The position numbers and the translations under genes were made by a program. A stretch of 64,000 nucleotides of DNA from Verrucomicrobiaceae bacterium. GTDB taxonomy: Bacteria > Verrucomicrobiota > Verrucomicrobiia > Verrucomicrobiales > Akkermansiaceae. The notes beneath the pieces were generated by a model. That model worked only from the letters and a program-made list of their open reading frames with translations. It was not told where the DNA came from and made no database searches. Location of the stretch: the NCBI GenBank assembly GCA_027491155.1, contig JAIXWR010000036.1, positions 62,001 through 126,000 on the forward strand, written 5' to 3'. Shown here in pieces: positions 1 to 64,000 of the stretch. Every line of letters begins with the position of its first letter. Within the stretch, counting starts at the first letter, position 1.

Positions 1-2
1 TT

Positions 3-2738
3 CACGGGATCGCGATGGCGGAGCTGGTCCCGCTGGACTTGCGGGGCGACGGTCTCGTCGGCGGGGCGGTCGTTTCCTCGCAGCCGCGGCTGTCCTGGCG
101 GGTCGAGTCGGAACAGCGGGCGCAAGCGCAGACGGCCTGGCAGGTCCTGGTGGCAAGCAGCGCCGAAGTCCTGGCCAAGGACCAGGGCGATCTGTGGGAC
201 TCCGGCAAGCAGGCCGCGCCGCGCTCGCCCTCGGCGACCTATGGCGGAAAGGCGCTGGAAGCGGGCAAGCGCTACCATTGGAAAGTCCGCTGCTGGGACC
301 GCGCGGGGCAGGCGTCGGCATGGAGCCAGCCGGCGCTGCTGGAGATCGCGCCGATGTCGCCGGCCGACTGGCAGGGCGCGCGCTGGATCGACGATGGCCT
401 CGACAATCCGCTGAAGGACGAGGATTTCTACCGGCCCGACCCTGCGCCCTTGTTGAGGCGGGAATTCACGCTGGCCAAGCCGGTCGTGCGGGCGCGGCTC
501 CATGTCGCGGGGCCGGGTTACGTGCGGACCAGCCTGAACGGTGAACGGCTCGCCGACGAGGCGCTCGACCCGCCGTGGACGGCCTTCGACAAGCGCATCC
601 TCTTCCGCAGCCACGATGTGACCGCTGCCGTGAAAGAGGGCGCGAATTGCCTCGGGCTCTCGCTCGGGAACGGCTGGTTCAACCCGCTGCCGCTGCGGAT
701 GTGGGGTCATCGCAACATCCGCGGCAGCTTGGTCACCGGCCGGCCGCGGGCGATCGCCTGCCTGGTCGTCGAGCACCCCGACGGCACGAGCACCACGGTC
801 ACCACCGGCCCGGGCTGGAAGGTCGCGCCGGGCCCGACGCTGAGGAACAGCATCTTCCTTGGAGAAGAGCGCGATGCCCGGCTCGCGATCGCTGGCTGGG
901 ACAAGGCCGGCTTCGATGCCTCCGCGTGGAAGGCCGTTCGTGTCAGCGATGCACCGCTGGAACCGCTGAAGCCGATCCTCGACATGCCGCCGGTGCGTGC
1001 CACGGAGACGATCCGGCCGGTGGCGGTCAACTCGCCGGCGAAGGGCGTGTTCATCGTGGACTTCGGCACGAATTTCACCGGCATCCCCGAGATCGATCTC
1101 GAGGTTCCGGCGGGCGACCGCATCGTGCTTCGCTACGGCGAGATCCTGAACCCCGACGGCACGCTGAACCCGATGACCAGCGTCTGCGGGCAGATCAAGG
1201 GGATGCGCAAGGACAAGCAGGGCGTGGAGAGCCCGATCGGCGGACCCGGTGCGCCGGCCATCGCGTGGCAACAGGACGTTTTCACCGCGGGCGGCGGCGG
1301 CAAGGAGACCTATCGGCCGGACTTCACCTTCCACGCGTTCCGTTACATGGAGATCACCGGGCTGTTAGAGGCACCGGCCTTGGAAAGCATCCGGGGCATC
1401 CGGCTGCATTCGGAGCTGCCCGATGCCGGTTCCTTCTCCTGCTCGAACGAGCTCTTCAACCGGATCCAGAAGATCACCCGCAACACCTTCCTCAACAACG
1501 TCGTCAGCGTGCAGTCCGACTGTCCGCACCGCGAGCGCTTCGGCTACGGCGGCGACATCGCGGTGACCAGCGAGGCGTATCTGATGAACTTCGACATGGC
1601 CGGCTTTTACGCCAAGACCGTGCGCGACTGGGCGGACGGCGCGCGTCCGGACGGGAACTTCACCGACACGGCACCTTTCGTCGGCGTGCAGTACTGCGGC
1701 GTCGGCTGGGCGATGGTGCATCCGCTTTTGTTAGAGCAGCTCCACCAGCACTACGGTGACAAGGCGCTGATCGCGGAGCAGCTCCCGGCGGCGATCCGGT
1801 GGTTCGATCTCGAGGCGTCGAAGCGCAAGGACGGGCTGGTGACTTCGGGTCTTGGCGACCACGAGGCCTTGAAAAGGATCGCCGGCCCGGTGCTGACCAC
1901 GCCGATGTTCATCGACACCGCGCGGCGGTTGGCCCGGCTGTCGCGGATCATCGGCGGCGAGAGCGACGCCGTGCGCTTCGGGAAGATGGCGGACGAGTCC
2001 ACCGCGGCCTGGGTGAAGGCTTTCCTCGATCCCTCGTCCGGCAAGGTCGGCGGGGGCTCGCAATCCGAGCAGGTGATGGCGCTGGCGTTCGGCGTGGTGC
2101 CGGAGGCCGCGCGCCAGGCTGTGTTCGACAAGCTGGTCGCGGACCTCGGCGCGGCGCCGGACGGTCCCTCGCTGAGCACCGGCATCTTCGGCACCCGTTT
2201 CCTGATGGAGGAACTCACGCGCCGCGGCCGGCACGACGTCGCCATCGCGCTGGCGGATCGCAAGACCTTCCCGTCCTGGGGCTGGATGCTGGAGAACGGC
2301 GCGACCACGCTGTGGGAGACCTGGAAGGAGAGCGACAACACCTTCTCGCACAACCACCCGATGTTCGGCTCCATCTCGGCCTGGTTCATCCGCCATCTCG
2401 GCGGCATCCAGGCGGCGGACGATGCCGTGGGCTTCGACCGCATCGTGATCCGCCCGCAGACCGGCCACGGCCTGGAGTGGGTGAAGTCGTCGCACCGCAG
2501 CGTGCGCGGGAGGATCGAGTCGAACTGGAAAGCCGCCGCGGGCGTGAAGGAGTTCGAGATCGTGATCCCGCCGGACAGCGAGGCGCTGGTCGAGCTGCCG
2601 GTCGCGGAAGGCGAAGTCGTCACCGAGTCCGGCAAGCCGCTGGCGGAGGCGGAGGGCGTGGAATTGCTGGAGGCACCGGTGCACCGGATGAAGGTCGGCA
2701 GCGGACGGTATCGCTTTGCGGTGCGGGCGGGGAAGTGA
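3..2738 (+). CDS. Alpha-L-rhamnosidase (GH78), probably 5'-truncated by the window edge
   Basis: Predicted exo-acting enzyme that removes terminal alpha-L-rhamnose from plant or algal polysaccharides and glycosides. From the ATG at 15 there are 907 residues. An N-terminal Ig-like domain ('QPRLSWRV') is followed by beta-sandwich domains, then an (alpha/alpha)6 barrel. The family signature around residues 502-515 reads SDCPHRERFGYGGD, where the acidic residues belong to the GH78 active site; 'WGWMLENGATTLWETW' near residue 755 is also typical. The frame is open to the window edge and the residues before the ATG (HGIA) look like the end of a signal peptide, so the true start is probably upstream and the enzyme secreted. 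No operon partner is visible. Family call is firm; substrate is inferred. Confidence 0.9.
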   Translation, partial: HGIAMAELVPLDLRGDGLVGGAVVSSQPRLSWRVESEQRAQAQTAWQVLVASSAEVLAKDQGDLWDSGKQAAPRSPSATYGGKALEAGKRYHWKVRCWDRAGQASAWSQPALLEIAPMSPADWQGARWIDDGLDNPLKDEDFYRPDPAPLLRREFTLAKPVVRARLHVAGPGYVRTSLNGERLADEALDPPWTAFDKRILFRSHDVTAAVKEGANCLGLSLGNGWFNPLPLRMWGHRNIRGSLVTGRPRAIACLVVEHPDGTSTTVTTGPGWKVAPGPTLRNSIFLGEERDARLAIAGWDKAGFDASAWKAVRVSDAPLEPLKPILDMPPVRATETIRPVAVNSPAKGVFIVDFGTNFTGIPEIDLEVPAGDRIVLRYGEILNPDGTLNPMTSVCGQIKGMRKDKQGVESPIGGPGAPAIAWQQDVFTAGGGGKETYRPDFTFHAFRYMEITGLLEAPALESIRGIRLHSELPDAGSFSCSNELFNRIQKITRNTFLNNVVSVQSDCPHRERFGYGGDIAVTSEAYLMNFDMAGFYAKTVRDWADGARPDGNFTDTAPFVGVQYCGVGWAMVHPLLLEQLHQHYGDKALIAEQLPAAIRWFDLEASKRKDGLVTSGLGDHEALKRIAGPVLTTPMFIDTARRLARLSRIIGGESDAVRFGKMADESTAAWVKAFLDPSSGKVGGGSQSEQVMALAFGVVPEAARQAVFDKLVADLGAAPDGPSLSTGIFGTRFLMEELTRRGRHDVAIALADRKTFPSWGWMLENGATTLWETWKESDNTFSHNHPMFGSISAWFIRHLGGIQAADDAVGFDRIVIRPQTGHGLEWVKSSHRSVRGRIESNWKAAAGVKEFEIVIPPDSEALVELPVAEGEVVTESGKPLAEAEGVELLEAPVHRMKVGSGRYRFAVRAGK

Positions 2739-2794
2739 GCCGTCCCGCGATGCTGCTTGCCCGCTGGCATCCCCCGTGCTGGGATGGAAGGGCC

Positions 2795-3043
2795 ATGCCT
2801 GCGAAAAAAGCTGCCAAGAAAGCGGCGAAGAAAGCCGCTGCCAAGACTCCCGCCAAGAAGGCGGCGACGAAAGCCGCGAAAAAAGCGGCCGCTCCGAAGG
2901 CTGCGAAGCCTTCGTCTGCCGGGAAATCCGCCCATAGCGTCGAGGTCGCCGCCTACCTGAACTACCGCTCGCGGATCGAGAAGGGGCTGCCGGGCGACCA
3001 CATCGGCGACTGGCTCGCCGCGGAGAAAATGCCCGATGTCTGA
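2795..3043 (+). CDS. Lysine/alanine-rich histone H1-like small basic protein
   Basis: An 82-residue protein. Residues 3-45 are AKKA/KKAA repeats rich in lysine, alanine and proline, resembling eukaryotic histone H1 tails and bacterial Hc1-like DNA-binding proteins. Residues 48-82 form a small non-repetitive domain (HSVEVAAYLNYRSRIEKG...GDWLAAE) that resembles DUF2934 modules. A role in nucleoid or RNA binding is inferred from charge and composition. It stands alone, 56 bp after the rhamnosidase and just before hom. Low-complexity AAG/GCG codons could mimic a gene, but the clean ATG, the folded tail and the stop before hom support it. Confidence 0.75.
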   Translation: MPAKKAAKKAAKKAAAKTPAKKAATKAAKKAAAPKAAKPSSAGKSAHSVEVAAYLNYRSRIEKGLPGDHIGDWLAAEKMPDV

Positions 3044-3091
3044 CCCGCTTTGGGCTTTTCCGCCCCCCGCCGCGGGCCGACAGTCCGCCGC

Positions 3092-4405
3092 GTGAACTGC
3101 TCATCCCTTGGCATCGGCCTGGCCGGTCTCGGCACCGTCGGCTCCGGCGTGGTGCTCGCCCTCGAACGCAATGCCGGCCTGATTTCCGCCCGCACCGGCG
3201 GCCAGGTGAAACTGGAAATCGCCAAGGTGCTGGTGCGCGACCCCGCGAAACTGCGGCCGGTCACCTTGCCGGAGGAAGTCCTCACGACCTCGTGGCGCGA
3301 ACTGGTCGAGGATCCCGCGGTGGACATCGTCGTCGAGCTGATCGGCGGCACCACGGATGCTTTTGACATTGTCGCCGCCGCGCTGAAGGCCGGCAAGCCG
3401 GTGGTCACCGGCAACAAGGCCCTGCTCGCCGAGCGCGGCGTGGAACTGTTCGCGCTGTCGAAGGAACACGACACGCCGATCCATTTCGAAGCCGCGGTGG
3501 CCGGCGGCATCCCGATCATCAAGACGGTCCAGGAATCCTTCATCGGCAACCGCATCCACTCGATCGTCGGGATCATCAACGGCACTTCGAACTACATCCT
3601 CGAGCGGATGACCAACGCCGCGCTCGAGTTCCCCGCCGCCCTGGCCGAGGCGCAGGCGCTGGGCTACGCGGAGGCCGACCCGGCGCTCGACGTGAACGGC
3701 TGGGATGCCGCCCACAAGGCGATCCTGTTGGCGACGCTGGCCTACGGTTTCCCGATCGATCCCGCGAAAGTCCATGTCGCGGGGATCGAGCAAGTCCGAC
3801 CGATCGACATTGAGTTCGCGACCCGCCTCGGCTACGTGGTCAAACTGCTGGCCGTCGTCCGCGAGCATGCGGACGGCGCGGTCGAGTTGCGCGTCCAGCC
3901 GTCCTTCATCGCGAAGTCGCACATCCTCGCCAGCGTGCAGGGTGTCTTCAACGCGGTGGCGGTTCACGGCGATGCGGCGGGTGAGTCGCTTTTCTACGGT
4001 CGCGGCGCGGGGCAGGATCCGACTGCCTCGTCGGTGGTCGCGGACCTGGTCGAAGCCGCCCGCTCGCTGGCCCATGCCAACGGCCACCGCGGCTTCCTGC
4101 CGTATCGCGAGAAGGGCGAGCTGCTGCCGGTGGAGGACACGGAAACGGCCTACTACGTCCGCTTCGATGTCACCGACCGCCCGGGCGTGATCGCCGAGGT
4201 GGCGCGGGTCCTGGCCGACGCCGGGATCGGCATTTCCGGCACCCATTCGCCGGTCAAGCCGGACCAGCCCGACGCGGCCTTCCTCGACATGGTCTTCCTG
4301 CTGCACACCTGCCGCTTCGGCCTGCTCCAGGAGACGCTGCGGAAGATCGAGGCGCTGGATTGCATCAACAGCACGCCTGTGGTGTTCCGGATCGAGAAGC
4401 TGTGA
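3092..4405 (+). CDS. hom: Homoserine dehydrogenase
   Basis: NAD(P)-dependent reduction of aspartate semialdehyde to homoserine in the Thr/Met branch of the aspartate pathway; cytosolic. About 437 residues. Near the N-terminus is a Rossmann glycine motif (GLAGLGTVGSGV). The substrate region includes 'GTSNYILERM' and 'ALGYAEADPALDVNGWDAAHK', both hallmark homoserine dehydrogenase motifs. A C-terminal ACT domain ('YYVRFDVTDRPGVIAEVARVL') suggests allosteric feedback, typically by threonine. I chose the GTG at 3092 because it sits just before the Rossmann strand; a TTG at 3050 would add 14 unlikely residues. No Shine-Dalgarno sequence is obvious. metX, the next methionine-branch enzyme, is at 43398-44543. 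Confidence 0.95.
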   Translation: MNCSSLGIGLAGLGTVGSGVVLALERNAGLISARTGGQVKLEIAKVLVRDPAKLRPVTLPEEVLTTSWRELVEDPAVDIVVELIGGTTDAFDIVAAALKAGKPVVTGNKALLAERGVELFALSKEHDTPIHFEAAVAGGIPIIKTVQESFIGNRIHSIVGIINGTSNYILERMTNAALEFPAALAEAQALGYAEADPALDVNGWDAAHKAILLATLAYGFPIDPAKVHVAGIEQVRPIDIEFATRLGYVVKLLAVVREHADGAVELRVQPSFIAKSHILASVQGVFNAVAVHGDAAGESLFYGRGAGQDPTASSVVADLVEAARSLAHANGHRGFLPYREKGELLPVEDTETAYYVRFDVTDRPGVIAEVARVLADAGIGISGTHSPVKPDQPDAAFLDMVFLLHTCRFGLLQETLRKIEALDCINSTPVVFRIEKL

Positions 4406-4534
4406 CGGTGCGCGGATTCGGGATTGATGGGGAGGGAATGGGAGGATTTGCGGAGCCGTGCGAAGGCTTTCGCGATGGAGTCATGGCAGCGTGATCGACC
4501 GCTCCGGCGATCGCCAACCCCAACCCACCCACCC

Positions 4535-5179
4535 ATGAACACCCGATCCAACCTGTGGAAGGCCGCGCTTTCCTGCGCAGCTTCCGTGCTGACTTCGCAT
4601 GCCGCGACCCTGCAGCTCGACCATCCTTTCGGCGAGCCGGACGCCCCGCCGGCCGGTCCGGTGCCGTGGTTGACCGTCACCACCACGAGTTCCGTTCCGA
4701 ACGTGGTGATCATCGAATTCATGACAACCAACCTGACGGGCGGCGAGTTCGTCTCCGAGTGGTTCATGAACCTGGATCCCGCCATGGACGTGACCCAGCT
4801 TTCCTTCACGCTGCAGAACCAGACCGGTGCCTTCATCCTGCCGACCATCGGGCAGGCGACGAACGGCTTCAAAGCGGACGGCGACGGGTTCTTCGACATC
4901 CGCCTGACCTTCGATACCTCCGGGACGAACGAGCACCGGTTCACGGCGGGAGACTCGGTCCGATACACGGTGAGCGGCCCCGGCCTCCTCGCTTCTTCTT
5001 TCACGTTCCTGAGCGCTCCGGATGGTGGCGACGGGCCGTTTTACTCGGCGGCGCACGTCAACGGCACCGGAGCCGGCGGGCTGGAAAGCCGCTGGATCGC
5101 CGCGGTGCCCGAGCCCTCGTCGGCGCTGCTCCTGATCGCGGGAGCCGGCCTGCTCGGTAGGCGCCGTCGGCGCGGTTGA
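4535..5179 (+). CDS. PEP-CTERM sorting-domain protein, function unknown
   Basis: 214-residue secreted protein. Residues 1-23 form a signal peptide ending in 'SHAAT'. The middle is a beta-rich domain of unknown function. The C-terminus is a textbook PEP-CTERM tag: VPEPSSALLLIAGAG, then a hydrophobic stretch and a tail of arginines. Such tags direct processing by an exosortase and export to the surface or exopolysaccharide; no exosortase is encoded in this window. The ATG at 4535 starts the signal peptide; longer in-frame extensions lack any secretory character. It is convergent with the barrel gene, 3 bp apart. A second PEP-CTERM protein lies at 58015-58740. Confidence 0.85.
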   Translation: MNTRSNLWKAALSCAASVLTSHAATLQLDHPFGEPDAPPAGPVPWLTVTTTSSVPNVVIIEFMTTNLTGGEFVSEWFMNLDPAMDVTQLSFTLQNQTGAFILPTIGQATNGFKADGDGFFDIRLTFDTSGTNEHRFTAGDSVRYTVSGPGLLASSFTFLSAPDGGDGPFYSAAHVNGTGAGGLESRWIAAVPEPSSALLLIAGAGLLGRRRRRG

Positions 5180-5182
5180 GCC

Positions 5183-6397
5183 CTAGAAGCGCCAGCCGAT
5201 GCCGGTGCCCCACAGGTGCTCTCCGGCGACCGGGTCGTCCTCGGTGTGGGTGAAGGTGTAGCCGGCCTTGAGGAGAACCTCGGGCCGGATGCGCCAGCCG
5301 CCGCCGATTTCCGCCCGCCAGACATCCGACTGCCACGCGAAAGGCGCGCCGCCGGGACCGACGGCTTCGTTCGCGAGCATCTGGCCGATGCGTGCGGCGA
5401 GCCAGACGCCCGGCGAGACCTTGTAGCGGGCCTGGACGAACCAGGAGGCGGCTTGCAGGTCGCCGGAGCTGGCGGTTTCGAATTCGGTCAGCAACACTTC
5501 GCCGGAGACGATCCAGTCGTGACGGGCCCAGCGGACGTCGAGGCCGAGCGAGTTCTGGACCAGATCGTCGCGGTCGACGCCGGCGGCATTCACTTCCGGC
5601 CAGGACCCGCGGCTGGCGGAAAGCCCGAGCGCCCAGGTCGCGTCCGGCCGGTAGCCGACGCGGGCGGTCACGGTGGGATGGCTGAAATTGATCTCTTGCC
5701 AGGTGTCCGGATGGGACGACAACGCGGAGTTTTTCACCTCCAGGGCGTAGTCGAAGCGTTCGGTCGATCCGAACACGCCGCCGCCGATCCCGTAGCCGGC
5801 ACCCCAGATCATCGAGGCCCAACTGTCCTTCGGCAGCATGGAGAGCGGCAAGGCGCCGGCACCCGGTCCCCCCGGACCACCCGGACCGCCGGGACCCGCC
5901 GGTCCGCCGGTGTTGAGCGGGCTGCCCGGCGAGGTCGGGCTGACGCCGATGATTTGGCTGTAAGGCAGCGGCGCGAGCAGGAAGGGATCGTCGAAGAAGT
6001 CGTGCTGGCCGGACCACGAGCCGAAGAACGAGGCGTATTTGCCGATCTGGAAGTTCAGCCTCTGGTCGTCGAAGACCCGCCAGCGGAGGAAGGCCTCGTC
6101 GATCCGCAGTTCGCCATCGGGCGCGCTGCCGGCATCGAAGCCGCGGTCCCAGCGGGTGCTGGAGTGGAAGGTGAAGTGCTCCCCCGCGGCGGCATCGACC
6201 TCGAGCGCGAAGCGCGGCGCGAAGAAGGCATCGTCATCGTAGCCGAGCAAGGCGGGCGCGGGCGTGTCGCCGGACCACAGCACGGCTTCGATCGACGGCC
6301 GGAGGTCGATCTGGAAGTTTCCGTTCTCCGGGCCGAACGAGATGCCGTCCTGGGCGCACGCGGCCGCGGCGGTGAAGGGCAGGAGGAAGCGCTTCAC
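5183..6397 (-). CDS. Outer-membrane beta-barrel (porin-like) protein with a glycine/proline-rich loop
   Basis: 404-residue predicted outer-membrane protein. It has a short signal peptide (residues 1-15, FLLPFTAAAACAQ), alternating amphipathic strands throughout, and a C-terminal aromatic end (GIGWRF), as expected for BAM-inserted barrels. About one third in there is a collagen-like GGPAGPGGPGGPGGPG loop, probably surface exposed or a plug linker. The GTG start at 6397 overlaps the stop of the upstream gene (GTGA), so translation is probably coupled. The partner resembles a periplasmic plastocyanin-like protein, so the pair may serve uptake or redox at the envelope. Substrate unknown. The barrel call rests on signal peptide, strand pattern and C-terminus only. 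Confidence 0.75.
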   Translation of the reverse strand: MKRFLLPFTAAAACAQDGISFGPENGNFQIDLRPSIEAVLWSGDTPAPALLGYDDDAFFAPRFALEVDAAAGEHFTFHSSTRWDRGFDAGSAPDGELRIDEAFLRWRVFDDQRLNFQIGKYASFFGSWSGQHDFFDDPFLLAPLPYSQIIGVSPTSPGSPLNTGGPAGPGGPGGPGGPGAGALPLSMLPKDSWASMIWGAGYGIGGGVFGSTERFDYALEVKNSALSSHPDTWQEINFSHPTVTARVGYRPDATWALGLSASRGSWPEVNAAGVDRDDLVQNSLGLDVRWARHDWIVSGEVLLTEFETASSGDLQAASWFVQARYKVSPGVWLAARIGQMLANEAVGPGGAPFAWQSDVWRAEIGGGWRIRPEVLLKAGYTFTHTEDDPVAGEHLWGTGIGWRF

Positions 6398-7047
6398 GGC
6401 ACGACCGCGGTTTGGGTGAAATCGGCGGCGACGGTCTTGCCGGCGCTGACGGTGATGGAGGTGGACCACTTCGCCTTTTCGTCGAACTGGGCGTGGAGCG
6501 TGTAGGTGCCCGGCGGCAGGCCGGTGAGGGTGAACTTGCCGGCGGCATCGGTGGTCGTGAAGTAGCGGCTGTCGACGACGAGGATCACCGCCTTCATGTG
6601 GTCGTGGATCTCGCATTGCAGGCGGACCAGTCCGGTCTTGTCGAAAGTGACGGCGGGCGCGGGGCGTTCGCTCTTCTTGTAGCGCCCGGCGTCGAAGCGC
6701 TTGGTGCGGGACAGCGAGAAGACGTTGTGGAAGTCCGGGTCGTCGTTGGGGAACTCGACCGTGGTGCGCAGCGGCACGACCAGCAGGCTCTGGGCGAATT
6801 GGTAGCCTTTCTGGTTGAGGGCGATCTTCGGCGGCGACGCGGGGGCGGCGGTGTCCTTGCCTTCGATCCACACTCCGGCGCGGGGCGGCGGCGGCGGCGA
6901 GACCTTGCCGGAGATGGTGCCGGTGTATTTCTCCACCGCGATCCGGCCGCGCGGCCGGGCCGGGAGCGGGACGGTGCCGGTGACCGAGCCGGTCGGAGCG
7001 GCATCGGCATGGAGCGCGAGCAGGAGGAGCAGGGTGGGGATGCGCAT
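6394..7047 (-). CDS. Periplasmic cupredoxin/plastocyanin-like protein with a carboxypeptidase-regulatory-like domain
   Basis: 217-residue secreted protein with a signal peptide at residues 1-16. Residues about 75-160 resemble methylamine-utilisation and plastocyanin-like proteins: 'TTVEFPNDDPDFHNVFSLS' and 'CEIHDHMKAVILVVDS' contribute His, Cys, His and Met-type copper ligands. Residues about 160-217 are a transthyretin-like carboxypeptidase-regulatory fold ('GKFTLTGLPPGTYTLHAQF'). The protein may bind copper or pass electrons or ligands near the outer membrane. It is translationally coupled (4-nt overlap) to the downstream barrel protein and diverges from the Ser/Thr kinase gene. Function beyond fold is unknown. 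Confidence 0.75.
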   Translation of the reverse strand: MRIPTLLLLLALHADAAPTGSVTGTVPLPARPRGRIAVEKYTGTISGKVSPPPPPRAGVWIEGKDTAAPASPPKIALNQKGYQFAQSLLVVPLRTTVEFPNDDPDFHNVFSLSRTKRFDAGRYKKSERPAPAVTFDKTGLVRLQCEIHDHMKAVILVVDSRYFTTTDAAGKFTLTGLPPGTYTLHAQFDEKAKWSTSITVSAGKTVAADFTQTAVVP

Positions 7048-7172
7048 GGGATTTTCGCCACGGGATAGCCGGACGCGGCCCCGGCTGGGAAGTCAAAACG
7101 CGCCGCGGAGGCCGGGCTGAAATTGCTTTCCGGCGGGCGGCATCGCGGATGGGATGGCGCGGCGGATCTCCG

Positions 7173-9836
7173 ATGGACGACATTTCCAACAAAGGCCTGC
7201 CCGCCGAGGACTTTTTCATGGCGGCGCTGTGGGACGCGGCGCGGCCGGCGGAGGTCGTGGTGCCGGGCTACGAGATCCTCGGCGAGATCTCGCGCGGCGG
7301 GATGGGCGTCGTCTATCACGCACGGCAGTTGAAGCCGGAGCGCGAGGTGGCGCTGAAGGTCCTGTTGCCGCAGTTCGCGGAGGAGCCGGAAATGCTGGCT
7401 CGCTTCCAACTGGAGGCGCGGGCGATGGCGGCGCTCGATCATCCCGGGATCCTGCCGGTCTATGAAGTCGGCGAGGCGGACGGCGCGCCCTTCTTCTCGA
7501 TGAAGCTGGCGAGCGGCGGCACGTTGGCGGACCGCTTGCTGCGCGGGCCGCTACCGCCGAAAGAGGCGGCCGCCCTGATGGCCGGGCTTTCTCGTGCGCT
7601 GCATCACGCCCACCAGCATGGCGTGCTGCACCGCGACCTGAAGCCGGGCAATTTCCTCTTCCTCGACGACGGCCGCGCCTGTGTCAGCGACTTCGGGCTG
7701 GCGAAGCTGACGCTGGCCGACCACGGGCCGGTGCTGACGCGCACCGAGTCGTTCTTCGGCACGCCGCACTACATGCCGCCGGAAGTCGCGGCCGGCTCGG
7801 TGGGCGACGCGACCGTGGCGGGCGATCTCTACAGCATGGGCGCGGTGCTTTACGAATGCCTCACCGGCAAGCGCCCGCATCCGTCGAAGGAAAACGTGGC
7901 CGCCCTGCTGCGCTCGATTGCCGACGACCCGATCGCGCCGCCCGATACGCTGAAGCCGGAGTTGCCGCGCGACCTGTCGGTGATCTGTCTGAAGGCGCTC
8001 GAGCGCAAGCCGGCGGACCGCTACGCGAGCCTGGAGGAGTTCGCCGACGATCTGGAGCGTTGGAGCAGCGGGCGGACGATCAAAGCGCGGCCGGTCGGGC
8101 CGGTCGAAGCCGCGTGGCGTTGGGCCGGGCGTCATCCGCTGTCGGCCGGCTTGCTGGCGGCCCTTTTCGGCGTGACGCTGGTTGGCGGCGCGATGCTTGC
8201 GGTGAGCAACCACCAGCGCGGCGAGGCCTTGGCCGATGCCCGGCAGAAGCTGCAGCGGTCGCTGATCGACCAGGCGCGTTCGGAGCGGCTGTTAGGTTCG
8301 CCGGGACATCGCGAGCGGGGGCTGTCGCTGCTGCGTCAGGCGTCGGGCATCGCGAAGTCGCCGGAGATCCGCGACGAGGCCGCGGCCTTGCTGGCGCGGC
8401 CGGACCTTTCGCCGGAGCCGCGGATCCTGCCTGCGGAGGAAGCCCCGGCGGATGCCGGGGATCCGGTCGCCGCGTGGAAGCGCTCGGGCGAACGGGTGCT
8501 CACCTTCCATCAGTCCGGCGCGGGGCGCTTGTGGGAGAACGGGCGTCCGATCCGCGAGTGGATGCCGCCGGACGGGCGCGAGATCACCGGCGACTTCCTG
8601 CCGGATGGCAGCGGTCTGGTGCTGGCGGAAACCGAGCTTGGAACGTTGCTCGAACGATCGGGCCAGGCGGCGGCGGTGCTGGCGCCGCCGGGTCCGATGC
8701 TTCGATTCCTGACCGTCGATCCGACCGGCCGGCGCTATGCGGCCGCCGGTGAGAACGGCTACGAGGTCCGCGGTCTAACAGCTCCCGGCAAGCCGTGGCA
8801 GTGGGGCGGCGCGCAAGCCCGCTGCGCCGCGGCGTGGTCGGCCGATGGCGAGCGGTTGGCGGTCGCGGCGGGAGACCGGCGCGAAGTCGTCGTGCTCACG
8901 GCTGCCGACGGCGCAATTTGTGCCACGATGCCGGTCACCGGGATACCGCAGCACCTGGCCTTTGATCCCGGCGGCGGCCTGCTGGCGGTGGCGTCGGACG
9001 ATGGCGTCATCGCGCTCGCCGAAGCGGCCACCGGAGCGACCTGGTGCACGCTGAAGTTCCAGGCGTCGGACCTCGCCTTTTCCGCGGCCGGGGACGAGCT
9101 GCGGGCGACCGGTCGCGATGGCAAGGTCCGGGTCTGGCCGGTGGCTTCACCGGTTTCCGTCCGCGAGTGGACCGAAGCGGCCCGCGCGAAGTCCGACGGC
9201 GCGGTCTTCGGGATGAGCTTGTCGCCGGACGGGAAACACCTGCTCAGCGTCTCCAACGGCTGCCTCGCCGTGTGGTCGGTCGCGGAACAGCGGCAGACCG
9301 GCCATCATCTGTTAGAGAACCAGCGCATCGACGTGCGGTCGGCGGCGTGGTGGCTGGGAGACTGCGAGGTCCTGATCCAGGTCCCCGGCGGATTGGAGCG
9401 GCTTTCCATCGGGCCGGACGGCAAGCCGGGAGCCACGAAGCGGGTGCCGCGCGTGCCGGGAAGTTCGGTGCTCGACGTCTTGCCCGACGGCGGATGGCGG
9501 GTCTCCGTCCTCGACGAGGAAGGGGAGAAATCCTGCGAGCTGTGGCCGGGCGGCGATCCTGAAAAGGCCCGGCCCGCGGAGCCGCCCGTCACGCCATCGA
9601 CGAAAGTCGCCGCGACCCACGGGGAACTCACGGCGACGCTCGATGATCACGGCGCGATCGAACTGGTCGGGCGGGACGGCACGCGGATGCGGCTGATCCT
9701 GCCGCTCGATCCCGGCATCCGGGCGCTGGGGTTTTCACGGGATGGCAAGCAGTTGATCGCGCTGACGCGGCTGCATCGGGTTTTTTCTTGGGACTTGGGG
9801 GAGTTGGCCGGCCGCCTGGACGAGCTCGGCTTGTGA
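7173..9836 (+). CDS. Membrane Ser/Thr protein kinase (Hanks type) with C-terminal beta-propeller
   Basis: 887 residues from the ATG at 7173 (an in-frame ATG at 7149 adds 8). The kinase domain spans about residues 30-300: glycine loop GEISRGGMGVVYHA, lysine in VALKVLL, catalytic loop H153-R-D155-LKPGN, D173FG, and a PPEV equivalent of APE. All catalytic residues are present, so it should be active. A transmembrane helix lies near residues 321-345. The C-terminal part has degenerate WD40-type repeats (about 420-887), probably a periplasmic sensor propeller. Kinases of this build are commonly linked to ECF sigma factors in Planctomycetes and Verrucomicrobia; such a sigma gene lies at 12161. Partner assignment is inferred. 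Confidence 0.9.
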   Translation: MDDISNKGLPAEDFFMAALWDAARPAEVVVPGYEILGEISRGGMGVVYHARQLKPEREVALKVLLPQFAEEPEMLARFQLEARAMAALDHPGILPVYEVGEADGAPFFSMKLASGGTLADRLLRGPLPPKEAAALMAGLSRALHHAHQHGVLHRDLKPGNFLFLDDGRACVSDFGLAKLTLADHGPVLTRTESFFGTPHYMPPEVAAGSVGDATVAGDLYSMGAVLYECLTGKRPHPSKENVAALLRSIADDPIAPPDTLKPELPRDLSVICLKALERKPADRYASLEEFADDLERWSSGRTIKARPVGPVEAAWRWAGRHPLSAGLLAALFGVTLVGGAMLAVSNHQRGEALADARQKLQRSLIDQARSERLLGSPGHRERGLSLLRQASGIAKSPEIRDEAAALLARPDLSPEPRILPAEEAPADAGDPVAAWKRSGERVLTFHQSGAGRLWENGRPIREWMPPDGREITGDFLPDGSGLVLAETELGTLLERSGQAAAVLAPPGPMLRFLTVDPTGRRYAAAGENGYEVRGLTAPGKPWQWGGAQARCAAAWSADGERLAVAAGDRREVVVLTAADGAICATMPVTGIPQHLAFDPGGGLLAVASDDGVIALAEAATGATWCTLKFQASDLAFSAAGDELRATGRDGKVRVWPVASPVSVREWTEAARAKSDGAVFGMSLSPDGKHLLSVSNGCLAVWSVAEQRQTGHHLLENQRIDVRSAAWWLGDCEVLIQVPGGLERLSIGPDGKPGATKRVPRVPGSSVLDVLPDGGWRVSVLDEEGEKSCELWPGGDPEKARPAEPPVTPSTKVAATHGELTATLDDHGAIELVGRDGTRMRLILPLDPGIRALGFSRDGKQLIALTRLHRVFSWDLGELAGRLDELGL

Positions 9837-9848
9837 CCGGAAGTCCGC

Positions 9849-10514
9849 TCAAGGGGTCGCGTCGCTCGCGAAGAGGCTGTCCAAGCTCGCCTGATACCAG
9901 ATGCTGAGCTCGGCCATCGCCTCGGCGCGTTCGTTTTCGTCGACCAGGGCACGGGCCTTCTGGAAGCGGGTCATGCGCTCGCGGTCGAGCCGCAGCAGGG
10001 CGAGGCGCGAGGCGGGATCCGGGGCTGCGTTCGCGTACTGGATCTCGGCCCAGACGGGTTCCAGCGCACAAGCGGTCGCGTGGACCCTTGTCTCGTCGTC
10101 GATGTCCAGCGGCTCCAGGGCCGCCAGCGTGAAGTCGCGGGCCGCGGTTTCGATTTCGGCGAGGCGCTGCAGGCGTTCGACCGGCGGCAGCCCGGCCAGG
10201 CCGCCGAGTTGTTCTTGGATCCAGCAGCCGGTGGTCGCGATCGCATCGGCGAGCGCGAGCTCCGGCCCGCCATCCGTGACGGCTGCTGCGGAGACGGGAT
10301 CCGTTGGCAAGACATCGGCGGCGCGCAACGCGACGCGCTGCTCAACTTCGCGGGGGACCGCCGGTCGCGCTTCGGGAAAGCGCTGCGGGCGGGGCGAAGC
10401 CGGCGCTTCGAGGGTCGGTTCCGAGGTCGTGACGCCCGTGTCCGGCCGGAAGGCCAGCAAGGTGGCGGCGAGCAGGAAGGCGGAGGCGATCGTGAAGGTG
10501 GTGTTTCGTTTCAT
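9849..10514 (-). CDS. Secreted helical protein of unknown function, paralog of the product at 12927-13619
   Basis: 221-residue exported protein: signal peptide at residues 1-22 (MKRNTTFTIASAFLLAATLL), then a helix-rich charged domain. Its C-terminal 50 residues align with the product of 12927-13619 around the shared core LALLRLDRER and a terminal W-Y-(Q/D) segment, so the two are paralogs. The ATG at 10514 is preceded by GGAAGGG; an ATG at 10526 would weaken the signal peptide. Directly upstream is copy A of the shared block found before two other secreted genes here, suggesting common control. No known family is recognised. Confidence 0.7.
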   Translation of the reverse strand: MKRNTTFTIASAFLLAATLLAFRPDTGVTTSEPTLEAPASPRPQRFPEARPAVPREVEQRVALRAADVLPTDPVSAAAVTDGGPELALADAIATTGCWIQEQLGGLAGLPPVERLQRLAEIETAARDFTLAALEPLDIDDETRVHATACALEPVWAEIQYANAAPDPASRLALLRLDRERMTRFQKARALVDENERAEAMAELSIWYQASLDSLFASDATP

Positions 10515-10573
10515 GCACCCTTCCATGGGTTCATTCGTTCCGCCGGGTAACACCGGGGAGATGATTTTTTCTA
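10515..10573 (-). promoter_or_regulatory. Shared upstream block, copy A
   Basis: In the gene direction the order is an A-rich tract, then GGTGTTACCCGG (complement of + strand 10545-10555), then ACCCATGGAAGGGTG next to the start codon. The same arrangement occurs at copies B (12049-12108) and C (15020-15077). It is the least similar of the three: the homopolymer tract is AAAAAA rather than TTTTTTT in the gene direction. Possibly a promoter or operator for the ECF sigma factor encoded at 12161. Confidence 0.55.
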
Positions 10574-10651
10574 TCGTGCCGCGGATGGGAAAATGCAGGC
10601 GCCGCGCAAGGTGGCTTGCGCGGCGCCGGCGGGCACGGGAGTTCGGGGCGG

Positions 10652-11989
10652 CTACTGCTTCACGTATTGGATGATCGGAAAGCTCGGCGGGCCGTTCCGG
10701 AAGAAGAAGCTGCCGAAGGGGTGGGAGATCGTGATGGCGGGCAGGGTGCTGTTGATGCGGAAGGTGACGGTGGGCGACGAGTTGGGCCACGAGACTTCGG
10801 TCAAGGTGCCGCTGCCGTTGGCCACGCCGTCGACGAAGAACTGCCAGCTGCCGTTGCTGCTGAAGACGAAGCGTGCCGCGCGGGGGGCGCCGTTGTCGTC
10901 GAAGAAGGTGCCGTTCCAGGTGGTCGATGCCGCGCCCATGGTCAGCAGCTGGCCGACGGTGATGCGGGCGAAGGTCTGCGTGTTGGTTTGTCCGCTGGTC
11001 ACGTTGATCGAGCGGGTGAAGGTGAACCAGATGTCGCGGCTGCCGTCGGGGAGGACGAAGCCGAGGCCGGCGACCAGCGTCTTGTTGCCCGCGGTGGTGC
11101 CGAGGTTGACGGTGCTGCCGCTGAGCACGCCGCTGCCGGGGGTGAACTGTTCCGAGCCGTTCAGGGTGAGGCTGACGATGTTATACTGGGTGTTGTTCAC
11201 CAGGCGCAGGGTGGTGCTGCCGGCCGGAGGCGGGGGCGGGTTGGTGGGCGTGGTCGGGGTGGTGGTCGACGTCCGGGTCACCGTGAACGCGGTGCCGCTG
11301 GTGTTGAAGACCACGCCGTTCTGGCGGAGGCGCAGCGGGCTTTGGCCGGCGCTCGCGTTGTTCGGCACCACGACCCGGATCTGGGTGTTGGAGACGAAGG
11401 TCGGGACGGCTTCGAGCGGCTGGCTGCCGTTGAAGAACTGCACCCGGTAGGGCGGGCTGCCGGACCAGCGGGTGCCCAGTGAGCTGCGTTGGAAGTTGGT
11501 GCCGGTGATCGTGATCTCGGTGCCCGGCCCGCCGCTGGCCGGCGAGAAGGAGGTGATCGCGGGGCGCGTGACTTGTTTGACGGTGAAGTTCTTCGCACTC
11601 TGGCTGATCACCACCTGGCCTGCTCCGAAGGCGCGGAGCCGCACCGGGCCGTTGGTCGCGTTGTTTGGAACCGCCACCCGGAGCTGCGTGCTGGAGATGA
11701 AGGTCGGTGTGACGTCCCCCGAGCCTCCGAATTGCACGGTGTAGGGCGGGGTGCCGCTCCACACGTTGCCGTTGATGTCGCGGTCGAAGTTGGTGCCGGT
11801 GATCGTGACCAGCGCGGTCGTGGGAGCCTTGGCGGGCGTGAACTTGGAGATGGCCGGGCGGCTTTGCGCGACCGCCTGGCCGAGCATGCCGGCCACCAGC
11901 GCGGACCAGCAGAGGGTGCGGAAGGCATGGGTCAGACCGCGGAGTTTTCCGGTGAGTCCGATGACAGGGTTGATGAGGCGGGAGTTCAT
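10652..11989 (-). CDS. Secreted IPT/TIG-domain protein
   Basis: 445-residue exported protein. A signal peptide covers residues 1-42 (cleavage near 'QAVAQS'). Two tandem IPT/TIG immunoglobulin-like domains follow; each contains the diagnostic 'VTITGTNF' or 'ITITGTNF' and a 'VRLRA' or 'LRLRQ' strand. A threonine/proline linker (TPTTPTNPPPPP) leads to a C-terminal beta-rich domain of unknown type. TIG domains usually sit in surface adhesins or carbohydrate-binding proteins. The ATG at 11989 follows an AAAGGA ribosome-binding site. It diverges from the ECF sigma gene and carries shared upstream block B, suggesting joint regulation. Confidence 0.8.
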   Translation of the reverse strand: MNSRLINPVIGLTGKLRGLTHAFRTLCWSALVAGMLGQAVAQSRPAISKFTPAKAPTTALVTITGTNFDRDINGNVWSGTPPYTVQFGGSGDVTPTFISSTQLRVAVPNNATNGPVRLRAFGAGQVVISQSAKNFTVKQVTRPAITSFSPASGGPGTEITITGTNFQRSSLGTRWSGSPPYRVQFFNGSQPLEAVPTFVSNTQIRVVVPNNASAGQSPLRLRQNGVVFNTSGTAFTVTRTSTTTPTTPTNPPPPPAGSTTLRLVNNTQYNIVSLTLNGSEQFTPGSGVLSGSTVNLGTTAGNKTLVAGLGFVLPDGSRDIWFTFTRSINVTSGQTNTQTFARITVGQLLTMGAASTTWNGTFFDDNGAPRAARFVFSSNGSWQFFVDGVANGSGTLTEVSWPNSSPTVTFRINSTLPAITISHPFGSFFFRNGPPSFPIIQYVKQ

Positions 11990-12048
11990 GATTCGGGGTC
12001 CTTTCTTTCGTTGAATGAGTGGTTTGGCAGGTCGCTCGTGCGAACCGT

Positions 12049-12108
12049 GACATCCTTCCATTGGTCCCTTGCCCGCGGGGCGTAACACGGCCCGGCGAAA
12101 AAAATCTG
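12049..12108 (-). promoter_or_regulatory. Shared upstream block, copy B
   Basis: In the gene direction: TTTTTTTCGCCGGGC, then CCGTGTTACGCCCCG, about ten variable bases, then GGACCAATGGAAGGATGTCA. It is very similar to copy C, including the seven-T tract and the GTGTTACGCC core. It lies about 60-120 bp upstream of the IPT/TIG gene and in the intergenic region shared with the divergent ECF sigma gene, so it could control either or both. Confidence 0.6.
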
Positions 12109-12160
12109 CCGAGCCCCGCCGGGCCCGCGGCGGGTTCGGAATTGCAAGGAGTTGGCGGCT

Positions 12161-12919
12161 TTGCCAGCGTCGGTCATGAAAGGTGACGACCGCACCCTCG
12201 CCGGGCAATTTCCGCAGACGCGATGGAGCATCGTGCAGCGCGCCCGGAGCGATGAACCGACCGCGGAAACCCGCCGGGCGCTCGAGGAAATCTGCAGCGG
12301 CTACTGGCTTCCGATCTACGCCTTCATCCGGCGCAGCGGCGTGCGGCCGGCCGAGGCGGAGGAGTTGACCCAGGAATTCCTGCTGCGTTTGTCGCAGGGC
12401 GAGTTCCTCGACCACGCCGACCGCGAGCGAGGCAAGCTGCGGACTTTCCTGCTGGGGTGCGTGAAGCATTTCCTCGCCAACCAGCGCCGCACGGCGAACC
12501 GCCAGAAGCGCGGCGGCGGGGTCGCGCCGGTCTCGATCGACCAGGCGGTGGCCGAGCACGGCTACGCCGCCGAGCCGGTGGACGAGCTGACGCCCGACGC
12601 CTTGTTCGAGCGGCGCTGGGCGAAGAGCCTGATGGAACAGGTGATGTCGGGGCTTGCCGCCGACATGGAGAAGGAGGGCAAGCGCGCGCTGTATGATGCC
12701 TTGCTGCCCTTCACCCATCTCGAAGCCAAGCCGGCGACGCTGGAGGAAACGGCGGCGAAGCTCGGCATGAACGAGGCGGCGGTGAAGATGGCGATCAGCC
12801 GATTGCGCGGGCGGTTGCGCGACCGCCTGCGCGAAGCCGTCGCCGAGACGCTGGGTCCCGACGACGACCTGGAGGCGGAGATGATGCACCTGCGTTCGCT
12901 GCTGGTGGCGCCGGCCTGA
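12161..12919 (+). CDS. ECF-family RNA polymerase sigma factor
   Basis: About 252 residues. Region 2 spans about residues 10-100 ('FPQTRWSIVQRA', 'YWLPIYAFIRRSGV', 'AEELTQEFLLRLSQGEFLDHADRERGKLRTFLL'); region 4 is near 190-235 ('ETAAKLGMNEAAVKMAISRLRGRLRDRL', a helix-turn-helix). The TRWS start and the RTFLL...KHFLA motif define a sigma class common in Verrucomicrobia and Planctomycetes that often pairs with Ser/Thr kinases. A good ribosome-binding site AAGGAG (12146-12151) lies 9 nt before the TTG at 12161, favouring that start over the ATG at 12176, which has none. No anti-sigma gene is adjacent, consistent with kinase control. Confidence 0.88.
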   Translation: MPASVMKGDDRTLAGQFPQTRWSIVQRARSDEPTAETRRALEEICSGYWLPIYAFIRRSGVRPAEAEELTQEFLLRLSQGEFLDHADRERGKLRTFLLGCVKHFLANQRRTANRQKRGGGVAPVSIDQAVAEHGYAAEPVDELTPDALFERRWAKSLMEQVMSGLAADMEKEGKRALYDALLPFTHLEAKPATLEETAAKLGMNEAAVKMAISRLRGRLRDRLREAVAETLGPDDDLEAEMMHLRSLLVAPA

Positions 12920-12926
12920 GGCGCGC

Positions 12927-13619
12927 TCAGGGTTCCGCCGGGGTAAAGATGCCGCCGAGGCCCTGGTCGTACCAGGCATCGAGTTCCGCCACGGCTTGGT
13001 TGCGCGCGGCCTCGTCGGCGATCGCCAACGCCTGCTCCAGCCGGACCTGGCGTTCGCGATCCAAGCGCAGCAGGGCGAGCCGGGCGGCGGAATCACCGGC
13101 GGCTTCGGCATACTGGGTTTCCGCGGCGAGGGCTTCCGCCGGGCTGGCGGTGGCGGACAGGCGCCGGCTTTCTTCGAGGCCGAGCTGGTCGAGGATCGCT
13201 GTGGTGCCCTCGGTCATCGCCTGCTGGATCTCGGCGAGCGGGTCGTAGCGTTCGGCGGGTGTCAGGCCGACCAGCGGGCCGAGCTCGCCTTCCACCCAGA
13301 GGCGGTAGGTGGCGTCGATCTCTTCCAGCAGGGTCCGGACCGCCTGCTCGCGGTCGCCCGTTTCGGCTTCGAGGGCGGCGAGTCGATCGCGCCAGGCGGC
13401 AAGGTGGCGGGCTTCCTCCGGATCTTCGAAGTCGGTGGGGCGTTCGGACCGCGAATCCCCGGCGGCGGCCGGCGCTTGCGCGCTGCGCTTCGCGAGCTTC
13501 GCCCGCGGGCGGGATTCGGCGGCGGCGGGGGCGGCGGATTCGGCCGGGATCGTGAGCAGGGCCGCGGCGGCGAGGAGCAGGCCGGAGGCGGCGGTCAGGA
13601 AGAGCGTCTTCGTTTTCAT
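12927..13619 (-). CDS. Secreted helical protein of unknown function, paralog of the product at 9849-10514
   Basis: 230-residue exported protein. A signal peptide covers residues 1-27, followed by an Ala/Ser/Arg-rich linker and a long helical domain with likely coiled-coil content ('AAWRDRLAALEAETGDREQAVRTLLEEI'). The C-terminal third matches the 9849-10514 product around LALLRLDRER and the terminal Trp-Tyr segment. It lies 83 bp downstream of the caspase-like gene on the same strand and may be co-transcribed, although a strong hairpin (13650-13678) separates them. No shared upstream block precedes this gene. Family unknown. Confidence 0.7.
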   Translation of the reverse strand: MKTKTLFLTAASGLLLAAAALLTIPAESAAPAAAESRPRAKLAKRSAQAPAAAGDSRSERPTDFEDPEEARHLAAWRDRLAALEAETGDREQAVRTLLEEIDATYRLWVEGELGPLVGLTPAERYDPLAEIQQAMTEGTTAILDQLGLEESRRLSATASPAEALAAETQYAEAAGDSAARLALLRLDRERQVRLEQALAIADEAARNQAVAELDAWYDQGLGGIFTPAEP

Positions 13620-13649
13620 CGGGATGGAAAGAGTCGTGGTTTGCGGAAA

Positions 13650-13678
13650 GGGCGCCCCTCCGCGAAGGAGGGACGCCC
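13650..13678. terminator. Strong inverted repeat between the caspase-like and helical protein genes
   Basis: GGGCGCCCCTCC, loop CGCGA, GGAGGGACGCCC: a 12-bp GC-rich stem with one mismatch. On the + strand it is followed by GGGTTTTT; on the minus strand (the gene direction) only by CCCTTTCC, so termination in the gene direction would be weak. It may act as an attenuator or mRNA-stabilising element. Confidence 0.5.
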
Positions 13679-13702
13679 GGGTTTTTGGTCGGGGGGAAGG
13701 GC

Positions 13703-14956
13703 TCACTCGACCCGCTTGATGGTCACCGCGATCGATCCCGAGTTGTCGGCGTAGGCACCGATCATGTCGTTGGCGTAGAGGTTGAGGAAGCCGTGGCCGG
13801 AGGCGGTGTGGGTGAGGCTGCGGCCGATGCTGAAGCCGCTGCCGCCGATGAAGTTGAGGGCGCTGGAGTTCGGCCGGGTGAAGCGCTCGCCGATCAGGCG
13901 CATCATGTTGGCGGGGTGGCGGCGCAGCGCGTCCATCGGGCCGGGGGTGTAGCCGTTGGCGTTGACGGTGGTGGCGAAGGGGGCGATGCCGTTCTGCCAG
14001 GTGTCGCTGCTGCCCGAGGTGAAGGTGTATTTCTGGCCGGCGACGAGATAGACCGCGGGGAAGTTGTGGGTCTGGCTGGCCTGCACCGTGACGGTGCGGG
14101 ACTGGTTCAGGGCGAGCTGGTATTCGTCCTTGAAGATCAGGTTCACGTTGCCGGCCGCGACCTGCTGGGTCTCCTGGAGCTTGGTCAGGCCGTTCGATTG
14201 GACCGTGTTGTAACCGGGAACGAACTGCCAGACGAGGCGGGTGGCGGCCAGCGAGTCGGAGGCGGCCTGGATCGCGCGCTTGTCGTTTTTAACAAAGTCG
14301 TCCCAGAAGTAGGTGATCATCGGCTCCGGCATCCAGTTCATGAGCGGGGCGCCGACCGAGGTCTTCGCGCCGATCGCCAGCCAGTCGTCGTTGGTGGTGG
14401 CGCCGAAGCAGTTGCACATGTGGACGAGGCGCAGCTTGAAGTTGAAGGTCGAGCCTTCCCGGGCCCGGGCATCGCTCAGCAGGGTGCGGATGCTACCCGT
14501 GTTCGTGAAGGTCGAGCGGACCCCCGTGATCGGGTTGATGAGGGTGGAGGTGGTCTGGCCGGTGAGGTTCTCGCCGTTCAGGCGGAGCGACTCCGGGCTG
14601 CCGTGGCCGAGGATGGCGAGGTCGACAACGTGGCCTTCCTTGGATTGCTTGATCAGCTCGGCGAGCAGGTTGGCGCGGGTGCAGGCGGCGTCGGAGAGGT
14701 TGACGAAGCGCTGGTAGCGGCCGAGGGCGAGGGTCTGGAACTTGGCGGCCTCGCCGCCCTCGATGAAGCTATCGACGATGGCGTCGGCGGCGTCGCGGGT
14801 CGGACCGGCGGGGAGGGCGTCGGTCATGTAGGAGTTCCCGTCGTTGTTCTCCTGGAGGAGGATCAGCGTGCGGTTGACGGCCGAGCCGGTGGAGATGGTG
14901 ATAAGGGCGGCGGAGGCGGCGATCAGCTTGGCGATGGTGTTGCGGTTGGTTTTCAT
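13703..14956 (-). CDS. Secreted caspase-like (clan CD) protein with C-terminal LecA/PA-IL-like lectin domain
   Basis: 417-residue exported protein. Signal peptide is residues 1-26. The middle has the clan CD cysteine-peptidase pattern: a hydrophobic strand ending in a His-Gly (VVDLAILGHG, His118) and a second strand ending in Cys (LRLVHMCNCFG, Cys181/Cys183). Residues about 310-417 match LecA/PA-IL galactophilic lectins of Pseudomonas: 'GQKYTFTSG', a mid-domain 'RLIGE', and the calcium-loop-like NLYANDMIGAYADNSG. A protease carrying a sugar-binding tail could act on glycoproteins or stay bound to glycans; this is inferred. It carries shared upstream block C. Catalytic activity is unproven; a non-catalytic homolog is possible. 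Confidence 0.72.
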   Translation of the reverse strand: MKTNRNTIAKLIAASAALITISTGSAVNRTLILLQENNDGNSYMTDALPAGPTRDAADAIVDSFIEGGEAAKFQTLALGRYQRFVNLSDAACTRANLLAELIKQSKEGHVVDLAILGHGSPESLRLNGENLTGQTTSTLINPITGVRSTFTNTGSIRTLLSDARAREGSTFNFKLRLVHMCNCFGATTNDDWLAIGAKTSVGAPLMNWMPEPMITYFWDDFVKNDKRAIQAASDSLAATRLVWQFVPGYNTVQSNGLTKLQETQQVAAGNVNLIFKDEYQLALNQSRTVTVQASQTHNFPAVYLVAGQKYTFTSGSSDTWQNGIAPFATTVNANGYTPGPMDALRRHPANMMRLIGERFTRPNSSALNFIGGSGFSIGRSLTHTASGHGFLNLYANDMIGAYADNSGSIAVTIKRVE

Positions 14957-15019
14957 GGTCCTGGTTCTTTCTGTTTTGGTTGTGGTTGGTTGGAAGGTCG
15001 TGGCCCGGTGGCGGGCGCT

Positions 15020-15077
15020 GACATCCCTGCATGGGTCCGTCCGCTCCGGGGCGTAACACGGTCGGCGAAAAAAATTC
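15020..15077 (-). promoter_or_regulatory. Shared upstream block, copy C
   Basis: In the gene direction: AATTTTTTTCGCCGAC, CGTGTTACGCCCCGGAG, then GGACCCATGCAGGGATGTCA. It matches copy B at most positions. It is about 65-120 bp upstream of the caspase-like gene and just before the divergent rhomboid-like gene. Confidence 0.6.
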
Positions 15078-15161
15078 CGCGACCCCCGGCATGCCTCCCG
15101 TCCGCGGCGGGAGAACGGCTTGTTCCTTGCCTCTTCCCGCCCGCCCCGCTTTGCTCCGCCC

Positions 15162-15953
15162 GTGCGCTGGCTGGAGAAGATCGAACGACGCTTGGACTGG
15201 ATCCACTTCGAGGGGCTGTTCAAGTACCTGACCTTCCTCGGGGTCATCGCCTACGCCTGCCAGTGGGTGCAGCAGGACTTCGCGCTGATGCTCGATTTCG
15301 ACCGGGACAAGGTGATGTCCGGCGAGGTGTGGCGGGTCTTCACCTTCCTCTTCACGCCGATGGGGCTTCAGAGCTTCACCCCGTTCGGCGCACTGTTCCT
15401 GTTCTTCGCGGTGAGGATCTCTTTCATGATCAGCGACGCGCTGGAAGGGGAGTGGGGGGCGACCCGGACCACCCTTTACATCCTGACCGTCTGGGGCGGC
15501 CTGATCGTGTCTCATTTCATCTTCGAGCCGCTTTCGATCGCCAGCGGATCCCTGCTTTACACCTCGCTGTTCCTCGCGTTCGCGACCCTGTTCCCGAAGG
15601 TGGAGTTCCTGATGTTCTTCCTCTTTCCGGTTCAGGTGAGGGTCTTCGGCTGGATCACCGGGGTGCTGTTGCTGCTCAACGCCATGGTCAACCCGGCCAG
15701 CTTGTTCCTGACGATCCCGGCCCTGATTCCGTATGCGCTGTGGGTGCTGCCGGACGTGGTCCACGGCCGCAAGACGCTGGTAAAGGCGGCGCAGCGGCGA
15801 CGGAAGTTCAACATTGCCAGCAAGCCGGAAGGGACCAGCTTCCACCGCTGCGAAACCTGCCAGCGCACCGAGCGGGATTCGGAAGACCTGCAATTCTACA
15901 CGCTGCCCGACGGCAAGGAGTACTGCGAGGAGCACTTGCCCAAGCAAGGTTGA
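15162..15953 (+). CDS. Rhomboid/derlin-like membrane protein with C-terminal Cys-rich tail
   Basis: 263 residues from the GTG at 15162 (a TTG at 15120 adds 14). Six or so transmembrane segments span about residues 15-205. The segment 'VMSGEVWRVFTFLFTP' matches the rhomboid/derlin L1 region. A 'SIASGSLLYTSLFL' segment sits where active rhomboids have GxSG, but the partner His in the last helix is not evident, so it may be a non-proteolytic derlin-like member. The soluble C-terminus has a possible zinc site (HRCETCQR, then YCEEH). It diverges from the caspase-like gene and precedes sufS. Role unknown, perhaps membrane protein quality control. Confidence 0.7.
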   Translation: MRWLEKIERRLDWIHFEGLFKYLTFLGVIAYACQWVQQDFALMLDFDRDKVMSGEVWRVFTFLFTPMGLQSFTPFGALFLFFAVRISFMISDALEGEWGATRTTLYILTVWGGLIVSHFIFEPLSIASGSLLYTSLFLAFATLFPKVEFLMFFLFPVQVRVFGWITGVLLLLNAMVNPASLFLTIPALIPYALWVLPDVVHGRKTLVKAAQRRRKFNIASKPEGTSFHRCETCQRTERDSEDLQFYTLPDGKEYCEEHLPKQG

Positions 15954-16008
15954 GGCGGCCGGACTTTTCGCGTGCATTCGCCGCGCCCCGCGTTTCCCTT
16001 GGCCGCAC

Positions 16009-17217
16009 ATGGCATTCGATCCCACCACGGTCCGGGCGGAGTTCCCGATCCTCGCGCAGTCGGTGAACGGCCGGCCGCTCGTGTATCTCGACGATGCGGC
16101 GACCACCGAGAAGCCCCGGGCGGTGCTCGACGCCTCCCGCCGCTACTACGAGGAAATCAACGCGAACATCCACCGCGGCACCCATCACCTGGCCCGCGCC
16201 GCCACCGCCGCCCACGAGGCCGCGCGCGAGACGGTGGCCCGGCACTTGAACGCCGCGGAATCCGCCGAGGTGATCTTCACCGCCGGCACCACGGATTCGA
16301 TCAACCTGGTCGCCGCGATCCTGACCCTCGCGCCGGGCGACGAGGTGCTCATTTCCGCGCTGGAGCACCATTCGAACATCGTCCCCTGGCAAATGCTCTG
16401 CGAACGCAGCGGGGCGAGCTTGAAGGTGATCCCGTGCCACGACGACGGCACGCTCGACCAGAATGCCTTCCACGCGCTGCTTTCGGAGCGGACCCGCCTG
16501 ACCGCCTTCACCTGGATTTCCAACGCCTTCGGCACGGTCAATCCGGTCCGCGAGATGATCGCCGCCGCGAAAGCCGCCGGTTCGCTGGTGCTGGTCGATG
16601 CCGCCCAGGCGATCCCGCATCTGGCCATCGACGTGCAGGCCCTCGGCGCGGACTTCGTGGCCTTTTCCGGGCACAAGGTTTACGCGCCGACGGGGATCGG
16701 CGTGCTGTGGGGCAAGCGGGCGGTGCTCGATGCCCTGCCGCCCTGGCGCGGCGGCGGCGAGATGATCAAGGAGGTGACCTTCGAGAAGACCACCTACAAC
16801 GAGCTGCCTTTCAAATATGAAGCCGGCACGCCGAACATCGAGGGAGCCATCGCGCTGGCGGCGGCGCTGGATTTCGTCCACGGCATCGGCCTCGAGGCGA
16901 TCGCGGTGCACGAGGACAAGCTGATCCGCCGCGCGGCGGAGGGGCTTTCGGCGCTGGACGGCGTCCACCTGTTCGGCCCGTCCGGCCGGGCCGGGGCGCT
17001 GTCCTTCGGCATCCGCGGGGTCCACCACTACGACCTCGGCACGCTGATCGACCAGATGGGGGTCGCGGTCCGCACCGGCCACCACTGCTGCCAGCCGCTG
17101 ATGGCGCGCTTCGGGATCACCGGCACCACCCGCGCGTCGTTCGCCGTTTACAACACGGAAGCGGAGGTCGACGCGCTGGTCGCGGCGGTGGGGAAGGCGG
17201 TCGCGATGCTGCGGTAG
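16009..17217 (+). CDS. sufS: Cysteine desulfurase SufS
   Basis: 402-residue PLP enzyme that takes sulfur from cysteine as a persulfide for Fe-S cluster assembly; cytosolic. Visible motifs: 'YLDDAATTEKP' (N-terminus), 'NIHRGTHHLA', 'LEHHSNIVPWQ', 'VDAAQAIPH', the PLP lysine in FSGHKVYAPTGIGVLW, and the catalytic cysteine loop RTGHHCCQP. This is the class II (SufS/CsdA) version. Length matches the family. The ATG at 16009 is immediately before the conserved start. Its activator sufE is 1.6 kb downstream, with a lysyl oxidase gene between them; other suf genes are not in the window. Confidence 0.95.
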   Translation: MAFDPTTVRAEFPILAQSVNGRPLVYLDDAATTEKPRAVLDASRRYYEEINANIHRGTHHLARAATAAHEAARETVARHLNAAESAEVIFTAGTTDSINLVAAILTLAPGDEVLISALEHHSNIVPWQMLCERSGASLKVIPCHDDGTLDQNAFHALLSERTRLTAFTWISNAFGTVNPVREMIAAAKAAGSLVLVDAAQAIPHLAIDVQALGADFVAFSGHKVYAPTGIGVLWGKRAVLDALPPWRGGGEMIKEVTFEKTTYNELPFKYEAGTPNIEGAIALAAALDFVHGIGLEAIAVHEDKLIRRAAEGLSALDGVHLFGPSGRAGALSFGIRGVHHYDLGTLIDQMGVAVRTGHHCCQPLMARFGITGTTRASFAVYNTEAEVDALVAAVGKAVAMLR

Positions 17218-17277
17218 TTCCCTCGTCCTGAACTTCGGCTTTTCCAATCCTTTGAAATCGGCCATGCTGCCCGCGTC

Positions 17278-18804
17278 ATGAAGACGGTCCTCAGCCTGCT
17301 CCTCCTCATCGCCAGCGCGGTCCAAGTGCATGGCCACGGCTTGGTCACGCCCTTCCCGAAAGTGTTGCAGGCGGGGGTGCCGATGGCCGGGCTGACGGCT
17401 TCCGATCCGGGGGATTTGACGGTTTACAAGGTCCTGGTGCCAACAGGTGCCCAGCGTCTGACGGTGGTGACCACCGGCGGCAGCGGCGGGGTGCGGCTCT
17501 ACCTGCGTCAGGGTGCCCAGCCGACCCGGAACGGCGAGGAAAGCGACTACGAATCGGTGTATCCCGGCACCCGCCAGCAGATCGTGGTGCAGGCACCCGG
17601 GGCCGGTCCCTGGTACATCGGACTGCAGGCCGAAGGCACCTACAGCGGGGTCCAGCTCCGGGCCATCACCCCGCTGGAGAAAGGGGCCGTGCTGCCGCCC
17701 GTTTTCAGCCCGCAGCCGGGGATTTACCCGGCACCGGTCACCTGCCGGATCACGACCCGGCTCAAGGGGGCGGTCGTGCGCCACACCACCGACGGCAACG
17801 ATCCGACTTCCGCCTCGGCCGTGACTCCCGCCACGCTGGAAGTCACGGCCGACACCTCGTTCAAGGCGCGGGTCTATTCCTCCGGCGGCACCGAAGGACC
17901 GGTCGCCGAGGCCACCTATCAGGTCCGCCCGCCCGGCGACATCCTCGACCTCGACGGCGACTCCCCGGTCCGCCACCTCGCCTCGGCCAAGGGCGGCCGG
18001 CATCTTTTCCGGATCATCGTGACCGCCAACCAGCGGCTGGTGATCCAGAGCGAGGGCGGGAAGGGGAAATCGACGCTGTCGGTGCTCCGCGGCAGCGTGC
18101 CGCCCGCAGGCAAGCCGGCCGCGGGGTCTTCCGTGCTCCATCACGGCAGCCGGATCACCATTCCGGCGACCGAAGCCGGGGACTATTTCATCGCGCTCGA
18201 TGCCACCACGGCCTACGCGGGGCGGACGCTGATGGCCTACGTTGCCGGCAACGGCGCGGACCTCATGCCGTGGGCGGACGCCTTGGAGCCCTACGTCAGC
18301 GTCGAGGAGTTCAGCGAGCTTTCCTGCGAGGTCGAGGAAGGCCTGATCGGCGCGGGCGAGCGGCGGCTGCTCCGCTACAACACCGAAGTCCGCAACCTCG
18401 GAGCCCAGGACATGGTGATGCCATCGCCGGAGGGGAATCCCTTCTTCGAATACCACGACTGCCACGGCCACTACCATTTCAAGGCCTTCGCCTCGTCCCG
18501 CCTGCTCGATCTGGAAGGCAACGAGCTGCGCGCCGGCAACAAGGTGAGTTTCTGCCTGCTCGACGGCTTGCGCTGGCGCAGCGACGCCGCGGCGGGCCCG
18601 CGCTACGACTGCGAGAACCAGGGCATCCAGGCCGGCTGGGCCGATGTCTATGACAGCGGGCTGCCCGGGCAGTGGATCGAGATCGGCGACTTGCCGGCAG
18701 GGAACTACCTGCTGGAACTCACGGTGAATCCCGAGGGCATCTTGCCCGAGACCAATTACGACAACAACGTGATCACCGTCCCCGTGACCGTGACGGCGGA
18801 GTGA
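17278..18804 (+). CDS. Secreted lysyl oxidase-domain protein
   Basis: 508-residue exported protein. Signal peptide is residues 1-20. Two pre-peptidase-type beta domains (about 25-130 and 215-325) flank a chitobiase-like Ig module (about 140-215, 'VRHTTDGNDPTSASAV'). Residues about 340-508 form a lysyl oxidase catalytic domain: copper ligands H396, H398 and H400 in HDCHGHYHF, lysine K422 in GNKVSFC, and tyrosine Y458 in ADVYDSGLPGQW. K422 and Y458 align by eye with the residues that form the LTQ cofactor in animal LOX. 'PAGNYLLELTVNP' and 'ETNYDNN' complete the pattern. It probably oxidises primary amines on extracellular protein. It sits between sufS and sufE without obvious link. Confidence 0.85.
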   Translation: MKTVLSLLLLIASAVQVHGHGLVTPFPKVLQAGVPMAGLTASDPGDLTVYKVLVPTGAQRLTVVTTGGSGGVRLYLRQGAQPTRNGEESDYESVYPGTRQQIVVQAPGAGPWYIGLQAEGTYSGVQLRAITPLEKGAVLPPVFSPQPGIYPAPVTCRITTRLKGAVVRHTTDGNDPTSASAVTPATLEVTADTSFKARVYSSGGTEGPVAEATYQVRPPGDILDLDGDSPVRHLASAKGGRHLFRIIVTANQRLVIQSEGGKGKSTLSVLRGSVPPAGKPAAGSSVLHHGSRITIPATEAGDYFIALDATTAYAGRTLMAYVAGNGADLMPWADALEPYVSVEEFSELSCEVEEGLIGAGERRLLRYNTEVRNLGAQDMVMPSPEGNPFFEYHDCHGHYHFKAFASSRLLDLEGNELRAGNKVSFCLLDGLRWRSDAAAGPRYDCENQGIQAGWADVYDSGLPGQWIEIGDLPAGNYLLELTVNPEGILPETNYDNNVITVPVTVTAE

Positions 18805-18853
18805 GAACTTTCCGCGTGCAATCCCGCGCCGCCCACCGTTCCCTCCCCCCGCG

Positions 18854-19270
18854 ATGAGCATCGCCGACAAACAGCAGGAAGTCCTCGAGGAGCTGTCCTT
18901 CTTCCCGGACTGGCAGGAGCGCTACGAATACGTCATCGGCCTCGGCCGGAAGCTGCCGCCAATGGCGGACGCCCTCAAGACCGCCGACCGCCTCATCAAG
19001 GGCTGCCAGTCGCAGGTCTGGCTCGATGCCACCGTGGAGAACGGGGCGGTGCGCTTCGCCGCGGACTCGGACTCGGTCATCACCAAGGGCATGATCGCGC
19101 TTTTCGTGCGGGTGCTCGACGGGGAAACTCCGGACGCCATCCTTTCCGCCGACCTGTCCTTCATCGACAGGACCGGCCTCAAGGAGCACCTCGCCCCGAC
19201 CCGTGCCAACGCGCTGAACCTTATGGCCACTCAGATGAAGCAGCGCGCGCTGGAACTCGGCACGGCCTGA
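18854..19270 (+). CDS. sufE: Sulfur acceptor protein SufE
   Basis: 138 residues. It accepts persulfide sulfur from SufS and passes it to the Fe-S scaffold. Conserved features: 'DWQERYEYVIGLGRKLPPM' near the N-terminus, the active cysteine in 'IKGCQSQVWL' (about residue 55), and 'LSFIDRTGLKEHLAPTRANAL' near the C-terminus. Length is normal for the family. It lies 49 bp after the lysyl oxidase gene, in the same direction as sufS. It is convergent with hpf; the hairpin at 19288-19320 lies between them. Confidence 0.95.
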   Translation: MSIADKQQEVLEELSFFPDWQERYEYVIGLGRKLPPMADALKTADRLIKGCQSQVWLDATVENGAVRFAADSDSVITKGMIALFVRVLDGETPDAILSADLSFIDRTGLKEHLAPTRANALNLMATQMKQRALELGTA

Positions 19271-19287
19271 GCCGGCGGAAAGACACG

Positions 19288-19320
19288 AAAAAGCCCGCCC
19301 CGGCGGAAACCGGGACGGGC
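19288..19320 (-). terminator. Intrinsic terminator of hpf (possibly bidirectional)
   Basis: On the minus strand GCCCGTCCCGG, loop TTTCCG, CCGGGGCGGGC, followed by TTTTTCGTG: a GC-rich stem and T-run directly downstream of the hpf stop. On the + strand it follows sufE by about 20 bp and could also end that transcript, but without a T-run. Confidence 0.85.
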
Positions 19321-19337
19321 GTCGGAGGAACCGCGGG

Positions 19338-19934
19338 TCAGGTGGCATCGGGCGCGATGTCGATCGCGCCGTATTCCCCGTCCTTGCGGCGGTAGAGGAT
19401 GGTCAGGCAACCGCGGCGCGCGCTCCGGTAGAGGACGAAGGGACGCTCCGAGAGCTCGAGTTCCATGACGGCGTCTTCCTTGTACATCGTCTTGAGACGG
19501 TACTTCTCGGGATGCACGAGGAAAGGTTCCGGATCCTTCTCGGACTCTTCCGGGTGGTCGATGATCTCGTCGCGGAAGAAGCGCTCGTCGAGGTGGCGGA
19601 TCGACTCGTTCCGGTGCGGGCGCTTCATCTTCATGAGGCGCGTCTTGTGCTTGCGCATGCGGCGGGCGATCTTGTCGATGGTCTCGTCGATCGCGGCGTA
19701 CATGTCCTGCCCTTCGGTGTGGGCCTCGATGGTGATGTGGTTCGCGCAAAAGAGGATGATTTCGGCGATGTGCCGGTTTTTCTGAACGTCAAGAATGGCT
19801 TTGGCTTCGATGATGCGCGGGTAGTCGAGGTGGAGTCCCTCGATCTTCTTGTGGGCGTAATCGCGCAGCGAATCGGTCACGGCCTCGTGGCGCACGGTGA
19901 CAACAATGGGCAGGTTCACATTTGCAGTTTGCAT
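19338..19934 (-). CDS. hpf: Ribosome hibernation promoting factor, long form
   Basis: 198 residues. The N-terminal S30AE domain (about 1-110) binds the 30S A/P sites; the C-terminal domain (about 135-198, 'PFVLYRSARRGCLTILYRRKDGEYGAIDI') drives dimerisation of 70S ribosomes to 100S. Both parts are clear, making this the long form. The start at 19934 (MQTANVNLPIVVTVRHE) has an AGGAG ribosome-binding site about 8 nt upstream. Expression in starvation or stationary phase is typical of the family; no specific operator is visible. A strong terminator follows. Confidence 0.93.
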   Translation of the reverse strand: MQTANVNLPIVVTVRHEAVTDSLRDYAHKKIEGLHLDYPRIIEAKAILDVQKNRHIAEIILFCANHITIEAHTEGQDMYAAIDETIDKIARRMRKHKTRLMKMKRPHRNESIRHLDERFFRDEIIDHPEESEKDPEPFLVHPEKYRLKTMYKEDAVMELELSERPFVLYRSARRGCLTILYRRKDGEYGAIDIAPDAT

Positions 19935-20119
19935 CTCTAATCTCCTGTTTGATTTGGGGTGAAGGGACGGCGGTTTTATCCGCCCTATCCACCTAGCAGG
20001 CTGCACCAGATCTGGCGATTTGGCCACCTCGTTCTTGCGGAAAACGCGGCATCTCTTGCAGGAAAAGGGCTGCCGGAGGTGCCGGGTAACCCCATTGTAA
20101 TCACCGATCCGATTGACGC

Positions 20120-20773
20120 TCAATCCGCGCCGAGGGCGGCGGGCAGCGTGCGGACTTTTTCGACCAGGTGTCCGCCTCCGGCCGCCAGGAGCGCGGCGGG
20201 ATCGTGATAGCCCCAGGCAACGGCCACGGCGGGCATGCCGGCGGCTCGGGCGGTGGCGATGTCGATGGTCGAATCGCCGATGAATCGGCAGTTTTCCGGT
20301 GCCAAGCCCCAGAAACGGGCAATCTGGAGGGCGGCCTCCGGGTCGGGCTTGCGCGGGGTTTCCGGGCGCTGGCCGAGGACGGGGTCTAAGGGAACGCCGG
20401 GGAAGAGGCGCGCGACGATCTCGACGGTGAAAGGGTGCGGCTTGTTAGAAAGGATGGCCATCGGGAAGCCGGCGGCGACGAGGGTGTCCAAGCATTCCGG
20501 AATGCCGGGATAGGGCGCGGTGCCGTCGGGCCAGGTGAGGGCGTAGTCTTCCTTGAAAGCGGCTTCGACCTGACGGGCGAGGTCGTCGGGAGAGCCGGCG
20601 GGGACGGCCTTGCGGGCGAGTTCGAGCGTGCCGTTGCCGATGAAGGTGCGGACCTCCGGGTGGCCGTGGGTCGGCAGGCCGAGGAGGCCGAGGGCGCGGT
20701 TCAGGGACGCGGCGATCCCCGGGAGGGAATCGACCAGGGTGCCATCGAGATCGAAAATCAGGCCGGGACGCAT
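20120..20773 (-). CDS. gph: Phosphoglycolate phosphatase-like HAD hydrolase
   Basis: 217-residue HAD-superfamily phosphatase. Motif I DLDGTLVDS (residues 8-16) has both catalytic Asp residues; a helical cap follows; motif II 'ILSNKP' and motif III/IV 'KPDPEAAL ... FIGDSTIDIATARAAG' are complete. Best match is Gph (2-phosphoglycolate to glycolate), which also clears the phosphoglycolate formed during repair of oxidised DNA ends, but related substrates are possible. It lies 52 bp downstream of rtcA on the same strand and may be the last gene of that cluster. Confidence 0.82.
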   Translation of the reverse strand: MRPGLIFDLDGTLVDSLPGIAASLNRALGLLGLPTHGHPEVRTFIGNGTLELARKAVPAGSPDDLARQVEAAFKEDYALTWPDGTAPYPGIPECLDTLVAAGFPMAILSNKPHPFTVEIVARLFPGVPLDPVLGQRPETPRKPDPEAALQIARFWGLAPENCRFIGDSTIDIATARAAGMPAVAVAWGYHDPAALLAAGGGHLVEKVRTLPAALGAD

Positions 20774-20825
20774 CGCGGGCGGATGAAAGGGGAGCCGGCC
20801 GCCGGCTGCAAGCCCCGGCCCGGGC

Positions 20826-21836
20826 TCAAGCGACCTCGATCCACTTCGTCCCCCGCTCGCCGTCGCGGATCTGGAACTTCACCGGCAGGAATTTCTCGAT
20901 CACCGCGATGTTCGTCGGGACGTGGGCGTCGGGCGACATGGTGAGGATTCGGCCTTGTCCGGCGAGGGCCATTGGCAGCAGGAGCTGGTCGGCGAGGCAA
21001 CGACCGACCGCCGCGCCGGAGCCGATGAAGTCGCTCATCGCCTTGGCGGCGCGCTGGCCGACGCGTTCGGCGGCGACGCCTTGCTCGCCGAAGCTGCTGG
21101 TGAGTTCGCGTTGCGCACCGAAGTCGGTTTCAACCAGGCAGCAAAGGCCGAGTCCGGGGCCGGGTTCGCAGTTCTCGATCGCGGCGTCGCGGGTGGGCAT
21201 GATCTCGACGGCGGCGTCGAGCATCCGGCCGGCGAGCGACAGGGGAAGTTGGCGGGTCAGGACGCGGATCCGCGTGGCCACGGCCTCGCTGCGCGTGACG
21301 AGGTCGAGCGGGAGGAGCTTGGGGCAGGGTTCGATCCGGCATTCCACGACGCCGCCGCCCGCCGGGGCGAAGCCGGCGGTGTGCAGGGTGATCGAGGCCT
21401 CGACGCCGGCCTTCTTCAAGGCGGGCAGGAAGACGCGGTCGAGGAAGTCGAAGGGCGGCGCGAGGGGATTGTGGGTGCCGCCTTCGAGTTTGAGGGTGGA
21501 AGGTCCGGCGGCTTGCCAGAGCGCGGGGAGCAGCGTCTGGAAAAGCAGGCCGGTGCTGCCCGCGGTGCCGATGGCGAACTGGTAGTCGCCCGCCTTCACC
21601 TTCCCGGCGCGGAAGACCAGCTCGGTCGAGCCGATTTCCGCGCCATCGGCCGTGCCGCCGGAGATTTCGCAGGCCGCCTTCACGCAGGTCAGGTGCTGGC
21701 GCATCAGACCCGGCCGCGAGCGCTTGCCGCGGATGGCCGTCATGCGGAAGGGCTGGCCGGTGATCATCGCCAGCGACAAGGCCGTGCGAAGCATCTGCCC
21801 GCCGCCGGAGGAGCCGTCGAGTTGGAGGGGTTTCAT
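20826..21836 (-). CDS. rtcA: RNA 3'-terminal phosphate cyclase RtcA
   Basis: 336 residues. ATP-dependent conversion of RNA 3'-phosphate ends to 2',3'-cyclic phosphates, feeding the RtcB ligase. Signature residues: 'DGSSGGGQMLRTALSLAMITGQPF' at the N-terminus, 'LEGGTHNPLAPPFDF', and the catalytic histidine in 'SPDAHVPTNIAVIEKFLP' (about H305). Length is normal. The ATG at 21836 has GAAAGG upstream. It follows rtcB on the same strand, separated by a 138-bp spacer full of inverted repeats. Part of the RNA-repair locus with rtcB, rsr, Y RNAs and rtcR. Confidence 0.95.
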   Translation of the reverse strand: MKPLQLDGSSGGGQMLRTALSLAMITGQPFRMTAIRGKRSRPGLMRQHLTCVKAACEISGGTADGAEIGSTELVFRAGKVKAGDYQFAIGTAGSTGLLFQTLLPALWQAAGPSTLKLEGGTHNPLAPPFDFLDRVFLPALKKAGVEASITLHTAGFAPAGGGVVECRIEPCPKLLPLDLVTRSEAVATRIRVLTRQLPLSLAGRMLDAAVEIMPTRDAAIENCEPGPGLGLCCLVETDFGAQRELTSSFGEQGVAAERVGQRAAKAMSDFIGSGAAVGRCLADQLLLPMALAGQGRILTMSPDAHVPTNIAVIEKFLPVKFQIRDGERGTKWIEVA

Positions 21837-21845
21837 GGGGTGAAA

Positions 21846-21972
21846 GGAGTGTCGCCTTGAAGGCGACATGGCGATGGACGCGCGGCATTCTGCCGCGAGG
21901 GAGTTGGAGGGCGGGGACGGGCGGCAGGATGCCGCCCGTCCGTTGTCATGTCGCTTCGGAAAGCGACACTCC
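21846..21972. repeat. BIME-like composite of four hairpins between rtcB and rtcA
   Basis: Outer elements: GGAGTGTCGCCTTGAAGGCG at 21847 and its inverted near-copy ending CGGAAAGCGACACTCC at 21972. Between them are CGCGGCATTCTGCCGCG and GGACGGGCGGCA-GGA-TGCCGCCCGTCC (21915-21941). The whole unit is an inverted pair of two-hairpin modules. It may stabilise mRNA or moderate rtcA expression relative to rtcB. Confidence 0.7.
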
Positions 21973-21974
21973 GA

Positions 21975-23456
21975 TCAATCATCCGCCGCGGCTTCGTCCT
22001 TGATCACGAAGCGCGCTTGCAGCTTCGCGACCGTTTCGGCGAGACCGGCGGACTCGACGCTGCGGAGGACTTCGGGGAAGTTCTTGTAGGCGTCGGGCGC
22101 TTCGTCGATGGGATATTTGCGGCAGTTGGAGAGGATGTCATGGGTGTCGAAGTCGGCATCGACCGACTTCTGGTCCAGAGTCCGCGCCGCGTGCTTGCGG
22201 CCCATCTGGCGGCCGGCGCCGTGGTTGACCGACCAGGCGGTGCGCTCGGCCCCGGCTTTGGCGACCATCACGACCGAGCCGTCGCGCGGGTTGCCGGGCA
22301 GCAGGATCGGGTGACCGGTCTCCGCGAAGGGAGTTCCGGCCAGCGAGAAATGCCCGCCGGGGATGGCCCGGGTCGCGCCTTTGCGGTGGACCCAGTTCTT
22401 TCGGCCGTCGAGGATCTCCTCCCGTGCGATGTTGTGCGAGATGAAGTAAACGAGCCTGCCCTTCGCGCCGGGCAGGATTTCCTGGAAGGCTTCCAGCACC
22501 AGGGCGTTGATCAGCAGGTGGTTCACCGTCGCGAAGTTCGAGCCGAGCGCCATGTCGTCGAGGTAGGCGTCCGCCTCGGCGGTTCCGAGCGGGGCATAGA
22601 CCAGCTTCTTGTCGCCGGAAGGGTAGGGCGTGCTCCATTTCTCGAACTTCCGTTCCAGGTCCTTGAACTGGGCCGTGGCGAGCAGGTTGCCGAAGCCGCG
22701 CGATCCGCAGTGGCTGAGGAAGGAGACGTGGCCGTCCTTCAAGCCGAAGCTGTCCGCGGTCGCCTGCATCGAGGGCCGATCGTTGACCCGGGTGATCTCG
22801 CACTCGCCGAAATGGTTGCCTCCGCCGTACGAGCCGAGCTGGCCGATCTTGTCGGCGAAGTTCTTCACGCGCTCTTCCTTCAGGATGAGTTCGAGCCGGC
22901 TACGAAGGGCATCGTAGGTCCCGTCGTGGCCGCGGTGGGTCGAGTCCTCGCAACGGGTCGCCCATTCCGGCGGGATGCCGAGCGCTTCGCAAACGTCCGC
23001 CACCGCGCCTTCGGTCACCACGCGGGTTCCGAGCGCCGTGTCCACGCGGCGGCCCTTCTTCACCGAGCGCTGGCCGCGGCCGGCGCCGGTCGGGGTGCGC
23101 TCGACGATGGCGTCGATCAAGGCGCGGCGCGTCCGCTTGTCGGCGATCGCGTCCTCGGGGATGTCGAGCTGGAGCAGCGACATCGAGCACTTGATGTCCA
23201 CCCCGACCGGGCCGGGATAGATGTGGGTCGGCGAGACCATCACGCAGCCGATCGGCGCGCCGTAACCGGCGTGGCCGTCGGGGTTGAGGATCACGTCGGT
23301 GACGCCCGGGGCCATCCGCGAGTTGATCGCCTGCTGGAGGCACATCTCGTCGAAATGGTCGCGGATCGCGTCGGTGCCGACCACGGTGATCGGTTTGCCG
23401 GTGTTGCCAGGGAGCGGGAGGAAGCCGAGGGCTTCGTCGGTCTTGTGGAGGGTCAT
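21975..23456 (-). CDS. rtcB: RNA-splicing ligase RtcB
   Basis: 493-residue GTP- and Mn-dependent ligase that joins 2',3'-cyclic phosphate or 3'-phosphate RNA ends to 5'-OH ends, repairing cleaved tRNA and rRNA. Metal and guanylylation residues are visible: 'GHAGYGAPIG', 'GVDIKCSMSLL' (C90), 'GGGNHFGE', 'SHCGSRGFG', 'ISHNIAR', and VNHGAGR with the GMP-accepting histidine at about 412. It is longer than the roughly 408-residue E. coli enzyme, with inserts around residues 100-160 and 270-330. It belongs to a cluster of minus-strand genes: 106-aa membrane protein, rtcB, rtcA, gph. No sigma-54 site is seen directly upstream. Confidence 0.96.
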   Translation of the reverse strand: MTLHKTDEALGFLPLPGNTGKPITVVGTDAIRDHFDEMCLQQAINSRMAPGVTDVILNPDGHAGYGAPIGCVMVSPTHIYPGPVGVDIKCSMSLLQLDIPEDAIADKRTRRALIDAIVERTPTGAGRGQRSVKKGRRVDTALGTRVVTEGAVADVCEALGIPPEWATRCEDSTHRGHDGTYDALRSRLELILKEERVKNFADKIGQLGSYGGGNHFGECEITRVNDRPSMQATADSFGLKDGHVSFLSHCGSRGFGNLLATAQFKDLERKFEKWSTPYPSGDKKLVYAPLGTAEADAYLDDMALGSNFATVNHLLINALVLEAFQEILPGAKGRLVYFISHNIAREEILDGRKNWVHRKGATRAIPGGHFSLAGTPFAETGHPILLPGNPRDGSVVMVAKAGAERTAWSVNHGAGRQMGRKHAARTLDQKSVDADFDTHDILSNCRKYPIDEAPDAYKNFPEVLRSVESAGLAETVAKLQARFVIKDEAAADD

Positions 23457-23460
23457 GGGA

Positions 23461-23781
23461 TCAGGAGGAGAGAAGTTTGATGAGTTGATGGAGTCCGAAA
23501 AGCGCGAGTGGCGGGATGGAGATGAGAATGGCGATGAAGATTCCCAGAATGAGTTTGTCCTGAAATCGGGTCGCTGCCGGGGGAGGTGGCGGGTCACAGA
23601 GCTTCAATACCCGGATGGACCCGTCGTCCACGGGGATGACGACGACATCGTCCGGCTTCATGAGGGCTTGGTCGATGGCTTCGCGGAGGATCTCGAGTCC
23701 CCGGCGATTTCCGAGCAGGCCGTTGTCGCCTTCCCATTCATCCGCTTCCAGCCAGGAGGATTCTGGTTTGGTGGTATTCAT
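23461..23781 (-). CDS. Small single-span membrane protein, unknown
   Basis: 106 residues. N-terminal soluble part with an acidic start ('SWLEADEWEGDNGLLGNRRG') and a short alpha/beta segment ('ALMKPDDVVVIPVDDGSIRVLKL'), then a proline run and one transmembrane helix near residues 76-100 ('LILGIFIAILISIPPLALFGLHQL'). The stop is 4 bp before the rtcB start, so it is almost certainly co-transcribed with rtcB. No family is recognised. It is head-to-head (52 bp) with the DUF433 antitoxin gene. A membrane-linked accessory of RNA repair is conceivable, but nothing in the sequence shows it. Confidence 0.65.
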   Translation of the reverse strand: MNTTKPESSWLEADEWEGDNGLLGNRRGLEILREAIDQALMKPDDVVVIPVDDGSIRVLKLCDPPPPPAATRFQDKLILGIFIAILISIPPLALFGLHQLIKLLSS

Positions 23782-23833
23782 TGGTGGGGAATTGTGGATT
23801 GTGAAAAGGCCGGAGCGCCGCTAGATTGAATCC

Positions 23834-24058
23834 ATGAGCTTGTTGGATCGGATCACCATGAATCCAGAAGTCTGCGGCGGCCGGCCTTGTATCCGTGGAA
23901 TGCGGATTCGGGTGAAGGACGTGCTGGACTTGCTGGCGGCGAAGGTTCCGGAGGCGGAGATTCTGGAAGATTTTCCGTATCTGGAAGCGGAAGACATTCA
24001 GGCCTGCATCGAGTATGCGGCGGCCCAGGCGGACCATCCGGTTCTTTTGTCAGCGTGA
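23834..24058 (+). CDS. DUF433 antitoxin-like protein
   Basis: 74-residue DUF433 protein: 'RITMNPEVCGGRPCIRGMRIRVKDVLDLLAAKV' is the conserved core, followed by 'EAEILEDFPYLEAEDIQACIEYAA', a small winged-helix-like fold. DUF433 proteins are antitoxins usually paired with DUF5615 PIN-like toxins, as here: the toxin gene starts 20 bp downstream. The pair is the only plus-strand unit between the Y RNA array and rtcB, so it interrupts the RNA-repair locus. Confidence 0.88.
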   Translation: MSLLDRITMNPEVCGGRPCIRGMRIRVKDVLDLLAAKVPEAEILEDFPYLEAEDIQACIEYAAAQADHPVLLSA

Positions 24059-24078
24059 TTTGACACCGGGCCAGAGAA

Positions 24079-24417
24079 ATGACGGAGATCAAGTTTCTGA
24101 TTGATGCCCAGTTGCCACCTGCCCTGGCGAGGTTTCTGGCGGCGAAGAGCGGCGCGGCGGTTCATGTTGCGGATCTTGGTGCGAAGGACGCCACCGACTC
24201 GTGGATATGGGACAAGGCACTGGGAGAGGGGTGGGTGCTCGTGACGAAGGACGAGGATTTTCCAATGCGTGCTGCCCTGGCGAAAGCCGCTCCGGTGATT
24301 GTCTGGATTCGCTTCGGCAACACGTCGAGGACGGAGCTTTTGAGAAGAATCGAACCGATGGTGGACTGGTGGATCGAACGCATCGGCGAAGGAGAACGAT
24401 TGTTGGAGGTGCGGTGA
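24079..24417 (+). CDS. DUF5615 PIN-like toxin
   Basis: 112 residues. It has the short PIN-like fold of DUF5615: 'FLIDAQLPPALARFLA' (first acidic residue), 'GAKDATDSWIWDKA' and 'VLVTKDEDFPMRA' (second and third acidic residues), then 'VIVWIRFGNTS'. Predicted ribonuclease, neutralised by the DUF433 partner. Its stop lies only 14 bp from the end of the last Y RNA, tail to tail. A tRNA-targeting nuclease beside a tRNA-repair locus would be fitting, but the target is unknown. Confidence 0.85.
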   Translation: MTEIKFLIDAQLPPALARFLAAKSGAAVHVADLGAKDATDSWIWDKALGEGWVLVTKDEDFPMRAALAKAAPVIVWIRFGNTSRTELLRRIEPMVDWWIERIGEGERLLEVR

Positions 24418-24431
24418 GGTCGAAATGGGTT

Positions 24432-24556
24432 CATCGTGACAAAGAGGGCGAGGACGTTCCTTGAGCGCGTCTGATTCCGCCACGGGCACGGGGCCCGGCG
24501 GGGTTGGTTACCCGCACTGGTTTTCACCAACTGTAGTCTTCGCGGCATTCACGATG
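24432..24556 (-). ncRNA. Y RNA F: tRNA-Leu-like (class II) mimic
   Basis: Lower stem CATCGTGA/TCACGATG (8 bp), internal loop ATGCC/CCTCTTTG, upper stem GCGAAGAC/GTCCTCGC (one mismatch). Between the upper-stem strands, in RNA order: a long variable-arm-like hairpin TTGGT-GAAA-ACCAG, a T-arm-like GCGGG-loop-CCCGC, a closed acceptor CGGGC-CCCGT-GCCCG, then TGGCGGAATCAGACGCGC, which closely resembles the 5' part of bacterial tRNA-Leu. The T-loop (TAACCAA) and D-loop lack the usual TTC and GG. Evidence is covariation-like pairing plus similarity to siblings. Confidence 0.8.
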
Positions 24557-24565
24557 AAAAGGGGT

Positions 24566-24690
24566 CGGCGACAAGGGTTGGTGAAACGTTCCTGCTCTAC
24601 CACTGAGCTACCGGGCCAAAGTGGCCCGGGCCGGACTCGAACCGGCGACCTGGTCTTCCGTAAAGATGTAGTTTCACCGGCATTCGCCGG
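24566..24690 (-). ncRNA. Y RNA E: canonical permuted-tRNA mimic
   Basis: Lower stem CGGCGA/TCGCCG, internal loop ATGCC/AACCCTTG, upper stem GGTGAAAC/GTTTCACC (8 bp). Inside, in RNA order: AGGTC (variable loop), T-arm GCCGG-TTCGAGT-CCGGC (+ strand 24630-24646), seven-pair acceptor CCGGGCC-ACTTT-GGCCCGG (24611-24629), then TA (U8/A9), D-arm GCTC-AGTGGTA-GAGC (24592-24608). Every tRNA elbow residue (U8, G18, G19, U54, U55, C56, A58) is kept. The anticodon arm is replaced by the Ro-type stem. Confidence 0.9.
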
Positions 24691-24711
24691 TTGATGGGGT
24701 TGAAAAGGGGA

Positions 24712-24832
24712 TCCGCGACAAGGATTGGAAGGACGTTCGCCACTGCTCTACCGGACTGAGCTACCCGACGGGCGGGGTCGGATTCGAACCGACGACCTAT
24801 GGATTAAATGGAGTCCTTCCGGCATTCGCGGA
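24712..24832 (-). ncRNA. Y RNA D: permuted-tRNA mimic
   Basis: Lower stem TCCGCGA/TCGCGGA, internal loop ATGCC/AATCCTTG, upper stem GGAAGGAC/GTCCTTCC. Inside: ATTTAATCCATAGGTC, like the 3' side of an anticodon arm and variable loop; T-arm GTCGG-TTCGAAT-CCGAC (24777-24793); short closed acceptor CCCG-CCCGT-CGGG; TA; D-arm GCTC-AGTCCGGTA-GAGC (24745-24761). The D-loop and T-loop retain GG and TTC. Confidence 0.88.
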
Positions 24833-24838
24833 AGAGGG

Positions 24839-24935
24839 TGCTGACGAGGGGTTGCGGGACGTATTCTCGGGTCTTGCGACCCGTGCGGGAATCGAACTCG
24901 CTGGTTACCAGGTGTAGTCCCGCAGGCATTTAGCA
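24839..24935 (-). ncRNA. Y RNA C: T-arm and acceptor only, D-arm absent
   Basis: Lower stem TGCTAA/TCAGCA (one mismatch), internal loop ATGCCT/AACCCCTCG, upper stem GCGGGAC/GTCCCGC (24854-24860 with 24917-24923). Inside: T-arm GCGAG-TTCGATT-CCCGC (one A-C mismatch), acceptor CGGGTC-GCAA-GACCCG closed by a GNRA tetraloop, then only AGAATAC before the upper stem closes. The D-arm seen in B, D and E is missing. Confidence 0.82.
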
Positions 24936-24956
24936 TGAGTGCGGTTGGGGGTTTGA

Positions 24957-25081
24957 GGGAGCGCTGGCTTTAGCCGGCTTGGATGGTCGGGTGCCGTGGC
25001 CGGGGATGTTGATGGCTCGGTCGCCGGGGATGACCCGCGACCACCTTCCAACCGTCCAAGCCGGCTAAAGCCAGCGCTCCC
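24957..25081. repeat. Inverted repeat, GGAGCGCTGGCTTTAGCCGGC family
   Basis: Arms GGGAGCGCTGGCTTTAGCCG (24957-24976) and its reverse complement (25062-25081) extend to about 27 bp and flank a roughly 70-bp centre. Each arm also contains a GGCTTTAGCC palindrome. It splits the Y RNA array between RNAs B and C. A related copy lies at 54485-54546. Confidence 0.8.
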
Positions 25082-25096
25082 TTCGAGAGAGAAAGA

Positions 25097-25208
25097 TCCG
25101 CGACAACTAGGGGAAGATCCGGATAACTGCTCTACCACTGAGCTACCTTGCTTGCGCGAGGGCCGGACTCGAACCGGCGACCAATGTAATCTTCCGGGCA
25201 TTCGCGGA
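25097..25208 (-). ncRNA. Y RNA B: permuted-tRNA mimic
   Basis: Lower stem TCCGCGA/TCGCGGA, internal loop ATGCCC/CCTAGTTG, upper stem GGAAGAT/ATCTTCC (25112-25118 with 25189-25195). Inside: TTGGTC, T-arm GCCGG-TTCGAGT-CCGGC (25162-25178), acceptor CCTCGC-GCAA-GCAAGG (one mismatch, GNRA loop), TA, D-arm GCTC-AGTGGTA-GAGC. Conserved tRNA elbow bases are intact. Confidence 0.9.
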
Positions 25209-25217
25209 AAGGGGGTT

Positions 25218-25302
25218 GCCGGCACGGCGGCGAGGGATGACGAAGACGTTTTGTGCCATTCGTAGTGGAGTTGTAGTCTTCGTCGGCATCCGCCGTGCCG
25301 GC
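25218..25302 (-). ncRNA. Y RNA A: minimal Y RNA without tRNA-like domain
   Basis: Begins 7 bp after the rsr stop. Perfect 12-bp lower stem GCCGGCACGGCG/CGCCGTGCCGGC, internal loop GATGCC/ATCCCTCG, perfect upper stem GACGAAGAC/GTCTTCGTC (25276-25284 with 25239-25247), and a 28-nt apical loop with no T- or D-arm. The upper stem resembles, from memory, the GNCGAAG/CUUCGNC helix described for YrlA-type RNAs. The strong lower stem could also end the rsr coding message. Confidence 0.78.
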
Positions 25303-25309
25303 AGATTCG

Positions 25310-26884
25310 TCACGCGAGTTTCATGAGTTGGTTGAGGGGTTGGAGTTCGATCTCGCGGATCCAGTGGTCCGATCCGTCGGCCCCGGCCGCGAAGGCGGCG
25401 ATGAGGTCGAAGACGGTGTCGCTGAAGCCGCCGATGTTGAGGATGTCCTTGCGGTCCGGAGCCTGCGTCGTGGTGTTGGGGGTGAGGTCGATGCAGACGA
25501 GCCGGGCCTTCGGGTTGCGGTTCTTGAGCTTTTCCCATTCGGCCATCACCGCGGTTCCGCGGCCGGCCTTGGGATCGGCCCAGGATTCGTTGTCGGAAAC
25601 GAAGACCACCAGGTCGGGGGCCGCCTTTTCCGAGTTGAGCAAGCGCAGCGGGGCCGAGCAGTTCGTTCCACCGCCGCCGACCTTGGCGAGCTTGGTCGCG
25701 TTGGTCATCACGGTGTCCCGCGGGTTGAGTGCGACGTCCACGACCTTGACCTCGAAGGGCAGGACGCGGGCGTCCCGGTTCTTCCGCAGGAAGGCGGCGG
25801 CGACCAGCGCGGCGACATCGATGCAGCGGACCGCCGAGTTGGCACCCTTGCGGTAGCCGGTGACGGGCGATTGCATCGAGCCGGACACGTCCGGGCAGAC
25901 CACGACCTTGCCTTGGATCTCCGGCACGTTCGAGAGCGCGACTTCCATCGCGTCCTGGAGCGCTTCACGGATCACCCCGGGCACCTCCTTGCCGGCGTTC
26001 ATGTAGGCAACGAGGAGCTGGTAGGGGAAGACCCGGGCGCGCCGGATTTTCTCGGGATCGGCCAGCCGGGCGGCCAGCTTTTCCGCCATGCCGCCGAACT
26101 TGAAGACCCCGTGACGGGCGAAGGTGTTGAGGTTCATCCGCGTGGTTTGCCACGAGGCGGAACCGGCGATCGCCGCCCACTCCCGGTCACCGAGATCGAG
26201 CGCGGTGAGCATCTGAAACGGCACGTCGGGGACCTCGCCTTGCTTGGAAAGCTTCCACGCTTCGAAGGCGCGGAGGGTTTCCGGCAGGGCGGCGATGTCG
26301 AAGGGCTTGCCGACCAGCCAGGCGTAGAAGGCCTGCCGGGTGGCATCGGCCGGACGCGGGTGGACCATCTTCACGACATCCGCCAGCGAGGGATCGTTGC
26401 CGATCGCCGAGTTGAGCAGTTGCCGTTCGTCGGCCCGCTCGAGCCACTGGCGGACGAGCCGCTTCGGCGCCGAGCCCAGCGACTTCCGCCCGGTGACGCC
26501 GGAGCGCAGGATCTGGACGAAGTTCCGGAGCATCTTCCCGTTGTCGATGACCTGCGGAAAGATCTCGATCAGCCGGTCGAGGTCGCGGGTGGCGAGCACC
26601 GCGCAGAGCAAGGCCGGCATGTCCTTCATGTGGCCCTTGCGCCGGGCGTAGAGGGCGGTCTGAGCGAGGAAATCGACATCCACCCGCTTGGCCAGGTCGA
26701 GCACGCGGTCGAGCTGCGTTTCGGCGGAGGCGTAGAAGGTCCGGGTCAGGCAGCCGGTGGCGGCCAGCCGGGCGAGCGTCGCCTTGGGCGAAAGCTCGTA
26801 GGCCGGGGCTCCCGCGTCGTTGCGGACGGTCGCCGCGGGAAGCAGGGCGCCGCGGATCGTGTGGAACAGGTTCTTGTTGGCCAT
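25310..26884 (-). CDS. rsr: Ro60 ortholog Rsr (TROVE domain plus vWA domain)
   Basis: 524 residues. The TROVE HEAT-repeat ring (about 1-320) binds Y RNA outside and single-stranded RNA 3' ends in the cavity: 'YASAETQLDRVLDLAKRVDVDFLAQTALYARRKGHMKDMPALLCAVLA' and 'RVFPYQLLVAYMN' are typical. The C-terminal vWA domain (about 325-524) keeps the MIDAS D332-V-S-G-S. Bacterial Ro proteins work with Y RNAs in RNA quality control, for instance by tethering polynucleotide phosphorylase. The ATG at 26884 lies about 40 nt below a sigma-54 -24/-12 promoter. Six Y RNAs follow on the same strand; rtcR is divergent. Function by homology is firm. Confidence 0.95.
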   Translation of the reverse strand: MANKNLFHTIRGALLPAATVRNDAGAPAYELSPKATLARLAATGCLTRTFYASAETQLDRVLDLAKRVDVDFLAQTALYARRKGHMKDMPALLCAVLATRDLDRLIEIFPQVIDNGKMLRNFVQILRSGVTGRKSLGSAPKRLVRQWLERADERQLLNSAIGNDPSLADVVKMVHPRPADATRQAFYAWLVGKPFDIAALPETLRAFEAWKLSKQGEVPDVPFQMLTALDLGDREWAAIAGSASWQTTRMNLNTFARHGVFKFGGMAEKLAARLADPEKIRRARVFPYQLLVAYMNAGKEVPGVIREALQDAMEVALSNVPEIQGKVVVCPDVSGSMQSPVTGYRKGANSAVRCIDVAALVAAAFLRKNRDARVLPFEVKVVDVALNPRDTVMTNATKLAKVGGGGTNCSAPLRLLNSEKAAPDLVVFVSDNESWADPKAGRGTAVMAEWEKLKNRNPKARLVCIDLTPNTTTQAPDRKDILNIGGFSDTVFDLIAAFAAGADGSDHWIREIELQPLNQLMKLA

Positions 26885-26923
26885 GGTGGTGCGTCCGTCG
26901 GTTGCGGCGGACGGGAGAGTGTT

Positions 26924-26939
26924 GGCATGGGGCGTGCCA
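26924..26939 (-). promoter_or_regulatory. Sigma-54 (-24/-12) promoter of rsr
   Basis: Minus strand reads TGGCACG-CCCC-ATGCC: a perfect -24 element and a -12 GC with the required GG-N10-GC spacing. It lies about 40 nt before the rsr ATG, in the intergenic region shared with rtcR, which encodes a sigma-54 activator. Confidence 0.85.
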
Positions 26940-27102
26940 GGTGGAGATGGTGGGTGGTAGGTGGTGAATGGAAGATGTTGGAGGTGAGGGAGATGAAAAA
27001 GTTTTGAGGAATTTTCGGGCTGGATGGAATAATGGTGGAATTCCGTAGAGAATAGAGAAAAAGCGCGTGCTTTATCCAAGCGGATAGGATTGGATCGCTG
27101 CC

Positions 27103-28695
27103 GTGAAGCGGGTGGCAATCGGACTTCTGGGGAGCAAGCTGGACAGCGGGTTCGACGCCCGGCGCTGGGACGGCTGGCGGCCGAGTGTGTCGCTGTTCCA
27201 GCACGAAGAGCTGCTGTTCGACCGCTTCGAGCTGCTGGCGGAGCGGCAGTTCGATGGCTTGCAGGAGCGGGTGGCGGAGGATGTCCGGCTGGTTTCGCCG
27301 GAGACGACGGTGGTGAAGCACTTCGTCGATTTCGGCCGCGATCCCTGGGATCTGGCGACGGTGTACGGGGCGCTGCACGACTGGGCGCGGGGCTACGACT
27401 TCGATCCGGAGAAGGAGGAATACTGGATTCACATCACGACGGGCACGCACATCGCACAGATCTCGCTGTTCCTGCTGGTGGAGGCGGGCTTTCTGCCGGG
27501 GAAGCTGGTGCAGACCTCGCCGCGGACGTCGGGGCGGGTGACGGATCCGAAAGGGCGCTATGCGGTGATCGACCTGGATCTCTCGAAGTACGACGCGCTT
27601 AGTACGCGCTTCGCCAAGGATGTCGCGGAGACCACGGACTTTTTGAAGAGCGGGATCGCGACCCGCAGTGCCGGCTTCAACCGGCTGATCGACCGGATCG
27701 AGCAGGTGGCGCTGCGCTCCCAGGCGCCGGTGCTGCTGACCGGGCCGACCGGGGCGGGGAAGTCGCACCTGGCGCGGCGGATCTTCGAACTCAGGAAGCA
27801 GCGCGGCGGGATGCGGGGAAGCTTCGTCGAGATCAACTGCGCCACGCTGACCGGCGACACCGCGGCATCGGCCTTGTTCGGCCATGTCCGCGGGTCCTTC
27901 ACCGGGGCGCAAAAGGATCGGCCGGGATTGCTGAGGGAGGCGGACGGCGGGCTGTTGTTCCTCGATGAAATCGGCGAGCTGGGGCTGGACGAGCAGGCGA
28001 GGCTGCTGCGGGCGTTGGAGGATAAGACCTTCCTGCCGGTGGGGGCGGACAAGCCGGTGACGAGCGACTTCCAGCTCATCGCGGGGACCAACCGCGACTT
28101 GCGCGAGGCGGTGGCGAGCGGGCGCTTTCGCGAGGACCTGTTAGCGCGGATTCACCTCTGGACGTTCTCGTTGCCGTCGCTCGGGCAGCGGAGGGAGGAC
28201 ATTGCTCCGAACCTCGATTTCGAGCTGGAGCGCTTCAGCCGGACGCATGGAAGGCAGGCGAGCTTCAACAAGGAGGCGCGGCAGGCATTTCTCAAGTTCG
28301 CGGAAGCGCCGGACACGCCGTGGAGCGGGAACTTCCGCGATCTCAACGCCGCGGTCACCCGGATGGCGACGCTGGCGCCGCGCGGGCGGATCCGGATCGA
28401 GGAGGTGGAGGAAGAGATCGGGCGGTTGCGGGAAAGCTGGCAGCGGCCGGGAAGTACGGCGACTGTCGTAGAAAGCGCGGATCTTGGCGGGCTGGTGGAG
28501 GAAGAGCTGGATCCGTTCGACCGGGTGCAGCTCGCGCACGTGGTGGCGGTGTGCCGGAGGTCTCGGAGCTTGTCGGAGGCCGGGCGGGAGTTGTTTGCGG
28601 TGTCGCGGACGAAGCGGGCGGTGACCAATGATGCGGATCGATTGAAGAAGTACTTGGCGAAGTTCGAGTTGGATTTCGAGAGGTGCCGGGGGTGA
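27103..28695 (+). CDS. rtcR: Sigma-54-dependent RNA-repair regulator RtcR
   Basis: 530 residues, GTG start. N-terminal CARF-type sensor domain (about 1-180; 'IGLLGSKLD', 'HITTGTHIAQISLFLLVEAG') that in RtcR perceives RNA end signals. Central AAA+ domain: Walker A GPTGAGKS (214-221), the sigma-54-contacting GSFTGA loop (264-269, a conservative variant of GAFTGA), Walker B GGLLFLDEIGEL (282-293) and the arginine finger region. The C-terminal segment (about 470-530) is the DNA-binding part. It is divergent from rsr with 218 bp between, as expected for an activator of the rsr-Y RNA and rtcBA genes. Repeat copy 28703-28849 follows. Confidence 0.95.
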   Translation: MKRVAIGLLGSKLDSGFDARRWDGWRPSVSLFQHEELLFDRFELLAERQFDGLQERVAEDVRLVSPETTVVKHFVDFGRDPWDLATVYGALHDWARGYDFDPEKEEYWIHITTGTHIAQISLFLLVEAGFLPGKLVQTSPRTSGRVTDPKGRYAVIDLDLSKYDALSTRFAKDVAETTDFLKSGIATRSAGFNRLIDRIEQVALRSQAPVLLTGPTGAGKSHLARRIFELRKQRGGMRGSFVEINCATLTGDTAASALFGHVRGSFTGAQKDRPGLLREADGGLLFLDEIGELGLDEQARLLRALEDKTFLPVGADKPVTSDFQLIAGTNRDLREAVASGRFREDLLARIHLWTFSLPSLGQRREDIAPNLDFELERFSRTHGRQASFNKEARQAFLKFAEAPDTPWSGNFRDLNAAVTRMATLAPRGRIRIEEVEEEIGRLRESWQRPGSTATVVESADLGGLVEEELDPFDRVQLAHVVAVCRRSRSLSEAGRELFAVSRTKRAVTNDADRLKKYLAKFELDFERCRG

Positions 28696-28702
28696 TTTCC
28701 TC

Positions 28703-28849
28703 TGGAGTGCGACGGCACGACGTCGCTGTGGCTTGGGGTGAAGCGGGCCTCACCCCGGAGGCCGCGGACCGGCTGGCAAGGCGATCCGTGGCCAGTCGAA
28801 CGAAGCGTCCGCTACCCAAGCCAAAGCTGCGTCGTGCCGCAGCACTCCA
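28703..28849. repeat. 147-bp intergenic repeat with terminal inverted repeats, copy 1
   Basis: Ends TGGAGTGCGACGGCACGACG and its inverted near-copy CGTCGTGCCGCAGCACTCCA. The inner region also pairs (GCTTGGGGTGAAGCGGG with CACCCC). Its ends match copy 2 at 36993-37139, which is the same length. It lies just after the rtcR stop. Confidence 0.85.
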
Positions 28850-28872
28850 TAAAAGCTAGCCATGCGGCCGCT

Positions 28873-30480
28873 TCACTCCAGCGGGTCCCAGGTTTTGCGG
28901 GAAATGGCGGAACTCATGGCGAGACAGATCGCGGCGGCGAGCAAGGCTTCTACCAGGAGGAAAATCCAGAAGCCGCCGAAGTGCTTCGCGGCCAGCGCCA
29001 TGCCGGGGACGAGCAGCGCGCTCATCATCAGGAAGAACATCAGCGCGCCGCGGGTGGCCGACTTGGCCTCCTCGGCCGGCTTGGAGAAGGGCACGGTTTT
29101 CTCAATCGCGCCCGGGACCAGCGCATAGACCGGCATCGCGATCAGCCCGGGCAGCAGCAGTGCGGCGCTTTGCGGGCCGTTCGGCAGCAGGCAGACGACG
29201 AGTGCCATCACGGCCAGCATGGGCAGCACCAGCAGCGTGGCGACCGCCCGGTTCGCGCCGCGGATGAAGGGCGCGGGGCCGGGTACGGGAGCGAGCCGGT
29301 AGAGATCGGCGGCCTGCCAGTTCTGCGAGAACTGGAGGAAGTTCATCGCCATCAGCGGGATCAGCCCGAGGTAGCCGCCGGCGAAGGCGATTCCGAATTG
29401 CCCGATATCCTTGAACGCGCCCTGGATCAGGAAAACGGCGGGCATGACCAGCACCGGTGCGAGGCCGGGGTAGAGGCGGAGCTTCACGTCGCGGTCGCGG
29501 ACGAGGTAGGCGGCGGTGAGGCGGAAAGCGGCGCGGACGACCGGGTCGCGGAGCAGCCAGCAAAGCGGGGGCGCGTCCATCAGGCGGTCGAGCAGGCGGC
29601 GCTTGCCCGCCGAACGGGGCGGTGCGGGGCGGGACTCGGCGAGGCTTTGCAGGCCTTCCTCGTAGCTGGCGGACATCCGGCCGAAGGCCAGCGCGAGCAC
29701 CGCGGCGGTGACCGCGAGGCCGGTTCCGGCGAGCCCCCAGGACATGCCCGCGGCACGGCCCGTGAAGACCTCGTCGAAGCCGGCGAACCAGGCGGGCGGC
29801 AGCAGGAAGAGCCACCATTTCCCGTCCAGCACGTCGCTGGCGGTGCCCATGGTGCGCATCACGAAAGGCACCATCTGGCTGGCGGCCATCATGCCCACGG
29901 CAAGCAGGACCTGCGCGCCGGTCATCAGGTTGTCCAGGCGCTCGCGGCCGAACCAGCGGAGGCAGAGCTGATAGAGCAGGACCACGCTGCCGGAGCAGAA
30001 CAGCGCGGCGATGCAGGTGGAGGCGAGGTGGACCGGCAGGAAGAGCCAGCTGCCGTCCTTGCCGACCGTGCCCATGATCAAGCCGGCAATGTTGAACGCG
30101 CAGGCCAGCCACAGCGAGACGCGGGTGAGCACGGTGACCTTGGCCCACAGCAGCGTGCGCGGCGCGACCGGCCGGTGGAGCAGGATTTCCGCCTCGTCCT
30201 TGTTGAAGAGGATCTCGCCTGCGGAGGCGGCGATGAACATGCCGAGGAACAGCAGCGACATGCCGTGCAGGTAGAACGACAGGACGAAGGACGGCTGACC
30301 GAGGAAAGTCAGCGCGATGAGGCCGACCAGCGCGTACATCGCGAGGGTGCCCCACAGCTTGGCGCCCACCGATTTCGGCGCCTGCTCCTTGTTCAGCCCG
30401 CGCGAGCTTCGGCCCCGGAGGAACAGCGTCAGGTAGAGCTGCCGGAGCGTCCGCGAGGCCGATGTCTGCGAATCGTTCAC
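28873..30480 (-). CDS. ABC transporter permease (large, 12 or so helices)
   Basis: 535-residue integral membrane protein with two clusters of hydrophobic helices (about 40-270 and 370-535) separated by a charged loop ('YEEGLQSLAESRPAPPRSAGKRRLLDRL'). Architecture resembles ABC-2-type exporter permeases. The GTG start at 30480 overlaps the stop of the ATPase gene (GTGA), so the two are translationally coupled. Substrate cannot be inferred. It converges on the repeat after rtcR. Confidence 0.82.
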   Translation of the reverse strand: MNDSQTSASRTLRQLYLTLFLRGRSSRGLNKEQAPKSVGAKLWGTLAMYALVGLIALTFLGQPSFVLSFYLHGMSLLFLGMFIAASAGEILFNKDEAEILLHRPVAPRTLLWAKVTVLTRVSLWLACAFNIAGLIMGTVGKDGSWLFLPVHLASTCIAALFCSGSVVLLYQLCLRWFGRERLDNLMTGAQVLLAVGMMAASQMVPFVMRTMGTASDVLDGKWWLFLLPPAWFAGFDEVFTGRAAGMSWGLAGTGLAVTAAVLALAFGRMSASYEEGLQSLAESRPAPPRSAGKRRLLDRLMDAPPLCWLLRDPVVRAAFRLTAAYLVRDRDVKLRLYPGLAPVLVMPAVFLIQGAFKDIGQFGIAFAGGYLGLIPLMAMNFLQFSQNWQAADLYRLAPVPGPAPFIRGANRAVATLLVLPMLAVMALVVCLLPNGPQSAALLLPGLIAMPVYALVPGAIEKTVPFSKPAEEAKSATRGALMFFLMMSALLVPGMALAAKHFGGFWIFLLVEALLAAAICLAMSSAISRKTWDPLE

Positions 30481-31247
30481 GGGCGGAAGGTCTTCGCGAA
30501 ATCGGCGGCCTTCCGCTCGAGGTCGTCGCCGCCGGTGAGGCGGGTGAAGAGCTGCTCGAGCGAGCGGGCATCGTGCTGTGCGACCAGCTCGGCCGGCGCG
30601 CCGTCGACCTTCACGCTGCCCTGGTCGATGATGATGACGCGGTCGCAGACCCGCTCGACCACGTCGAGGATGTGCGAGCTGTAAACGATCGCCTTCCCTT
30701 CGCGGGCGAGGGTTTGGATCAGTGCCTTGAAGCCGACCGCGGCGTTGGCATCGAGCCCGTCGAGCGGTTCGTCGAAGAACACCACGGGCGGGTTGTGGAG
30801 CAGCGCGGCGGTGATGACGACCTTGCGCCGCATGCCTTTCGAATAGGCGCCGAGCAGCTTGTCGGTGAGGGTGTTGAAGCTCAGGTCGAAGAATGCAATG
30901 AACTGGCGGATCCGCTCGCGGGCGGCATCGGCCGGGATGCCGTAGAGGGCGGCGACCATCTCGAGGTATTCGAGCCCGCTCAGCGATTCGAACACCGCGC
31001 CGGAGTCGGGCACGAAGCCGACGTGGCGTTTCACCTCCATCGGGTGGGTCAGCAGGTCGTGGCCGCAGATCGTCGCCGTGCCGGAGGTCGGGGCGAGCAG
31101 GCCGGTGAGCATCTTCAGCGTGGTCGATTTCCCGGCGCCGTTCGGCCCGAGCAGGCCGACGATCTGGCCGGCGGGGATGTCGAGGGTCAGCCCGTTGACC
31201 GCGATCTGGAGGCCGAAGCGCTTGGTGAGATTCTGGAGGGAAATCAT
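30477..31247 (-). CDS. ABC transporter ATP-binding protein
   Basis: 256-residue ATPase of the ABC-2 exporter class (CcmA/DrrA-like). Walker A GPNGAGKST (about 34-42), Q-loop replaced by 'VGFVPDSGAVFE', degenerate signature AYSKGMRRK, Walker B VVFFDEP, D-loop 'LDGLDA' and switch His in 'SSHILD'. Drives the coupled permease encoded immediately downstream. Typical for drug, lipid or polysaccharide export in Verrucomicrobia. Confidence 0.92.
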   Translation of the reverse strand: MISLQNLTKRFGLQIAVNGLTLDIPAGQIVGLLGPNGAGKSTTLKMLTGLLAPTSGTATICGHDLLTHPMEVKRHVGFVPDSGAVFESLSGLEYLEMVAALYGIPADAARERIRQFIAFFDLSFNTLTDKLLGAYSKGMRRKVVITAALLHNPPVVFFDEPLDGLDANAAVGFKALIQTLAREGKAIVYSSHILDVVERVCDRVIIIDQGSVKVDGAPAELVAQHDARSLEQLFTRLTGGDDLERKAADFAKTFRP

Positions 31248-31301
31248 CCGCCGGTGTTTGTGGCGGAGCGGGCGGGGGAGATCGATGAAAATCCGGGCCT
31301 T

Positions 31302-31751
31302 CTACTTGGCGGGCAACTGCCGCAGGCGGGACTTCACCACGGTGCCGTCCATCAGGACCACGCGGTGGACTTCGCTGCCCACGGCATTGAGTTCGATGAG
31401 GTAATAGAGGGTATTGCCGTTCTTGGCGCGCTTGAAAGGGAGCAGCTCCAGCCGGATGACATTCGTTTCTCCCAAGCTGTCGCCTGTTTCGACGCTGGCC
31501 TTCGCAAGTTCGATGGCCTTCTCGGCGGAGAGCGGGAGTTTGTTGGTCAAACTCACGAAGCGTTGCTTTTCCAGCGTCGCGGCATCGACCGGGAATTCCT
31601 TGGTGAATCTGATCTCCTCGTTCAGTTCGAGGCCGGGCGTGGTGAAGACGGGGCCTTCGTGGATCAGGATTTCGGCCGGGTCGACTTCCGCTATTGCGGT
31701 CAAGCTCAGGACAACGGCCATCGCTGCTTGAAACAAGGTCTTCTCCATCAT
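31302..31751 (-). CDS. Small secreted protein, unknown
   Basis: 149 residues from the ATG at 31751; a GTG or ATG a few codons upstream is also possible. Residues 1-21 are a signal peptide (MMEKTLFQAAMAVVLSLTAIA). The rest is beta-rich: 'FTKEFPVDAATLEKQRFVSL', 'SAEKAIELAKASVE', 'YYLIELNAVGSEVHRVVLMDG'. The SAEKAIELA helix followed by strands faintly recalls PepSY-like folds. It sits 54 bp upstream of the ABC genes on the same strand and might be cotranscribed. No function is claimed. Confidence 0.6.
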   Translation of the reverse strand: MMEKTLFQAAMAVVLSLTAIAEVDPAEILIHEGPVFTTPGLELNEEIRFTKEFPVDAATLEKQRFVSLTNKLPLSAEKAIELAKASVETGDSLGETNVIRLELLPFKRAKNGNTLYYLIELNAVGSEVHRVVLMDGTVVKSRLRQLPAK

Positions 31752-31834
31752 GATCGGCACCATGACGGGCCGCGCTTGCAAGGCAAGCTTTCGGGGCTTG
31801 TGATAAGGCAGGGGGTGCGGTTCGTATCCGGATC

Positions 31835-33790
31835 ATGCGAATGTGGATTTTCTTCCTGTCGGCCGGCTTGGCCGGCGCGGCGGTGCGGATCGAGGTGAAG
31901 CCGGGCGATGACATGGCGGCGGCGCTGGGCAAGGCGCGCGAGGTCCGGAAGCAACAGCCGGAGGAAACGATCGAGCTGATCTTTGCCGATGGCGTGCATC
32001 GCTTGACCGCGCCGCTGGTGCTGACGTCGGAGGATTCCGGGACGGCGAAGGGGCCGCTTCGTTTGGTGGCGGAGGAAGGGGGGAAGCCGGTGGTTTCCGG
32101 CGGCTGGGTGATCGGGGGCTGGCAGGTCGATGCCGCCGGGGTGTGGTCGGCCAAAGTGAACGGCCCGGCATTCGAGCAGCTTTGGGTGAACGGCCGGCGG
32201 GCGGTGCGGGCGCGCGAGCCGGACACGGGATTCTTCCGGATGAAGGCGGTGGCGGAGGAGAAGATCGATGGCGGGGCGCGGCAGTCGGTCACGCTGGAAG
32301 GAGAGGCGCTGAAGCTGCTGCGGGATTTGAAGGCCGACGAGGTGCCGAGGGTCCAGATGCTGGCCTATCACAAGTGGGACAATACGCGGCGCTTCATCGA
32401 GAGCGTGACGGAGACGGGCTTCGTCACCCGCGGCCAAGCGATGAAGCCGTGGAATTCCTGGGACCCGAAGAGCGGGCTGGTGCTGGAGAACTTCCGGGCT
32501 GGCTTTGACGAGCCGGGCGAGTGGTTCCTCTCGCCGGAAGGCGTGCTCCATTACCGGCCTCGTCCCGGAGAGGATCCGGCGACCTCGGAAGTCGTGGCAC
32601 CGGTGGCCGGGCAGTTCTTGAAGATCGAAGGCCGGCCGGACGCCAGGGTGAAGCACGTCGAGATCCGCGGGCTGGCTTTCCGACATGCCGGTTGGGTTTG
32701 CCCGCCGGGTGGTTTCGAACCGAGCCAGGCGGCGGCACCGATCGAGGCGGTGGTGCAGGCGGACCACGCGGAGGCAATCGTGATCTCGGACTGCGAGATC
32801 GGTCACACCGGAATCTACGGGATCTGGTTCCGCGATGGCTGCCGCGGCTGCCGGGTGGAGAAGTCGCTGCTCCACGACCTGGGGGCCGGCGGGGTGCGTT
32901 TCGGCTCGATGTCGATGAAGCGCGACACGGGCGGCAATGCGATGGAAGACTGCATCCTGCGCGACGGCGGCAAGGGCTTTCCCTGCGCGGTCGGGGTGTG
33001 GATCGGCCACAGCGGGGACAATGTGGTACGGCATAACTCGATCAGCCATTTCCCCTACACCGGCATCTCGGTCGGCTGGCGATGGGGCTATGACGAGAGC
33101 GAGGCAAAGCGCAACCGGATAGAGGCGAACCACATCCACCACATCGGCAACGGCTTGCTCAGCGACATGGGCGGGATTTACACGCTGGGGCCATCCGAGG
33201 GCACCGTGCTGCGCGGCAACCGGATCCACGACATCGTCTCCTACGACTACGGCGGCTGGGGGCTCTACAACGACGAGGGCAGCACCGGCATCGTGATGGA
33301 GAACAACCTGGTCTATCGAACGACCACCGGCGGCTACCACCAGCACTACGGGAAAGAGAACATCATCCGGAACAACATCTTCGCCTTCGCCCGCGACCAC
33401 CAGCTCCAGTTCACCCGGCCGGAGGATCATCTGTCGTTCCGCTTCACCGGGAACATCGTGCTGTGGGACAAGGGCCGGCTGTGGAGCGGCGGCGGGCAGG
33501 GGAACGGGAAGTTCGAGATCGACCGCAACCTCTACTGGACCGCCGATCCCGGCGGGGTGAACAGCTTCGGACGGCCGCTGGCGAAGTGGCGGGAAGCCGG
33601 GCACGACCGCAACTCGGTGGTGGAGGACCCCGGCTTCGTCGATCCCGCGAAGGACGACTTCCGTTTCAAGGATCCGGCGGTGGTGGCGAAGATCGGGTTC
33701 ACCCCCTTCGACGTCGCGGAGGCCGGGGTGCGCGGGGATGCGGCGTGGAAAGCGAAGGCGGCGGAAGTGCCGGCGGGGTGGGGGAAATAG
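31835..33790 (+). CDS. Secreted right-handed parallel beta-helix protein
   Basis: 651 residues. Signal peptide residues 1-15. From about residue 200 onward there are repeating short strands with stacked Asn/His residues typical of pectate-lyase/beta-helix folds: 'VVISDCEIGHTGIYGIWFRDG', 'VEKSLLHDLGAGGVRFG', 'VVRHNSISHFPYTGISVG', 'NRIEANHIHHIGNGLLSDMGGIYTLG', 'TVLRGNRIHDIVSYDYGG', 'VMENNLVYRTTTGGYHQHYGKENIIRNNIF'. Probably a polysaccharide lyase or glycosidase, or a substrate-binding surface protein. No catalytic residues can be assigned with confidence. The stop is 51 bp before the next gene. Confidence 0.85.
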   Translation: MRMWIFFLSAGLAGAAVRIEVKPGDDMAAALGKAREVRKQQPEETIELIFADGVHRLTAPLVLTSEDSGTAKGPLRLVAEEGGKPVVSGGWVIGGWQVDAAGVWSAKVNGPAFEQLWVNGRRAVRAREPDTGFFRMKAVAEEKIDGGARQSVTLEGEALKLLRDLKADEVPRVQMLAYHKWDNTRRFIESVTETGFVTRGQAMKPWNSWDPKSGLVLENFRAGFDEPGEWFLSPEGVLHYRPRPGEDPATSEVVAPVAGQFLKIEGRPDARVKHVEIRGLAFRHAGWVCPPGGFEPSQAAAPIEAVVQADHAEAIVISDCEIGHTGIYGIWFRDGCRGCRVEKSLLHDLGAGGVRFGSMSMKRDTGGNAMEDCILRDGGKGFPCAVGVWIGHSGDNVVRHNSISHFPYTGISVGWRWGYDESEAKRNRIEANHIHHIGNGLLSDMGGIYTLGPSEGTVLRGNRIHDIVSYDYGGWGLYNDEGSTGIVMENNLVYRTTTGGYHQHYGKENIIRNNIFAFARDHQLQFTRPEDHLSFRFTGNIVLWDKGRLWSGGGQGNGKFEIDRNLYWTADPGGVNSFGRPLAKWREAGHDRNSVVEDPGFVDPAKDDFRFKDPAVVAKIGFTPFDVAEAGVRGDAAWKAKAAEVPAGWGK

Positions 33791-33841
33791 AAAGTTAAAA
33801 GAAAGGCGAAGTTCGGCGCCGCCTTTGGCGTAGATCGGGAC

Positions 33842-35398
33842 ATGAGCTTGGCTTATGTCGTGCGGGTGGTGTTGGGCGCGGTTTCCTTCATGTGCCCCGC
33901 GGCGGCCACGGTGGTCGGGCTGGGAACGATCGAGCAGCCGGTGAACCTCGGGCTGCGCTCCGACCCGGCGTCGATTCCACTGGGACCGGTGGCCTTCGAG
34001 GCGAACCACGGCTACGGGATCCACGCCTTGATCAGCGAATCGCGGCCTTGCCAGCACGGGGCGATGGAGTTGGAGGGCGGCCAGGAGCTGGAGCAGAACC
34101 TCGCGCGGGCCTTCGGGATTTCGGTGGAGCCGGTGGACGAGACCTCGGTGCCCTACGCCCCGGTCGTTCTCCGGGTGAAGCCGTGGCCGAAGCCGGCCTA
34201 CAGCCCGTATTCGCGGGAGCAGGTGCTGGCGGCGACCTTGCAATGCCTGGTCCGCTCGGCGGGAGGCAGGCCGAAAGTGCCGCTGGTGATTCAGGTCGTG
34301 ACCGAGGATCCGGCGGACCAGGCGTGGGCGGCGAAGTATGCCGGGAAATACATCACCCGTCCCGACGACCCCAAGGAACCGGTCGAGCCGACGCCGGTGC
34401 CCGGGACGAAGATCGAGACGGACGCCTTCGGGGTGACACGCGTCGTGTTTCCCGGCGTCAGCGGGAAGCCGGCCCGCGAGCCGCGGCCGCCGGTGTGGAT
34501 CCCGTTCCGGCTTGGCGGTGAAAGCGGTCCGGACCAGCCGACCTGGGAACTGCTGCCGGTGTGGACCGGGGACGACTGGCAGGAGCCGCTCGACGCGCTC
34601 GGCCGGCCCTACCTGCTCTTCCATGATCTTTTCAATCCGGCCAGCGCCTTCATCGCCCAGGTCAATGCCCTCTTCAACGAGGGTCGTTCGAAGGACTGGA
34701 GCGTGAAGCGGGAGGCAGGGCGGACTTCGGTAAGGCTGAGCTTCGATGATCTGGCTGAAGGCGACCTCGCCGCCCTGCTGCACGCGCTGGTGCTGTCGGT
34801 GCGCCCGACCGAAGGGCAGCCGCTGGACGTGACCTTGCGGCCCTATCGCGGCAAGGTGCCGTATTTCGACACTCTTCTCGAGGCCGGCGGCTGGGAAAAA
34901 GTGATGCTGGGGAGTGACGAGGCGTTGCGGGGTGTCTTCGTGTTCGATGCTGCCACCGGCAAGCTGCTCCGCGGAACCATCCCGCGCCGCACCTTGGAAG
35001 GGTATGGCAGCGGATCGATGCGGGTGGTCGGCCCGCGGGAGGAGGACGACACCGGGAACCTGTCGAAGACCATCCACTCGTCCTACCAGTGGTATTTCAT
35101 GCACGGCATGAGGGCCGGTTCCTTCGAGCCGATGGCGGAAGAGATCCAGCGCGGCCTGGGCGAGAGCAAGGTGGACTCGATGCGCGGGAAATTCTGGCAC
35201 GCCGGGTATCGCGACGCGGTGCTGGAGTTCCTCGACCCGGCGCGTCTGGAGAAGAAAGTGGCCCCGCCGCCGGCCGGGGAGAACGAGCTTTCGACGTCCC
35301 GGCAGAGCGGCTGGCTGGCCGGAGAGCAGCGCGGCCGGGAGATCGGCGCGAAGATCCTGAAAGAGCGGCGGGCGGAGCTGGAGAATGTGGAGCAGTAG
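33842..35398 (+). CDS. Large secreted protein of unknown function
   Basis: 518 residues. A signal peptide covers residues 1-23 (cleavage near 'PAAAT'). The mature part is mixed alpha/beta with a proline-rich linker ('DDPKEPVEPTPVPGTK', about 175-190) and a C-terminal charged helix ('RGREIGAKILKERRAELENVEQ'). No family motif is recognised. GC and codon use match the neighbours. It lies 51 bp after the beta-helix gene on the same strand. The next gene downstream is an ECF sigma factor after a 252-bp gap. Confidence 0.65.
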   Translation: MSLAYVVRVVLGAVSFMCPAAATVVGLGTIEQPVNLGLRSDPASIPLGPVAFEANHGYGIHALISESRPCQHGAMELEGGQELEQNLARAFGISVEPVDETSVPYAPVVLRVKPWPKPAYSPYSREQVLAATLQCLVRSAGGRPKVPLVIQVVTEDPADQAWAAKYAGKYITRPDDPKEPVEPTPVPGTKIETDAFGVTRVVFPGVSGKPAREPRPPVWIPFRLGGESGPDQPTWELLPVWTGDDWQEPLDALGRPYLLFHDLFNPASAFIAQVNALFNEGRSKDWSVKREAGRTSVRLSFDDLAEGDLAALLHALVLSVRPTEGQPLDVTLRPYRGKVPYFDTLLEAGGWEKVMLGSDEALRGVFVFDAATGKLLRGTIPRRTLEGYGSGSMRVVGPREEDDTGNLSKTIHSSYQWYFMHGMRAGSFEPMAEEIQRGLGESKVDSMRGKFWHAGYRDAVLEFLDPARLEKKVAPPPAGENELSTSRQSGWLAGEQRGREIGAKILKERRAELENVEQ

Positions 35399-35650
35399 AT
35401 TCCTGAATCCAAACGGCGGGTGCGGGCGAATCTAACGCCAGAGGGGTTTTCGAAGCCTCCGTTCCCCATGCCTTCCTACGTCCGCCAGTATCCCGTCAGC
35501 CGTTGGTCCCGAGTGGTTTCCGCGGTGGCAGGGGCGTGCCTGCCACGGAAGGAACGGGCACCGTGGCGGGTCCGTCTGGTGAAGCGGCTGGGGGAACCTT
35601 CCGGAAAAACTCTCCGTTTGCATTCCGTGGATCCCGAACTAGAACGCAGC

Positions 35651-36241
35651 GTGCCCGACACCGGAGCAGCTTCTCCCACCCCGCCCGCCCTGCTTGCAGC
35701 AGTGGCAGATGGCGATGCGTCGGCGATGAAGCAGTGCATCGAGGTCCACGGTCCGCTGGTCTGGGGCATCGTGCGCCGCCGGGTGAAGGACCACTTCGCG
35801 GCCGAAGACCTGGTGCAGGAAATCTTCACCGAGGTCTGGAAGAGTTCCGGCCGGCACGATGCGGCGATTGCCAGCGAGGCCGGATTCATTTCGATGATCG
35901 CGCGCCGCCGGGCAATCGACTGGCTGCGCCGCCAGCAGCGTCTGCCGGAGATGGAGGGGCTGCCGGAGAAATCGGAGATCGCCGCCGAGGCCGCCGTGCC
36001 GGGTGTTGCGATGGACCGGGATTCCCTCTGGGCCGCATTGCAGCGGCTGCCGGACGAGACCCGGCGTCTGTTCGTGCTCCATTTCGAGAAGGGCATGACC
36101 CACGCCGAGATCGCCGACCTCACCGGCCAGCCGCTCGGCAGTGTGAAAACCCGCCTCCGCCGCGGCCTGATCGAAGCGCGGGCCTTGTTGCAGCGCGACT
36201 CGGGCGGCGGCATGAACCTCAACCCCGATTCAACGCCATGA
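35651..36241 (+). CDS. ECF sigma factor, SigK-like
   Basis: 196 residues from GTG 35651. Region 2: 'LVWGIVRRRVKDHFAAEDLVQEIFTEVWKSSGRHD' and the -10-binding helix 'AGFISMIARRRAIDWLRRQQR'; region 4: 'LQRLPDETRRLFVLHFEKGMTHAEIADLTGQPLGSVKTRLRRGLIEARALL'. Upstream in-frame codons to 35420 lack sigma features and cover a possible hairpin around 35527-35544, so I take them as untranslated; GTG 35627 is an alternative. The stop overlaps the next start (ATGA), indicating coupling to its anti-sigma factor. Confidence 0.88.
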   Translation: MPDTGAASPTPPALLAAVADGDASAMKQCIEVHGPLVWGIVRRRVKDHFAAEDLVQEIFTEVWKSSGRHDAAIASEAGFISMIARRRAIDWLRRQQRLPEMEGLPEKSEIAAEAAVPGVAMDRDSLWAALQRLPDETRRLFVLHFEKGMTHAEIADLTGQPLGSVKTRLRRGLIEARALLQRDSGGGMNLNPDSTP

Positions 36242-36990
36242 GCCGGGAAGAAATGCTTTCACGCTTCGAGGAACTGGATGCCGGCCGCGTGCTGGGCGAT
36301 CTGGACGCCGCGGAGTCGGCCGAGTGGTCGGAGCTTGCCCGCCAGCTCGGGATTTCCGGCGACGGCGGCCTGGAACTGCTGGCCGCGGAGTTCGAGGCCG
36401 CGCTTTCCCGTGAATCCGCGCCGGCGATGCCGGCGGGCCTTGCCGACCGGCTCTGCCCGGTGGTGGCGATGCCCGACCGTCCGCCGGTCGCTCCCGCGGA
36501 GTCGAAGATCGCGATGGGCCCCTGGCTCGGCTGGGCGGCGGCGGCTTGCCTGCTCGGCTTGCTGGTCTTCCGCGGTGGGGAACGGGAAAAGCCTGCCCTG
36601 ACTGCCGATGCCCGCCGCGATGCCTTGTTGCGTCAGGAGGCGGGACTGAAGGGGATTCCCTTCGCCGGCACCTCCGGCGATTTCTCCAAGGCCGGCGGCG
36701 AGGTTGTCTGGAGCGATGCGAAGCAGGAAGGCTACATGACCTTGACCGGCATCCCGGCCAACGATCCCGGGCAGCACCAGTATCAGCTTTGGATCGTCGA
36801 TCCCGACCGCGACGCGCTGCCGGTGGACGGCGGCGTGTTCGACATCCCCGCGGGTCAGGAGAAGGTCGTGATACCGATCGATTCCAAGCTCGCCGTGCGC
36901 AAGCCGGCGGCGTTCGTGATCACCCGGGAAAAGCCGGGCGGCGTGGTCAAGTCGGCCCAGGAGGTCGTGGTGGCGATCGCGAAGCTTTGA
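36238..36990 (+). CDS. Anti-sigma factor, RskA-like
   Basis: 250 residues, overlapping the sigma gene by 4 nt. Residues 1-65 are a cytoplasmic anti-sigma region of the zinc-free RskA kind ('AGRVLGDLDAAESAEWSELARQLG'), a transmembrane helix is at about residues 90-108 ('MGPWLGWAAAACLLGLLVF'), and the periplasmic part has the RskA C-terminal beta domain ('GYMTLTGIPANDPGQHQYQLWIVDPD...VFDIPAGQEKVVIPID'). It should hold the upstream sigma factor until released by proteolysis. A fasciclin gene follows, as in mycobacterial sigK-rskA with mpt70/mpt83. Confidence 0.9.
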   Translation: MSREEMLSRFEELDAGRVLGDLDAAESAEWSELARQLGISGDGGLELLAAEFEAALSRESAPAMPAGLADRLCPVVAMPDRPPVAPAESKIAMGPWLGWAAAACLLGLLVFRGGEREKPALTADARRDALLRQEAGLKGIPFAGTSGDFSKAGGEVVWSDAKQEGYMTLTGIPANDPGQHQYQLWIVDPDRDALPVDGGVFDIPAGQEKVVIPIDSKLAVRKPAAFVITREKPGGVVKSAQEVVVAIAKL

Positions 36991-36992
36991 TG

Positions 36993-37139
36993 TGGAGTGC
37001 TGCGGCACGACGCAGCTTTCGCTGGGGGAGCGGGCGCTTTGTTGTGCTGGCCGCGGATCGCCTTGGAGGATGATCCGCGGGCCTTGGGGTGGGGCGGAGA
37101 TCACCCCGAGCCAAAGCGACATCGTGCCGTCGCACTCCA
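36993..37139. repeat. 147-bp intergenic repeat, copy 2
   Basis: Ends TGGAGTGCTGCGGCACGACG and the inverted CGTGCCGTCGCACTCCA. Same length and same ends as copy 1 (28703-28849), also directly behind a plus-strand stop. The remaining 166 bp to the fasciclin start are relatively AT-rich and hold no gene; a promoter is likely there but no consensus stands out. Confidence 0.85.
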
Positions 37140-37305
37140 TATTTGAATGTTCCGTCGTTTTTTGGAGGGCGGGAGACACATATCTTGATCCAAATCATCG
37201 GATCGAAAGAATTTCGAAATAGTTGAATCCGGAATCCGATCTTCATCGAACTCTCTCCATGTAGCCGCCAATGGCTCCGATTCGAAACCATTAACAAAAG
37301 CAACC

Positions 37306-37791
37306 ATGAAGAAACTGTTCCGATCCGTCCTCGCCTTCTTTGCCCTGACCTCCTTCGCCGTCGCTGCCGACAAGAAGGACATCGTCGATACCGCCGTGGA
37401 TGCCGGCTCCTTCAAGACCCTGGTCGCCGCCGTGAAGGCCGCGGGTCTGGTAGAAACCCTGAAGGGCGAAGGTCCTTTCACCGTCTTCGCGCCGACCGAC
37501 GAGGCTTTCGCCAAGTTGCCGAAGGGCACGGTGGAAGATCTGTTGAAGCCCGAGAACAAGGACAAGCTGGTCGACATCCTCACTTATCATGTCGTCAGCG
37601 GCAAGGTGATGTCAGAAGCGGCCGTGAAGCTCGACAAGGCGACCGCGGTCAACAAGAAGGAGATCAAGCTCGCCGTGAAGGATGGCAGCCTGACCCTCAA
37701 TGACAGCGCCAAGGTCGCGAAGGCCGACATCGAGGCCAGCAACGGCGTGATCCACGTCATCGACACCGTCATCCTGCCGCCCGCCAAGTAA
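37306..37791 (+). CDS. Secreted fasciclin-domain protein
   Basis: 161 residues: signal peptide 1-20 ([20 protein letters not shown]) and a single FAS1 domain. The H1 and H2 motifs are clear: '[15 protein letters not shown]' and '[15 protein letters not shown]', with the YH motif '[11 protein letters not shown]'. Such proteins act in cell adhesion. Position just after a SigK/RskA-like pair mirrors mycobacterial mpt70/mpt83, so it may be the regulated target. It is less GC-rich than its neighbours, with many AAG codons, suggesting high expression. Confidence 0.93.
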
Positions 37792-37924
37792 GGTCTCTCG
37801 GCATTTTACCCGGCAGCCCGGTCCATGAAGCTTCTCCCGCGGGAGTGGTTTCATGCGGCCGGGATTGCCATTTTCATGCGTCGGGCCCTGTAAGAGCCGG
37901 GCGCGGGAGGCGGTAGAGCAACGG

Positions 37925-40900
37925 TTGCGCTCTCCACGGAACAGAACGTCCTTCCCGCGCCCGGCTTCTTCGTGGTCCCGGGCTGCCCTTCTGGTGGCGA
38001 CCGGGTGGTCGGGTCTGGCGGGCGCGGCGCCCACACCGGAGCAGGTCGAGTTTTTCGAGCAGCGGATCCGCCCGATCCTGGCCGGCGAATGCTACGAATG
38101 CCACGGCGCGGAAAAGCAGAAGGGCGGGCTGAGGCTGGATTCGCGGGATGGCTTGCTGGAAGGAGGCGATTCCGGTCCGGCGCTGGTGGCGGGGAAGGCC
38201 GGTGAGAGTTTGTTGATCGGATCGATCACCCATGCCGATCCCGAAGAGCGGATGCCGAAGGATCGTCCGGAGCTGTCGGCCACGGTTGTTGAGGATTTCA
38301 GGAAGTGGATCGACGGCGGGGCGGCGGACCCGCGGGACGACGCTCCGGCGGCGGGGCAGCCGCTTGCAGCCGACTGGGCCGCGGTGTTCGAGGCGCGCCG
38401 CGATTGGTGGAGCTTCAAGCCGCTGCGGAAGATCGAGCCGCCGGCCGGGTCCGCCCGACATCCGGTGGACCGCTTTCTCGATGCGAAGCGGGCCGGGCAG
38501 GGCTTGGAAGCGGCGGCGCCGGCCGAGCGCCCGGTGCTGCTGCGGCGGGTGAGCTTCGCCTTGACCGGGCTGCCACCGTCGCCGGAGGAAATGCAGGCAT
38601 TTCTCGCGGATCAGGCACCCGGTGCCTTCGAGCGAGTGGTCGATCGTTTGTTAGACTCGCCCCGCTTCGGCGAACGTTGGGCGCGACATTGGATGGACCT
38701 GACCCGCTTCGCCGAGACGCATGGCAGCGAGGGTGATCCGGAGATCCCGCATGCCTGGCGCTACCGCGACTATCTGATCCGGGCGATGAATGCGGACGTG
38801 CCCTGGGACCAATTGATCCGCGAGCACGTGGCGGGTGATTTGTTAGAAACGCCGCGGATCAACCGCGAGGAGGGGATCAATGAATCGATGATCGGCCCCG
38901 CGAACCTGCGGCTGGTCGAGCACGGTTTCCAACCGATCGACACGTTGGACGAGCAGGTGAAGACGGTCGACAACCAGATCGACGTGATTTCGAAATCGTT
39001 CCAGGGCCTGACGACGTCCTGCGCGCGCTGCCACGACCACAAATTCGACCCGATCAGTCAGCACGACTACTTCGCGCTCTACGGCGTCTTCGCCAGCAGC
39101 CGGCCGGGGCATGTCGCGATCGATCTGCCGGAGCGGCTGCGGGTGCACCGCGAGGAACTGGTCCGGCTCAAGGCGGCGATCAAGGGCTCGCTGGTGGAGG
39201 CGTGGATGCGGTCCGCGGATGACCTGCATCGGCATTTGGCCGCGCCGGCAGGGTCGTCGGAGTCGAGGCCGTATCCGATTCGCGGGGACGAACTCGCCGA
39301 CAAGATCGCGGCGGCGAAGGAAAGGATCGCGGCGATCGATCACGAGGCCCGCGCCGCTGCGCTGGGCATCCGGGCGGGGGATTCGCGGGTCCCGGCGGAT
39401 CCGCTGGCGGTCTGGACTTTCGAGCAGGACGCGGCCGATTCGCTCGGTGCGCTGGATGGCGAACTTCAGGGCGGAGCGGTGGTCCGGGACGGGCGTCTGG
39501 TGCTCGATGGCAAGGGCTCGTTCCTGCGAACTCCGCCGCTGGCGAAAGCGCTGGGCGAGAAAACGCTCGAGGCCTGGGTCACGGTGGCCGACCTCGATCA
39601 GCGGGCCGGCGGGGTGATCACGGTGGAAAGCGGGGACGGGCGGGTGTTCGACTCGATCGTCTATGCCGAAGGATCGCCGCGGAACTGGATCGCCGGCAGT
39701 GATTTCGCAAACCGCTCCCGGAACACCGGCGGCTCGCAGGAAAGCGCGAAAGCGGACGAAGTGGTTCACCTCGCGATCGTCTATCGGGCGGATCACCGCA
39801 TCGCCGTGTTCCGCAACGGCTTGCCCTATGGCGAGCCCTACGTGGCGGCGGGCGATGCCGGAAAGCTTCGCTCTTTCGAAGCGGGGGACGCGCGGGTTCT
39901 GTTAGGGATGCGCCACACCGGCGGCGGCAATCCGTTTTTCACCGGGTCGATCGAGGAGGCACGGCTCTACGACCGCGCGCTGAGTGCCGAAGAGCTGGCG
40001 GCATCGTTCCAATCGGGTCCCGGCCGGGTGGCGGCGGAGGAGATCGCGAAGGCCCTGACGCCGGAGCAGCGGGCGGAGCGTGAGCAGCTCATCGCGGCGA
40101 TCATGGGCGATGCCGCCGCGCTTGCCGAGCGCTTCCCGGATTACACCCGCCAGGAAGCCGCCCGCCAGCGCTTGCTGGGTGCCTTGGAGAGCGCCGCCAA
40201 GGATCCCGCGCATCCTTTGCACCGCGGGCAGCAGTCGCCCGGGCCGGCTCCGGTCGCAGGGGAATTCACCACTTTCTGGGATGCCCGGATCCGGGAAGGC
40301 GAGCCGTGGTTCGCGCTCGGGATCAATCCGCCGGAAACGCGGGGGCAGCCCGGTGGATTCGTCATCGAGCCCGAGGGCGACGCGGTGCTCGGCGGTCTGT
40401 TGCCGGCCGGGGTTTACAGCCATCTCCTGTCGTCGAAACACCATGGCGTCTTCGCCTCGCCGCGCTTCAAGGTGGCCAGCGGCGCGATCAGCGTGCTGGT
40501 GGTCGGCGGCCAGGGCGCGCGGGTGCGGTTGATCCCCGACAACTACCCGATCGGCGGCGATCAGATCTTTCCGCAGGCGACGCTCAACAGCTCGAAGCCG
40601 ACCTGGGTCCGGCTCGATACCGCCTACCGCAAAGGGACGATGGCCCATCTCGAATTCGTGACGGCGGGCGATTCGCTGTCGCGCGAACGGGCCCAGAGCG
40701 GCCCCGGCGGCCGCTCGTTCTTCGGGGTCTCGCGGGTGGTGTTTCATGAAGGCGCGAGTCCTCCTGCGGATGCCTTGCCACCGGTCGCCGCGAACACGGC
40801 GGAGGAGATCCACCGCCGGTTGAAGGAGGCCATTTCCGCGTGGAAGGATGACGTTCTAACAGACGGGCAGCACGCGTTTCTCGACGCCTTCGTGCGCAGC

Positions 40901-41953
40901 GGATTGCTTCCGACTTCGATCGCGGAGGTGCCGGGCCTGGAGGCTTTGGTCGCGGACTACCGCAAGCTCGAGGCCGCGATTCCCGAGCCACGTCGTGCGC
41001 CGGGGGTGTATGAGACGGTCGCCACGGACGCCCCGCTGATGGCCCGCGGCGACCACTTGAAGCCGGGGGAAACGGTGCCCCGCGGTTACCTTGAACTTGT
41101 CTCTAACAGGCCGTACGAGACCCGCCGGAGTGGTCGGCTGGAGCTCGCGGACGATCTGACGCGCGCCGACAATCCGCTGACGTCCCGGGTCATGGTGAAC
41201 CGCCTGTGGCATCACTTGTTCGGCCGCGGGCTGGTGGCGACGGTCGACAATTTCGGCCGGCTGGGAGATCAACCAAGTCATCCCGAGCTGCTGGATTATC
41301 TGGCGGCGCGTTTTCAAGAGCAGGGCTGGTCGGCGAAGGAGATGATCCGCTTCCTGGTCACCACCGAGGCCTGGCAGCGGTCGAGCGAGGCCACGCCGGA
41401 AGCCCGGGAGATCGATCCGGACAACCGCTGGCTTTCGCATTTCCGCGTGCGCCGGATGGAAGGCGAGGCGGTGCGCGACAGCCTGCTGGCGATCAGCGGG
41501 CGGCTCGACACGACGATGTTCGGCCCCGGTGCCGATGCCCTCGCGGCACCGGACGGGCAACGGCGGCGGAGCGTGTATCTGACCATTCGGCGCAATGCCC
41601 TGAGTCCCTTCCTCGCGGTGTTCGACGCGCCGCGGCCCTTCACCACGCTGGGCCGGCGCGATGCGACGAACGTGCCCGGGCAGTCGCTGGCGCTGCTGAA
41701 CGATCCCTTCGTCATCGAGCAGGCCGACCGCTGGGCGGGGGTGCTGTTAGAGACACGGGAGAGCGCCGACGCGAGGGTGAAGCGGATGTTCCTTCAAGCG
41801 CTCGGCCGCGAGCCGTCGGCGAAGGAGATGGAAATGATCCGCGCCTATCTCGCCGACCTTGCCCGCGAGCACGGCCCGGACGGCGAGCGACGGGTCTGGC
41901 GCGACCTCGCGCAGTCGATCTTCAATTTCAAGGAACTCATCTACCTCCGTTAG
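37925..41953 (+). CDS. DUF1549/DUF1553 cytochrome-like protein with LamG domain
   Basis: About 1342 residues from TTG 37925 (ATG 37853 adds 24). Signal segment 'RAALLVATGWSGLAGA'. Domains in order: planctomycete-type cytochrome C (CYECHG heme site; 'RPILAGECYECHGAEKQKGGLRLDSR'), DUF1549 ('WARHWMDLTRFAET...ARCHDHKFDPI'), a LamG/concanavalin-like domain ('FLRTPPLAKALGEKTLEAWVTVADL'), and DUF1553 ('NRLWHHLFGRGLVATVDNFG...LNDPFVIEQA'). Such proteins occur beside DUF1501 proteins and sulfatases in Planctomycetes and Verrucomicrobia and are linked to polysaccharide breakdown, though the reaction is unknown. A DUF1501 gene follows 15 bp downstream. Confidence 0.92.
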   Translation: MRSPRNRTSFPRPASSWSRAALLVATGWSGLAGAAPTPEQVEFFEQRIRPILAGECYECHGAEKQKGGLRLDSRDGLLEGGDSGPALVAGKAGESLLIGSITHADPEERMPKDRPELSATVVEDFRKWIDGGAADPRDDAPAAGQPLAADWAAVFEARRDWWSFKPLRKIEPPAGSARHPVDRFLDAKRAGQGLEAAAPAERPVLLRRVSFALTGLPPSPEEMQAFLADQAPGAFERVVDRLLDSPRFGERWARHWMDLTRFAETHGSEGDPEIPHAWRYRDYLIRAMNADVPWDQLIREHVAGDLLETPRINREEGINESMIGPANLRLVEHGFQPIDTLDEQVKTVDNQIDVISKSFQGLTTSCARCHDHKFDPISQHDYFALYGVFASSRPGHVAIDLPERLRVHREELVRLKAAIKGSLVEAWMRSADDLHRHLAAPAGSSESRPYPIRGDELADKIAAAKERIAAIDHEARAAALGIRAGDSRVPADPLAVWTFEQDAADSLGALDGELQGGAVVRDGRLVLDGKGSFLRTPPLAKALGEKTLEAWVTVADLDQRAGGVITVESGDGRVFDSIVYAEGSPRNWIAGSDFANRSRNTGGSQESAKADEVVHLAIVYRADHRIAVFRNGLPYGEPYVAAGDAGKLRSFEAGDARVLLGMRHTGGGNPFFTGSIEEARLYDRALSAEELAASFQSGPGRVAAEEIAKALTPEQRAEREQLIAAIMGDAAALAERFPDYTRQEAARQRLLGALESAAKDPAHPLHRGQQSPGPAPVAGEFTTFWDARIREGEPWFALGINPPETRGQPGGFVIEPEGDAVLGGLLPAGVYSHLLSSKHHGVFASPRFKVASGAISVLVVGGQGARVRLIPDNYPIGGDQIFPQATLNSSKPTWVRLDTAYRKGTMAHLEFVTAGDSLSRERAQSGPGGRSFFGVSRVVFHEGASPPADALPPVAANTAEEIHRRLKEAISAWKDDVLTDGQHAFLDAFVRSGLLPTSIAEVPGLEALVADYRKLEAAIPEPRRAPGVYETVATDAPLMARGDHLKPGETVPRGYLELVSNRPYETRRSGRLELADDLTRADNPLTSRVMVNRLWHHLFGRGLVATVDNFGRLGDQPSHPELLDYLAARFQEQGWSAKEMIRFLVTTEAWQRSSEATPEAREIDPDNRWLSHFRVRRMEGEAVRDSLLAISGRLDTTMFGPGADALAAPDGQRRRSVYLTIRRNALSPFLAVFDAPRPFTTLGRRDATNVPGQSLALLNDPFVIEQADRWAGVLLETRESADARVKRMFLQALGREPSAKEMEMIRAYLADLAREHGPDGERRVWRDLAQSIFNFKELIYLR

Positions 41954-41968
41954 TTAGACCCGCCGGCC

Positions 41969-43384
41969 ATGTCACCGATTTCCTCCGCCCTTTCCCGCCG
42001 CGAGATGCTGCGCCGCTGTTCGCTCGGCTTCGGTTCGCTGGCGATGAGTTCGATGCTCTCGAAGACCGCCGCCGCGGGGGTGGCCGGAACGCCGCATTTC
42101 CGGCCGCGGGCCAAGCAGGTGATCTTCGCCTACATGAGCGGCGGGGTGTCGCATGTCGATTCCTTCGACCCCAAGCCCGAGCTGAAGCGCCGCCACGGCC
42201 AGCCGATGCCGGTGCCGGTGAAGCCGACGATGTTCAACAACAACGGCAACATCATGGCCAGTCCGTGGGAGGCCAAGCCGCGGGGGCAGAGCGGGATCGT
42301 GATGACCGACTTGTTTCCCGAGCTTGCCGCGCTGGCGGACGAGCTGGCGGTGATCCGCTCGATGACCAGCAAGGTCAACGAGCACGCGCAGGGCAACTAC
42401 GCGATCCACACCGGCTTCCCCTTCGTCGGCCATCCCAGCGCCGGGGCTTGGGCCTCGTACGGGCTCGGCTCGGTGAACGAGAACCTGCCCGGTTTCGTGG
42501 TCCTGCAAAGCGGTGGCGCGGTGGTGCCGCATGGCGGGCTGGGTCTCTACAGCAGCGGCTACCTGCCGGCGCAGCACCAGGCATCGATCTTCCAGGTCGA
42601 CCGCGATCCCGCGCTGGCGAACGTCCGGCCGGGCGAGCGCGATGCCTTGCAGCGGCGGCGGCTCCAGTTGATCCGCGATTGCGACCAGCCCTTCGCCGCC
42701 GCAGCGGGGGACGCGCAGGTGGAGGCGGCGATCCGCAACTACGAGACCGCTTACCGGATGCAGACCGCGGTGCCGGACCTGTGCGACATTTCCGGCGAGT
42801 CGGAGGCGACCAAGCGGCTCTACGGGATGGACTCGCCGGACAAATTCACCGCGGCCTATGCACGGCAGTGCCTGGTGGCGCGGCGACTGATCGAGCGCGG
42901 CGTGCGCTTCGTCGAGCTGAGCTGCGTTTCGAGCGGGATCGGTCTCGGCGGTCCCGGCAACCCGTGGGACCAGCACGGGCAGATCAAGGAGGGGCACGGC
43001 TCGATGGCCCGTCAGGTCGACCAACCGCTGGCCGGCCTGATCCGCGATTTGAAATCGCGCGGCTTGCTCGATGAGACGCTGATCGTGTTCACCGGCGAGT
43101 TCGGCCGCACGCCGTTCTCGCAGGGCAGCGACGGTCGCGACCACAATCCTCACGGCTTCAGCATGTGGATGGCCGGCGGCGGCGTCCGCGGCGGCAGCGT
43201 GCTCGGAGCGACCGATGACCTGGGCTATTACGCCGTCGAGGAGGTCTGCAACGTCTATGACATGTGGGCCACCGTGCTGCACTTGTTAGGCATGGACCAC
43301 GAGCAGCTCACCTACCGCTTTGGCGGCCGGGATTTCCGGCTCACTGACGTGCATGGCAAGGTGATGGAGAAGATCCTGGGGTGA
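41969..43384 (+). CDS. DUF1501 protein with Tat signal
   Basis: 471 residues. A twin-arginine signal ([18 protein letters not shown]) directs folded export. The remainder is DUF1501, an alkaline-phosphatase/sulfatase-like fold: '[21 protein letters not shown]', '[23 protein letters not shown]', 'GVRFVELSC', '[41 protein letters not shown]'. It is probably the partner of the upstream DUF1549/1553 protein; the two are almost always adjacent. Enzymatic activity is not established for the family. Confidence 0.92.
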
Positions 43385-43397
43385 CCGTCCCAGTGGC

Positions 43398-44543
43398 TCA
43401 CGCATGCCCGAGCACCCACGAGATGTGCGGGGTGTAGAAATCCGGCTCTAACAGGAACGAATCGTGGCCTTTGTCCGAGTGCACGGTGAGGTGCATCACG
43501 TTGACCTTGGCCTGCTCGAGGTGCTTGACGAGCTCGGTCTGCTCCTCGGGGTAGAAGCAGAAGTCGGAGTCGATCGAGAACACGAGCCACTTCTGGCCGG
43601 CCTCGGCGCAGCGGGAGAAGAGGTCTTCGGGGGTTTCGGCATCGCCTTCGTGGGCGCCGTCGAAGCGCGACCACATGTCGATGATCCGCAGGTAGGTGTT
43701 CGCGTCGAAGCGTTTGGTGAACTTTTTCCCCTGGTGGAGCATGTAGCTCTGGAATTGGTCGCGGACGCGGTACCAGGCGAGGATGTCGTCGGGCTGCACG
43801 ACGTCCTGGCGGGCGCGGCGTTCGATGGCATCGAGGTGGACGAAGGTCTTGTGCGAGATCATCCGGGCGAGCGCCAGGCCGTAGAGCGGGCCCGGGCCGT
43901 CGTAGTAGTCGCCGCCGTTGAAATGGGGATCGTTCTCGATGGCGAGGATCTGTTCGAACAGGATCAGCCGGTTGAGGACGGTGGTCTTGTAACCGGCGGC
44001 GATCGAGATGACGTGTTTGACCCGGTCCGGGAAGCGGGTGGCGAAGGTCAGCGCGATCAGGCCGCCGACGGAGGCCCCGACCACGGCGTGGAGCTTGCCG
44101 ATGCCGAGGTGCTCGAGCAGTTGCGACTGGAGCTGGGCCTGGTCGGCGGCGGTGACGTGGGGGAAGGTCGAGCCGTAGGGCTTGCCGGTGGCGGGGTTGA
44201 CCGAGGCGGGGCCGGTCGAGCCGTAGCAGCCGCCGAGGTAGTTGGCGGAGAGGATGAAATACTTCGAGGTGTCGAGCGCCTTGCCCTCGCCGATGATGTC
44301 GTTCCACCAGCCGTCCTGCATTTCCGGCTGCCAGAGATCGCCGGTGCCGGGAATGGCCGGGGTGTGGCCGCAGGCGTGGTGGGAGCCGGAGAGGGCGTGG
44401 AAGAGGAGGATGGCGTTGCTGCCGTCCGCATTCAGTTCGCCCCAGGTCTCGTAGGCCAGCGTGGCGGCGGGCAATTCGCCGCCTTCGCGGAGGCGGATCG
44501 GCCCGTCGGTGAGGGTGAAGAACTGGGTCTCGGTGTCGGCCAC
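43398..44543 (-). CDS. metX: Homoserine O-acyltransferase MetX
   Basis: 381-residue alpha/beta hydrolase that acylates homoserine with acetyl- or succinyl-CoA in methionine synthesis. Triad: nucleophile in VVGASVGGL, Asp in 'FSIDSDFCFYPEEQ', His in 'HSDKGHDSFLLE'. N-terminal 'AYETWGELNADGSNAILLFHALSGSHHACG' is the family hallmark and 'NYLGGCYGSTGP' the oxyanion region. Acetyl versus succinyl specificity is not settled here. I searched the upstream 190 bp for a SAM riboswitch and saw only the repeat at 44596-44728. hom lies 39 kb away. Confidence 0.94.
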   Translation of the reverse strand: MADTETQFFTLTDGPIRLREGGELPAATLAYETWGELNADGSNAILLFHALSGSHHACGHTPAIPGTGDLWQPEMQDGWWNDIIGEGKALDTSKYFILSANYLGGCYGSTGPASVNPATGKPYGSTFPHVTAADQAQLQSQLLEHLGIGKLHAVVGASVGGLIALTFATRFPDRVKHVISIAAGYKTTVLNRLILFEQILAIENDPHFNGGDYYDGPGPLYGLALARMISHKTFVHLDAIERRARQDVVQPDDILAWYRVRDQFQSYMLHQGKKFTKRFDANTYLRIIDMWSRFDGAHEGDAETPEDLFSRCAEAGQKWLVFSIDSDFCFYPEEQTELVKHLEQAKVNVMHLTVHSDKGHDSFLLEPDFYTPHISWVLGHA

Positions 44544-44595
44544 GGCGGCGCGGGTCTAAGGCCGCGGCGGGGAATTGGCCAGTCCAATCAAGGGC

Positions 44596-44728
44596 ATGTA
44601 GCGGCGGTCTGCGACCGCCGGTGGCTGTAAACGAAGCGACGGGTGGGTCGTTTGCTCCCTAGGGACGAGGCGTGCCGTTAGGGTGGATTCGGTTACAAAG
44701 TGCGGCGGTCATAGACGCGCCGCTACAG
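44596..44728. repeat. Intergenic repeat, GTAGCGGCGGTCxxxGACCGCCG family, copy 1
   Basis: Ends TGTAGCGGCGGTC and the inverted GTCATAGACGCGCCGCTACA; internal GTTACAAAGTGCGGCGGTC. Related to 48003-48141 and to the partial copy 63682-63720. No gene in the stretch. Confidence 0.75.
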
Positions 44729-44732
44729 CGGA

Positions 44733-45293
44733 TCAGTTCGCCCGCGGGTCCTCCGGTGCCTCGGCCAGGACGCGATGGTAGGGCGACATCGAACGCAGGA
44801 TTTCCGCCCAGAGCGCGCGGTCGTGGGCCTGGCCCAGCAGCCGGGCGTCCGGTCGTGCGGTGATCCACGCGTTGCGGCGGATTTCGCCCTCGAGCTGGCC
44901 GGCGGTCCAGCCGGAGTAGCCGACGAAGGCCCGGACCAGGGTCCCCGGCTGGCGGCTTCGCTTGATGGCCTGATCGGCGGGGATGCGGACGTGCCACTTC
45001 AGGCGATCGTCATCCGACCACCAGAAGGCGGAAAAGGTGAGGTGCTCGCGCGAGACCGGACCGCCGAGGTGGACGGCGATGTTCTTGAGCGGCTCGAAGG
45101 CGGGGTCCTTGAGGAAATCGCCCACGCTGTGGCCGGTCGGGTGGTTGAGGATCAGGCCGAAAGCTCCCTCGTCGGCGGAGTGGTCGGCGAGGAGGATCAC
45201 CGATCGGTCGAAGATGCCATCGTGGAGGGACGGATCGGCGAGCAGGATCTTTCCCTCGAGGTGGATCGGCGCGTCGGTTTCGGAGTCGCTCAT
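44733..45293 (-). CDS. yqgE: YqgE/AlgH family protein (DUF179)
   Basis: 186 residues. DUF179 signatures: 'GKILLADPSLHDGIFDRSVILLADHSADEGAFGLILNHPTG', 'HLGGPVSREHLTFSAF' and 'VRAFVGYSGWTAGQLEGEIRRNAWI'. Widespread in Gram-negative bacteria, with no settled biochemical role. Start at ATG 45293 is directly before the conserved domain; longer in-frame starts lack similarity. Divergent from the MATE transporter gene. Confidence 0.9.
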   Translation of the reverse strand: MSDSETDAPIHLEGKILLADPSLHDGIFDRSVILLADHSADEGAFGLILNHPTGHSVGDFLKDPAFEPLKNIAVHLGGPVSREHLTFSAFWWSDDDRLKWHVRIPADQAIKRSRQPGTLVRAFVGYSGWTAGQLEGEIRRNAWITARPDARLLGQAHDRALWAEILRSMSPYHRVLAEAPEDPRAN

Positions 45294-45342
45294 GGATGCG
45301 TGAAAAATAATCCAGTCCAGGATTTTGGCGAATGGAATCCCG

Positions 45343-45452
45343 GTAGCAGGACGACTGCGTCGTTCCGGCGGGGCGGGGTTTGGAGGGAAGTGCGGCGCGG
45401 GTTTCTGGCTTCGATCCGCCCCCAACGGAACGGCGCAGCCGTCCCGCTACTA
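45343..45452. repeat. Inverted repeat GTAGC(A/G)GGACG(A/G)CTGCG(T/C)CGTTCCG
   Basis: Left arm GTAGCAGGACGACTGCGTCG and right arm ending CGCAGCCGTCCCGCTAC pair over about 25 bp with a few mismatches, flanking about 60 bp. It lies in the yqgE-MATE intergenic region. No second copy noticed in the window. Confidence 0.65.
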
Positions 45453-45500
45453 ACGGCGGTTGCACCGCGAGGCGGGAGCCGCTACGCCTCGCGGCGAGCG

Positions 45501-46922
45501 ATGTCGAAGCCCGGAGCCAGTTTGGAAGCGAGCCAGCGAGCGGTTCCGGAAGTGGCTCTCGGCGGGCGTTTGGCAGGGCTTTCACTGCCACGGCAAGTGG
45601 CGGTGCTGGCGGTCTGGCCGCTACTGGAGCAGATCCTTGCCTTCTGCGTCGGCTTCACCGACCTCCTGATCTCCGGGCGGATCGGCGAGGGGGCGGAGGG
45701 CGTGGCGATCCTCGATGCGATGGGCCTCGGCGGCTATGTCGGCTGGTTTTTCAACATCCTCCAGGGGGCGGTGGCGACCGGGGTGATGGCGCTGGTGTCC
45801 CGCGCGACCGGTGCCCGCGATGCCGACCTCGCCCGGCGCGGCCTCGGCCAGGGGCTGTGGCTCGGGATCGCGGCGGGCCTGGTCTCGCTGACCGCCCTGC
45901 AGGTCGGGATTCCGGCGCTGATCCGCGCCGTCGGCCTCACGCCCGCCGCGGCGGTGCATGCCGAGGATTTCCTGCGCATTCTCGCGATTTCCGGTCCTTT
46001 CAGCGGCGCGATGTTCGCGGTCAACGCGGCGCTCCGCGGCGCGGGGGACACCCGCACGCCCTTCATCGGGATGTGCGTGGTGAACGTGGTCAACATGGCC
46101 GTGAGCTGGCTGCTCGCGCTGGGCCCGGAGCCCTACGGCGGGCATGGAGTGGCGGGCATCGCCACCGGCACGCTCTGCGGCTGGATCTCCGGCCTGGCCA
46201 CCGTTTCGCTGCTGCTGGCGCGGAAAAGCGGCGTGCTGGGCTGGAGCCTTGCGGGCTTGACAGTCCACCGCGAGACGATGGGCCGGATCCTCCGCGTCGG
46301 CGCGCCGCAGTCGCTCGAGATCGGGCTGATGTGGAGCATCCACGCCTACGGCATCCACGTGATCGCGACCCTGCCCGGTGAGGGAAACCTCGCCGCGCAC
46401 ATCCTGGCGATCCGAGTCGAGTCGATGAGCTTCCTGCCCGGCTGGGCGATCGCCACCGCCGGTGCGGCGCTCGTCGGGCAGTATCTCGGGGCGGGCTCGA
46501 AAGAGATGGCGGTCCGTGCGGTGCGGCTTTGCTGGAAGATCGGGGCGACGCTGATGGGCGTGATCGGCGTGCTTTTCATCTTCGGCCGCGACGCGCTGAT
46601 CGAGTTGATGGCCCCGAAGAGCCCGGCGCTGTGGCCGATCGCCTCGCCGCTGGTGCTCATCTGCGCGGCGGCCCAGCCCTTCTTCGCGACCTGCATCATC
46701 CTCAAGACCTCGATGCGCGGCGCGGGGGCGACGAACGTCGTGATGCGCTGGTCCTTCGGCAGCATGATCTTCTACCGGATCGGCGTGCTGTGGTTCTTCA
46801 AGGACCAGCCGTGGTTCGACCTGAACTTCGTCTGGGTCGTGCTTTCGCTCGATCTGTTCACCCAGGCGCTGGTGTTCTCGTGGGTCCATTTCCGCGGGAA
46901 ATGGCTGGACGCGAGGGTGTAG
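45501..46922 (+). CDS. MATE-family efflux transporter
   Basis: 473 residues, about 12 hydrophobic segments in two six-helix halves, typical of MATE (NorM-like) Na+/H+-coupled antiporters for cationic drugs or metabolites. Matching motifs: 'LPRQVAVLAVWPLLEQILAFCVGFTDLLISGRIG' (helix 1) and 'AALRGAGDTRTPFIGMCVVNVVNMAVSWLL'; the second half has 'SMSFLPGWAIATAGAALVGQYLGAGS'. ATG 45501 begins the only plausible N-terminus; upstream frame is repeat DNA. It is 37 bp upstream of obgE on the same strand. Confidence 0.93.
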   Translation: MSKPGASLEASQRAVPEVALGGRLAGLSLPRQVAVLAVWPLLEQILAFCVGFTDLLISGRIGEGAEGVAILDAMGLGGYVGWFFNILQGAVATGVMALVSRATGARDADLARRGLGQGLWLGIAAGLVSLTALQVGIPALIRAVGLTPAAAVHAEDFLRILAISGPFSGAMFAVNAALRGAGDTRTPFIGMCVVNVVNMAVSWLLALGPEPYGGHGVAGIATGTLCGWISGLATVSLLLARKSGVLGWSLAGLTVHRETMGRILRVGAPQSLEIGLMWSIHAYGIHVIATLPGEGNLAAHILAIRVESMSFLPGWAIATAGAALVGQYLGAGSKEMAVRAVRLCWKIGATLMGVIGVLFIFGRDALIELMAPKSPALWPIASPLVLICAAAQPFFATCIILKTSMRGAGATNVVMRWSFGSMIFYRIGVLWFFKDQPWFDLNFVWVVLSLDLFTQALVFSWVHFRGKWLDARV

Positions 46923-46959
46923 GCTGGCGCATTGACCCGTTCCCGCATTTCATCCCGTC

Positions 46960-48006
46960 ATGTTCATCGATCACATCCGCATCTTCGCCAAGGCCGGCGA
47001 CGGCGGGAACGGAGCCGTCTCCTTCCGCCGCGAGAAGTTCGTGCCCCGCGGCGGCCCGGACGGCGGCGATGGCGGGAAGGGCGGCGACGTCATCCTGGTG
47101 GTCGACCCGTCCACCGACAACCTGCGGCAGTTCCACTACGACCCGAAGCTGATCGCCAAGAAGGGCAACAACGGGGCAGGGGTCCGCAAGACCGGCAAGG
47201 GCGGAGAAAAGGTGATCGCCAAGGTCCCGCCCGGCACGGTGGTTTACAAAAGCAACGCGGAGACCGTGCAGGAAGCCGTCGAGCTGGAACGCGGCGACGA
47301 GGGGATCGACCTGGAACCGGTCGCGGACCTGACCGAATACGGCCAGGAGTTCGTCCTGTGCAAAGGCGGCAAAGGCGGGCTGGGGAACTCGAATTTCGCG
47401 ACCCCGACGCACCGCACGCCGACCGAATCGACGCCGGGTGAAGAAGGCGAGTCCGGCGTCTATTACCTCGAGCTCCGCCGGATCGCCGATGCCGGCCTGG
47501 TCGGCTTCCCGAACGCCGGCAAGTCGACGCTGCTCAGCAAGCTTTCCCACGCCCAGCCGAAGATCGCGGCCTATCCCTTCACCACGCTCCAGCCGATGGT
47601 CGGGGTGGTGGAGTTCGGCGGCTTCCGCCGCTGCACGGTGGCGGACATTCCCGGGCTGATCGAAGGCGCGCACGACAACCGCGGCCTGGGCCACGAGTTC
47701 CTGCGCCACATCACCCGCTGCCGGGTGCTGCTGTTCGTCGTCGACATGGCCGGCAGCGAGGGCCGCGATCCGGTGTCCGACTTGCAGATCCTGCGCAAGG
47801 AGATCAGCGAGTACGACGAGGAACTGGCGCGCTTCCCGTGGATCGTGGTCGCGAACAAGATGGACCTCGAGGGCGCGGAGGAGAATTTGAAGGCCTTCGA
47901 GCAGCGCTTCCCGAAAGTGCGGGTGATCCCGATCTCCGCCGAGATGGAAGAGGGGCTCGAGGCCTTGAAGCTCTTCCTCAACGATGAAGTCGGATACCGG
48001 GTGTAG
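46960..48006 (+). CDS. obgE: GTPase ObgE
   Basis: 348-residue essential GTPase in 50S maturation and stress response. Obg domain (1-158) has the glycine-rich 'GGKGGDVILVV' and 'GGKGGLGNSNFATPTHRTP'. G domain: G1 GFPNAGKST (about 166-175), switch I 'AAYPFTTLQP', G3 'DIPGLIEGAHDNRGLGHEFL', G4 NKMD, G5 'ISA'. No extra C-terminal domain beyond the G domain. The last 40 nt of this gene are repeated imperfectly at 48880-48919, behind an inserted vapBC pair. Confidence 0.97.
   Translation: MFIDHIRIFAKAGDGGNGAVSFRREKFVPRGGPDGGDGGKGGDVILVVDPSTDNLRQFHYDPKLIAKKGNNGAGVRKTGKGGEKVIAKVPPGTVVYKSNAETVQEAVELERGDEGIDLEPVADLTEYGQEFVLCKGGKGGLGNSNFATPTHRTPTESTPGEEGESGVYYLELRRIADAGLVGFPNAGKSTLLSKLSHAQPKIAAYPFTTLQPMVGVVEFGGFRRCTVADIPGLIEGAHDNRGLGHEFLRHITRCRVLLFVVDMAGSEGRDPVSDLQILRKEISEYDEELARFPWIVVANKMDLEGAEENLKAFEQRFPKVRVIPISAEMEEGLEALKLFLNDEVGYRV
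47966..48006 (+). repeat. Direct repeat, obgE 3'-end copy (putative insertion boundary)
   Basis: Starts CTTGAAGCTCTTCCTCAACG and ends CGGATACCGGGT. The same stretch recurs at 48880-48919 with about four mismatches. It marks the left boundary of the region holding vapBC. Confidence 0.7.
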
Positions 48007-48141
48007 CGGCGGCGCTTGTAGCGGCGCGTCTATGACCGCCGCTGACTGTCAACGAAGCAACGGGGGACTCGGTCCAAGCATCCGTGAATTCGAGCGGAGC
48101 TTTCCGTCGCTTCATTTACAAAGTGCGGCGGTCGCCCCGCT
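48003..48141. repeat. Intergenic repeat, GTAGCGGCG family, copy 2
   Basis: GTAGCGGCG twice at the left end, GTCTATGACCGCCGCTGACTG, a spacer, then TTTACAAAGTGCGGCGGTCG. Clearly related to 44596-44728. Together with the following roughly 110 bp it fills the gap before the vapB start; no gene is seen there. Confidence 0.7.
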
Positions 48142-48250
48142 TCACCAAGGCTACGAGGGACTGTCAGACGCGCTCCAGTTCGGGTCGCTTCGGTCCGGAG
48201 GGGAACTTCGACTTGTCGTGTGCCCCGTCGTGCGCTTACACTTCTGGCAA

Positions 48251-48472
48251 ATGAGTCAGTCAGTGACCATCCGCCTTCCCGACGAGCTTGCCGAGTGGCT
48301 CGAGGAATCCGCCGCGCGTGCCGGGGTATCACAGGCGCAGGTCGTCCGGGAGCAGCTTGAGAAAGCCCGTGCGAGCGCGGGGCAGAAGCCGTTCATGCGG
48401 TTGGCAGGGTCCGTGGAAGGGCCGCCCGATCTCTCGCAGCGCAAAGGCTTCTCCCGACCGGTTGGCGAATGA
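48251..48472 (+). CDS. Ribbon-helix-helix antitoxin (VapB-like)
   Basis: 73 residues: MSQSVTIRLPDELAEWLEES gives a beta strand, then two helices ('ARAGVSQAQVVREQLEKARA'), the ribbon-helix-helix DNA-binding fold; the C-terminal tail ('SVEGPPDLSQRKGFSRP') would wrap the toxin. The stop overlaps the toxin start (ATGA). Likely represses its own operon. Lies in a segment bracketed by duplicated obgE 3' sequence, suggesting recent arrival. Confidence 0.85.
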   Translation: MSQSVTIRLPDELAEWLEESAARAGVSQAQVVREQLEKARASAGQKPFMRLAGSVEGPPDLSQRKGFSRPVGE

Positions 48473-48882
48473 AAGGCATTGCCGATACCGGGCTGCTGGT
48501 CGCGTTTGCCAATCGCAACGATGCGCATCACCGGTGGGCGGTCAGTGTCGCGGCGAAGGTCACGGAGCCGTTGCTCACCTGTGAAGCCGTGCTGGCGGAA
48601 ACCGCGTTTCATTTGCGCAACGTGGAGACGACCCTGGCCATGCTGTCGGATGGCTTGATCACGCTGGCATTCGATTGCAACGACCACTTGCCCCGGCTCG
48701 AGGCTCTCGCGAAGCGCTATGCCGACCGCCGGCCGGACCTGGCCGACCTCTGCCTGATTCGCATGAGCGAGCTCAACCCGCGGCACTCCGTGATCACCGT
48801 GGACCGCTCGGATTTCCGCGTTTATCGACGCAACAAACGGGAGATGATTCCGCTGATCTGTCCGCCGGAAGAACCGGCTTGA
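48469..48882 (+). CDS. PIN-domain toxin (VapC-like)
   Basis: 137 residues. PIN acidic residues: D6 in 'GIADTGLLVAFANRND', E in 'CEAVLAETAFHL', D in 'RRPDLADLCLIRMSE', and 'VITVDRSDFRVYRR' near the end. Predicted Mg-dependent ribonuclease neutralised by the RHH protein. ATG overlaps the antitoxin stop. Followed within a few bases by the duplicated obgE tail. Confidence 0.9.
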   Translation: MKGIADTGLLVAFANRNDAHHRWAVSVAAKVTEPLLTCEAVLAETAFHLRNVETTLAMLSDGLITLAFDCNDHLPRLEALAKRYADRRPDLADLCLIRMSELNPRHSVITVDRSDFRVYRRNKREMIPLICPPEEPA

Positions 48883-48919
48883 AGCTCTTCCTCAACGATG
48901 AATCCGGATACCGGGTCTG
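48880..48919 (+). repeat. Direct repeat, second obgE 3'-end copy
   Basis: Near-identical to 47966-48006: 25 identical bases, a 2-base change, then 12 identical bases. It overlaps the vapC stop and supplies the ATG of the next gene at 48898. Confidence 0.75.
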
Positions 48920-49314
48920 AGCTGGTCTTTGTCTACGGCACGCTGCGCCGGGGCGGGTCGAACGCGTTCCGGATGGACGGGGCGGAGTTCGTGGGGCCGG
49001 CGACGGTGCGCGGGGTTCTTTACCGGATTTCGTGGTATCCCGGGCTGGTGCTGGACGGCGACGGACGGGTTTGCGGCGAAGTCTATCGGGTCGGTCCGGA
49101 GTTGCTGCGGGCGCTCGATGATTTCGAGGGATTGGCGGCGGGGGAGATCGAGGGGAGTGAATACCGGCGGGTTAGAGTGGAGGCACTCGCGGGGGATGGG
49201 GAAGAACTGGAAGTCTGGGTTTACGAGTGGAAGGGCGCGTTCGACGAGAACGAGCGGATTCAGTCGGGGGATTGGTTGGGAGTTCAAACATCCCGGAGGG
49301 ATCGAAGCCAATAG
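48898..49314 (+). CDS. Gamma-glutamylcyclotransferase-like (AIG2/GGCT) protein
   Basis: 138 residues. 'LVFVYGTLRRGGSNAFRMDGAEFVGPATVRGVLYRISWYPGLVLD' is the conserved GGCT core, with the YGTL loop and a downstream Glu in 'LDDFEGLAAGEIEGSEYRRVRV'. Could release 5-oxoproline from gamma-glutamyl peptides or be a related housekeeping enzyme. The first six residues come from the obgE-tail duplicate in another frame, and the last about 10 residues run into the intergenic repeat at 49289, so both ends look newly formed. Confidence 0.82.
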   Translation: MNPDTGSELVFVYGTLRRGGSNAFRMDGAEFVGPATVRGVLYRISWYPGLVLDGDGRVCGEVYRVGPELLRALDDFEGLAAGEIEGSEYRRVRVEALAGDGEELEVWVYEWKGAFDENERIQSGDWLGVQTSRRDRSQ

Positions 49315-49588
49315 CCGGGGGTCGAGCGGAGCGGCCACCCCCGGAACGTGATCGATGTGATCCGAACCCCGGATGGGGTTCTAGCCAGGCAGAGACGAGG
49401 TGAGATCTTGGCAAGGGGTGATCTCCGGATGCTCCATCCGTTGCCGGTTAAGCCTGATTAGATCGGAGGAGCGCGCGATGTCTCGGCACCTGCTTGAACC
49501 CCATCCGGGGTTCCTTCTCCGTTTCGTTCCGAACCGGGGGTGGTCGCTCCGCTCGACCCCCGGCTATTGGCTGATGTCCCTCCGGGAC
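49289..49588. repeat. 300-bp nested inverted repeat (CATCCCGGAGGGA / CCGGGGGTCGAGCGGAGCGG family)
   Basis: Outer arms: ATCCCGGAGGGATCGAAGCC...AATAGCCGGGGGTCGAGCGG at the left and the inverse CTCCGCTCGACCCCCGGCTA...GTCCCTCCGGGA at the right. Inner arms: AACCCCGGATGGGGTT (about 49365) and AACCCCATCCGGGGTT (about 49497). Nothing coding is seen in the 293 bp between the cyclotransferase and psd genes. Confidence 0.85.
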
Positions 49589-49607
49589 GGAGAGGTGTGT
49601 CCCAAGA

Positions 49608-50489
49608 TCACTCGCCCATCGCGGTGCCGACCTTCGCGTAGAGCTCGACCTGCTTCGACGACCACTCGACGAGATCGCCCGCCAGCTTCACCGCGCCGGG
49701 TTCGAAGATGGTGATGGTGGAAGACCCGCCGAACGCGAAGTAGCCCTTCTCCTCGCCCTTCTTCACCGGCTTGCCCGGCGAGAAGGTCTGGAGGATGGAG
49801 CCGACGCAGGTGGCACCGATCTCTAACAGCAGCACGGTCCCCAGGTCGGGAGTCTCCAGCTTGGTGACGGTCCGCTTGTTCTCCCACAAGTACGACAAAC
49901 GCCGTCGCAGGGCGATCGGGGAGACGGAAAAGAGCGGGCCGTTGATGAGCTTCACCTCGCCGGGGGTGCCGGAGGCGGGGAAGTGGAAGCGGTGGTAATC
50001 GACCGGGCAGAGCCGAGAGAGGACCAGCGAGCCGTCCTGGTAGCGGGCGGCCAGCGAGTCGTCGCCGAGCAGGCGGCCGAGGTCGAACTTCTGGCCTTTG
50101 ACGAAGACGCCCTCGATCGCGCCGGCCCTCTGGAATCCGAGGTGGCGGCCGTCGGCGGGGAAGACCGCCTTCGAGCCCGCGACCGGCCGGGCTTCCGGCT
50201 TCAGCTTGCGGTAGAAGAACTCGTTGAAGCTGCGGTAGCTCTCCGGGGAATCGGCGAATTCCGCGGGGTCGAGGCCGTATTGCTTCAGGAAAGGCGCGAT
50301 TTTCGCGGTGGTGGCGGGGTCGTCCATCCGCTTGCCGTACCAGCGGGAGAAGCCGGCGCGTTTGACCATCAGGTGCAGCGGCAGGGCTCCCAAGGGGTTG
50401 GCGTAGCTGAACTTCAGGAAGCCCTCGCCGTAGACCTGCTCGGTTTCCATCTGCCCGGTGTGGCGGTTGAAATAGCGGATAGCGCTCAC
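49608..50489 (-). CDS. psd: Phosphatidylserine decarboxylase proenzyme
   Basis: 293 residues from GTG 50489 (ATG 50514 adds 8). Makes phosphatidylethanolamine; membrane-associated. 'YRSFNEFFYRKLKPEARPV', 'PADGRHLGFQRAG', 'LCPVDYHRFHFPASG', and the self-processing site FGGSSTITIFE, where the Ser becomes the pyruvoyl group; the usual LGST is GGSS here. Eukaryotic-type/Chlamydia-like group by overall length and motif. Sits after repeat DNA, divergent from the lipoprotein gene by 100 bp. Confidence 0.93.
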   Translation of the reverse strand: MSAIRYFNRHTGQMETEQVYGEGFLKFSYANPLGALPLHLMVKRAGFSRWYGKRMDDPATTAKIAPFLKQYGLDPAEFADSPESYRSFNEFFYRKLKPEARPVAGSKAVFPADGRHLGFQRAGAIEGVFVKGQKFDLGRLLGDDSLAARYQDGSLVLSRLCPVDYHRFHFPASGTPGEVKLINGPLFSVSPIALRRRLSYLWENKRTVTKLETPDLGTVLLLEIGATCVGSILQTFSPGKPVKKGEEKGYFAFGGSSTITIFEPGAVKLAGDLVEWSSKQVELYAKVGTAMGE

Positions 50490-50589
50490 GTGCCGGCACC
50501 GTAGGGGGGGCATGCCGGAGCCGGAAAGCGGAAAGAAGCGGGCGGGAAAGCCCTTGCGCGTTGCGGATACCGCGTTTATCGGCGGCGCG

Positions 50590-51177
50590 ATGAAAATCCG
50601 GCACATTTCCGCAGTTCTTGCGCTGGCGCTGCTTTCCGGCTGCGACAAGCCGGCCGAGGTGTCGGTGGACGAAACCCGGCCCGTGACGATGCGCGATGCG
50701 GGCCACAAGCTCAACGCCACCAGCAGCGACCGCTTCGAGGAGCCCGGCACCGGCCCCTACCTCGCGGGCGTGGTGCCGGAGGGCTGGCTGGCCCAGCCGA
50801 CCTCGGCGTTCCGCCTGCTGAGTTACCGTTTCGGGACTGGCGGCGACATCGCGGTGGGCGTTTCGTCCGGCGGGATGCTGGAAAACGTCAACCGCTGGCT
50901 CGGCCAGTTCGGCGCGGACCCGATCGACGAGGCCGGCCTCGAAAAGCTGGATAAAGGCGAGGCGGCGGGTGCCAAGGGCGTGTGGGTCGAGGCCGCGGGC
51001 GACTACTCGCCGGGCATGGGCCAGCCGCCGAAGGCCTCCCAGGCGCTTTACGGATTGGTCGCGGTCGAGGGCGACCGGATCGTCACGATCAAGATGACCG
51101 GCCCCGCCGATGAAGTTGCGGCGCAGAAATCCGCGTTGAAAGTGTTCGCCGCAAGCCTGCGCAAGCGGGCTGAATGA
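50590..51177 (+). CDS. Lipoprotein, unknown
   Basis: 195 residues with a lipobox LLSGC ending at Cys19, so a lipid-anchored periplasmic protein. The mature part contains 'GVVPEGWLAQPTSAFRLLSYRFGTGGDIAVGVSSGGMLENVNRWLGQFG', reminiscent of small domains that accompany cytochrome maturation genes. It ends 33 bp before resB on the same strand and may be cotranscribed with resB-ccsA. No enzymatic motif is visible. Confidence 0.8.
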   Translation: MKIRHISAVLALALLSGCDKPAEVSVDETRPVTMRDAGHKLNATSSDRFEEPGTGPYLAGVVPEGWLAQPTSAFRLLSYRFGTGGDIAVGVSSGGMLENVNRWLGQFGADPIDEAGLEKLDKGEAAGAKGVWVEAAGDYSPGMGQPPKASQALYGLVAVEGDRIVTIKMTGPADEVAAQKSALKVFAASLRKRAE

Positions 51178-51210
51178 GTCCGGTTTTCCGTTTCGTAACC
51201 TGCCGCCCCG

Positions 51211-52464
51211 ATGAGTTCCGACGCTCCAGTTTCCTTTCCCGTCCGATTCTTCCGATGGCTGTCGGGCATGGGTCTCGCGACCAGCCTGCTGGTCATCCTG
51301 ATGCTGCTGACCTGGCTGGCCACGCTGGAGCAGGTCCAGCACGGGCTGCACATGACGCTCGAGAAGTATTTCCACTACAGCAAGCCGTGGGTTTTCCCGG
51401 ATGCTGCGGTCCTGTTCCCCAGCCTGGCGGGCAAGGACAAGTATCTCCCGCCGCTCCCGGGTGGCTACTGGGTCTGCGCGCTCCTCGTGGTGAACCTGAC
51501 GCTCGGCGGCCTGATCCGGATCCGCAAGGGGGTGAAGACCATCGGGGTGATCCTCGCCCACTTCGGCATCATCTTCATGATCGTGGCGGGCGGCGTGGCG
51601 CAGCTCAAGGAGGAGCGCGGCGTGATGATGCTGGCCGAGGATGCCGGCGCCGGCTTTCCGAACGTGGCGGACTACGCCCAGTCGCTCACCGAGACGACGA
51701 TCGAGATCACCGAAATCAAGGACGGCAAGACCGCGGGCGACGTGCATTTCGTGAAGGACGCCTACTACCGGGATCTCGAGGGCGAGAAGCGACGCGTCGT
51801 GCGTTTGCCGGAGCTCCCCTTCGACCTCGAACTGCAGGGTTACCTTCAGAACGCCCGGCCGATGGCGGCCGCCAGCATGGCGCCGCCGAACGGCGAGCCG
51901 GTGGTGGACGGCTGGTTCCTGCTTTCGCAGAAAGCCAACAAGGAAACCGAGATGGACACCCCGGGCCTTCACGCGCGGGTCCTCGGCCGGGATGGAAGCA
52001 AGGGGGAAGTCTTCCTGCTTTCCAGCCATGCGCGGTCGCCCTTCACCGTGACGGCGGACGGCCGCACTTTCGTCCTCTCCTTCGACAAGCGGATCTGGCC
52101 GGTGCCCTTCCAGGTGAAGCTGGTGGACGCCCGCTCCGAGTATCACCCCAACACCTCGCGGCCGAAGCTGTTCGAAAGCGACATCGTCCGGATCGAGGAC
52201 GGCCGCGAATCGAACGTCTTCATCGAGATGAACGAGCCGATGCGCTACGGCGGCATGACCTTTTACCAGCGCACCATGATGAACGGTGTGACGGGCGCCG
52301 ACCGCGAGGCGAGCGTGTCGGGCTTCGAGGTGGTGCGGAATCCATCCGACAAGTGGCCGGAATACAGCATCTACCTCTCCGGTTTCGGCCTTTGCCTCCA
52401 TTTCCTGCTCAAACTCGGGAACTTCCTGTTCCGCGGAAAGTCCAACCCCGTCGCCCAAGCCTGA
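51211..52464 (+). CDS. resB: Cytochrome c biogenesis protein ResB (System II)
   Basis: 417 residues. Transmembrane helices near residues 18-40, 85-105 and 115-140 and one near the C-terminus ('YSIYLSGFGLCLHFLLKLG'), with a large periplasmic domain between. Part of the ResB-CcsA heme handling and ligation machinery that attaches heme to apocytochromes c. 'MRYGGMTFYQRTMM' near the C-terminus matches ResB. Next gene starts 1 bp after the stop. The cytochromes in this window (37925, 58768) could be clients. Confidence 0.9.
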   Translation: MSSDAPVSFPVRFFRWLSGMGLATSLLVILMLLTWLATLEQVQHGLHMTLEKYFHYSKPWVFPDAAVLFPSLAGKDKYLPPLPGGYWVCALLVVNLTLGGLIRIRKGVKTIGVILAHFGIIFMIVAGGVAQLKEERGVMMLAEDAGAGFPNVADYAQSLTETTIEITEIKDGKTAGDVHFVKDAYYRDLEGEKRRVVRLPELPFDLELQGYLQNARPMAAASMAPPNGEPVVDGWFLLSQKANKETEMDTPGLHARVLGRDGSKGEVFLLSSHARSPFTVTADGRTFVLSFDKRIWPVPFQVKLVDARSEYHPNTSRPKLFESDIVRIEDGRESNVFIEMNEPMRYGGMTFYQRTMMNGVTGADREASVSGFEVVRNPSDKWPEYSIYLSGFGLCLHFLLKLGNFLFRGKSNPVAQA

Positions 52465-52465
52465 C

Positions 52466-54475
52466 ATGAATGCCACCATCGGACGCTGGATCATCTTTGC
52501 CCTGGGACTCTGTGCCGTCACCTGGATCGTCGCCACCGCGCTGCGCGACAGCCGTCCGGAAGGCGACACCCGCACGGTCTCCGGTTACAAACCTTGGGAA
52601 GAGGAAACGCTGGAGCTGGCCGCGCTGCTGCCGGTGCAGGACGGCGGGCGGGTCAAGCCGCTGGGCACCTTCGCCGGATTCACGATGCTCAGCCTGCACG
52701 GGGCGCGCTCGATGGAGATCATCGGCGAGGGCGGCGAGAAGGTGAAGATCAAGCCGCTCGAGTGGATGCTCGACTGCTTCTTCCGGCCCGAACTGGCCAA
52801 GGAGCTGCCGACCTTCCGCGTCGACAATTCCGAGATCCTCGAGGCGGTCGGCATCGAGACCCGCGGCCGCCGCGACCGCTACAGCTACAACGACCTCGCG
52901 CCGGGGCTGGACAAGATGAAGCAGCTCGCGGCGTCGTACGAGCAGATCTCGCGGCAGGATCCGAAGCTCCTCAAGCCGCTGGAGAAGCAGACGCTCGACC
53001 AGGTTTACAACATCCGGACCTTCGAGTTCCTGACCGGCTACATGGACTTCGCCCGCAACGGGCTTTTGCCTGCATCGGGCAAGGTCGAGGGCAAGATCCT
53101 GCCGGTCAGCGAGGTGATGGCCGCCGCGCCGAAGATCCGCGCCGAACTGCAGGCGGCGGCGAGCGGCCAGCCGGTGTCGCAGGAAGTCCAGACCATCACG
53201 GTGCTCATCGAGCAGGCGGCCAACTCGGCGAAGTTCGGCCTCAATCTTTTCCCGTCCAAGAACAAGGAGGACGCCGAGTGGATCAGCGCGGGCGGCCGGA
53301 TCTTCAATATCTTCACCGGCACCACCCGCGAGCCGGAGCAGTCGATCAAGGACATCAAGATGCTGGAGGATGTCGCCACTTCCCTCAAGAGCGGCGAATC
53401 GGCGTTCCGCGAGAAGTTCGCCATGCTGGAGGCCAGCATCGTGGAGCGGGCGAAGGAGCGCGACGAGTACCGCTCGATCCCGCTGGAGGCGGATTACTTC
53501 CGCAAGAACTGGTTCATCTACGCGCTGGTCTGGTTCCTCGCGGCGGTGGTCAGCGCCGCGGTGATGTTTTTCACCGGCCAGACGAAGGCCGGAAAGATCA
53601 GCTACTGGGCGACGGTCGCGTTCCTCAGCTTCGGCCTGATCTACCTGATCATCCCGATCGTGAAGCGCTCGATCATCATGGAGCGCCCGCCGGTGGGGAA
53701 CCTCTACGACACGATCATCTTCATCGACATGGCCATCGTGGCCTTCGCGCTGCTGGTCGAGTGGATGACCCGCAAGCGCTTCGTGCTCGGCATCACGCCG
53801 ATCGTCGCAGCCTTCCTGATCGTGCTGGCGCGGCGGTTCGAGGTCGGTGAAGGAAGGGATCATCTGGACCCGCTGGTCGCCGTGCTGCGCTCGAACTACT
53901 GGCTGAGCACGCACGTCATCACCATCACCCTCGGTTACGCCAGCGGCTTGATCACCGCGCTGCTGTCGATCGTCTATGTCCTCCTGCGCAGCCTGCGGCT
54001 CGATGGCGGCGATACCTCGCTGCGGCGCTCGATCACCCGCGCGGCCTACGGCTGCATCTGCCTCACCCTGGTGCTTTCGCTGATCGGCACCGTGCTCGGC
54101 GGGATCTGGGCGAACGACTCGTGGGGCCGCTTCTGGGGCTGGGATCCGAAGGAGAACGGCGCGCTGATGATCGTGCTCTGGGCGCTGGCCATCCTGCACG
54201 CCCGCATCGGCGGCTACATCAAGGAGTGGGGCCTCCACCTGGCCTCCATCTTCGGCGGAATCGTGGTCGCCTTCTCGTGGTGGCACGTGAACTTCCTCAA
54301 CGTCGGCCTGCACAACTACGGCTTTGCCGCGGAGAAGCTGTGGACCGTGGTGGTCTTCTACGCGATCATGAGCGGCTTCATCCTGCTCGGTGCGGTGACC
54401 TGCCTGCTCGAAAAGCGGGCGAAGGCCGTGAAAACGGCACGGGAATTCGGGGTGAAGGAGCCGGTGGAGGTGTGA
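52466..54475 (+). CDS. ccsA: Cytochrome c biogenesis protein CcsA/ResC (System II)
   Basis: 669 residues: an N-terminal periplasmic domain (about 30-335) and 8 or so transmembrane helices toward the C-terminus. The tryptophan-rich heme-binding WWD motif is present: GGIWANDSWGRFWGWDPKEN (about residue 538), followed by 'LMIVLWALAILHARIGGYIKEWG'. His residues in 'NYWLSTHVITITLG' and 'WWHVNFLNVGLHNYGF' are the heme ligands of the family. Longer than typical CcsA because of the N-terminal domain. Translationally close to resB. Confidence 0.92.
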   Translation: MNATIGRWIIFALGLCAVTWIVATALRDSRPEGDTRTVSGYKPWEEETLELAALLPVQDGGRVKPLGTFAGFTMLSLHGARSMEIIGEGGEKVKIKPLEWMLDCFFRPELAKELPTFRVDNSEILEAVGIETRGRRDRYSYNDLAPGLDKMKQLAASYEQISRQDPKLLKPLEKQTLDQVYNIRTFEFLTGYMDFARNGLLPASGKVEGKILPVSEVMAAAPKIRAELQAAASGQPVSQEVQTITVLIEQAANSAKFGLNLFPSKNKEDAEWISAGGRIFNIFTGTTREPEQSIKDIKMLEDVATSLKSGESAFREKFAMLEASIVERAKERDEYRSIPLEADYFRKNWFIYALVWFLAAVVSAAVMFFTGQTKAGKISYWATVAFLSFGLIYLIIPIVKRSIIMERPPVGNLYDTIIFIDMAIVAFALLVEWMTRKRFVLGITPIVAAFLIVLARRFEVGEGRDHLDPLVAVLRSNYWLSTHVITITLGYASGLITALLSIVYVLLRSLRLDGGDTSLRRSITRAAYGCICLTLVLSLIGTVLGGIWANDSWGRFWGWDPKENGALMIVLWALAILHARIGGYIKEWGLHLASIFGGIVVAFSWWHVNFLNVGLHNYGFAAEKLWTVVVFYAIMSGFILLGAVTCLLEKRAKAVKTAREFGVKEPVEV

Positions 54476-54484
54476 AGTTCTTTA

Positions 54485-54546
54485 GGAGCGCCGGCTTCAG
54501 CCGGCCTGCCTTTTGCCTGGAAAGGGCCGGCTAAAGCCGGCGCTCC
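54485..54546. repeat. Inverted repeat, GGAGCGCCGGCTTCAGCCGGC family, copy 2
   Basis: GGAGCGCCGGCTTCAGCCGG and the inverse CCGGCTAAAGCCGGCGCTCC flank about 22 bp. Same family as 24957-25081. Located between convergent ccsA and the SGNH hydrolase gene, where it could end both transcripts. Confidence 0.8.
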
Positions 54547-54558
54547 ACCCTGCGGCGA

Positions 54559-55851
54559 TTACTTCGCCGTGATGGTGATCACGTGCTCGGCGGGCTGCTT
54601 TGCGCCGGCGACGGCCTTGGCCAGCCGGGCGCGTGCTTTCTCCGTCAGCGCGAAGGTCGCCTCGCGGTCGGCGGCGCCTTCGGGCCCGTGGACGAGCATC
54701 TTGATCTGACGGGTCTCGTATTCCTGCTTCGCCAGCACGGCGTCCCACACTTTCTTGAAGGCGGGGAGCAGCGGATGGGTTTCGAAATCCTTCGCGAGGT
54801 TCACGCCGGCCAGGAGTTCGGCGGCTTGATAGGTGCGGGTGCTTTCGCCCCAGGTGACGTCGTAGGCGGTGGCGGCGGGCGCGGCGATTTTCAGCACGAG
54901 GCGATTGAGCTCGTCGTCGAAGGGCACCAGCGCGAGTCCCGCGCGGATGGAATCGTCGCTCTTCAGGTCGCCCGGTCCCGGGCTGAAGGGCAGCTTGTTG
55001 CTGCGGAGCGTGATCCTGCCACCGGCGGCGGAAAGCACCTCGTGGCCGGCGGTCGCGGTGGCCTTGCCGGTCGCCGCGTCGAAAGTGATGGTGCCCAGCT
55101 CGCCGTCGAGGCCCATGCCCTTGAGGAAGGAGTAGGCCATGATCACCTGGCCGGCCCAGCCGGGGTGGACGCCGTCCTTGCCGGCCACCTTGAAATCCGG
55201 ACCGTGGAGCTTCTTCGCGTGGAAATCGGCCAGCAGCATCGGGCGGTAGAGGTCGGCAAAGGCGACCTGCTCGGCGGCGGCGACCTCGATCCCGATGTTG
55301 CGGAACTTCGACAAGGCGAGGTTCAGCTCCTCCTTGGTCCCGGATGCGGTTTTCACCCAATTGGGAACGGTATCGATGATGCCCGAGGATCCCAGCAGCA
55401 CGCGGGTGCCGGCCTGCTTGAAGGTGCGGACCATGGTCGTCAGGTTCTGCCGGTAATTCGCGGCGATCGGGTCGTTGTAGGGGACGTAGCGGAAGTCGTT
55501 CATCCCGTAGCAGGTGGTCGCGAAGGTCGGCTTGAAGCGCAGGACGTCGCTCTCCATCCGCTTGAGGAAGCCGCCGGCCTGCTCGCCGCTCCAGCCATAC
55601 TGGCGGCAGGTGATTTCAAGCTCGGGCAGGCAGGCGGTGAGGTAGGTTTCGAGGATCACCGAGTAGCGCTTCTGCTCGGTGATCGAGTCGCCGCAGATCG
55701 CGACGCGGTCCCCCTTCCGGAGCAGCACGCCGGCGGGCTGCGGAGCGGGGGTGAGCTGATAGGCCGAAAGCTCGGGCGGCAGGGGAGTCGCTTCCTTGGC
55801 GAAGGCGGGGAGGGCGAAGGCGAGGAGGAGGATGGCGGTTCGGCGCTTCAT
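54559..55851 (-). CDS. Secreted SGNH/GDSL hydrolase
   Basis: 430 residues; signal peptide 1-18 (MKRRTAILLLAFALPAFA). SGNH blocks: GDSITE (nucleophile Ser, about residue 54), Gly in 'YGWSGEQAGGF', Asn in 'YGMNDFRY', and 'DGVHPGWAGQ' with the Asp-x-x-His. Likely esterase on carbohydrate acyl groups, fitting the secreted carbohydrate-active set. Convergent with ccsA and divergent from the FG-GAP gene. Confidence 0.9.
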   Translation of the reverse strand: MKRRTAILLLAFALPAFAKEATPLPPELSAYQLTPAPQPAGVLLRKGDRVAICGDSITEQKRYSVILETYLTACLPELEITCRQYGWSGEQAGGFLKRMESDVLRFKPTFATTCYGMNDFRYVPYNDPIAANYRQNLTTMVRTFKQAGTRVLLGSSGIIDTVPNWVKTASGTKEELNLALSKFRNIGIEVAAAEQVAFADLYRPMLLADFHAKKLHGPDFKVAGKDGVHPGWAGQVIMAYSFLKGMGLDGELGTITFDAATGKATATAGHEVLSAAGGRITLRSNKLPFSPGPGDLKSDDSIRAGLALVPFDDELNRLVLKIAAPAATAYDVTWGESTRTYQAAELLAGVNLAKDFETHPLLPAFKKVWDAVLAKQEYETRQIKMLVHGPEGAADREATFALTEKARARLAKAVAGAKQPAEHVITITAK

Positions 55852-55956
55852 TTGCCGTTTAGCCGAGCGGGAAATGCCGGCCGGATCAAGCGGCGATGCC
55901 CGGCGCTTCCGGCCTTTCCGAAAGTTCGGCCGCCCGCCCGACGTCTTCTTCCTCCG

Positions 55957-57135
55957 ATGAAAACCCATGCCATCCTTCTCCCCGCGGGCCTGCTCGTGCT
56001 GGCGATCTCGTTTGCCAAGGTCCCGTCCGTGCCGGCTTGGAAGAAGTACGTGCTGACCAAGGACTTCATCACCGAGGGGCTTGCGGCCGGGGACATCGAT
56101 GGCGACGGGGTGAAAGACCTGGTGGCCGGTGCGTTCTGGTTCCAGGGGCCGGACTTCAAGGAAGGCAAGCTCTACCGCCCGGGCCGGGCCCAGCCGATCG
56201 ACAGCTACATGGAGGACTCTTTCCTGAGCTGGATCGACGACGTGAACAGCGACGGCAAGAACGACATCCTGATGGCCAGCCACCCGGGCAAGGACATGAC
56301 GCTTTACCTCAACCCGGGCAAGGAAGGCGACTGGCCGGCGCACCGGGTGATGACCGAGGCGGCGACCGAGAGCCCGCTGTGGCTGGACCTTGACGGCGAT
56401 GGCAAGAAGGAGCTGGTCTGCATGCAGGGCGGCAAGTTCGGCTACGCGGAGGTCGACTGGTCCGACGTGACCAAGCCGTGGACCTTCATCGCCGTCTCCG
56501 AGAAGCGTACCAACACGCCCTACATGCACGGTCTCGGTGCCGGGGATCTGAACGGCGACGGCAAGGCGGACATCATCGAAAAGGACGGCTGGTTCGAGCA
56601 GCCGGCGGAGAAGGGCGGCCAGTGGGTCTGGCACAAGGAGCCCTTCGCCGGACGCGGCGGCGCGCAGATGCTGGTGTTCGATGCCGACAAGGACGGCGAC
56701 AACGACATGATCACGAGCCTGGACGGCCACGGCTACGGGCTGGTTTGGTACGAGAACACCCGTAGCAACGGCAAGGTCAGCTTCGCCCGCCACGAGATCC
56801 TGCCGGAAGACCCCGCCAAGTCGGGTCCGGGCGGCTTGCAGTTCAGCCAGCTCCACGCGCTGGACGCGGGGGACTTCGACGGCGACGGGCGGATGGACTT
56901 CACGACCGGCAAGCGCTTCTGGGCGCACAACGGCAGGGACCCGGGCGAAAGGGATCCCGCGCTGGCGGTGATCTTCTACAACCGCGCGAAGGACAAGGGC
57001 GTCGAGTGGCAGCCGGAGGTGATCGACAACGACTCGGGCGTCGGCTGCCAGGTGCTGGCGGTCGATCTGGACGGCGATGGCAAGCTCGAGTTCGCGGCGG
57101 GCACCAAGAAGGGCGTGCACGTCATCCGGCGGTGA
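55957..57135 (+). CDS. Secreted FG-GAP/VCBS repeat protein
   Basis: 392 residues; signal peptide about 1-20. At least six calcium-binding repeats with the D-x-D-G-D-G/N pattern: DIDGDGVKD, DVNSDGKND, DLDGDGKKE, DLNGDGKAD, DADKDGDND, DFDGDGRMD, DLDGDGKLE. These form an integrin-like beta-propeller, a common binding scaffold for secreted and surface proteins. Divergent from the SGNH hydrolase gene with 105 bp between. Confidence 0.92.
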   Translation: MKTHAILLPAGLLVLAISFAKVPSVPAWKKYVLTKDFITEGLAAGDIDGDGVKDLVAGAFWFQGPDFKEGKLYRPGRAQPIDSYMEDSFLSWIDDVNSDGKNDILMASHPGKDMTLYLNPGKEGDWPAHRVMTEAATESPLWLDLDGDGKKELVCMQGGKFGYAEVDWSDVTKPWTFIAVSEKRTNTPYMHGLGAGDLNGDGKADIIEKDGWFEQPAEKGGQWVWHKEPFAGRGGAQMLVFDADKDGDNDMITSLDGHGYGLVWYENTRSNGKVSFARHEILPEDPAKSGPGGLQFSQLHALDAGDFDGDGRMDFTTGKRFWAHNGRDPGERDPALAVIFYNRAKDKGVEWQPEVIDNDSGVGCQVLAVDLDGDGKLEFAAGTKKGVHVIRR

Positions 57136-57164
57136 GGCGGATGGTTGATTGAGGATTTTCTGAT

Positions 57165-58001
57165 TCAGAAGCGCCAGGTGATCCCCGAGCGCACCGAGAA
57201 GTCCGTGGACGCTGCCCCGATGCCCGCGCCGAGACCGAGGCGGACGGTGCATTCGTGGACGGGCGTCCAATAGAGGCCGGCGATGACCTCGTTTTCGCCG
57301 TGCAGATTGAAGTCGCCGATGTTCTCCAGGCCGACGGCCCAGTCGTGGCTCAGGCGCTGGCGGATGCCGATCGCGTAGCCGAAATCCACTTCGCCCGAAC
57401 CGGGGGCGACGCCGATGAGATTCACGACGACCCGGGTGTTCTCGCCAAGCGTCGTGTCGGCGATGAAGCGGAAGTGGAAGTGGTCCTCGGCATGGCGGTG
57501 GATGCCGCCGTGGGAGTGGCCGTGATCGTGGAAATGAACATGGCCGCCGCTGTCGGAACCGGGCGGCGGACCGTCCGGGCCGGGGTCGATGCCGCCTCCG
57601 CCGTCGTCGTGCTGGTGGACGGCACCGGCATGATCATGGGCGGCCGATCCGTCGGCGAAGACATAGCCGGCGCTGAAAGCGAGGGACACCGGGGATTCGC
57701 CGGTCGGAAGCGTCCACTGGAGCTGCGGATGAATCGCCGTGTAATCCCATCCGCCGGGGCCTTCGTCGGCGAGGCGGATGGAGCTGCCGAGCGCGAGTCC
57801 GGGGAGGACGCCGGCCATGAAGCCCGGCTCCAGGCTGAGCTCGTCGGTGTCGCCGCTTTTCGACCACTCGAAGGAGGTGAAAGCGGTGAAGTGGCCGGGC
57901 CGCGGGACGCCGGCATCCAGCGTGACCAGGAAATCCTGGCCGTGATGGGCGCGGGCGATCGCGGGGACGAGCAGCAGCGGGAGCAGGAGCCGGGGATTCA
58001 T
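57165..58001 (-). CDS. Outer-membrane protein with histidine-rich loop
   Basis: 278 residues; signal peptide 1-18, then amphipathic strands and a C-terminal aromatic (GITWRF). Residues about 125-170 are strikingly His/Asp/Gly-rich: 'HDHAGAVHQHDDGGGG' and 'GGHVHFHDHGHSHGG', then 'HRHAEDHFHF'. Such a loop would bind Zn, Ni or Cu and suggests metal uptake or buffering. The barrel call is from strand pattern and C-terminus. It lies 13 bp downstream of the PEP-CTERM gene on the same strand. Confidence 0.75.
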   Translation of the reverse strand: MNPRLLLPLLLVPAIARAHHGQDFLVTLDAGVPRPGHFTAFTSFEWSKSGDTDELSLEPGFMAGVLPGLALGSSIRLADEGPGGWDYTAIHPQLQWTLPTGESPVSLAFSAGYVFADGSAAHDHAGAVHQHDDGGGGIDPGPDGPPPGSDSGGHVHFHDHGHSHGGIHRHAEDHFHFRFIADTTLGENTRVVVNLIGVAPGSGEVDFGYAIGIRQRLSHDWAVGLENIGDFNLHGENEVIAGLYWTPVHECTVRLGLGAGIGAASTDFSVRSGITWRF

Positions 58002-58014
58002 GGGCTTTCGTGTT

Positions 58015-58740
58015 TCAGCGGCGGCGGCGGCCGAGGAAGCCGGCGGCGAGGACGGCGAGCAGGGCGGACGACGGCTCGGGCACGGCGGCGGTGGTGAAGC
58101 TCGCGAGGTAGCCCTGGCGCGGCGGGTTGGTGGCCGACGGGGCATTGCTGCCGAGCACGATGGTGTAATTGCCGGCGGCGAGATCGACGGTGTAGGTGGC
58201 GGAGCTTTCGGTGGTGTTGTCCACCAGGCCGATGAAGCCCAGGTCTTCCGCCCAGTCGATGTTCCCGCGGTTGTTGTAGTCGTGGCTCTCGCCCACGGAG
58301 GGATCGAGGCCGTAGGAAAGGGCCACGGCTTCCGGGATGCTGTCGTTATCCCAGCCCGACCAGAGGGTGAAGGAGGGGAACAGTTGTTCGGTCGGCCGGA
58401 AGCCCGCACCGTTCGGGATGTTCGCGTTGCGTTCGAGGGTGATGGTGAAGCGGCTGGCCTGGGTCAAGGTGACGGCGACCCAGTGCGAGGTGTGGGTCCA
58501 GCCGCGGGTGGGATCGCCGGGGTCGAAAAGTCCCTGGTCTTCCCAGGACCAGGCACCGACGTGGGAGCCGGCGATGTCCGGGGTGACGGCGGAGTCGACG
58601 CCGCCCAGGGTGACATACCACTCGTAGCCGATGCCGCCGGGATTCGGGTCCGGATTGGCGACGTCGTGGAAGCTGATGGTGGCGGCGGAGGCGCTGGCGG
58701 CGAGGATGAGCCCGATGAGGGCAGGTCGTGTTGTTTTCAT
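58015..58740 (-). CDS. PEP-CTERM sorting-domain protein, function unknown
   Basis: 241 residues. Signal peptide 1-19 (MKTTRPALIGLILAASASA). Central beta-sandwich-like domain of the kind seen in many DVUA0089-like PEP-CTERM proteins ('SHWVAVTLTQASRFTITLERN', 'YTVDLAAGNYTIVLGSN'). C-terminal VPEPSSALLAVLAAGFLG then arginines. The gene is followed at 13 bp by the His-rich outer-membrane protein gene, and preceded by the cytochrome/propeller gene on the same strand, so the three may form one operon. Confidence 0.88.
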   Translation of the reverse strand: MKTTRPALIGLILAASASAATISFHDVANPDPNPGGIGYEWYVTLGGVDSAVTPDIAGSHVGAWSWEDQGLFDPGDPTRGWTHTSHWVAVTLTQASRFTITLERNANIPNGAGFRPTEQLFPSFTLWSGWDNDSIPEAVALSYGLDPSVGESHDYNNRGNIDWAEDLGFIGLVDNTTESSATYTVDLAAGNYTIVLGSNAPSATNPPRQGYLASFTTAAVPEPSSALLAVLAAGFLGRRRR

Positions 58741-58767
58741 GGGATGATGTGGTGTTTGGGTTGGTCT

Positions 58768-61374
58768 TCACCAGGTGCGGTGCAGGCGGAAAAAGCGGCG
58801 CTCGGCGGTGCCGGTCGGCCAGTCGAGCCGGAGCGAGCCGCCGTTGGTCTGGGGCGGCGTCGTCCAAGGCACCCAGCGTGCGGAGGGCGATGACGTGGTC
58901 TGCGGGAACCAGTCGTCCATGCCTGCCTGCCATTGGAAGGTGAGGTGGCCGGGTGCCGGCTGGAGTATGGTCCAGGGAAAGGGTTCGTCGTGGTCGCGGA
59001 TGCCGTCGCCATCGCGATCGCCGCCAAACCTCGCCCCGCTGCCTGGGGGCACGCCGAGGAAGGTCAGCGAGTCGCCCGGGGCGAGCAGGTCCAGCAGTGC
59101 GGCGCGCGGGAGGGCGGGCTCCGAACTACGATCACTCTGGTAGTTCGGCGCGACGTAGCGGAAGCGGCGGCCGGATCCGCTGATCCGGCCGCGGACGACG
59201 AGCTCGCAGTTGTTGGCCGTGACCTGGCTCTCGAGCAGGGTGATTTCCGCGAGGGCGGTGGCGGAGTTCCGGCTCAGGCGGTCGACCGTCACGCTGCGGC
59301 CGACGGCGGGCGCGGTGCCGGTGTCGAAGCAGAGGAGGAAGGCGGTGAGGTCGTCGAGCTGGGGGCCGTCCTCGAGGGCATCGAGCTGATAGAAATGAAC
59401 CCGCGGCATTTCGTGGCCGGTGCCGTCGGAGCCGAGGCCGAAGCCGGACAGCGAGATGCCGCCGGGTGTCGGGTTGTAGATGCCGGCGCGCTGGTAAACC
59501 AGCCGCAGCGGCGGGGTTTTCATGTCCTGGGTGCCGTCCACCTCGCGGCGCAGGTCGAGGTTCTGGTCGGTGCCGGCGGGCAGCGGGTGGCAGACGACGC
59601 AGTGGCTTTCGAGGTGGTTGTTGAAGAGGTCGCGGCCGGCCGAGGCGTTGGCCCCGTTGAAGGAGGTCGGCAGGCTGCGGTCCGGATTGCGGTTGGGATT
59701 CGGATGATGCGGGATGCTGTTGAGATAGGCCGCGAGCGCGTTCATGTCGGCGGCGGGGAGCTGGTTGCCGCCCATCAGGTCGCTGAAAGTGGAGTTGAAG
59801 CTCTGGATCGACGGCTTGTCACCGCGCCAGTGGAACTTCGGGGTGACGGCGGCGGGCGGCTGGGTGACGCCGGCGATGTTCGACGCCATGCCGCGCAGGG
59901 TCTGCGTGGTCATGGGGCCTTTCATCGGGTGGAGCTGGCGGTTGCGCAGCGTGAGGTTGTGGGCGGACAGGTTGGCGCCTTGGACGGTAACCATGCTGCC
60001 GCCGGGATCACCGAGGTCCCAGGCGAGGCCGTCGCGGTCGGCGTCGAGATGGCAGGTGGCGCAGGACACGGTGCCGTTTCCGGAAAGCCGCGCGTCGAAA
60101 AGGAAACCGCGGCCGGAGCGGACGACGGGCGGCGTGGGATCCAGGCTGCCGGCGGGGATTTCCGAAAGGATGGCGCGGCTGGCGGTGTCGAGCGTGGTGA
60201 TGCTGTTAGAAACCTTGTTGAGCACGTGGAGGCGGGAGCCGTCGGGCGAGAGGACGAGGCCGCGCGGGCCGCGCATGGCGGTGGAGTTGCCGCCGTTCAC
60301 GCGGACGTCGATGCGGTGGAGGACCGCGCCGGTGGCGGTGTCGATCTCGGCGATGCGGTCGGAATTGAACGCGGCGACCCAGGCGCGGCTGCCGTCCGGG
60401 GTGATCGCGAGGGCGGTCGGCTGGGCGAGGGCGATGGCCTTGGCGGGCTCGTTCGGCAGGATGGCGTGATTGATGCCGGGATTGAGGTCGTGGATCTGCG
60501 GTGCGGGCGTTCCCGACAGCGGCACGCGGGTCAGGCGGTGGCGGGAGAAATCGCCGCGCAGCTCGGGCTCGAAGCGGGTGAGGTTGAGCGATTCGGAGTT
60601 CGCGATCCAGAGGTCGCCGGACTGCGGATGAATCGCGAGGTCGAAGGGATGGGTGCCGGTGCCGCCGAGGTAGCGGAGGATGGCGAGGCTGGAGGTGTCG
60701 ATTTCCGCGACGTCGTGATCGAGCACGGTGAAGCCGATGCGCGGGTCGGTGGCGGGCACGATCAAGGCGGTGCGCGGCGGGTTCGGCAGGCTGTTGTTAG
60801 AGGGTTCCGGCTGCGGGGGCGCGACGTTGCGGGGGAGGATGGTGGTGCCGTTGCCGGAGAAGAGGAAGGCGGCGTAGAGGCGGCTGCCATCGGCGCTGGC
60901 GGCCAGCGCGCGGGGATGGAGGCCGGTGAGCGGGATGCTGCCGAGCGGCTGGCGCGTGGCGGCGTCGAAGACGCGGATCAGGTTGTTTCGCGAGCAGGTG
61001 ACGAAGGCCTTTCCGGCGGCGAAGGTGACGTCGGCCGGTTCGTCGGGGACCGGCAGCGTGTCGATCACGCGGCGGCCCGAAAGCGAGACGATGGAGACCG
61101 AGTCCGAGAGTTCGTTAACGACCCAGAATTCATCGGGCGTGCGGGCTTTCACCGAGACCGGCTCCAGTCCGACGGCGATCTCCGCGACGAGCATCGGCGC
61201 GGGGCGTGCCGGGTTCGTCACGTCGAAGATGGAGAGCGAGGCTTCCGGCGAGTTGACGGCGAGCAGGTGCGCGCCGTCCGGCGTGAGGGCGACGGGATGG
61301 ACGTGGCGGGCTTCGAACTGGGCGCGGGTGACAGCGCAGAGAGAGAGCCACACGAAGACGAGATGACGGAGCAT
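58768..61374 (-). CDS. Beta-propeller fused to di-heme cytochrome c peroxidase-like domain
   Basis: 868 residues; signal peptide 1-18. Residues about 20-440 are a YVTN/YncE-type beta-propeller ('ALTPDGAHLLAVNSPEASLSIFDV', 'IAPDGSRAWVAAFNSDRIAEID'). Residues about 440-680 carry two c-heme sites, CATCH and CVVCH, in a MauG/CcpA-like setting ('DARLSGNGTVSCATCHLDADRDGLAWDLG', 'RDLFNNHLESHCVVCHPLP'). A C-terminal part (about 700-868) is beta-rich. Periplasmic redox enzyme or electron carrier; substrate unknown. Heme attachment would use the ResB-CcsA system at 51211-54475. Confidence 0.88.
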   Translation of the reverse strand: MLRHLVFVWLSLCAVTRAQFEARHVHPVALTPDGAHLLAVNSPEASLSIFDVTNPARPAPMLVAEIAVGLEPVSVKARTPDEFWVVNELSDSVSIVSLSGRRVIDTLPVPDEPADVTFAAGKAFVTCSRNNLIRVFDAATRQPLGSIPLTGLHPRALAASADGSRLYAAFLFSGNGTTILPRNVAPPQPEPSNNSLPNPPRTALIVPATDPRIGFTVLDHDVAEIDTSSLAILRYLGGTGTHPFDLAIHPQSGDLWIANSESLNLTRFEPELRGDFSRHRLTRVPLSGTPAPQIHDLNPGINHAILPNEPAKAIALAQPTALAITPDGSRAWVAAFNSDRIAEIDTATGAVLHRIDVRVNGGNSTAMRGPRGLVLSPDGSRLHVLNKVSNSITTLDTASRAILSEIPAGSLDPTPPVVRSGRGFLFDARLSGNGTVSCATCHLDADRDGLAWDLGDPGGSMVTVQGANLSAHNLTLRNRQLHPMKGPMTTQTLRGMASNIAGVTQPPAAVTPKFHWRGDKPSIQSFNSTFSDLMGGNQLPAADMNALAAYLNSIPHHPNPNRNPDRSLPTSFNGANASAGRDLFNNHLESHCVVCHPLPAGTDQNLDLRREVDGTQDMKTPPLRLVYQRAGIYNPTPGGISLSGFGLGSDGTGHEMPRVHFYQLDALEDGPQLDDLTAFLLCFDTGTAPAVGRSVTVDRLSRNSATALAEITLLESQVTANNCELVVRGRISGSGRRFRYVAPNYQSDRSSEPALPRAALLDLLAPGDSLTFLGVPPGSGARFGGDRDGDGIRDHDEPFPWTILQPAPGHLTFQWQAGMDDWFPQTTSSPSARWVPWTTPPQTNGGSLRLDWPTGTAERRFFRLHRTW

Positions 61375-61590
61375 GAGGGTACGGGATGGGAGACCTGCAA
61401 ACAGGGCAAGGAGACCGCCGGGCACGAGGGCCCGCGGAAGGGAGAGTCGCTCTTCAAGGTGCGACGCGGTTGCCGGACCTGCGGCGGAGATTCCGGGCGC
61501 GGGCGGCACGTCGAGACGGGCCGGCTGCCGGGAATTCACGCGCGATCCTGCCTGCCGGTGGAACCGGAGGTGGGGACGGTCGGACCTCGA

Positions 61591-61998
61591 TCAGGCGAGC
61601 GCTCGCGGAGGCGGCAGCGGCGGACAGGTGCCGCGGGATTCGGCCCGGAGGTCGAGCTCGGGGCGGGCGAGAGCCATCCACTCACGACCACGGGGTGCGG
61701 GGATGTCGATGTATCTCTCGAAAGTGCATTCCTTGAGGACGAGGCCCTGGGTGGAGGTCGGGGTGTTGTCGTCGCCGCGGTTCTGCGATTCCTGTTTCTT
61801 CCCTTCCTCGATCGCTTTGCACATGGAGCAGGGGTGCTCGCCGTCGAAGGTTTTCTTCGCGCCTTCGATCAGGCCGTCCCGTGCGGAGTAGTCGACGATC
61901 ATGTTCGACCAGGCGACCACCTGCATCACGCCCCAGTGGCCGCCGCAGAGATGCAGGCAGCCCAGGACGGCGACGAGGATGCGCACGATGCGGTTCAA
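61591..61998 (-). CDS. Small exported Cys-containing protein, unknown
   Basis: 135 residues. N-terminal signal or membrane segment (MNRIVRILVAVLGCLHLCGG), then 'HWGVMQVVAWSNMIVDYSARDGLIEGAKKTFDGEHPCSMCKAIEEGKKQE' with a CSMC pair that resembles small proteins near metal or cytochrome genes. It lies 216 bp upstream of the propeller/cytochrome gene on the same strand; that gap holds no gene. The following 197 bp up to argH hold a GGGACCG...CGGTCCC hairpin (about 62174-62206) overlapping the argH stop. Confidence 0.68.
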   Translation of the reverse strand: MNRIVRILVAVLGCLHLCGGHWGVMQVVAWSNMIVDYSARDGLIEGAKKTFDGEHPCSMCKAIEEGKKQESQNRGDDNTPTSTQGLVLKECTFERYIDIPAPRGREWMALARPELDLRAESRGTCPPLPPPRALA

Positions 61999-62195
61999 GG
62001 CGGGGGAGGAATGTGATGGATGGGAAGGGTTGTCAAACCGGGAGTCGGGAGGAGGCGTGGTGGCAGTGCTACCGTGAAGGAGCGGCGGATGTCGAGAGAC
62101 CGTTCTGCGGGCCAGGAGGCTCCGCGTTCCCGGTGGTGGGCGATGCGGGGCTCGAAGGTGGGGATGGCATCAAGGGACCGTTCTGCCGACTGAAG

Positions 62196-63551
62196 TCAGC
62201 GGTCCCGGTGGCGCCAGCGCTGGATCTCGGAGCGGACGTTCTCGACGGAAGGAGAGCCCGGGTTGGTGCGGGCGGCGAGGGCTCGCTGGAGGTTGAAGAC
62301 GGTCTTCGCGTCGTCGGTGTAGATCGGGTCGATCTTGGCGAGGTCGAGCTGGTCGAGCGGGACGCCGGACTTCACGGATTCGGCGACGGCTTTGCCGACG
62401 AGTTCGTGGGCGTGGCGGAAGGGGACGCCTTGCTTGACCAGCCAGTCGGCGAGGTCGGTGGCGAGCAGCATCGGGTCGCTGGCGGCGGCGAGGCAGCGCG
62501 GCTCGCGCATCTCCATGGCGGCGATCATCTCGGTGTTGACGGCGAGGATGAGGCGGAGGGTGTCGATGGAGTCGAAGAGCGGCGGCTTGTCTTCCTGGAG
62601 GTCGCGGTTGTAGGTGAGGGGCAGGCCCTTCACGGCGACGAGCAGGTTCATGAGGTTGCCGACGAGGCGGCCGGTCTTGCCGCGGGTGAGTTCGCAGACA
62701 TCGGGGTTCTTCTTCTGCGGCATCAGCGAGGAACCGGTGGTGTGGGCGTCGGAAAAGACGACGAAGCCGAACTCCGCGGTGCACCAGAGGATGAGGTCCT
62801 CGCTGAGGCGGGACAGGTGAACGCCGCAAAGGCCGGTGGCGAAGAGGGTCTCGGCGATGTAGTCGCGGTCGGCGATGGCGTCCATCGAGTTGGTCGTCAC
62901 GCCGTCGAAGCCGAGCTCCGCGGCGATCGCGCGGCGGTCGAGGTTGATGGTGGAGCCGGCGAGCGCGCCGGAGCCGAGCGGCGAGACGTTCAGGCGCTTG
63001 CGGGCATCGGCGAGGCGGCCCTTGTCGCGCTCCAACATCTCGACGTAGGCGAGCAGGTGGTGGCCGACGGTGACCGGTTGGCCGCGCTGGAGGTGGGTGT
63101 AGCCGGGAAGGACGGTGGCGGCGTACTTGTCCGCGCGGTCGAGCAGGGCGGACTGTAGGCCGCCGATGGCTTCGAGCAGGCCGTCGATCTCGGCGCGGCA
63201 GTAGAGGCGGGTGTCGGTGGCGACCTGGTCGTTGCGCGAGCGGGCGGTGTGGAGCTTGGCACCGGCGGGGCCGATGCGCTTGGTCAGCTCGGCCTCGATG
63301 TTCATGTGGATGTCCTCGAGCGAGGTCTTGAACTCGAAGCGGCCGGCTTCGATGTCGGCCTTGATTTCCAACAGGCCGGCCTCGATCGAGGTGAACTCGG
63401 CGTCAGTGAGCAGGCCGGCGTTTTTCTGGGCGCGGGCGTGGGCGATCGAACCGGCGATGTCGTGCGGGAAGAGCCGCCAGTCGTAGCTGATGGATTCACC
63501 GAACTGCTGGACGAGCGAGGAGGTATCTTGGGCGAAGCGGCCTTTCCACAT
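62196..63551 (-). CDS. argH: Argininosuccinate lyase
   Basis: 451 residues. Cleaves argininosuccinate to arginine and fumarate, the last step of arginine synthesis. Signature GSSLMPQKKNPD with the catalytic serine loop; also 'HTARSRNDQVATDTRLYCR' and 'TTNSMDAIADRDYIAET'. N-terminal MWKGRFAQDTSSLVQQFGES is typical, fixing the ATG at 63551. No other arg genes are nearby. Confidence 0.96.
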   Translation of the reverse strand: MWKGRFAQDTSSLVQQFGESISYDWRLFPHDIAGSIAHARAQKNAGLLTDAEFTSIEAGLLEIKADIEAGRFEFKTSLEDIHMNIEAELTKRIGPAGAKLHTARSRNDQVATDTRLYCRAEIDGLLEAIGGLQSALLDRADKYAATVLPGYTHLQRGQPVTVGHHLLAYVEMLERDKGRLADARKRLNVSPLGSGALAGSTINLDRRAIAAELGFDGVTTNSMDAIADRDYIAETLFATGLCGVHLSRLSEDLILWCTAEFGFVVFSDAHTTGSSLMPQKKNPDVCELTRGKTGRLVGNLMNLLVAVKGLPLTYNRDLQEDKPPLFDSIDTLRLILAVNTEMIAAMEMREPRCLAAASDPMLLATDLADWLVKQGVPFRHAHELVGKAVAESVKSGVPLDQLDLAKIDPIYTDDAKTVFNLQRALAARTNPGSPSVENVRSEIQRWRHRDR

Positions 63552-63681
63552 GGGATGACGGGAGATGGAGGATGGTGGATGGAAGATGGTGGATCCGGGA
63601 GGCGGTGCTCCGGCTGGCCTCAGGGATCTTTCGGAACCGTGCGGATGAGAAGGAAAAGATTGGCGGAACGCAGGAGTGGGT

Positions 63682-63720
63682 TCGTTAGCAAAGTGCGGCG
63701 GTCATAGACGGCCGCTACAG
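63682..63720. repeat. Intergenic repeat, GTAGCGGCG family, partial copy 3
   Basis: GTTAGCAAAGTGCGGCGGTC then ATAGACGGCCGCTACAG: one end of the element seen whole at 44596-44728. It lies in the argH-Fur gene intergenic region, which otherwise holds nothing recognisable. Confidence 0.65.
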
Positions 63721-63729
63721 GGTGAAGGC

Positions 63730-64000
63730 TCAGCGCTTCCGCGCCGGCAGGCGTTTGCCGGTGACGCGGGCTTTGATGAGGTTCGGGCAGACGCCTTTGG
63801 TGCGGAGTTGTTCGCAGCAGGCCTCGATCTTGATCGACTGGCGGACCGGGCGGAAGCCGAGGCGGCGGGACAGGCAGTCGTTGAGGAGCTCGAGGTGGGA
63901 GTCCTCGAACTCGACGACCTTGCCGCAGTCGATGCAGACGAGGTGGTTGTGTGTCGGCTTGTCGAGGAAGTTGGGGTCGTAGGTCTTGAGGTCGCCGCCG
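63730..64000 (-). CDS. Fur-family metal-dependent regulator (3' part only)
   Basis: The last about 90 residues of a Fur-family repressor; the N-terminal DNA-binding half is beyond the window edge. Visible: 'HNHLVCIDCGKVVEFED', the metal-site and CxxC segment of the dimerisation domain, then 'GFRPVRQSIKIEACCEQLRTKGVCPNL' with a second cysteine pair. Regulates metal (iron, zinc) or peroxide genes; which cannot be told from this part. It is directed toward argH, which lies 178 bp further on the same strand. Confidence 0.85.
   Translation of the reverse strand, partial: GGDLKTYDPNFLDKPTHNHLVCIDCGKVVEFEDSHLELLNDCLSRRLGFRPVRQSIKIEACCEQLRTKGVCPNLIKARVTGKRLPARKR

What the first reader, a model, noticed from the sequence alone, without database searches (positions are those of the whole stretch)
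24432..25302. Tandem array of six Y RNAs behind a Ro60 (rsr) gene
Six consecutive minus-strand RNAs share one architecture: a lower stem, an internal loop with a conserved ATGCC on the 5' side and CC(C/T)T(T/C)G-like on the 3' side, and a 7-9 bp upper stem, with a variable insert. Stem sequences differ between copies but pairing is kept, which is natural covariation. Spacing between units is only 6-21 nt except where a repeat element intervenes. Bacterial Y RNAs near Ro60 are known, usually as one or two genes; a set of six with different inserts suggests a diversified panel of Ro60-bound adaptor RNAs.
Basis: partly seen in the sequence, partly recalled or inferred. Interest (0 to 1): 0.9.

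Follow-up and report, generated by a model that had tools for sequence, protein, structure and literature searches.

The report
Six-gene array of tRNA-mimic Y RNAs
Behind the Ro60-like gene of a bacterial RNA-repair operon lie six small RNAs that share one predicted protein-binding stem but carry different heads, several shaped like rearranged tRNAs, and such panels turn out to be common behind related genes in other bacteria.

Summary
Six minus-strand Y RNAs lie between rsr (25310-26884) and rtcB. Rfam YrlA matches five (three above its gathering score); the sixth is seen by shape and by orthologs. Ortholog alignments show strong compensatory changes. The locus is a complete RNA-repair operon: divergent rtcR, sigma54-like site, rsr, array, rtcB, rtcA. 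'Six is unusual' is wrong for this rsr clade: 75 of 103 distinct loci with any unit have three or more, up to seven (70 of 104 at a stricter score).

The heads are the new part. Besides the known permuted-tRNA head (T arm, acceptor, D arm), arrays hold short heads, heads with T arm and acceptor only, and heads carrying the D arm of a particular tRNA: Leu (window unit 6), initiator Met, or Pro. A second topology, mostly in Burkholderiales, is a whole tRNA opened in the D loop with another hairpin in place of the anticodon loop, including a class II tRNA-Leu. A Salmonella-labelled contig carries an unannotated third unit after yrlB and yrlA.

Best reading: an RtcR-controlled panel of Rsr-bound adaptors whose heads imitate different tRNAs; what the heads bind is inferred.

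The parts
25217..25303 (-). Y RNA unit 1 (short head, no tRNA features; 14-bp lower stem starting 6 nt after the rsr stop codon)
   Evidence: descriptor 32.9; fold z -7.5; blastn orthologs in L065, L035, L036
25094..25208 (-). Y RNA unit 2 (classical permuted-tRNA head: T arm, acceptor hairpin, D arm)
   Evidence: Rfam YrlA 74.2 bits; covariation, upper stem weak
24945..25086 (.). dispersed palindromic repeat inserted between units 2 and 3 (not part of the RNAs)
   Evidence: 52 matching pieces in the own genome, self-match included
24835..24936 (-). Y RNA unit 3 (T-arm-like stem-loop and acceptor-like hairpin, no D arm)
   Evidence: Rfam YrlA 35.1 bits, below gathering; descriptor 30.0; five orthologs; best own-tRNA match reached by 2 of 200 shuffles
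24709..24832 (-). Y RNA unit 4 (classical permuted-tRNA head)
   Evidence: Rfam YrlA 76.8 bits; 13 of 27 pairs with two-sided changes
24562..24690 (-). Y RNA unit 5 (classical permuted-tRNA head, closest to own tRNA-Phe)
   Evidence: Rfam YrlA 85.5 bits; 18 of 30 pairs with two-sided changes; tRNA comparison
24430..24555 (-). Y RNA unit 6 (tRNA-Leu-like head: GNRA-capped variable-arm-like hairpin, T-arm-like stem, acceptor hairpin, Leu D arm TGGCGGAAT..AGACGC)
   Evidence: Rfam YrlA 27.9 bits, below gathering; Leu D-arm signature found in 5 of 5 own tRNA-Leu and 0 of 40 others; own tRNA-Leu match reached by 0 of 200 shuffles; covariation
25310..26884 (-). rsr, divergent Ro60 ortholog (vWA_Ro60 above cut-off, TROVE just below; D. 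radiodurans Rsr 2NVO E 3e-26)
26925..26939 (-). sigma54-like promoter TGGCAC-N6-TGC, 41 nt upstream of the rsr start codon
   Evidence: only match in 64 kb, 0.57 expected; TGGCA(C/T)-N6-TGC within 260 nt upstream of rsr in 67 of 104 loci against 10 of 104 on the other strand; another pattern, which the window site does not meet, in 46 of 104
27103..28695 (+). rtcR, CARF/sigma54 activator, divergent
   Evidence: NCBIfam RNA_repair_RtcR above cut-off; divergent rtcR in 95 of 104 loci
21975..23457 (-). rtcB RNA ligase (start inferred)
   Evidence: Pfam RtcB E 3e-98
20826..21869 (-). rtcA RNA 3'-phosphate cyclase
   Evidence: Pfam RTC; NCBIfam above cut-off
23834..24417 (+). DUF433 and DUF5615 (PIN-like) gene pair between array and rtcB, opposite strand
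   Evidence: Pfam

Best explanation
The six RNAs are bacterial Y RNAs co-transcribed with rsr from an RtcR/sigma54-controlled RNA-repair operon. Each binds Rsr through the shared lower stem and AUGCC internal loop, and presents a different head. Five of the six heads contain tRNA-like arms; in units 2, 4, 5 and 6 these are arranged so that the Rsr-binding stem replaces the anticodon arm. They imitate different tRNAs, unit 6 imitating tRNA-Leu. The likely function is a panel of Rsr-tethered tRNA-shaped handles, made when tRNAs are being broken, that bring to Rsr (or keep occupied) proteins recognising tRNA bodies: PNPase, the known partner of YrlA, and possibly tRNA nucleases, modification enzymes or the repair enzymes. 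Shown here: structure, covariation, operon context, recurrence, and sequence resemblance to particular tRNAs. Inferred: co-transcription, Rsr binding, induction, and what the heads bind.
For: Rfam YrlA; covariation in four ortholog sets; complete operon with divergent rtcR and sigma54-like site; similar layout in relatives, with rtcR in 95, rtcB in 89 and rtcA in 64 of 104 loci, many cut short by the fetched flank. Best own-tRNA scores of the heads: unit 2, 60.0; unit 4, 62.4; unit 5, 70.2; unit 6 (Leu), 41.8 with the next amino acid at 30.0; none reached by 200 shuffles (maxima 34.1, 34.8, 35.5, 31.1), although one of 10 earlier shuffles of unit 6 reached 36.7. The Leu match repeats in relatives (L035 46.0, L041 68.6, L064 42.3). 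D-arm signatures for Leu, initiator Met and Pro each hit one amino acid only in 45 own tRNAs. Whole-tRNA heads opened in the D loop fold and covary in other genomes. Rsr binding to Yrl RNAs, Rsr/YrlA binding to PNPase, and RtcR activation by broken tRNA in other bacteria are published (passages of PMC4726728; PMC9879122; PMC7790460).
Against: Unit 1 resembles no own tRNA, and unit 3's best match is reached by 2 of 200 shuffles. Window unit 6 lacks the UUC of the T loop and the GG of the D loop, so its elbow contact is probably gone. The acceptor ends are capped by loops. The 'standard' D arm is shared by 20 of 45 own tRNAs, so most heads cannot be assigned to one tRNA. The Rsr is divergent: Pfam TROVE 21.4 bits against a cut-off of 23. 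An rsr match is found in only 42 of 189 genomes of the order, so the system is dispensable. No expression or binding data exist.
Confidence: 0.6

Rival explanations
1. Decoy panel: the heads are bait for enzymes that attack tRNA; by lacking an anticodon loop they are bound but cannot be cut, sparing real tRNAs.
For: In 31 D-loop-opened heads (28 distinct segments) a loose test for a 7-nt anticodon loop passes in 2 (L085, L237), where by eye a longer hairpin closes the loop further, against 86 of 86 real tRNAs (an earlier run with worse segments passed 3 of 31). Hughes et al. suggest YrlA as competitive inhibitor of the nuclease and detected no YrlA fragments (PMC7790460, passages). PIN-type genes sit beside the array here and in L141.
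Against: Many anticodon nucleases are thought to need the anticodon arm itself (recalled), which these heads lack. No nuclease binding is known.
Confidence: 0.25
2. Neutral or dosage array: repeated Y RNA duplication raises Rsr occupancy; the heads are just stable folds captured from tRNAs, drifting freely.
For: Array size varies 1-7 among loci; unit 6 and three relatives lack the elbow bases.
Against: In the aligned ortholog sets the T arms covary and T- and D-arm positions are largely invariant; unit order is the same in the window, L064 and, with an extra short unit, L035; Leu, initiator-Met and Pro signatures recur.
Confidence: 0.15
3. The tRNA-like heads are substrates or gauges of the repair enzymes RtcB/RtcA, or are processed by tRNA maturation enzymes, rather than adaptors.
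For: rtcB was found downstream in 89 of 104 loci; YrlA is modified by tRNA enzymes (PMC8394870, passages).
Against: Loci with units but no rtcB, rtcA or rtcR match in the fetched flanks exist, for example L121 and L142 with 6 kb downstream. Short heads would not serve; acceptor ends are capped by loops.
Confidence: 0.1
4. They are decayed tRNA genes or an artefact of tRNA-like composition.
For: Rfam tRNA scores 27 bits at 24622-24770, just below its cut-off of 29.
Against: ARAGORN calls no tRNA in the window; parts are in permuted order inside covarying Y stems.
Confidence: 0.02

Closest known systems
Salmonella YrlA (RF02553; [quoted passage not shown]
   Same: Same order rsr, Y RNAs, rtcB, rtcA; same stem/AUGC loop/stem core; same permuted T-acceptor-D head in units 2, 4, 5; short head first as in YrlB.
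   Different: Six units instead of the two named; tRNA-Leu-like head; a T-acceptor-only head; an opposite-strand PIN-like gene pair inside the operon.
Deinococcus radiodurans Rsr/Y RNA/PNPase complex (RYPER)
   Same: Ro60 ortholog plus Y RNA; its Rsr is the best solved relative (2NVO, E 3e-26).
   Different: Here in an RtcR/RtcB/RtcA operon with a multi-unit array; PNPase partnership untested. The Deinococcus locus was not examined.
Circularly permuted and viral tRNA mimics (as compared in PMC11472068)
   Same: tRNA fold made from reordered segments.
   Different: D arms of particular tRNAs, and a second opening point (D loop) with another hairpin at the anticodon position; that paper's Y RNA example is the one structure 6CU1 (passages).

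Membership tests
Bacterial Y RNA, YrlA type (RF02553) | Rfam covariance model at or above 69 bits | tested here: met
   Units 2, 4, 5 (74.2, 76.8, 85.5 bits). Not met by units 3 (35.1), 6 (27.9) and 1 (no YrlA match), which I file only as Y RNAs in general.
Bacterial Y RNA (general) | lower stem, AUGC internal loop, upper stem with covariation | tested here: met
   All six by descriptor; covariation tested for units 2, 4, 5, 6, not for 1 and 3
Bacterial Y RNA (general) | encoded beside an Rsr/Ro60 gene | tested here: met
Bacterial Y RNA (general) | discrete RNA bound by Rsr in cells | not testable with these tools
   no expression or binding data
Ro60/Rsr protein | Pfam vWA_Ro60 at or above cut-off and alignment along solved Rsr | tested here: met
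   69.2 bits against 27.7; residues 16-501 align to 2NVO, E 3.1e-26
Ro60/Rsr protein | Pfam TROVE and NCBIfam Rsr equivalog at or above cut-off | tested here: not met
   TROVE 21.4 against 23; NF041674 101 against 900 bits: a divergent Rsr, not the NCBI equivalog
YrlB (RF02565) | Rfam model at or above 97 bits | tested here: not met
   unit 1: 18.3 bits, E 1.9
RtcR-controlled RNA-repair operon | divergent rtcR, sigma54 promoter, rsr, rtcB, rtcA | tested here: met
   the promoter is a sequence match only
tRNA-Leu mimic (unit 6) | Leu D-arm signature and class II variable arm | tested here: inconclusive
   D-arm signature met; a variable-arm-like hairpin is seen in sequence and in L064, L035, L041, L070 but its pairs align poorly (25-67% paired); T-loop UUC and D-loop GG absent

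The most novel reading that the evidence does not exclude
RNA-repair operons encode an ordered panel of Rsr-bound RNAs that imitate particular tRNAs (Leu, initiator Met, Pro and a general class I form) in two different circular permutations, one replacing the anticodon arm and one entered through the D loop with another hairpin at the anticodon position. The imitated tRNA can change in one slot between related species. The panel is a tRNA-specific part of the response to tRNA damage, and the enterobacterial operon holds a third, unrecognised member.
Probability: 0.45. Interest if true: 0.85.

Novelty: new variant of a known kind. Interest (0 to 1): 0.74.

Why it matters
What bacterial Y RNAs do besides tether PNPase is open, and the named pair YrlA/YrlB gives little to compare. 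Panels of up to seven natural variants with the same core and different heads are ready-made test material. Heads copying tRNA-Leu or initiator tRNA predict which tRNAs, and which tRNA-binding proteins, matter when the operon is switched on by broken tRNA. At its gathering score the Rfam YrlA model misses three of the six units in the window.

Tried and rejected
ARAGORN found no tRNA in the window. Window unit 1 as a YrlB: rejected (18.3 bits). Phage-type Rsr loci: Myxococcus phage Mx1 and Mycobacterium phage ScoobyDoobyDoo gave no descriptor hit of 24 or more; R1 gave one match in the latter, E 0.011, opposite strand, and none in the former. So the array was not seen in these two of 376 phage records with an Rsr match. 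The enterobacterial third unit: looked for in 369 genomes of the class of G205 (0 hits, no positive control), plasmids (no match) and E. coli genomes (no match; the one E. coli locus viewed has rtcR-rtcB-rtcA without rsr). It rests on two phage-labelled, unverified contigs identical over 351 bases, probably host DNA, so the species is uncertain. Alignment of L117 unit 5 to whole tRNAs picked SeC, not Leu; the Leu assignment there rests on D arm and variable arm. The Leu pattern finds only one of the five tRNA-Leu of that second genome. A padloc scan matched only RtcR meaningfully. Structure prediction of Rsr was not run.

Literature: Chen 2014, Sim and Wolin 2018 and Burroughs and Aravind 2016 are not held, so whether arrays or other heads are shown in them is unknown; from recall of the Chen 2014 abstract, at least one Y RNA per species has a tRNA-like domain.

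Full report
WHAT IS THERE. Its closest named relatives by Rsr are Verrucomicrobiota, among them Luteolibacter and Haloferula. The minus strand carries, in order, rsr (25310-26884), six Y RNA units (25303 down to 24430), a small ORF, rtcB and rtcA. rtcR is divergent on the plus strand. A TGGCAC-N6-TGC site, the form of a sigma54 promoter (motif recalled), lies 41 nt before rsr and is the only exact match in 64 kb (0.57 expected). TGGCA(C/T)-N6-TGC lies within 260 nt upstream of rsr in 67 of 104 distinct loci, against 10 of 104 for the other strand of the same segments; an earlier pattern, which the window's site does not meet, was in 46 of 104. This is the layout of the Salmonella operon rsr-yrlBA-rtcBA, which RtcR activates when tRNA is broken (passages of PMC7790460 and PMC9879122).

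THE SIX UNITS. Rfam YrlA passes its threshold for units 2, 4 and 5. Units 3 and 6 match below threshold with E 1.4e-5 and 0.0016, and unit 1 has no usable match. My descriptor, written from the six units, scores them 29.9-34.8 against 22.6 for the next site in the window. The covariation tests use orthologs collected by blastn with no pairing rule and aligned by MAFFT. Pairs changed on both sides: 18 of 30 for u5 (24 of the 42 sequences on hand; I left out 18, the non-Verrucomicrobia and two more), 13 of 27 for u4 (13 of 19), 8 of 22 for u2 (all 14), 7 of 34 for u6 (6 sequences: the script assigned none, so four were taken from the list, two of them partial matches, and L041 was added by position). 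Shuffles reached these counts in 0, 0, 1 and 3 of 500, and slid pairings lose most of it. Weak points are the upper stem of u2 (60.8% paired as aligned) and the variable-arm-like hairpin of u6 (25-67%).

HOW COMMON IS IT. Rsr relatives gave 110 loci (L034-L143), 104 distinct by the last 600 nt of rsr, the window's own copy included. 103 of the 104 have at least one unit scoring 22 or more within 1.8 kb behind rsr; the exception ends 243 nt after rsr. Sizes: 1 in 2 loci, 2 in 26, 3 in 23, 4 in 31, 5 in 12, 6 in 6, 7 in 3. At 25 or more, 70 of 104 have three or more and two have none. Controls at 22 (25): upstream 5 (0) in 0.62 Mb, opposite strand 5 (1) in 1.07 Mb, against 364 (342) in 0.18 Mb behind rsr. 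A covariance model also found units that the descriptor missed (for example L079:7959-8070). The loci were the best 80 of 330 relatives plus the 30 best of 44 matches in 42 of 189 order genomes, so they represent this RtcR-linked clade and not all Ro60 proteins, and most genomes of the order had no match. A model (R1) built from five Burkholderiales units gave 231 matches at E up to 1 in the 70 sources that I searched (window and 69 loci), in Verrucomicrobia, Proteobacteria and Acidobacteria alike, though none in L138. By eye three lie outside arrays, all with E above 0.04. Median gap between units is 22 nt (261 gaps).

THE HEADS. Compared with the genome's own 45 tRNAs, read in circular order, units 2, 4 and 5 match far above 200 shuffles but are close to several tRNAs. 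Unit 6 matches Leu (41.8; next amino acid 30.0; 0 of 200 shuffles, maximum 31.1, though one of 10 earlier shuffles gave 36.7). Unit 3 is reached by 2 of 200 shuffles and unit 1 by 151 of 200. The Leu D-arm signature is in 5 of 5 own tRNA-Leu and 0 of 40 others; the initiator signature is in 1 of 45, Pro in 1 of 45, the standard one in 20 of 45. In the second genome's 41 tRNAs the Leu pattern hits only one of its five tRNA-Leu and nothing else. Among 364 units of 103 loci the signatures are: standard opened at the anticodon arm 142, standard opened in the D loop 18, initiator 7, Leu opened at the anticodon arm 6 (window unit 6 included), Leu opened in the D loop 5 (two of identical sequence), Pro opened in the D loop 2. 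19 of the 103 loci carry more than one kind. The order short, T+D, T, T+D, T+D, Leu is the same in the window and L064, and in L035 with an extra short unit. Before removing duplicates, a short head comes first in 60 of 109 loci.

A SECOND PERMUTATION. In the known YrlA form the Rsr stem takes the place of the anticodon arm. In the D-loop-opened heads the insert starts with the 3' half of the D arm and ends with its 5' half, so the whole tRNA body is present, with an arm at the anticodon position. By record titles most are Burkholderiales, others alphaproteobacteria, an acidobacterium and a verrucomicrobium. In Pseudacidovorax (L117) the unconstrained fold gives both Y stems, a D stem, an anticodon-position stem with GAAA loop, an 11-bp variable arm, T arm and a short acceptor hairpin (z -4.3). 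Eleven Leu- and Pro-type units covary on that structure (17 of 45 pairs changed on both sides; 0 of 500 shuffles). A loose test for a canonical anticodon loop passes in 2 of 31 such heads (28 distinct segments), each time inside a longer hairpin as judged by eye, and in 86 of 86 real tRNAs (a first run with faulty segments passed 3 of 31). In L109 and L116 the same slot with similar flanks holds a Pro-type head instead of Leu. R1 finds this group in 9 of 200 genomes of that family at E up to 1e-12, the genome of L117 included.

A KNOWN SYSTEM AS YARDSTICK. Two phage-labelled unverified contigs, probably host DNA, carry the end of rsr, YrlB (105.5 bits), YrlA (70.9 bits) and, before rtcB, a third unit at L240:925-1033. 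It scores 30.6 by descriptor, 39.1 bits (E 1.4e-10) by R1, and 31.7 bits by YrlA, below threshold. It folds with both Y stems (z -2.6). Papers read in passages name only yrlB and yrlA, and 'yrlC' occurred in none of the six papers listed. No true Salmonella chromosome was searched.

MECHANISM. Shown: an operon of the kind that responds to broken tRNA encodes several RNAs with one conserved core and diverse, mostly tRNA-shaped heads that keep their structure. Inferred: Rsr binds each core, as it does for Yrl RNAs elsewhere (PMC4726728), and the heads engage proteins that recognise tRNA bodies. I favour handles over decoys because short and T-arm-only heads coexist with full mimics, but the loss of anticodon loops keeps the decoy reading alive.

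NOVELTY. Bacterial Y RNAs, their permuted tRNA head and the operon are known. I saw no report of isotype-specific heads, of D-loop-opened heads, or of large arrays in the listings and passages of searches of an open-licence library. The main papers of the field are not held there, so absence from print is not established.

AFTER CHECKING. The check replaced 'always encoded with rtcB' by the counts, added the stricter and wider controls and the missed TROVE cut-off. These changes go both ways and I left the odds as they were.

Noticed in passing
window 23834-24417 (+): DUF433/DUF5615 (PIN-like) gene pair, resembling a toxin-antitoxin module, sits antisense between the array and rtcB; the RtcR regulon of Salmonella includes the dinJ-yafQ toxin-antitoxin pair (PMC9879122 passages), and L141 has a PIN-domain ORF in the same gap.
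   Followed up: partly
L124 and L139, between the array and rtcB: An ORF of the Tpt1/KptA RNA 2'-phosphotransferase family lies in the operon (L124 by Pfam, E 5e-42; L139 by its similar sequence), another RNA-end enzyme.
   Followed up: partly
window 24945-25086: Palindromic repeat with many partial copies in the genome (REP-like), inserted inside the array between units 2 and 3.
   Followed up: partly
L240:925-1033 (OR851267.1) and the same stretch in OR845705.1: Unannotated third Y RNA-like unit between yrlA and rtcB on Salmonella- and Escherichia-phage-labelled contigs.
   Followed up: partly
L100 and L137, between the array and rtcB: A 264-aa ORF, of which the first 150 residues have no Pfam match (L100); by eye, similar proteins lie in the same gap of L092 and L103.
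   Followed up: no
window 24428-24560 (-) and relatives in alignment A3: In the Leu-like head, the T-loop UUC and the D-loop GG are absent together in four of six sequences and present together in two, as if the elbow contact came and went as a unit.
   Followed up: no
genomes G001, G002, G004, G013, G017: 5 of 17 other genus members have no YrlA match at E 0.001, so the array is patchily distributed within the genus.
   Followed up: no
L121 and L142: Rsr relatives with Y RNA units but no rtcR, rtcB or rtcA match in the fetched flanks (6 kb downstream, 2.4-3.1 kb upstream).
   Followed up: no
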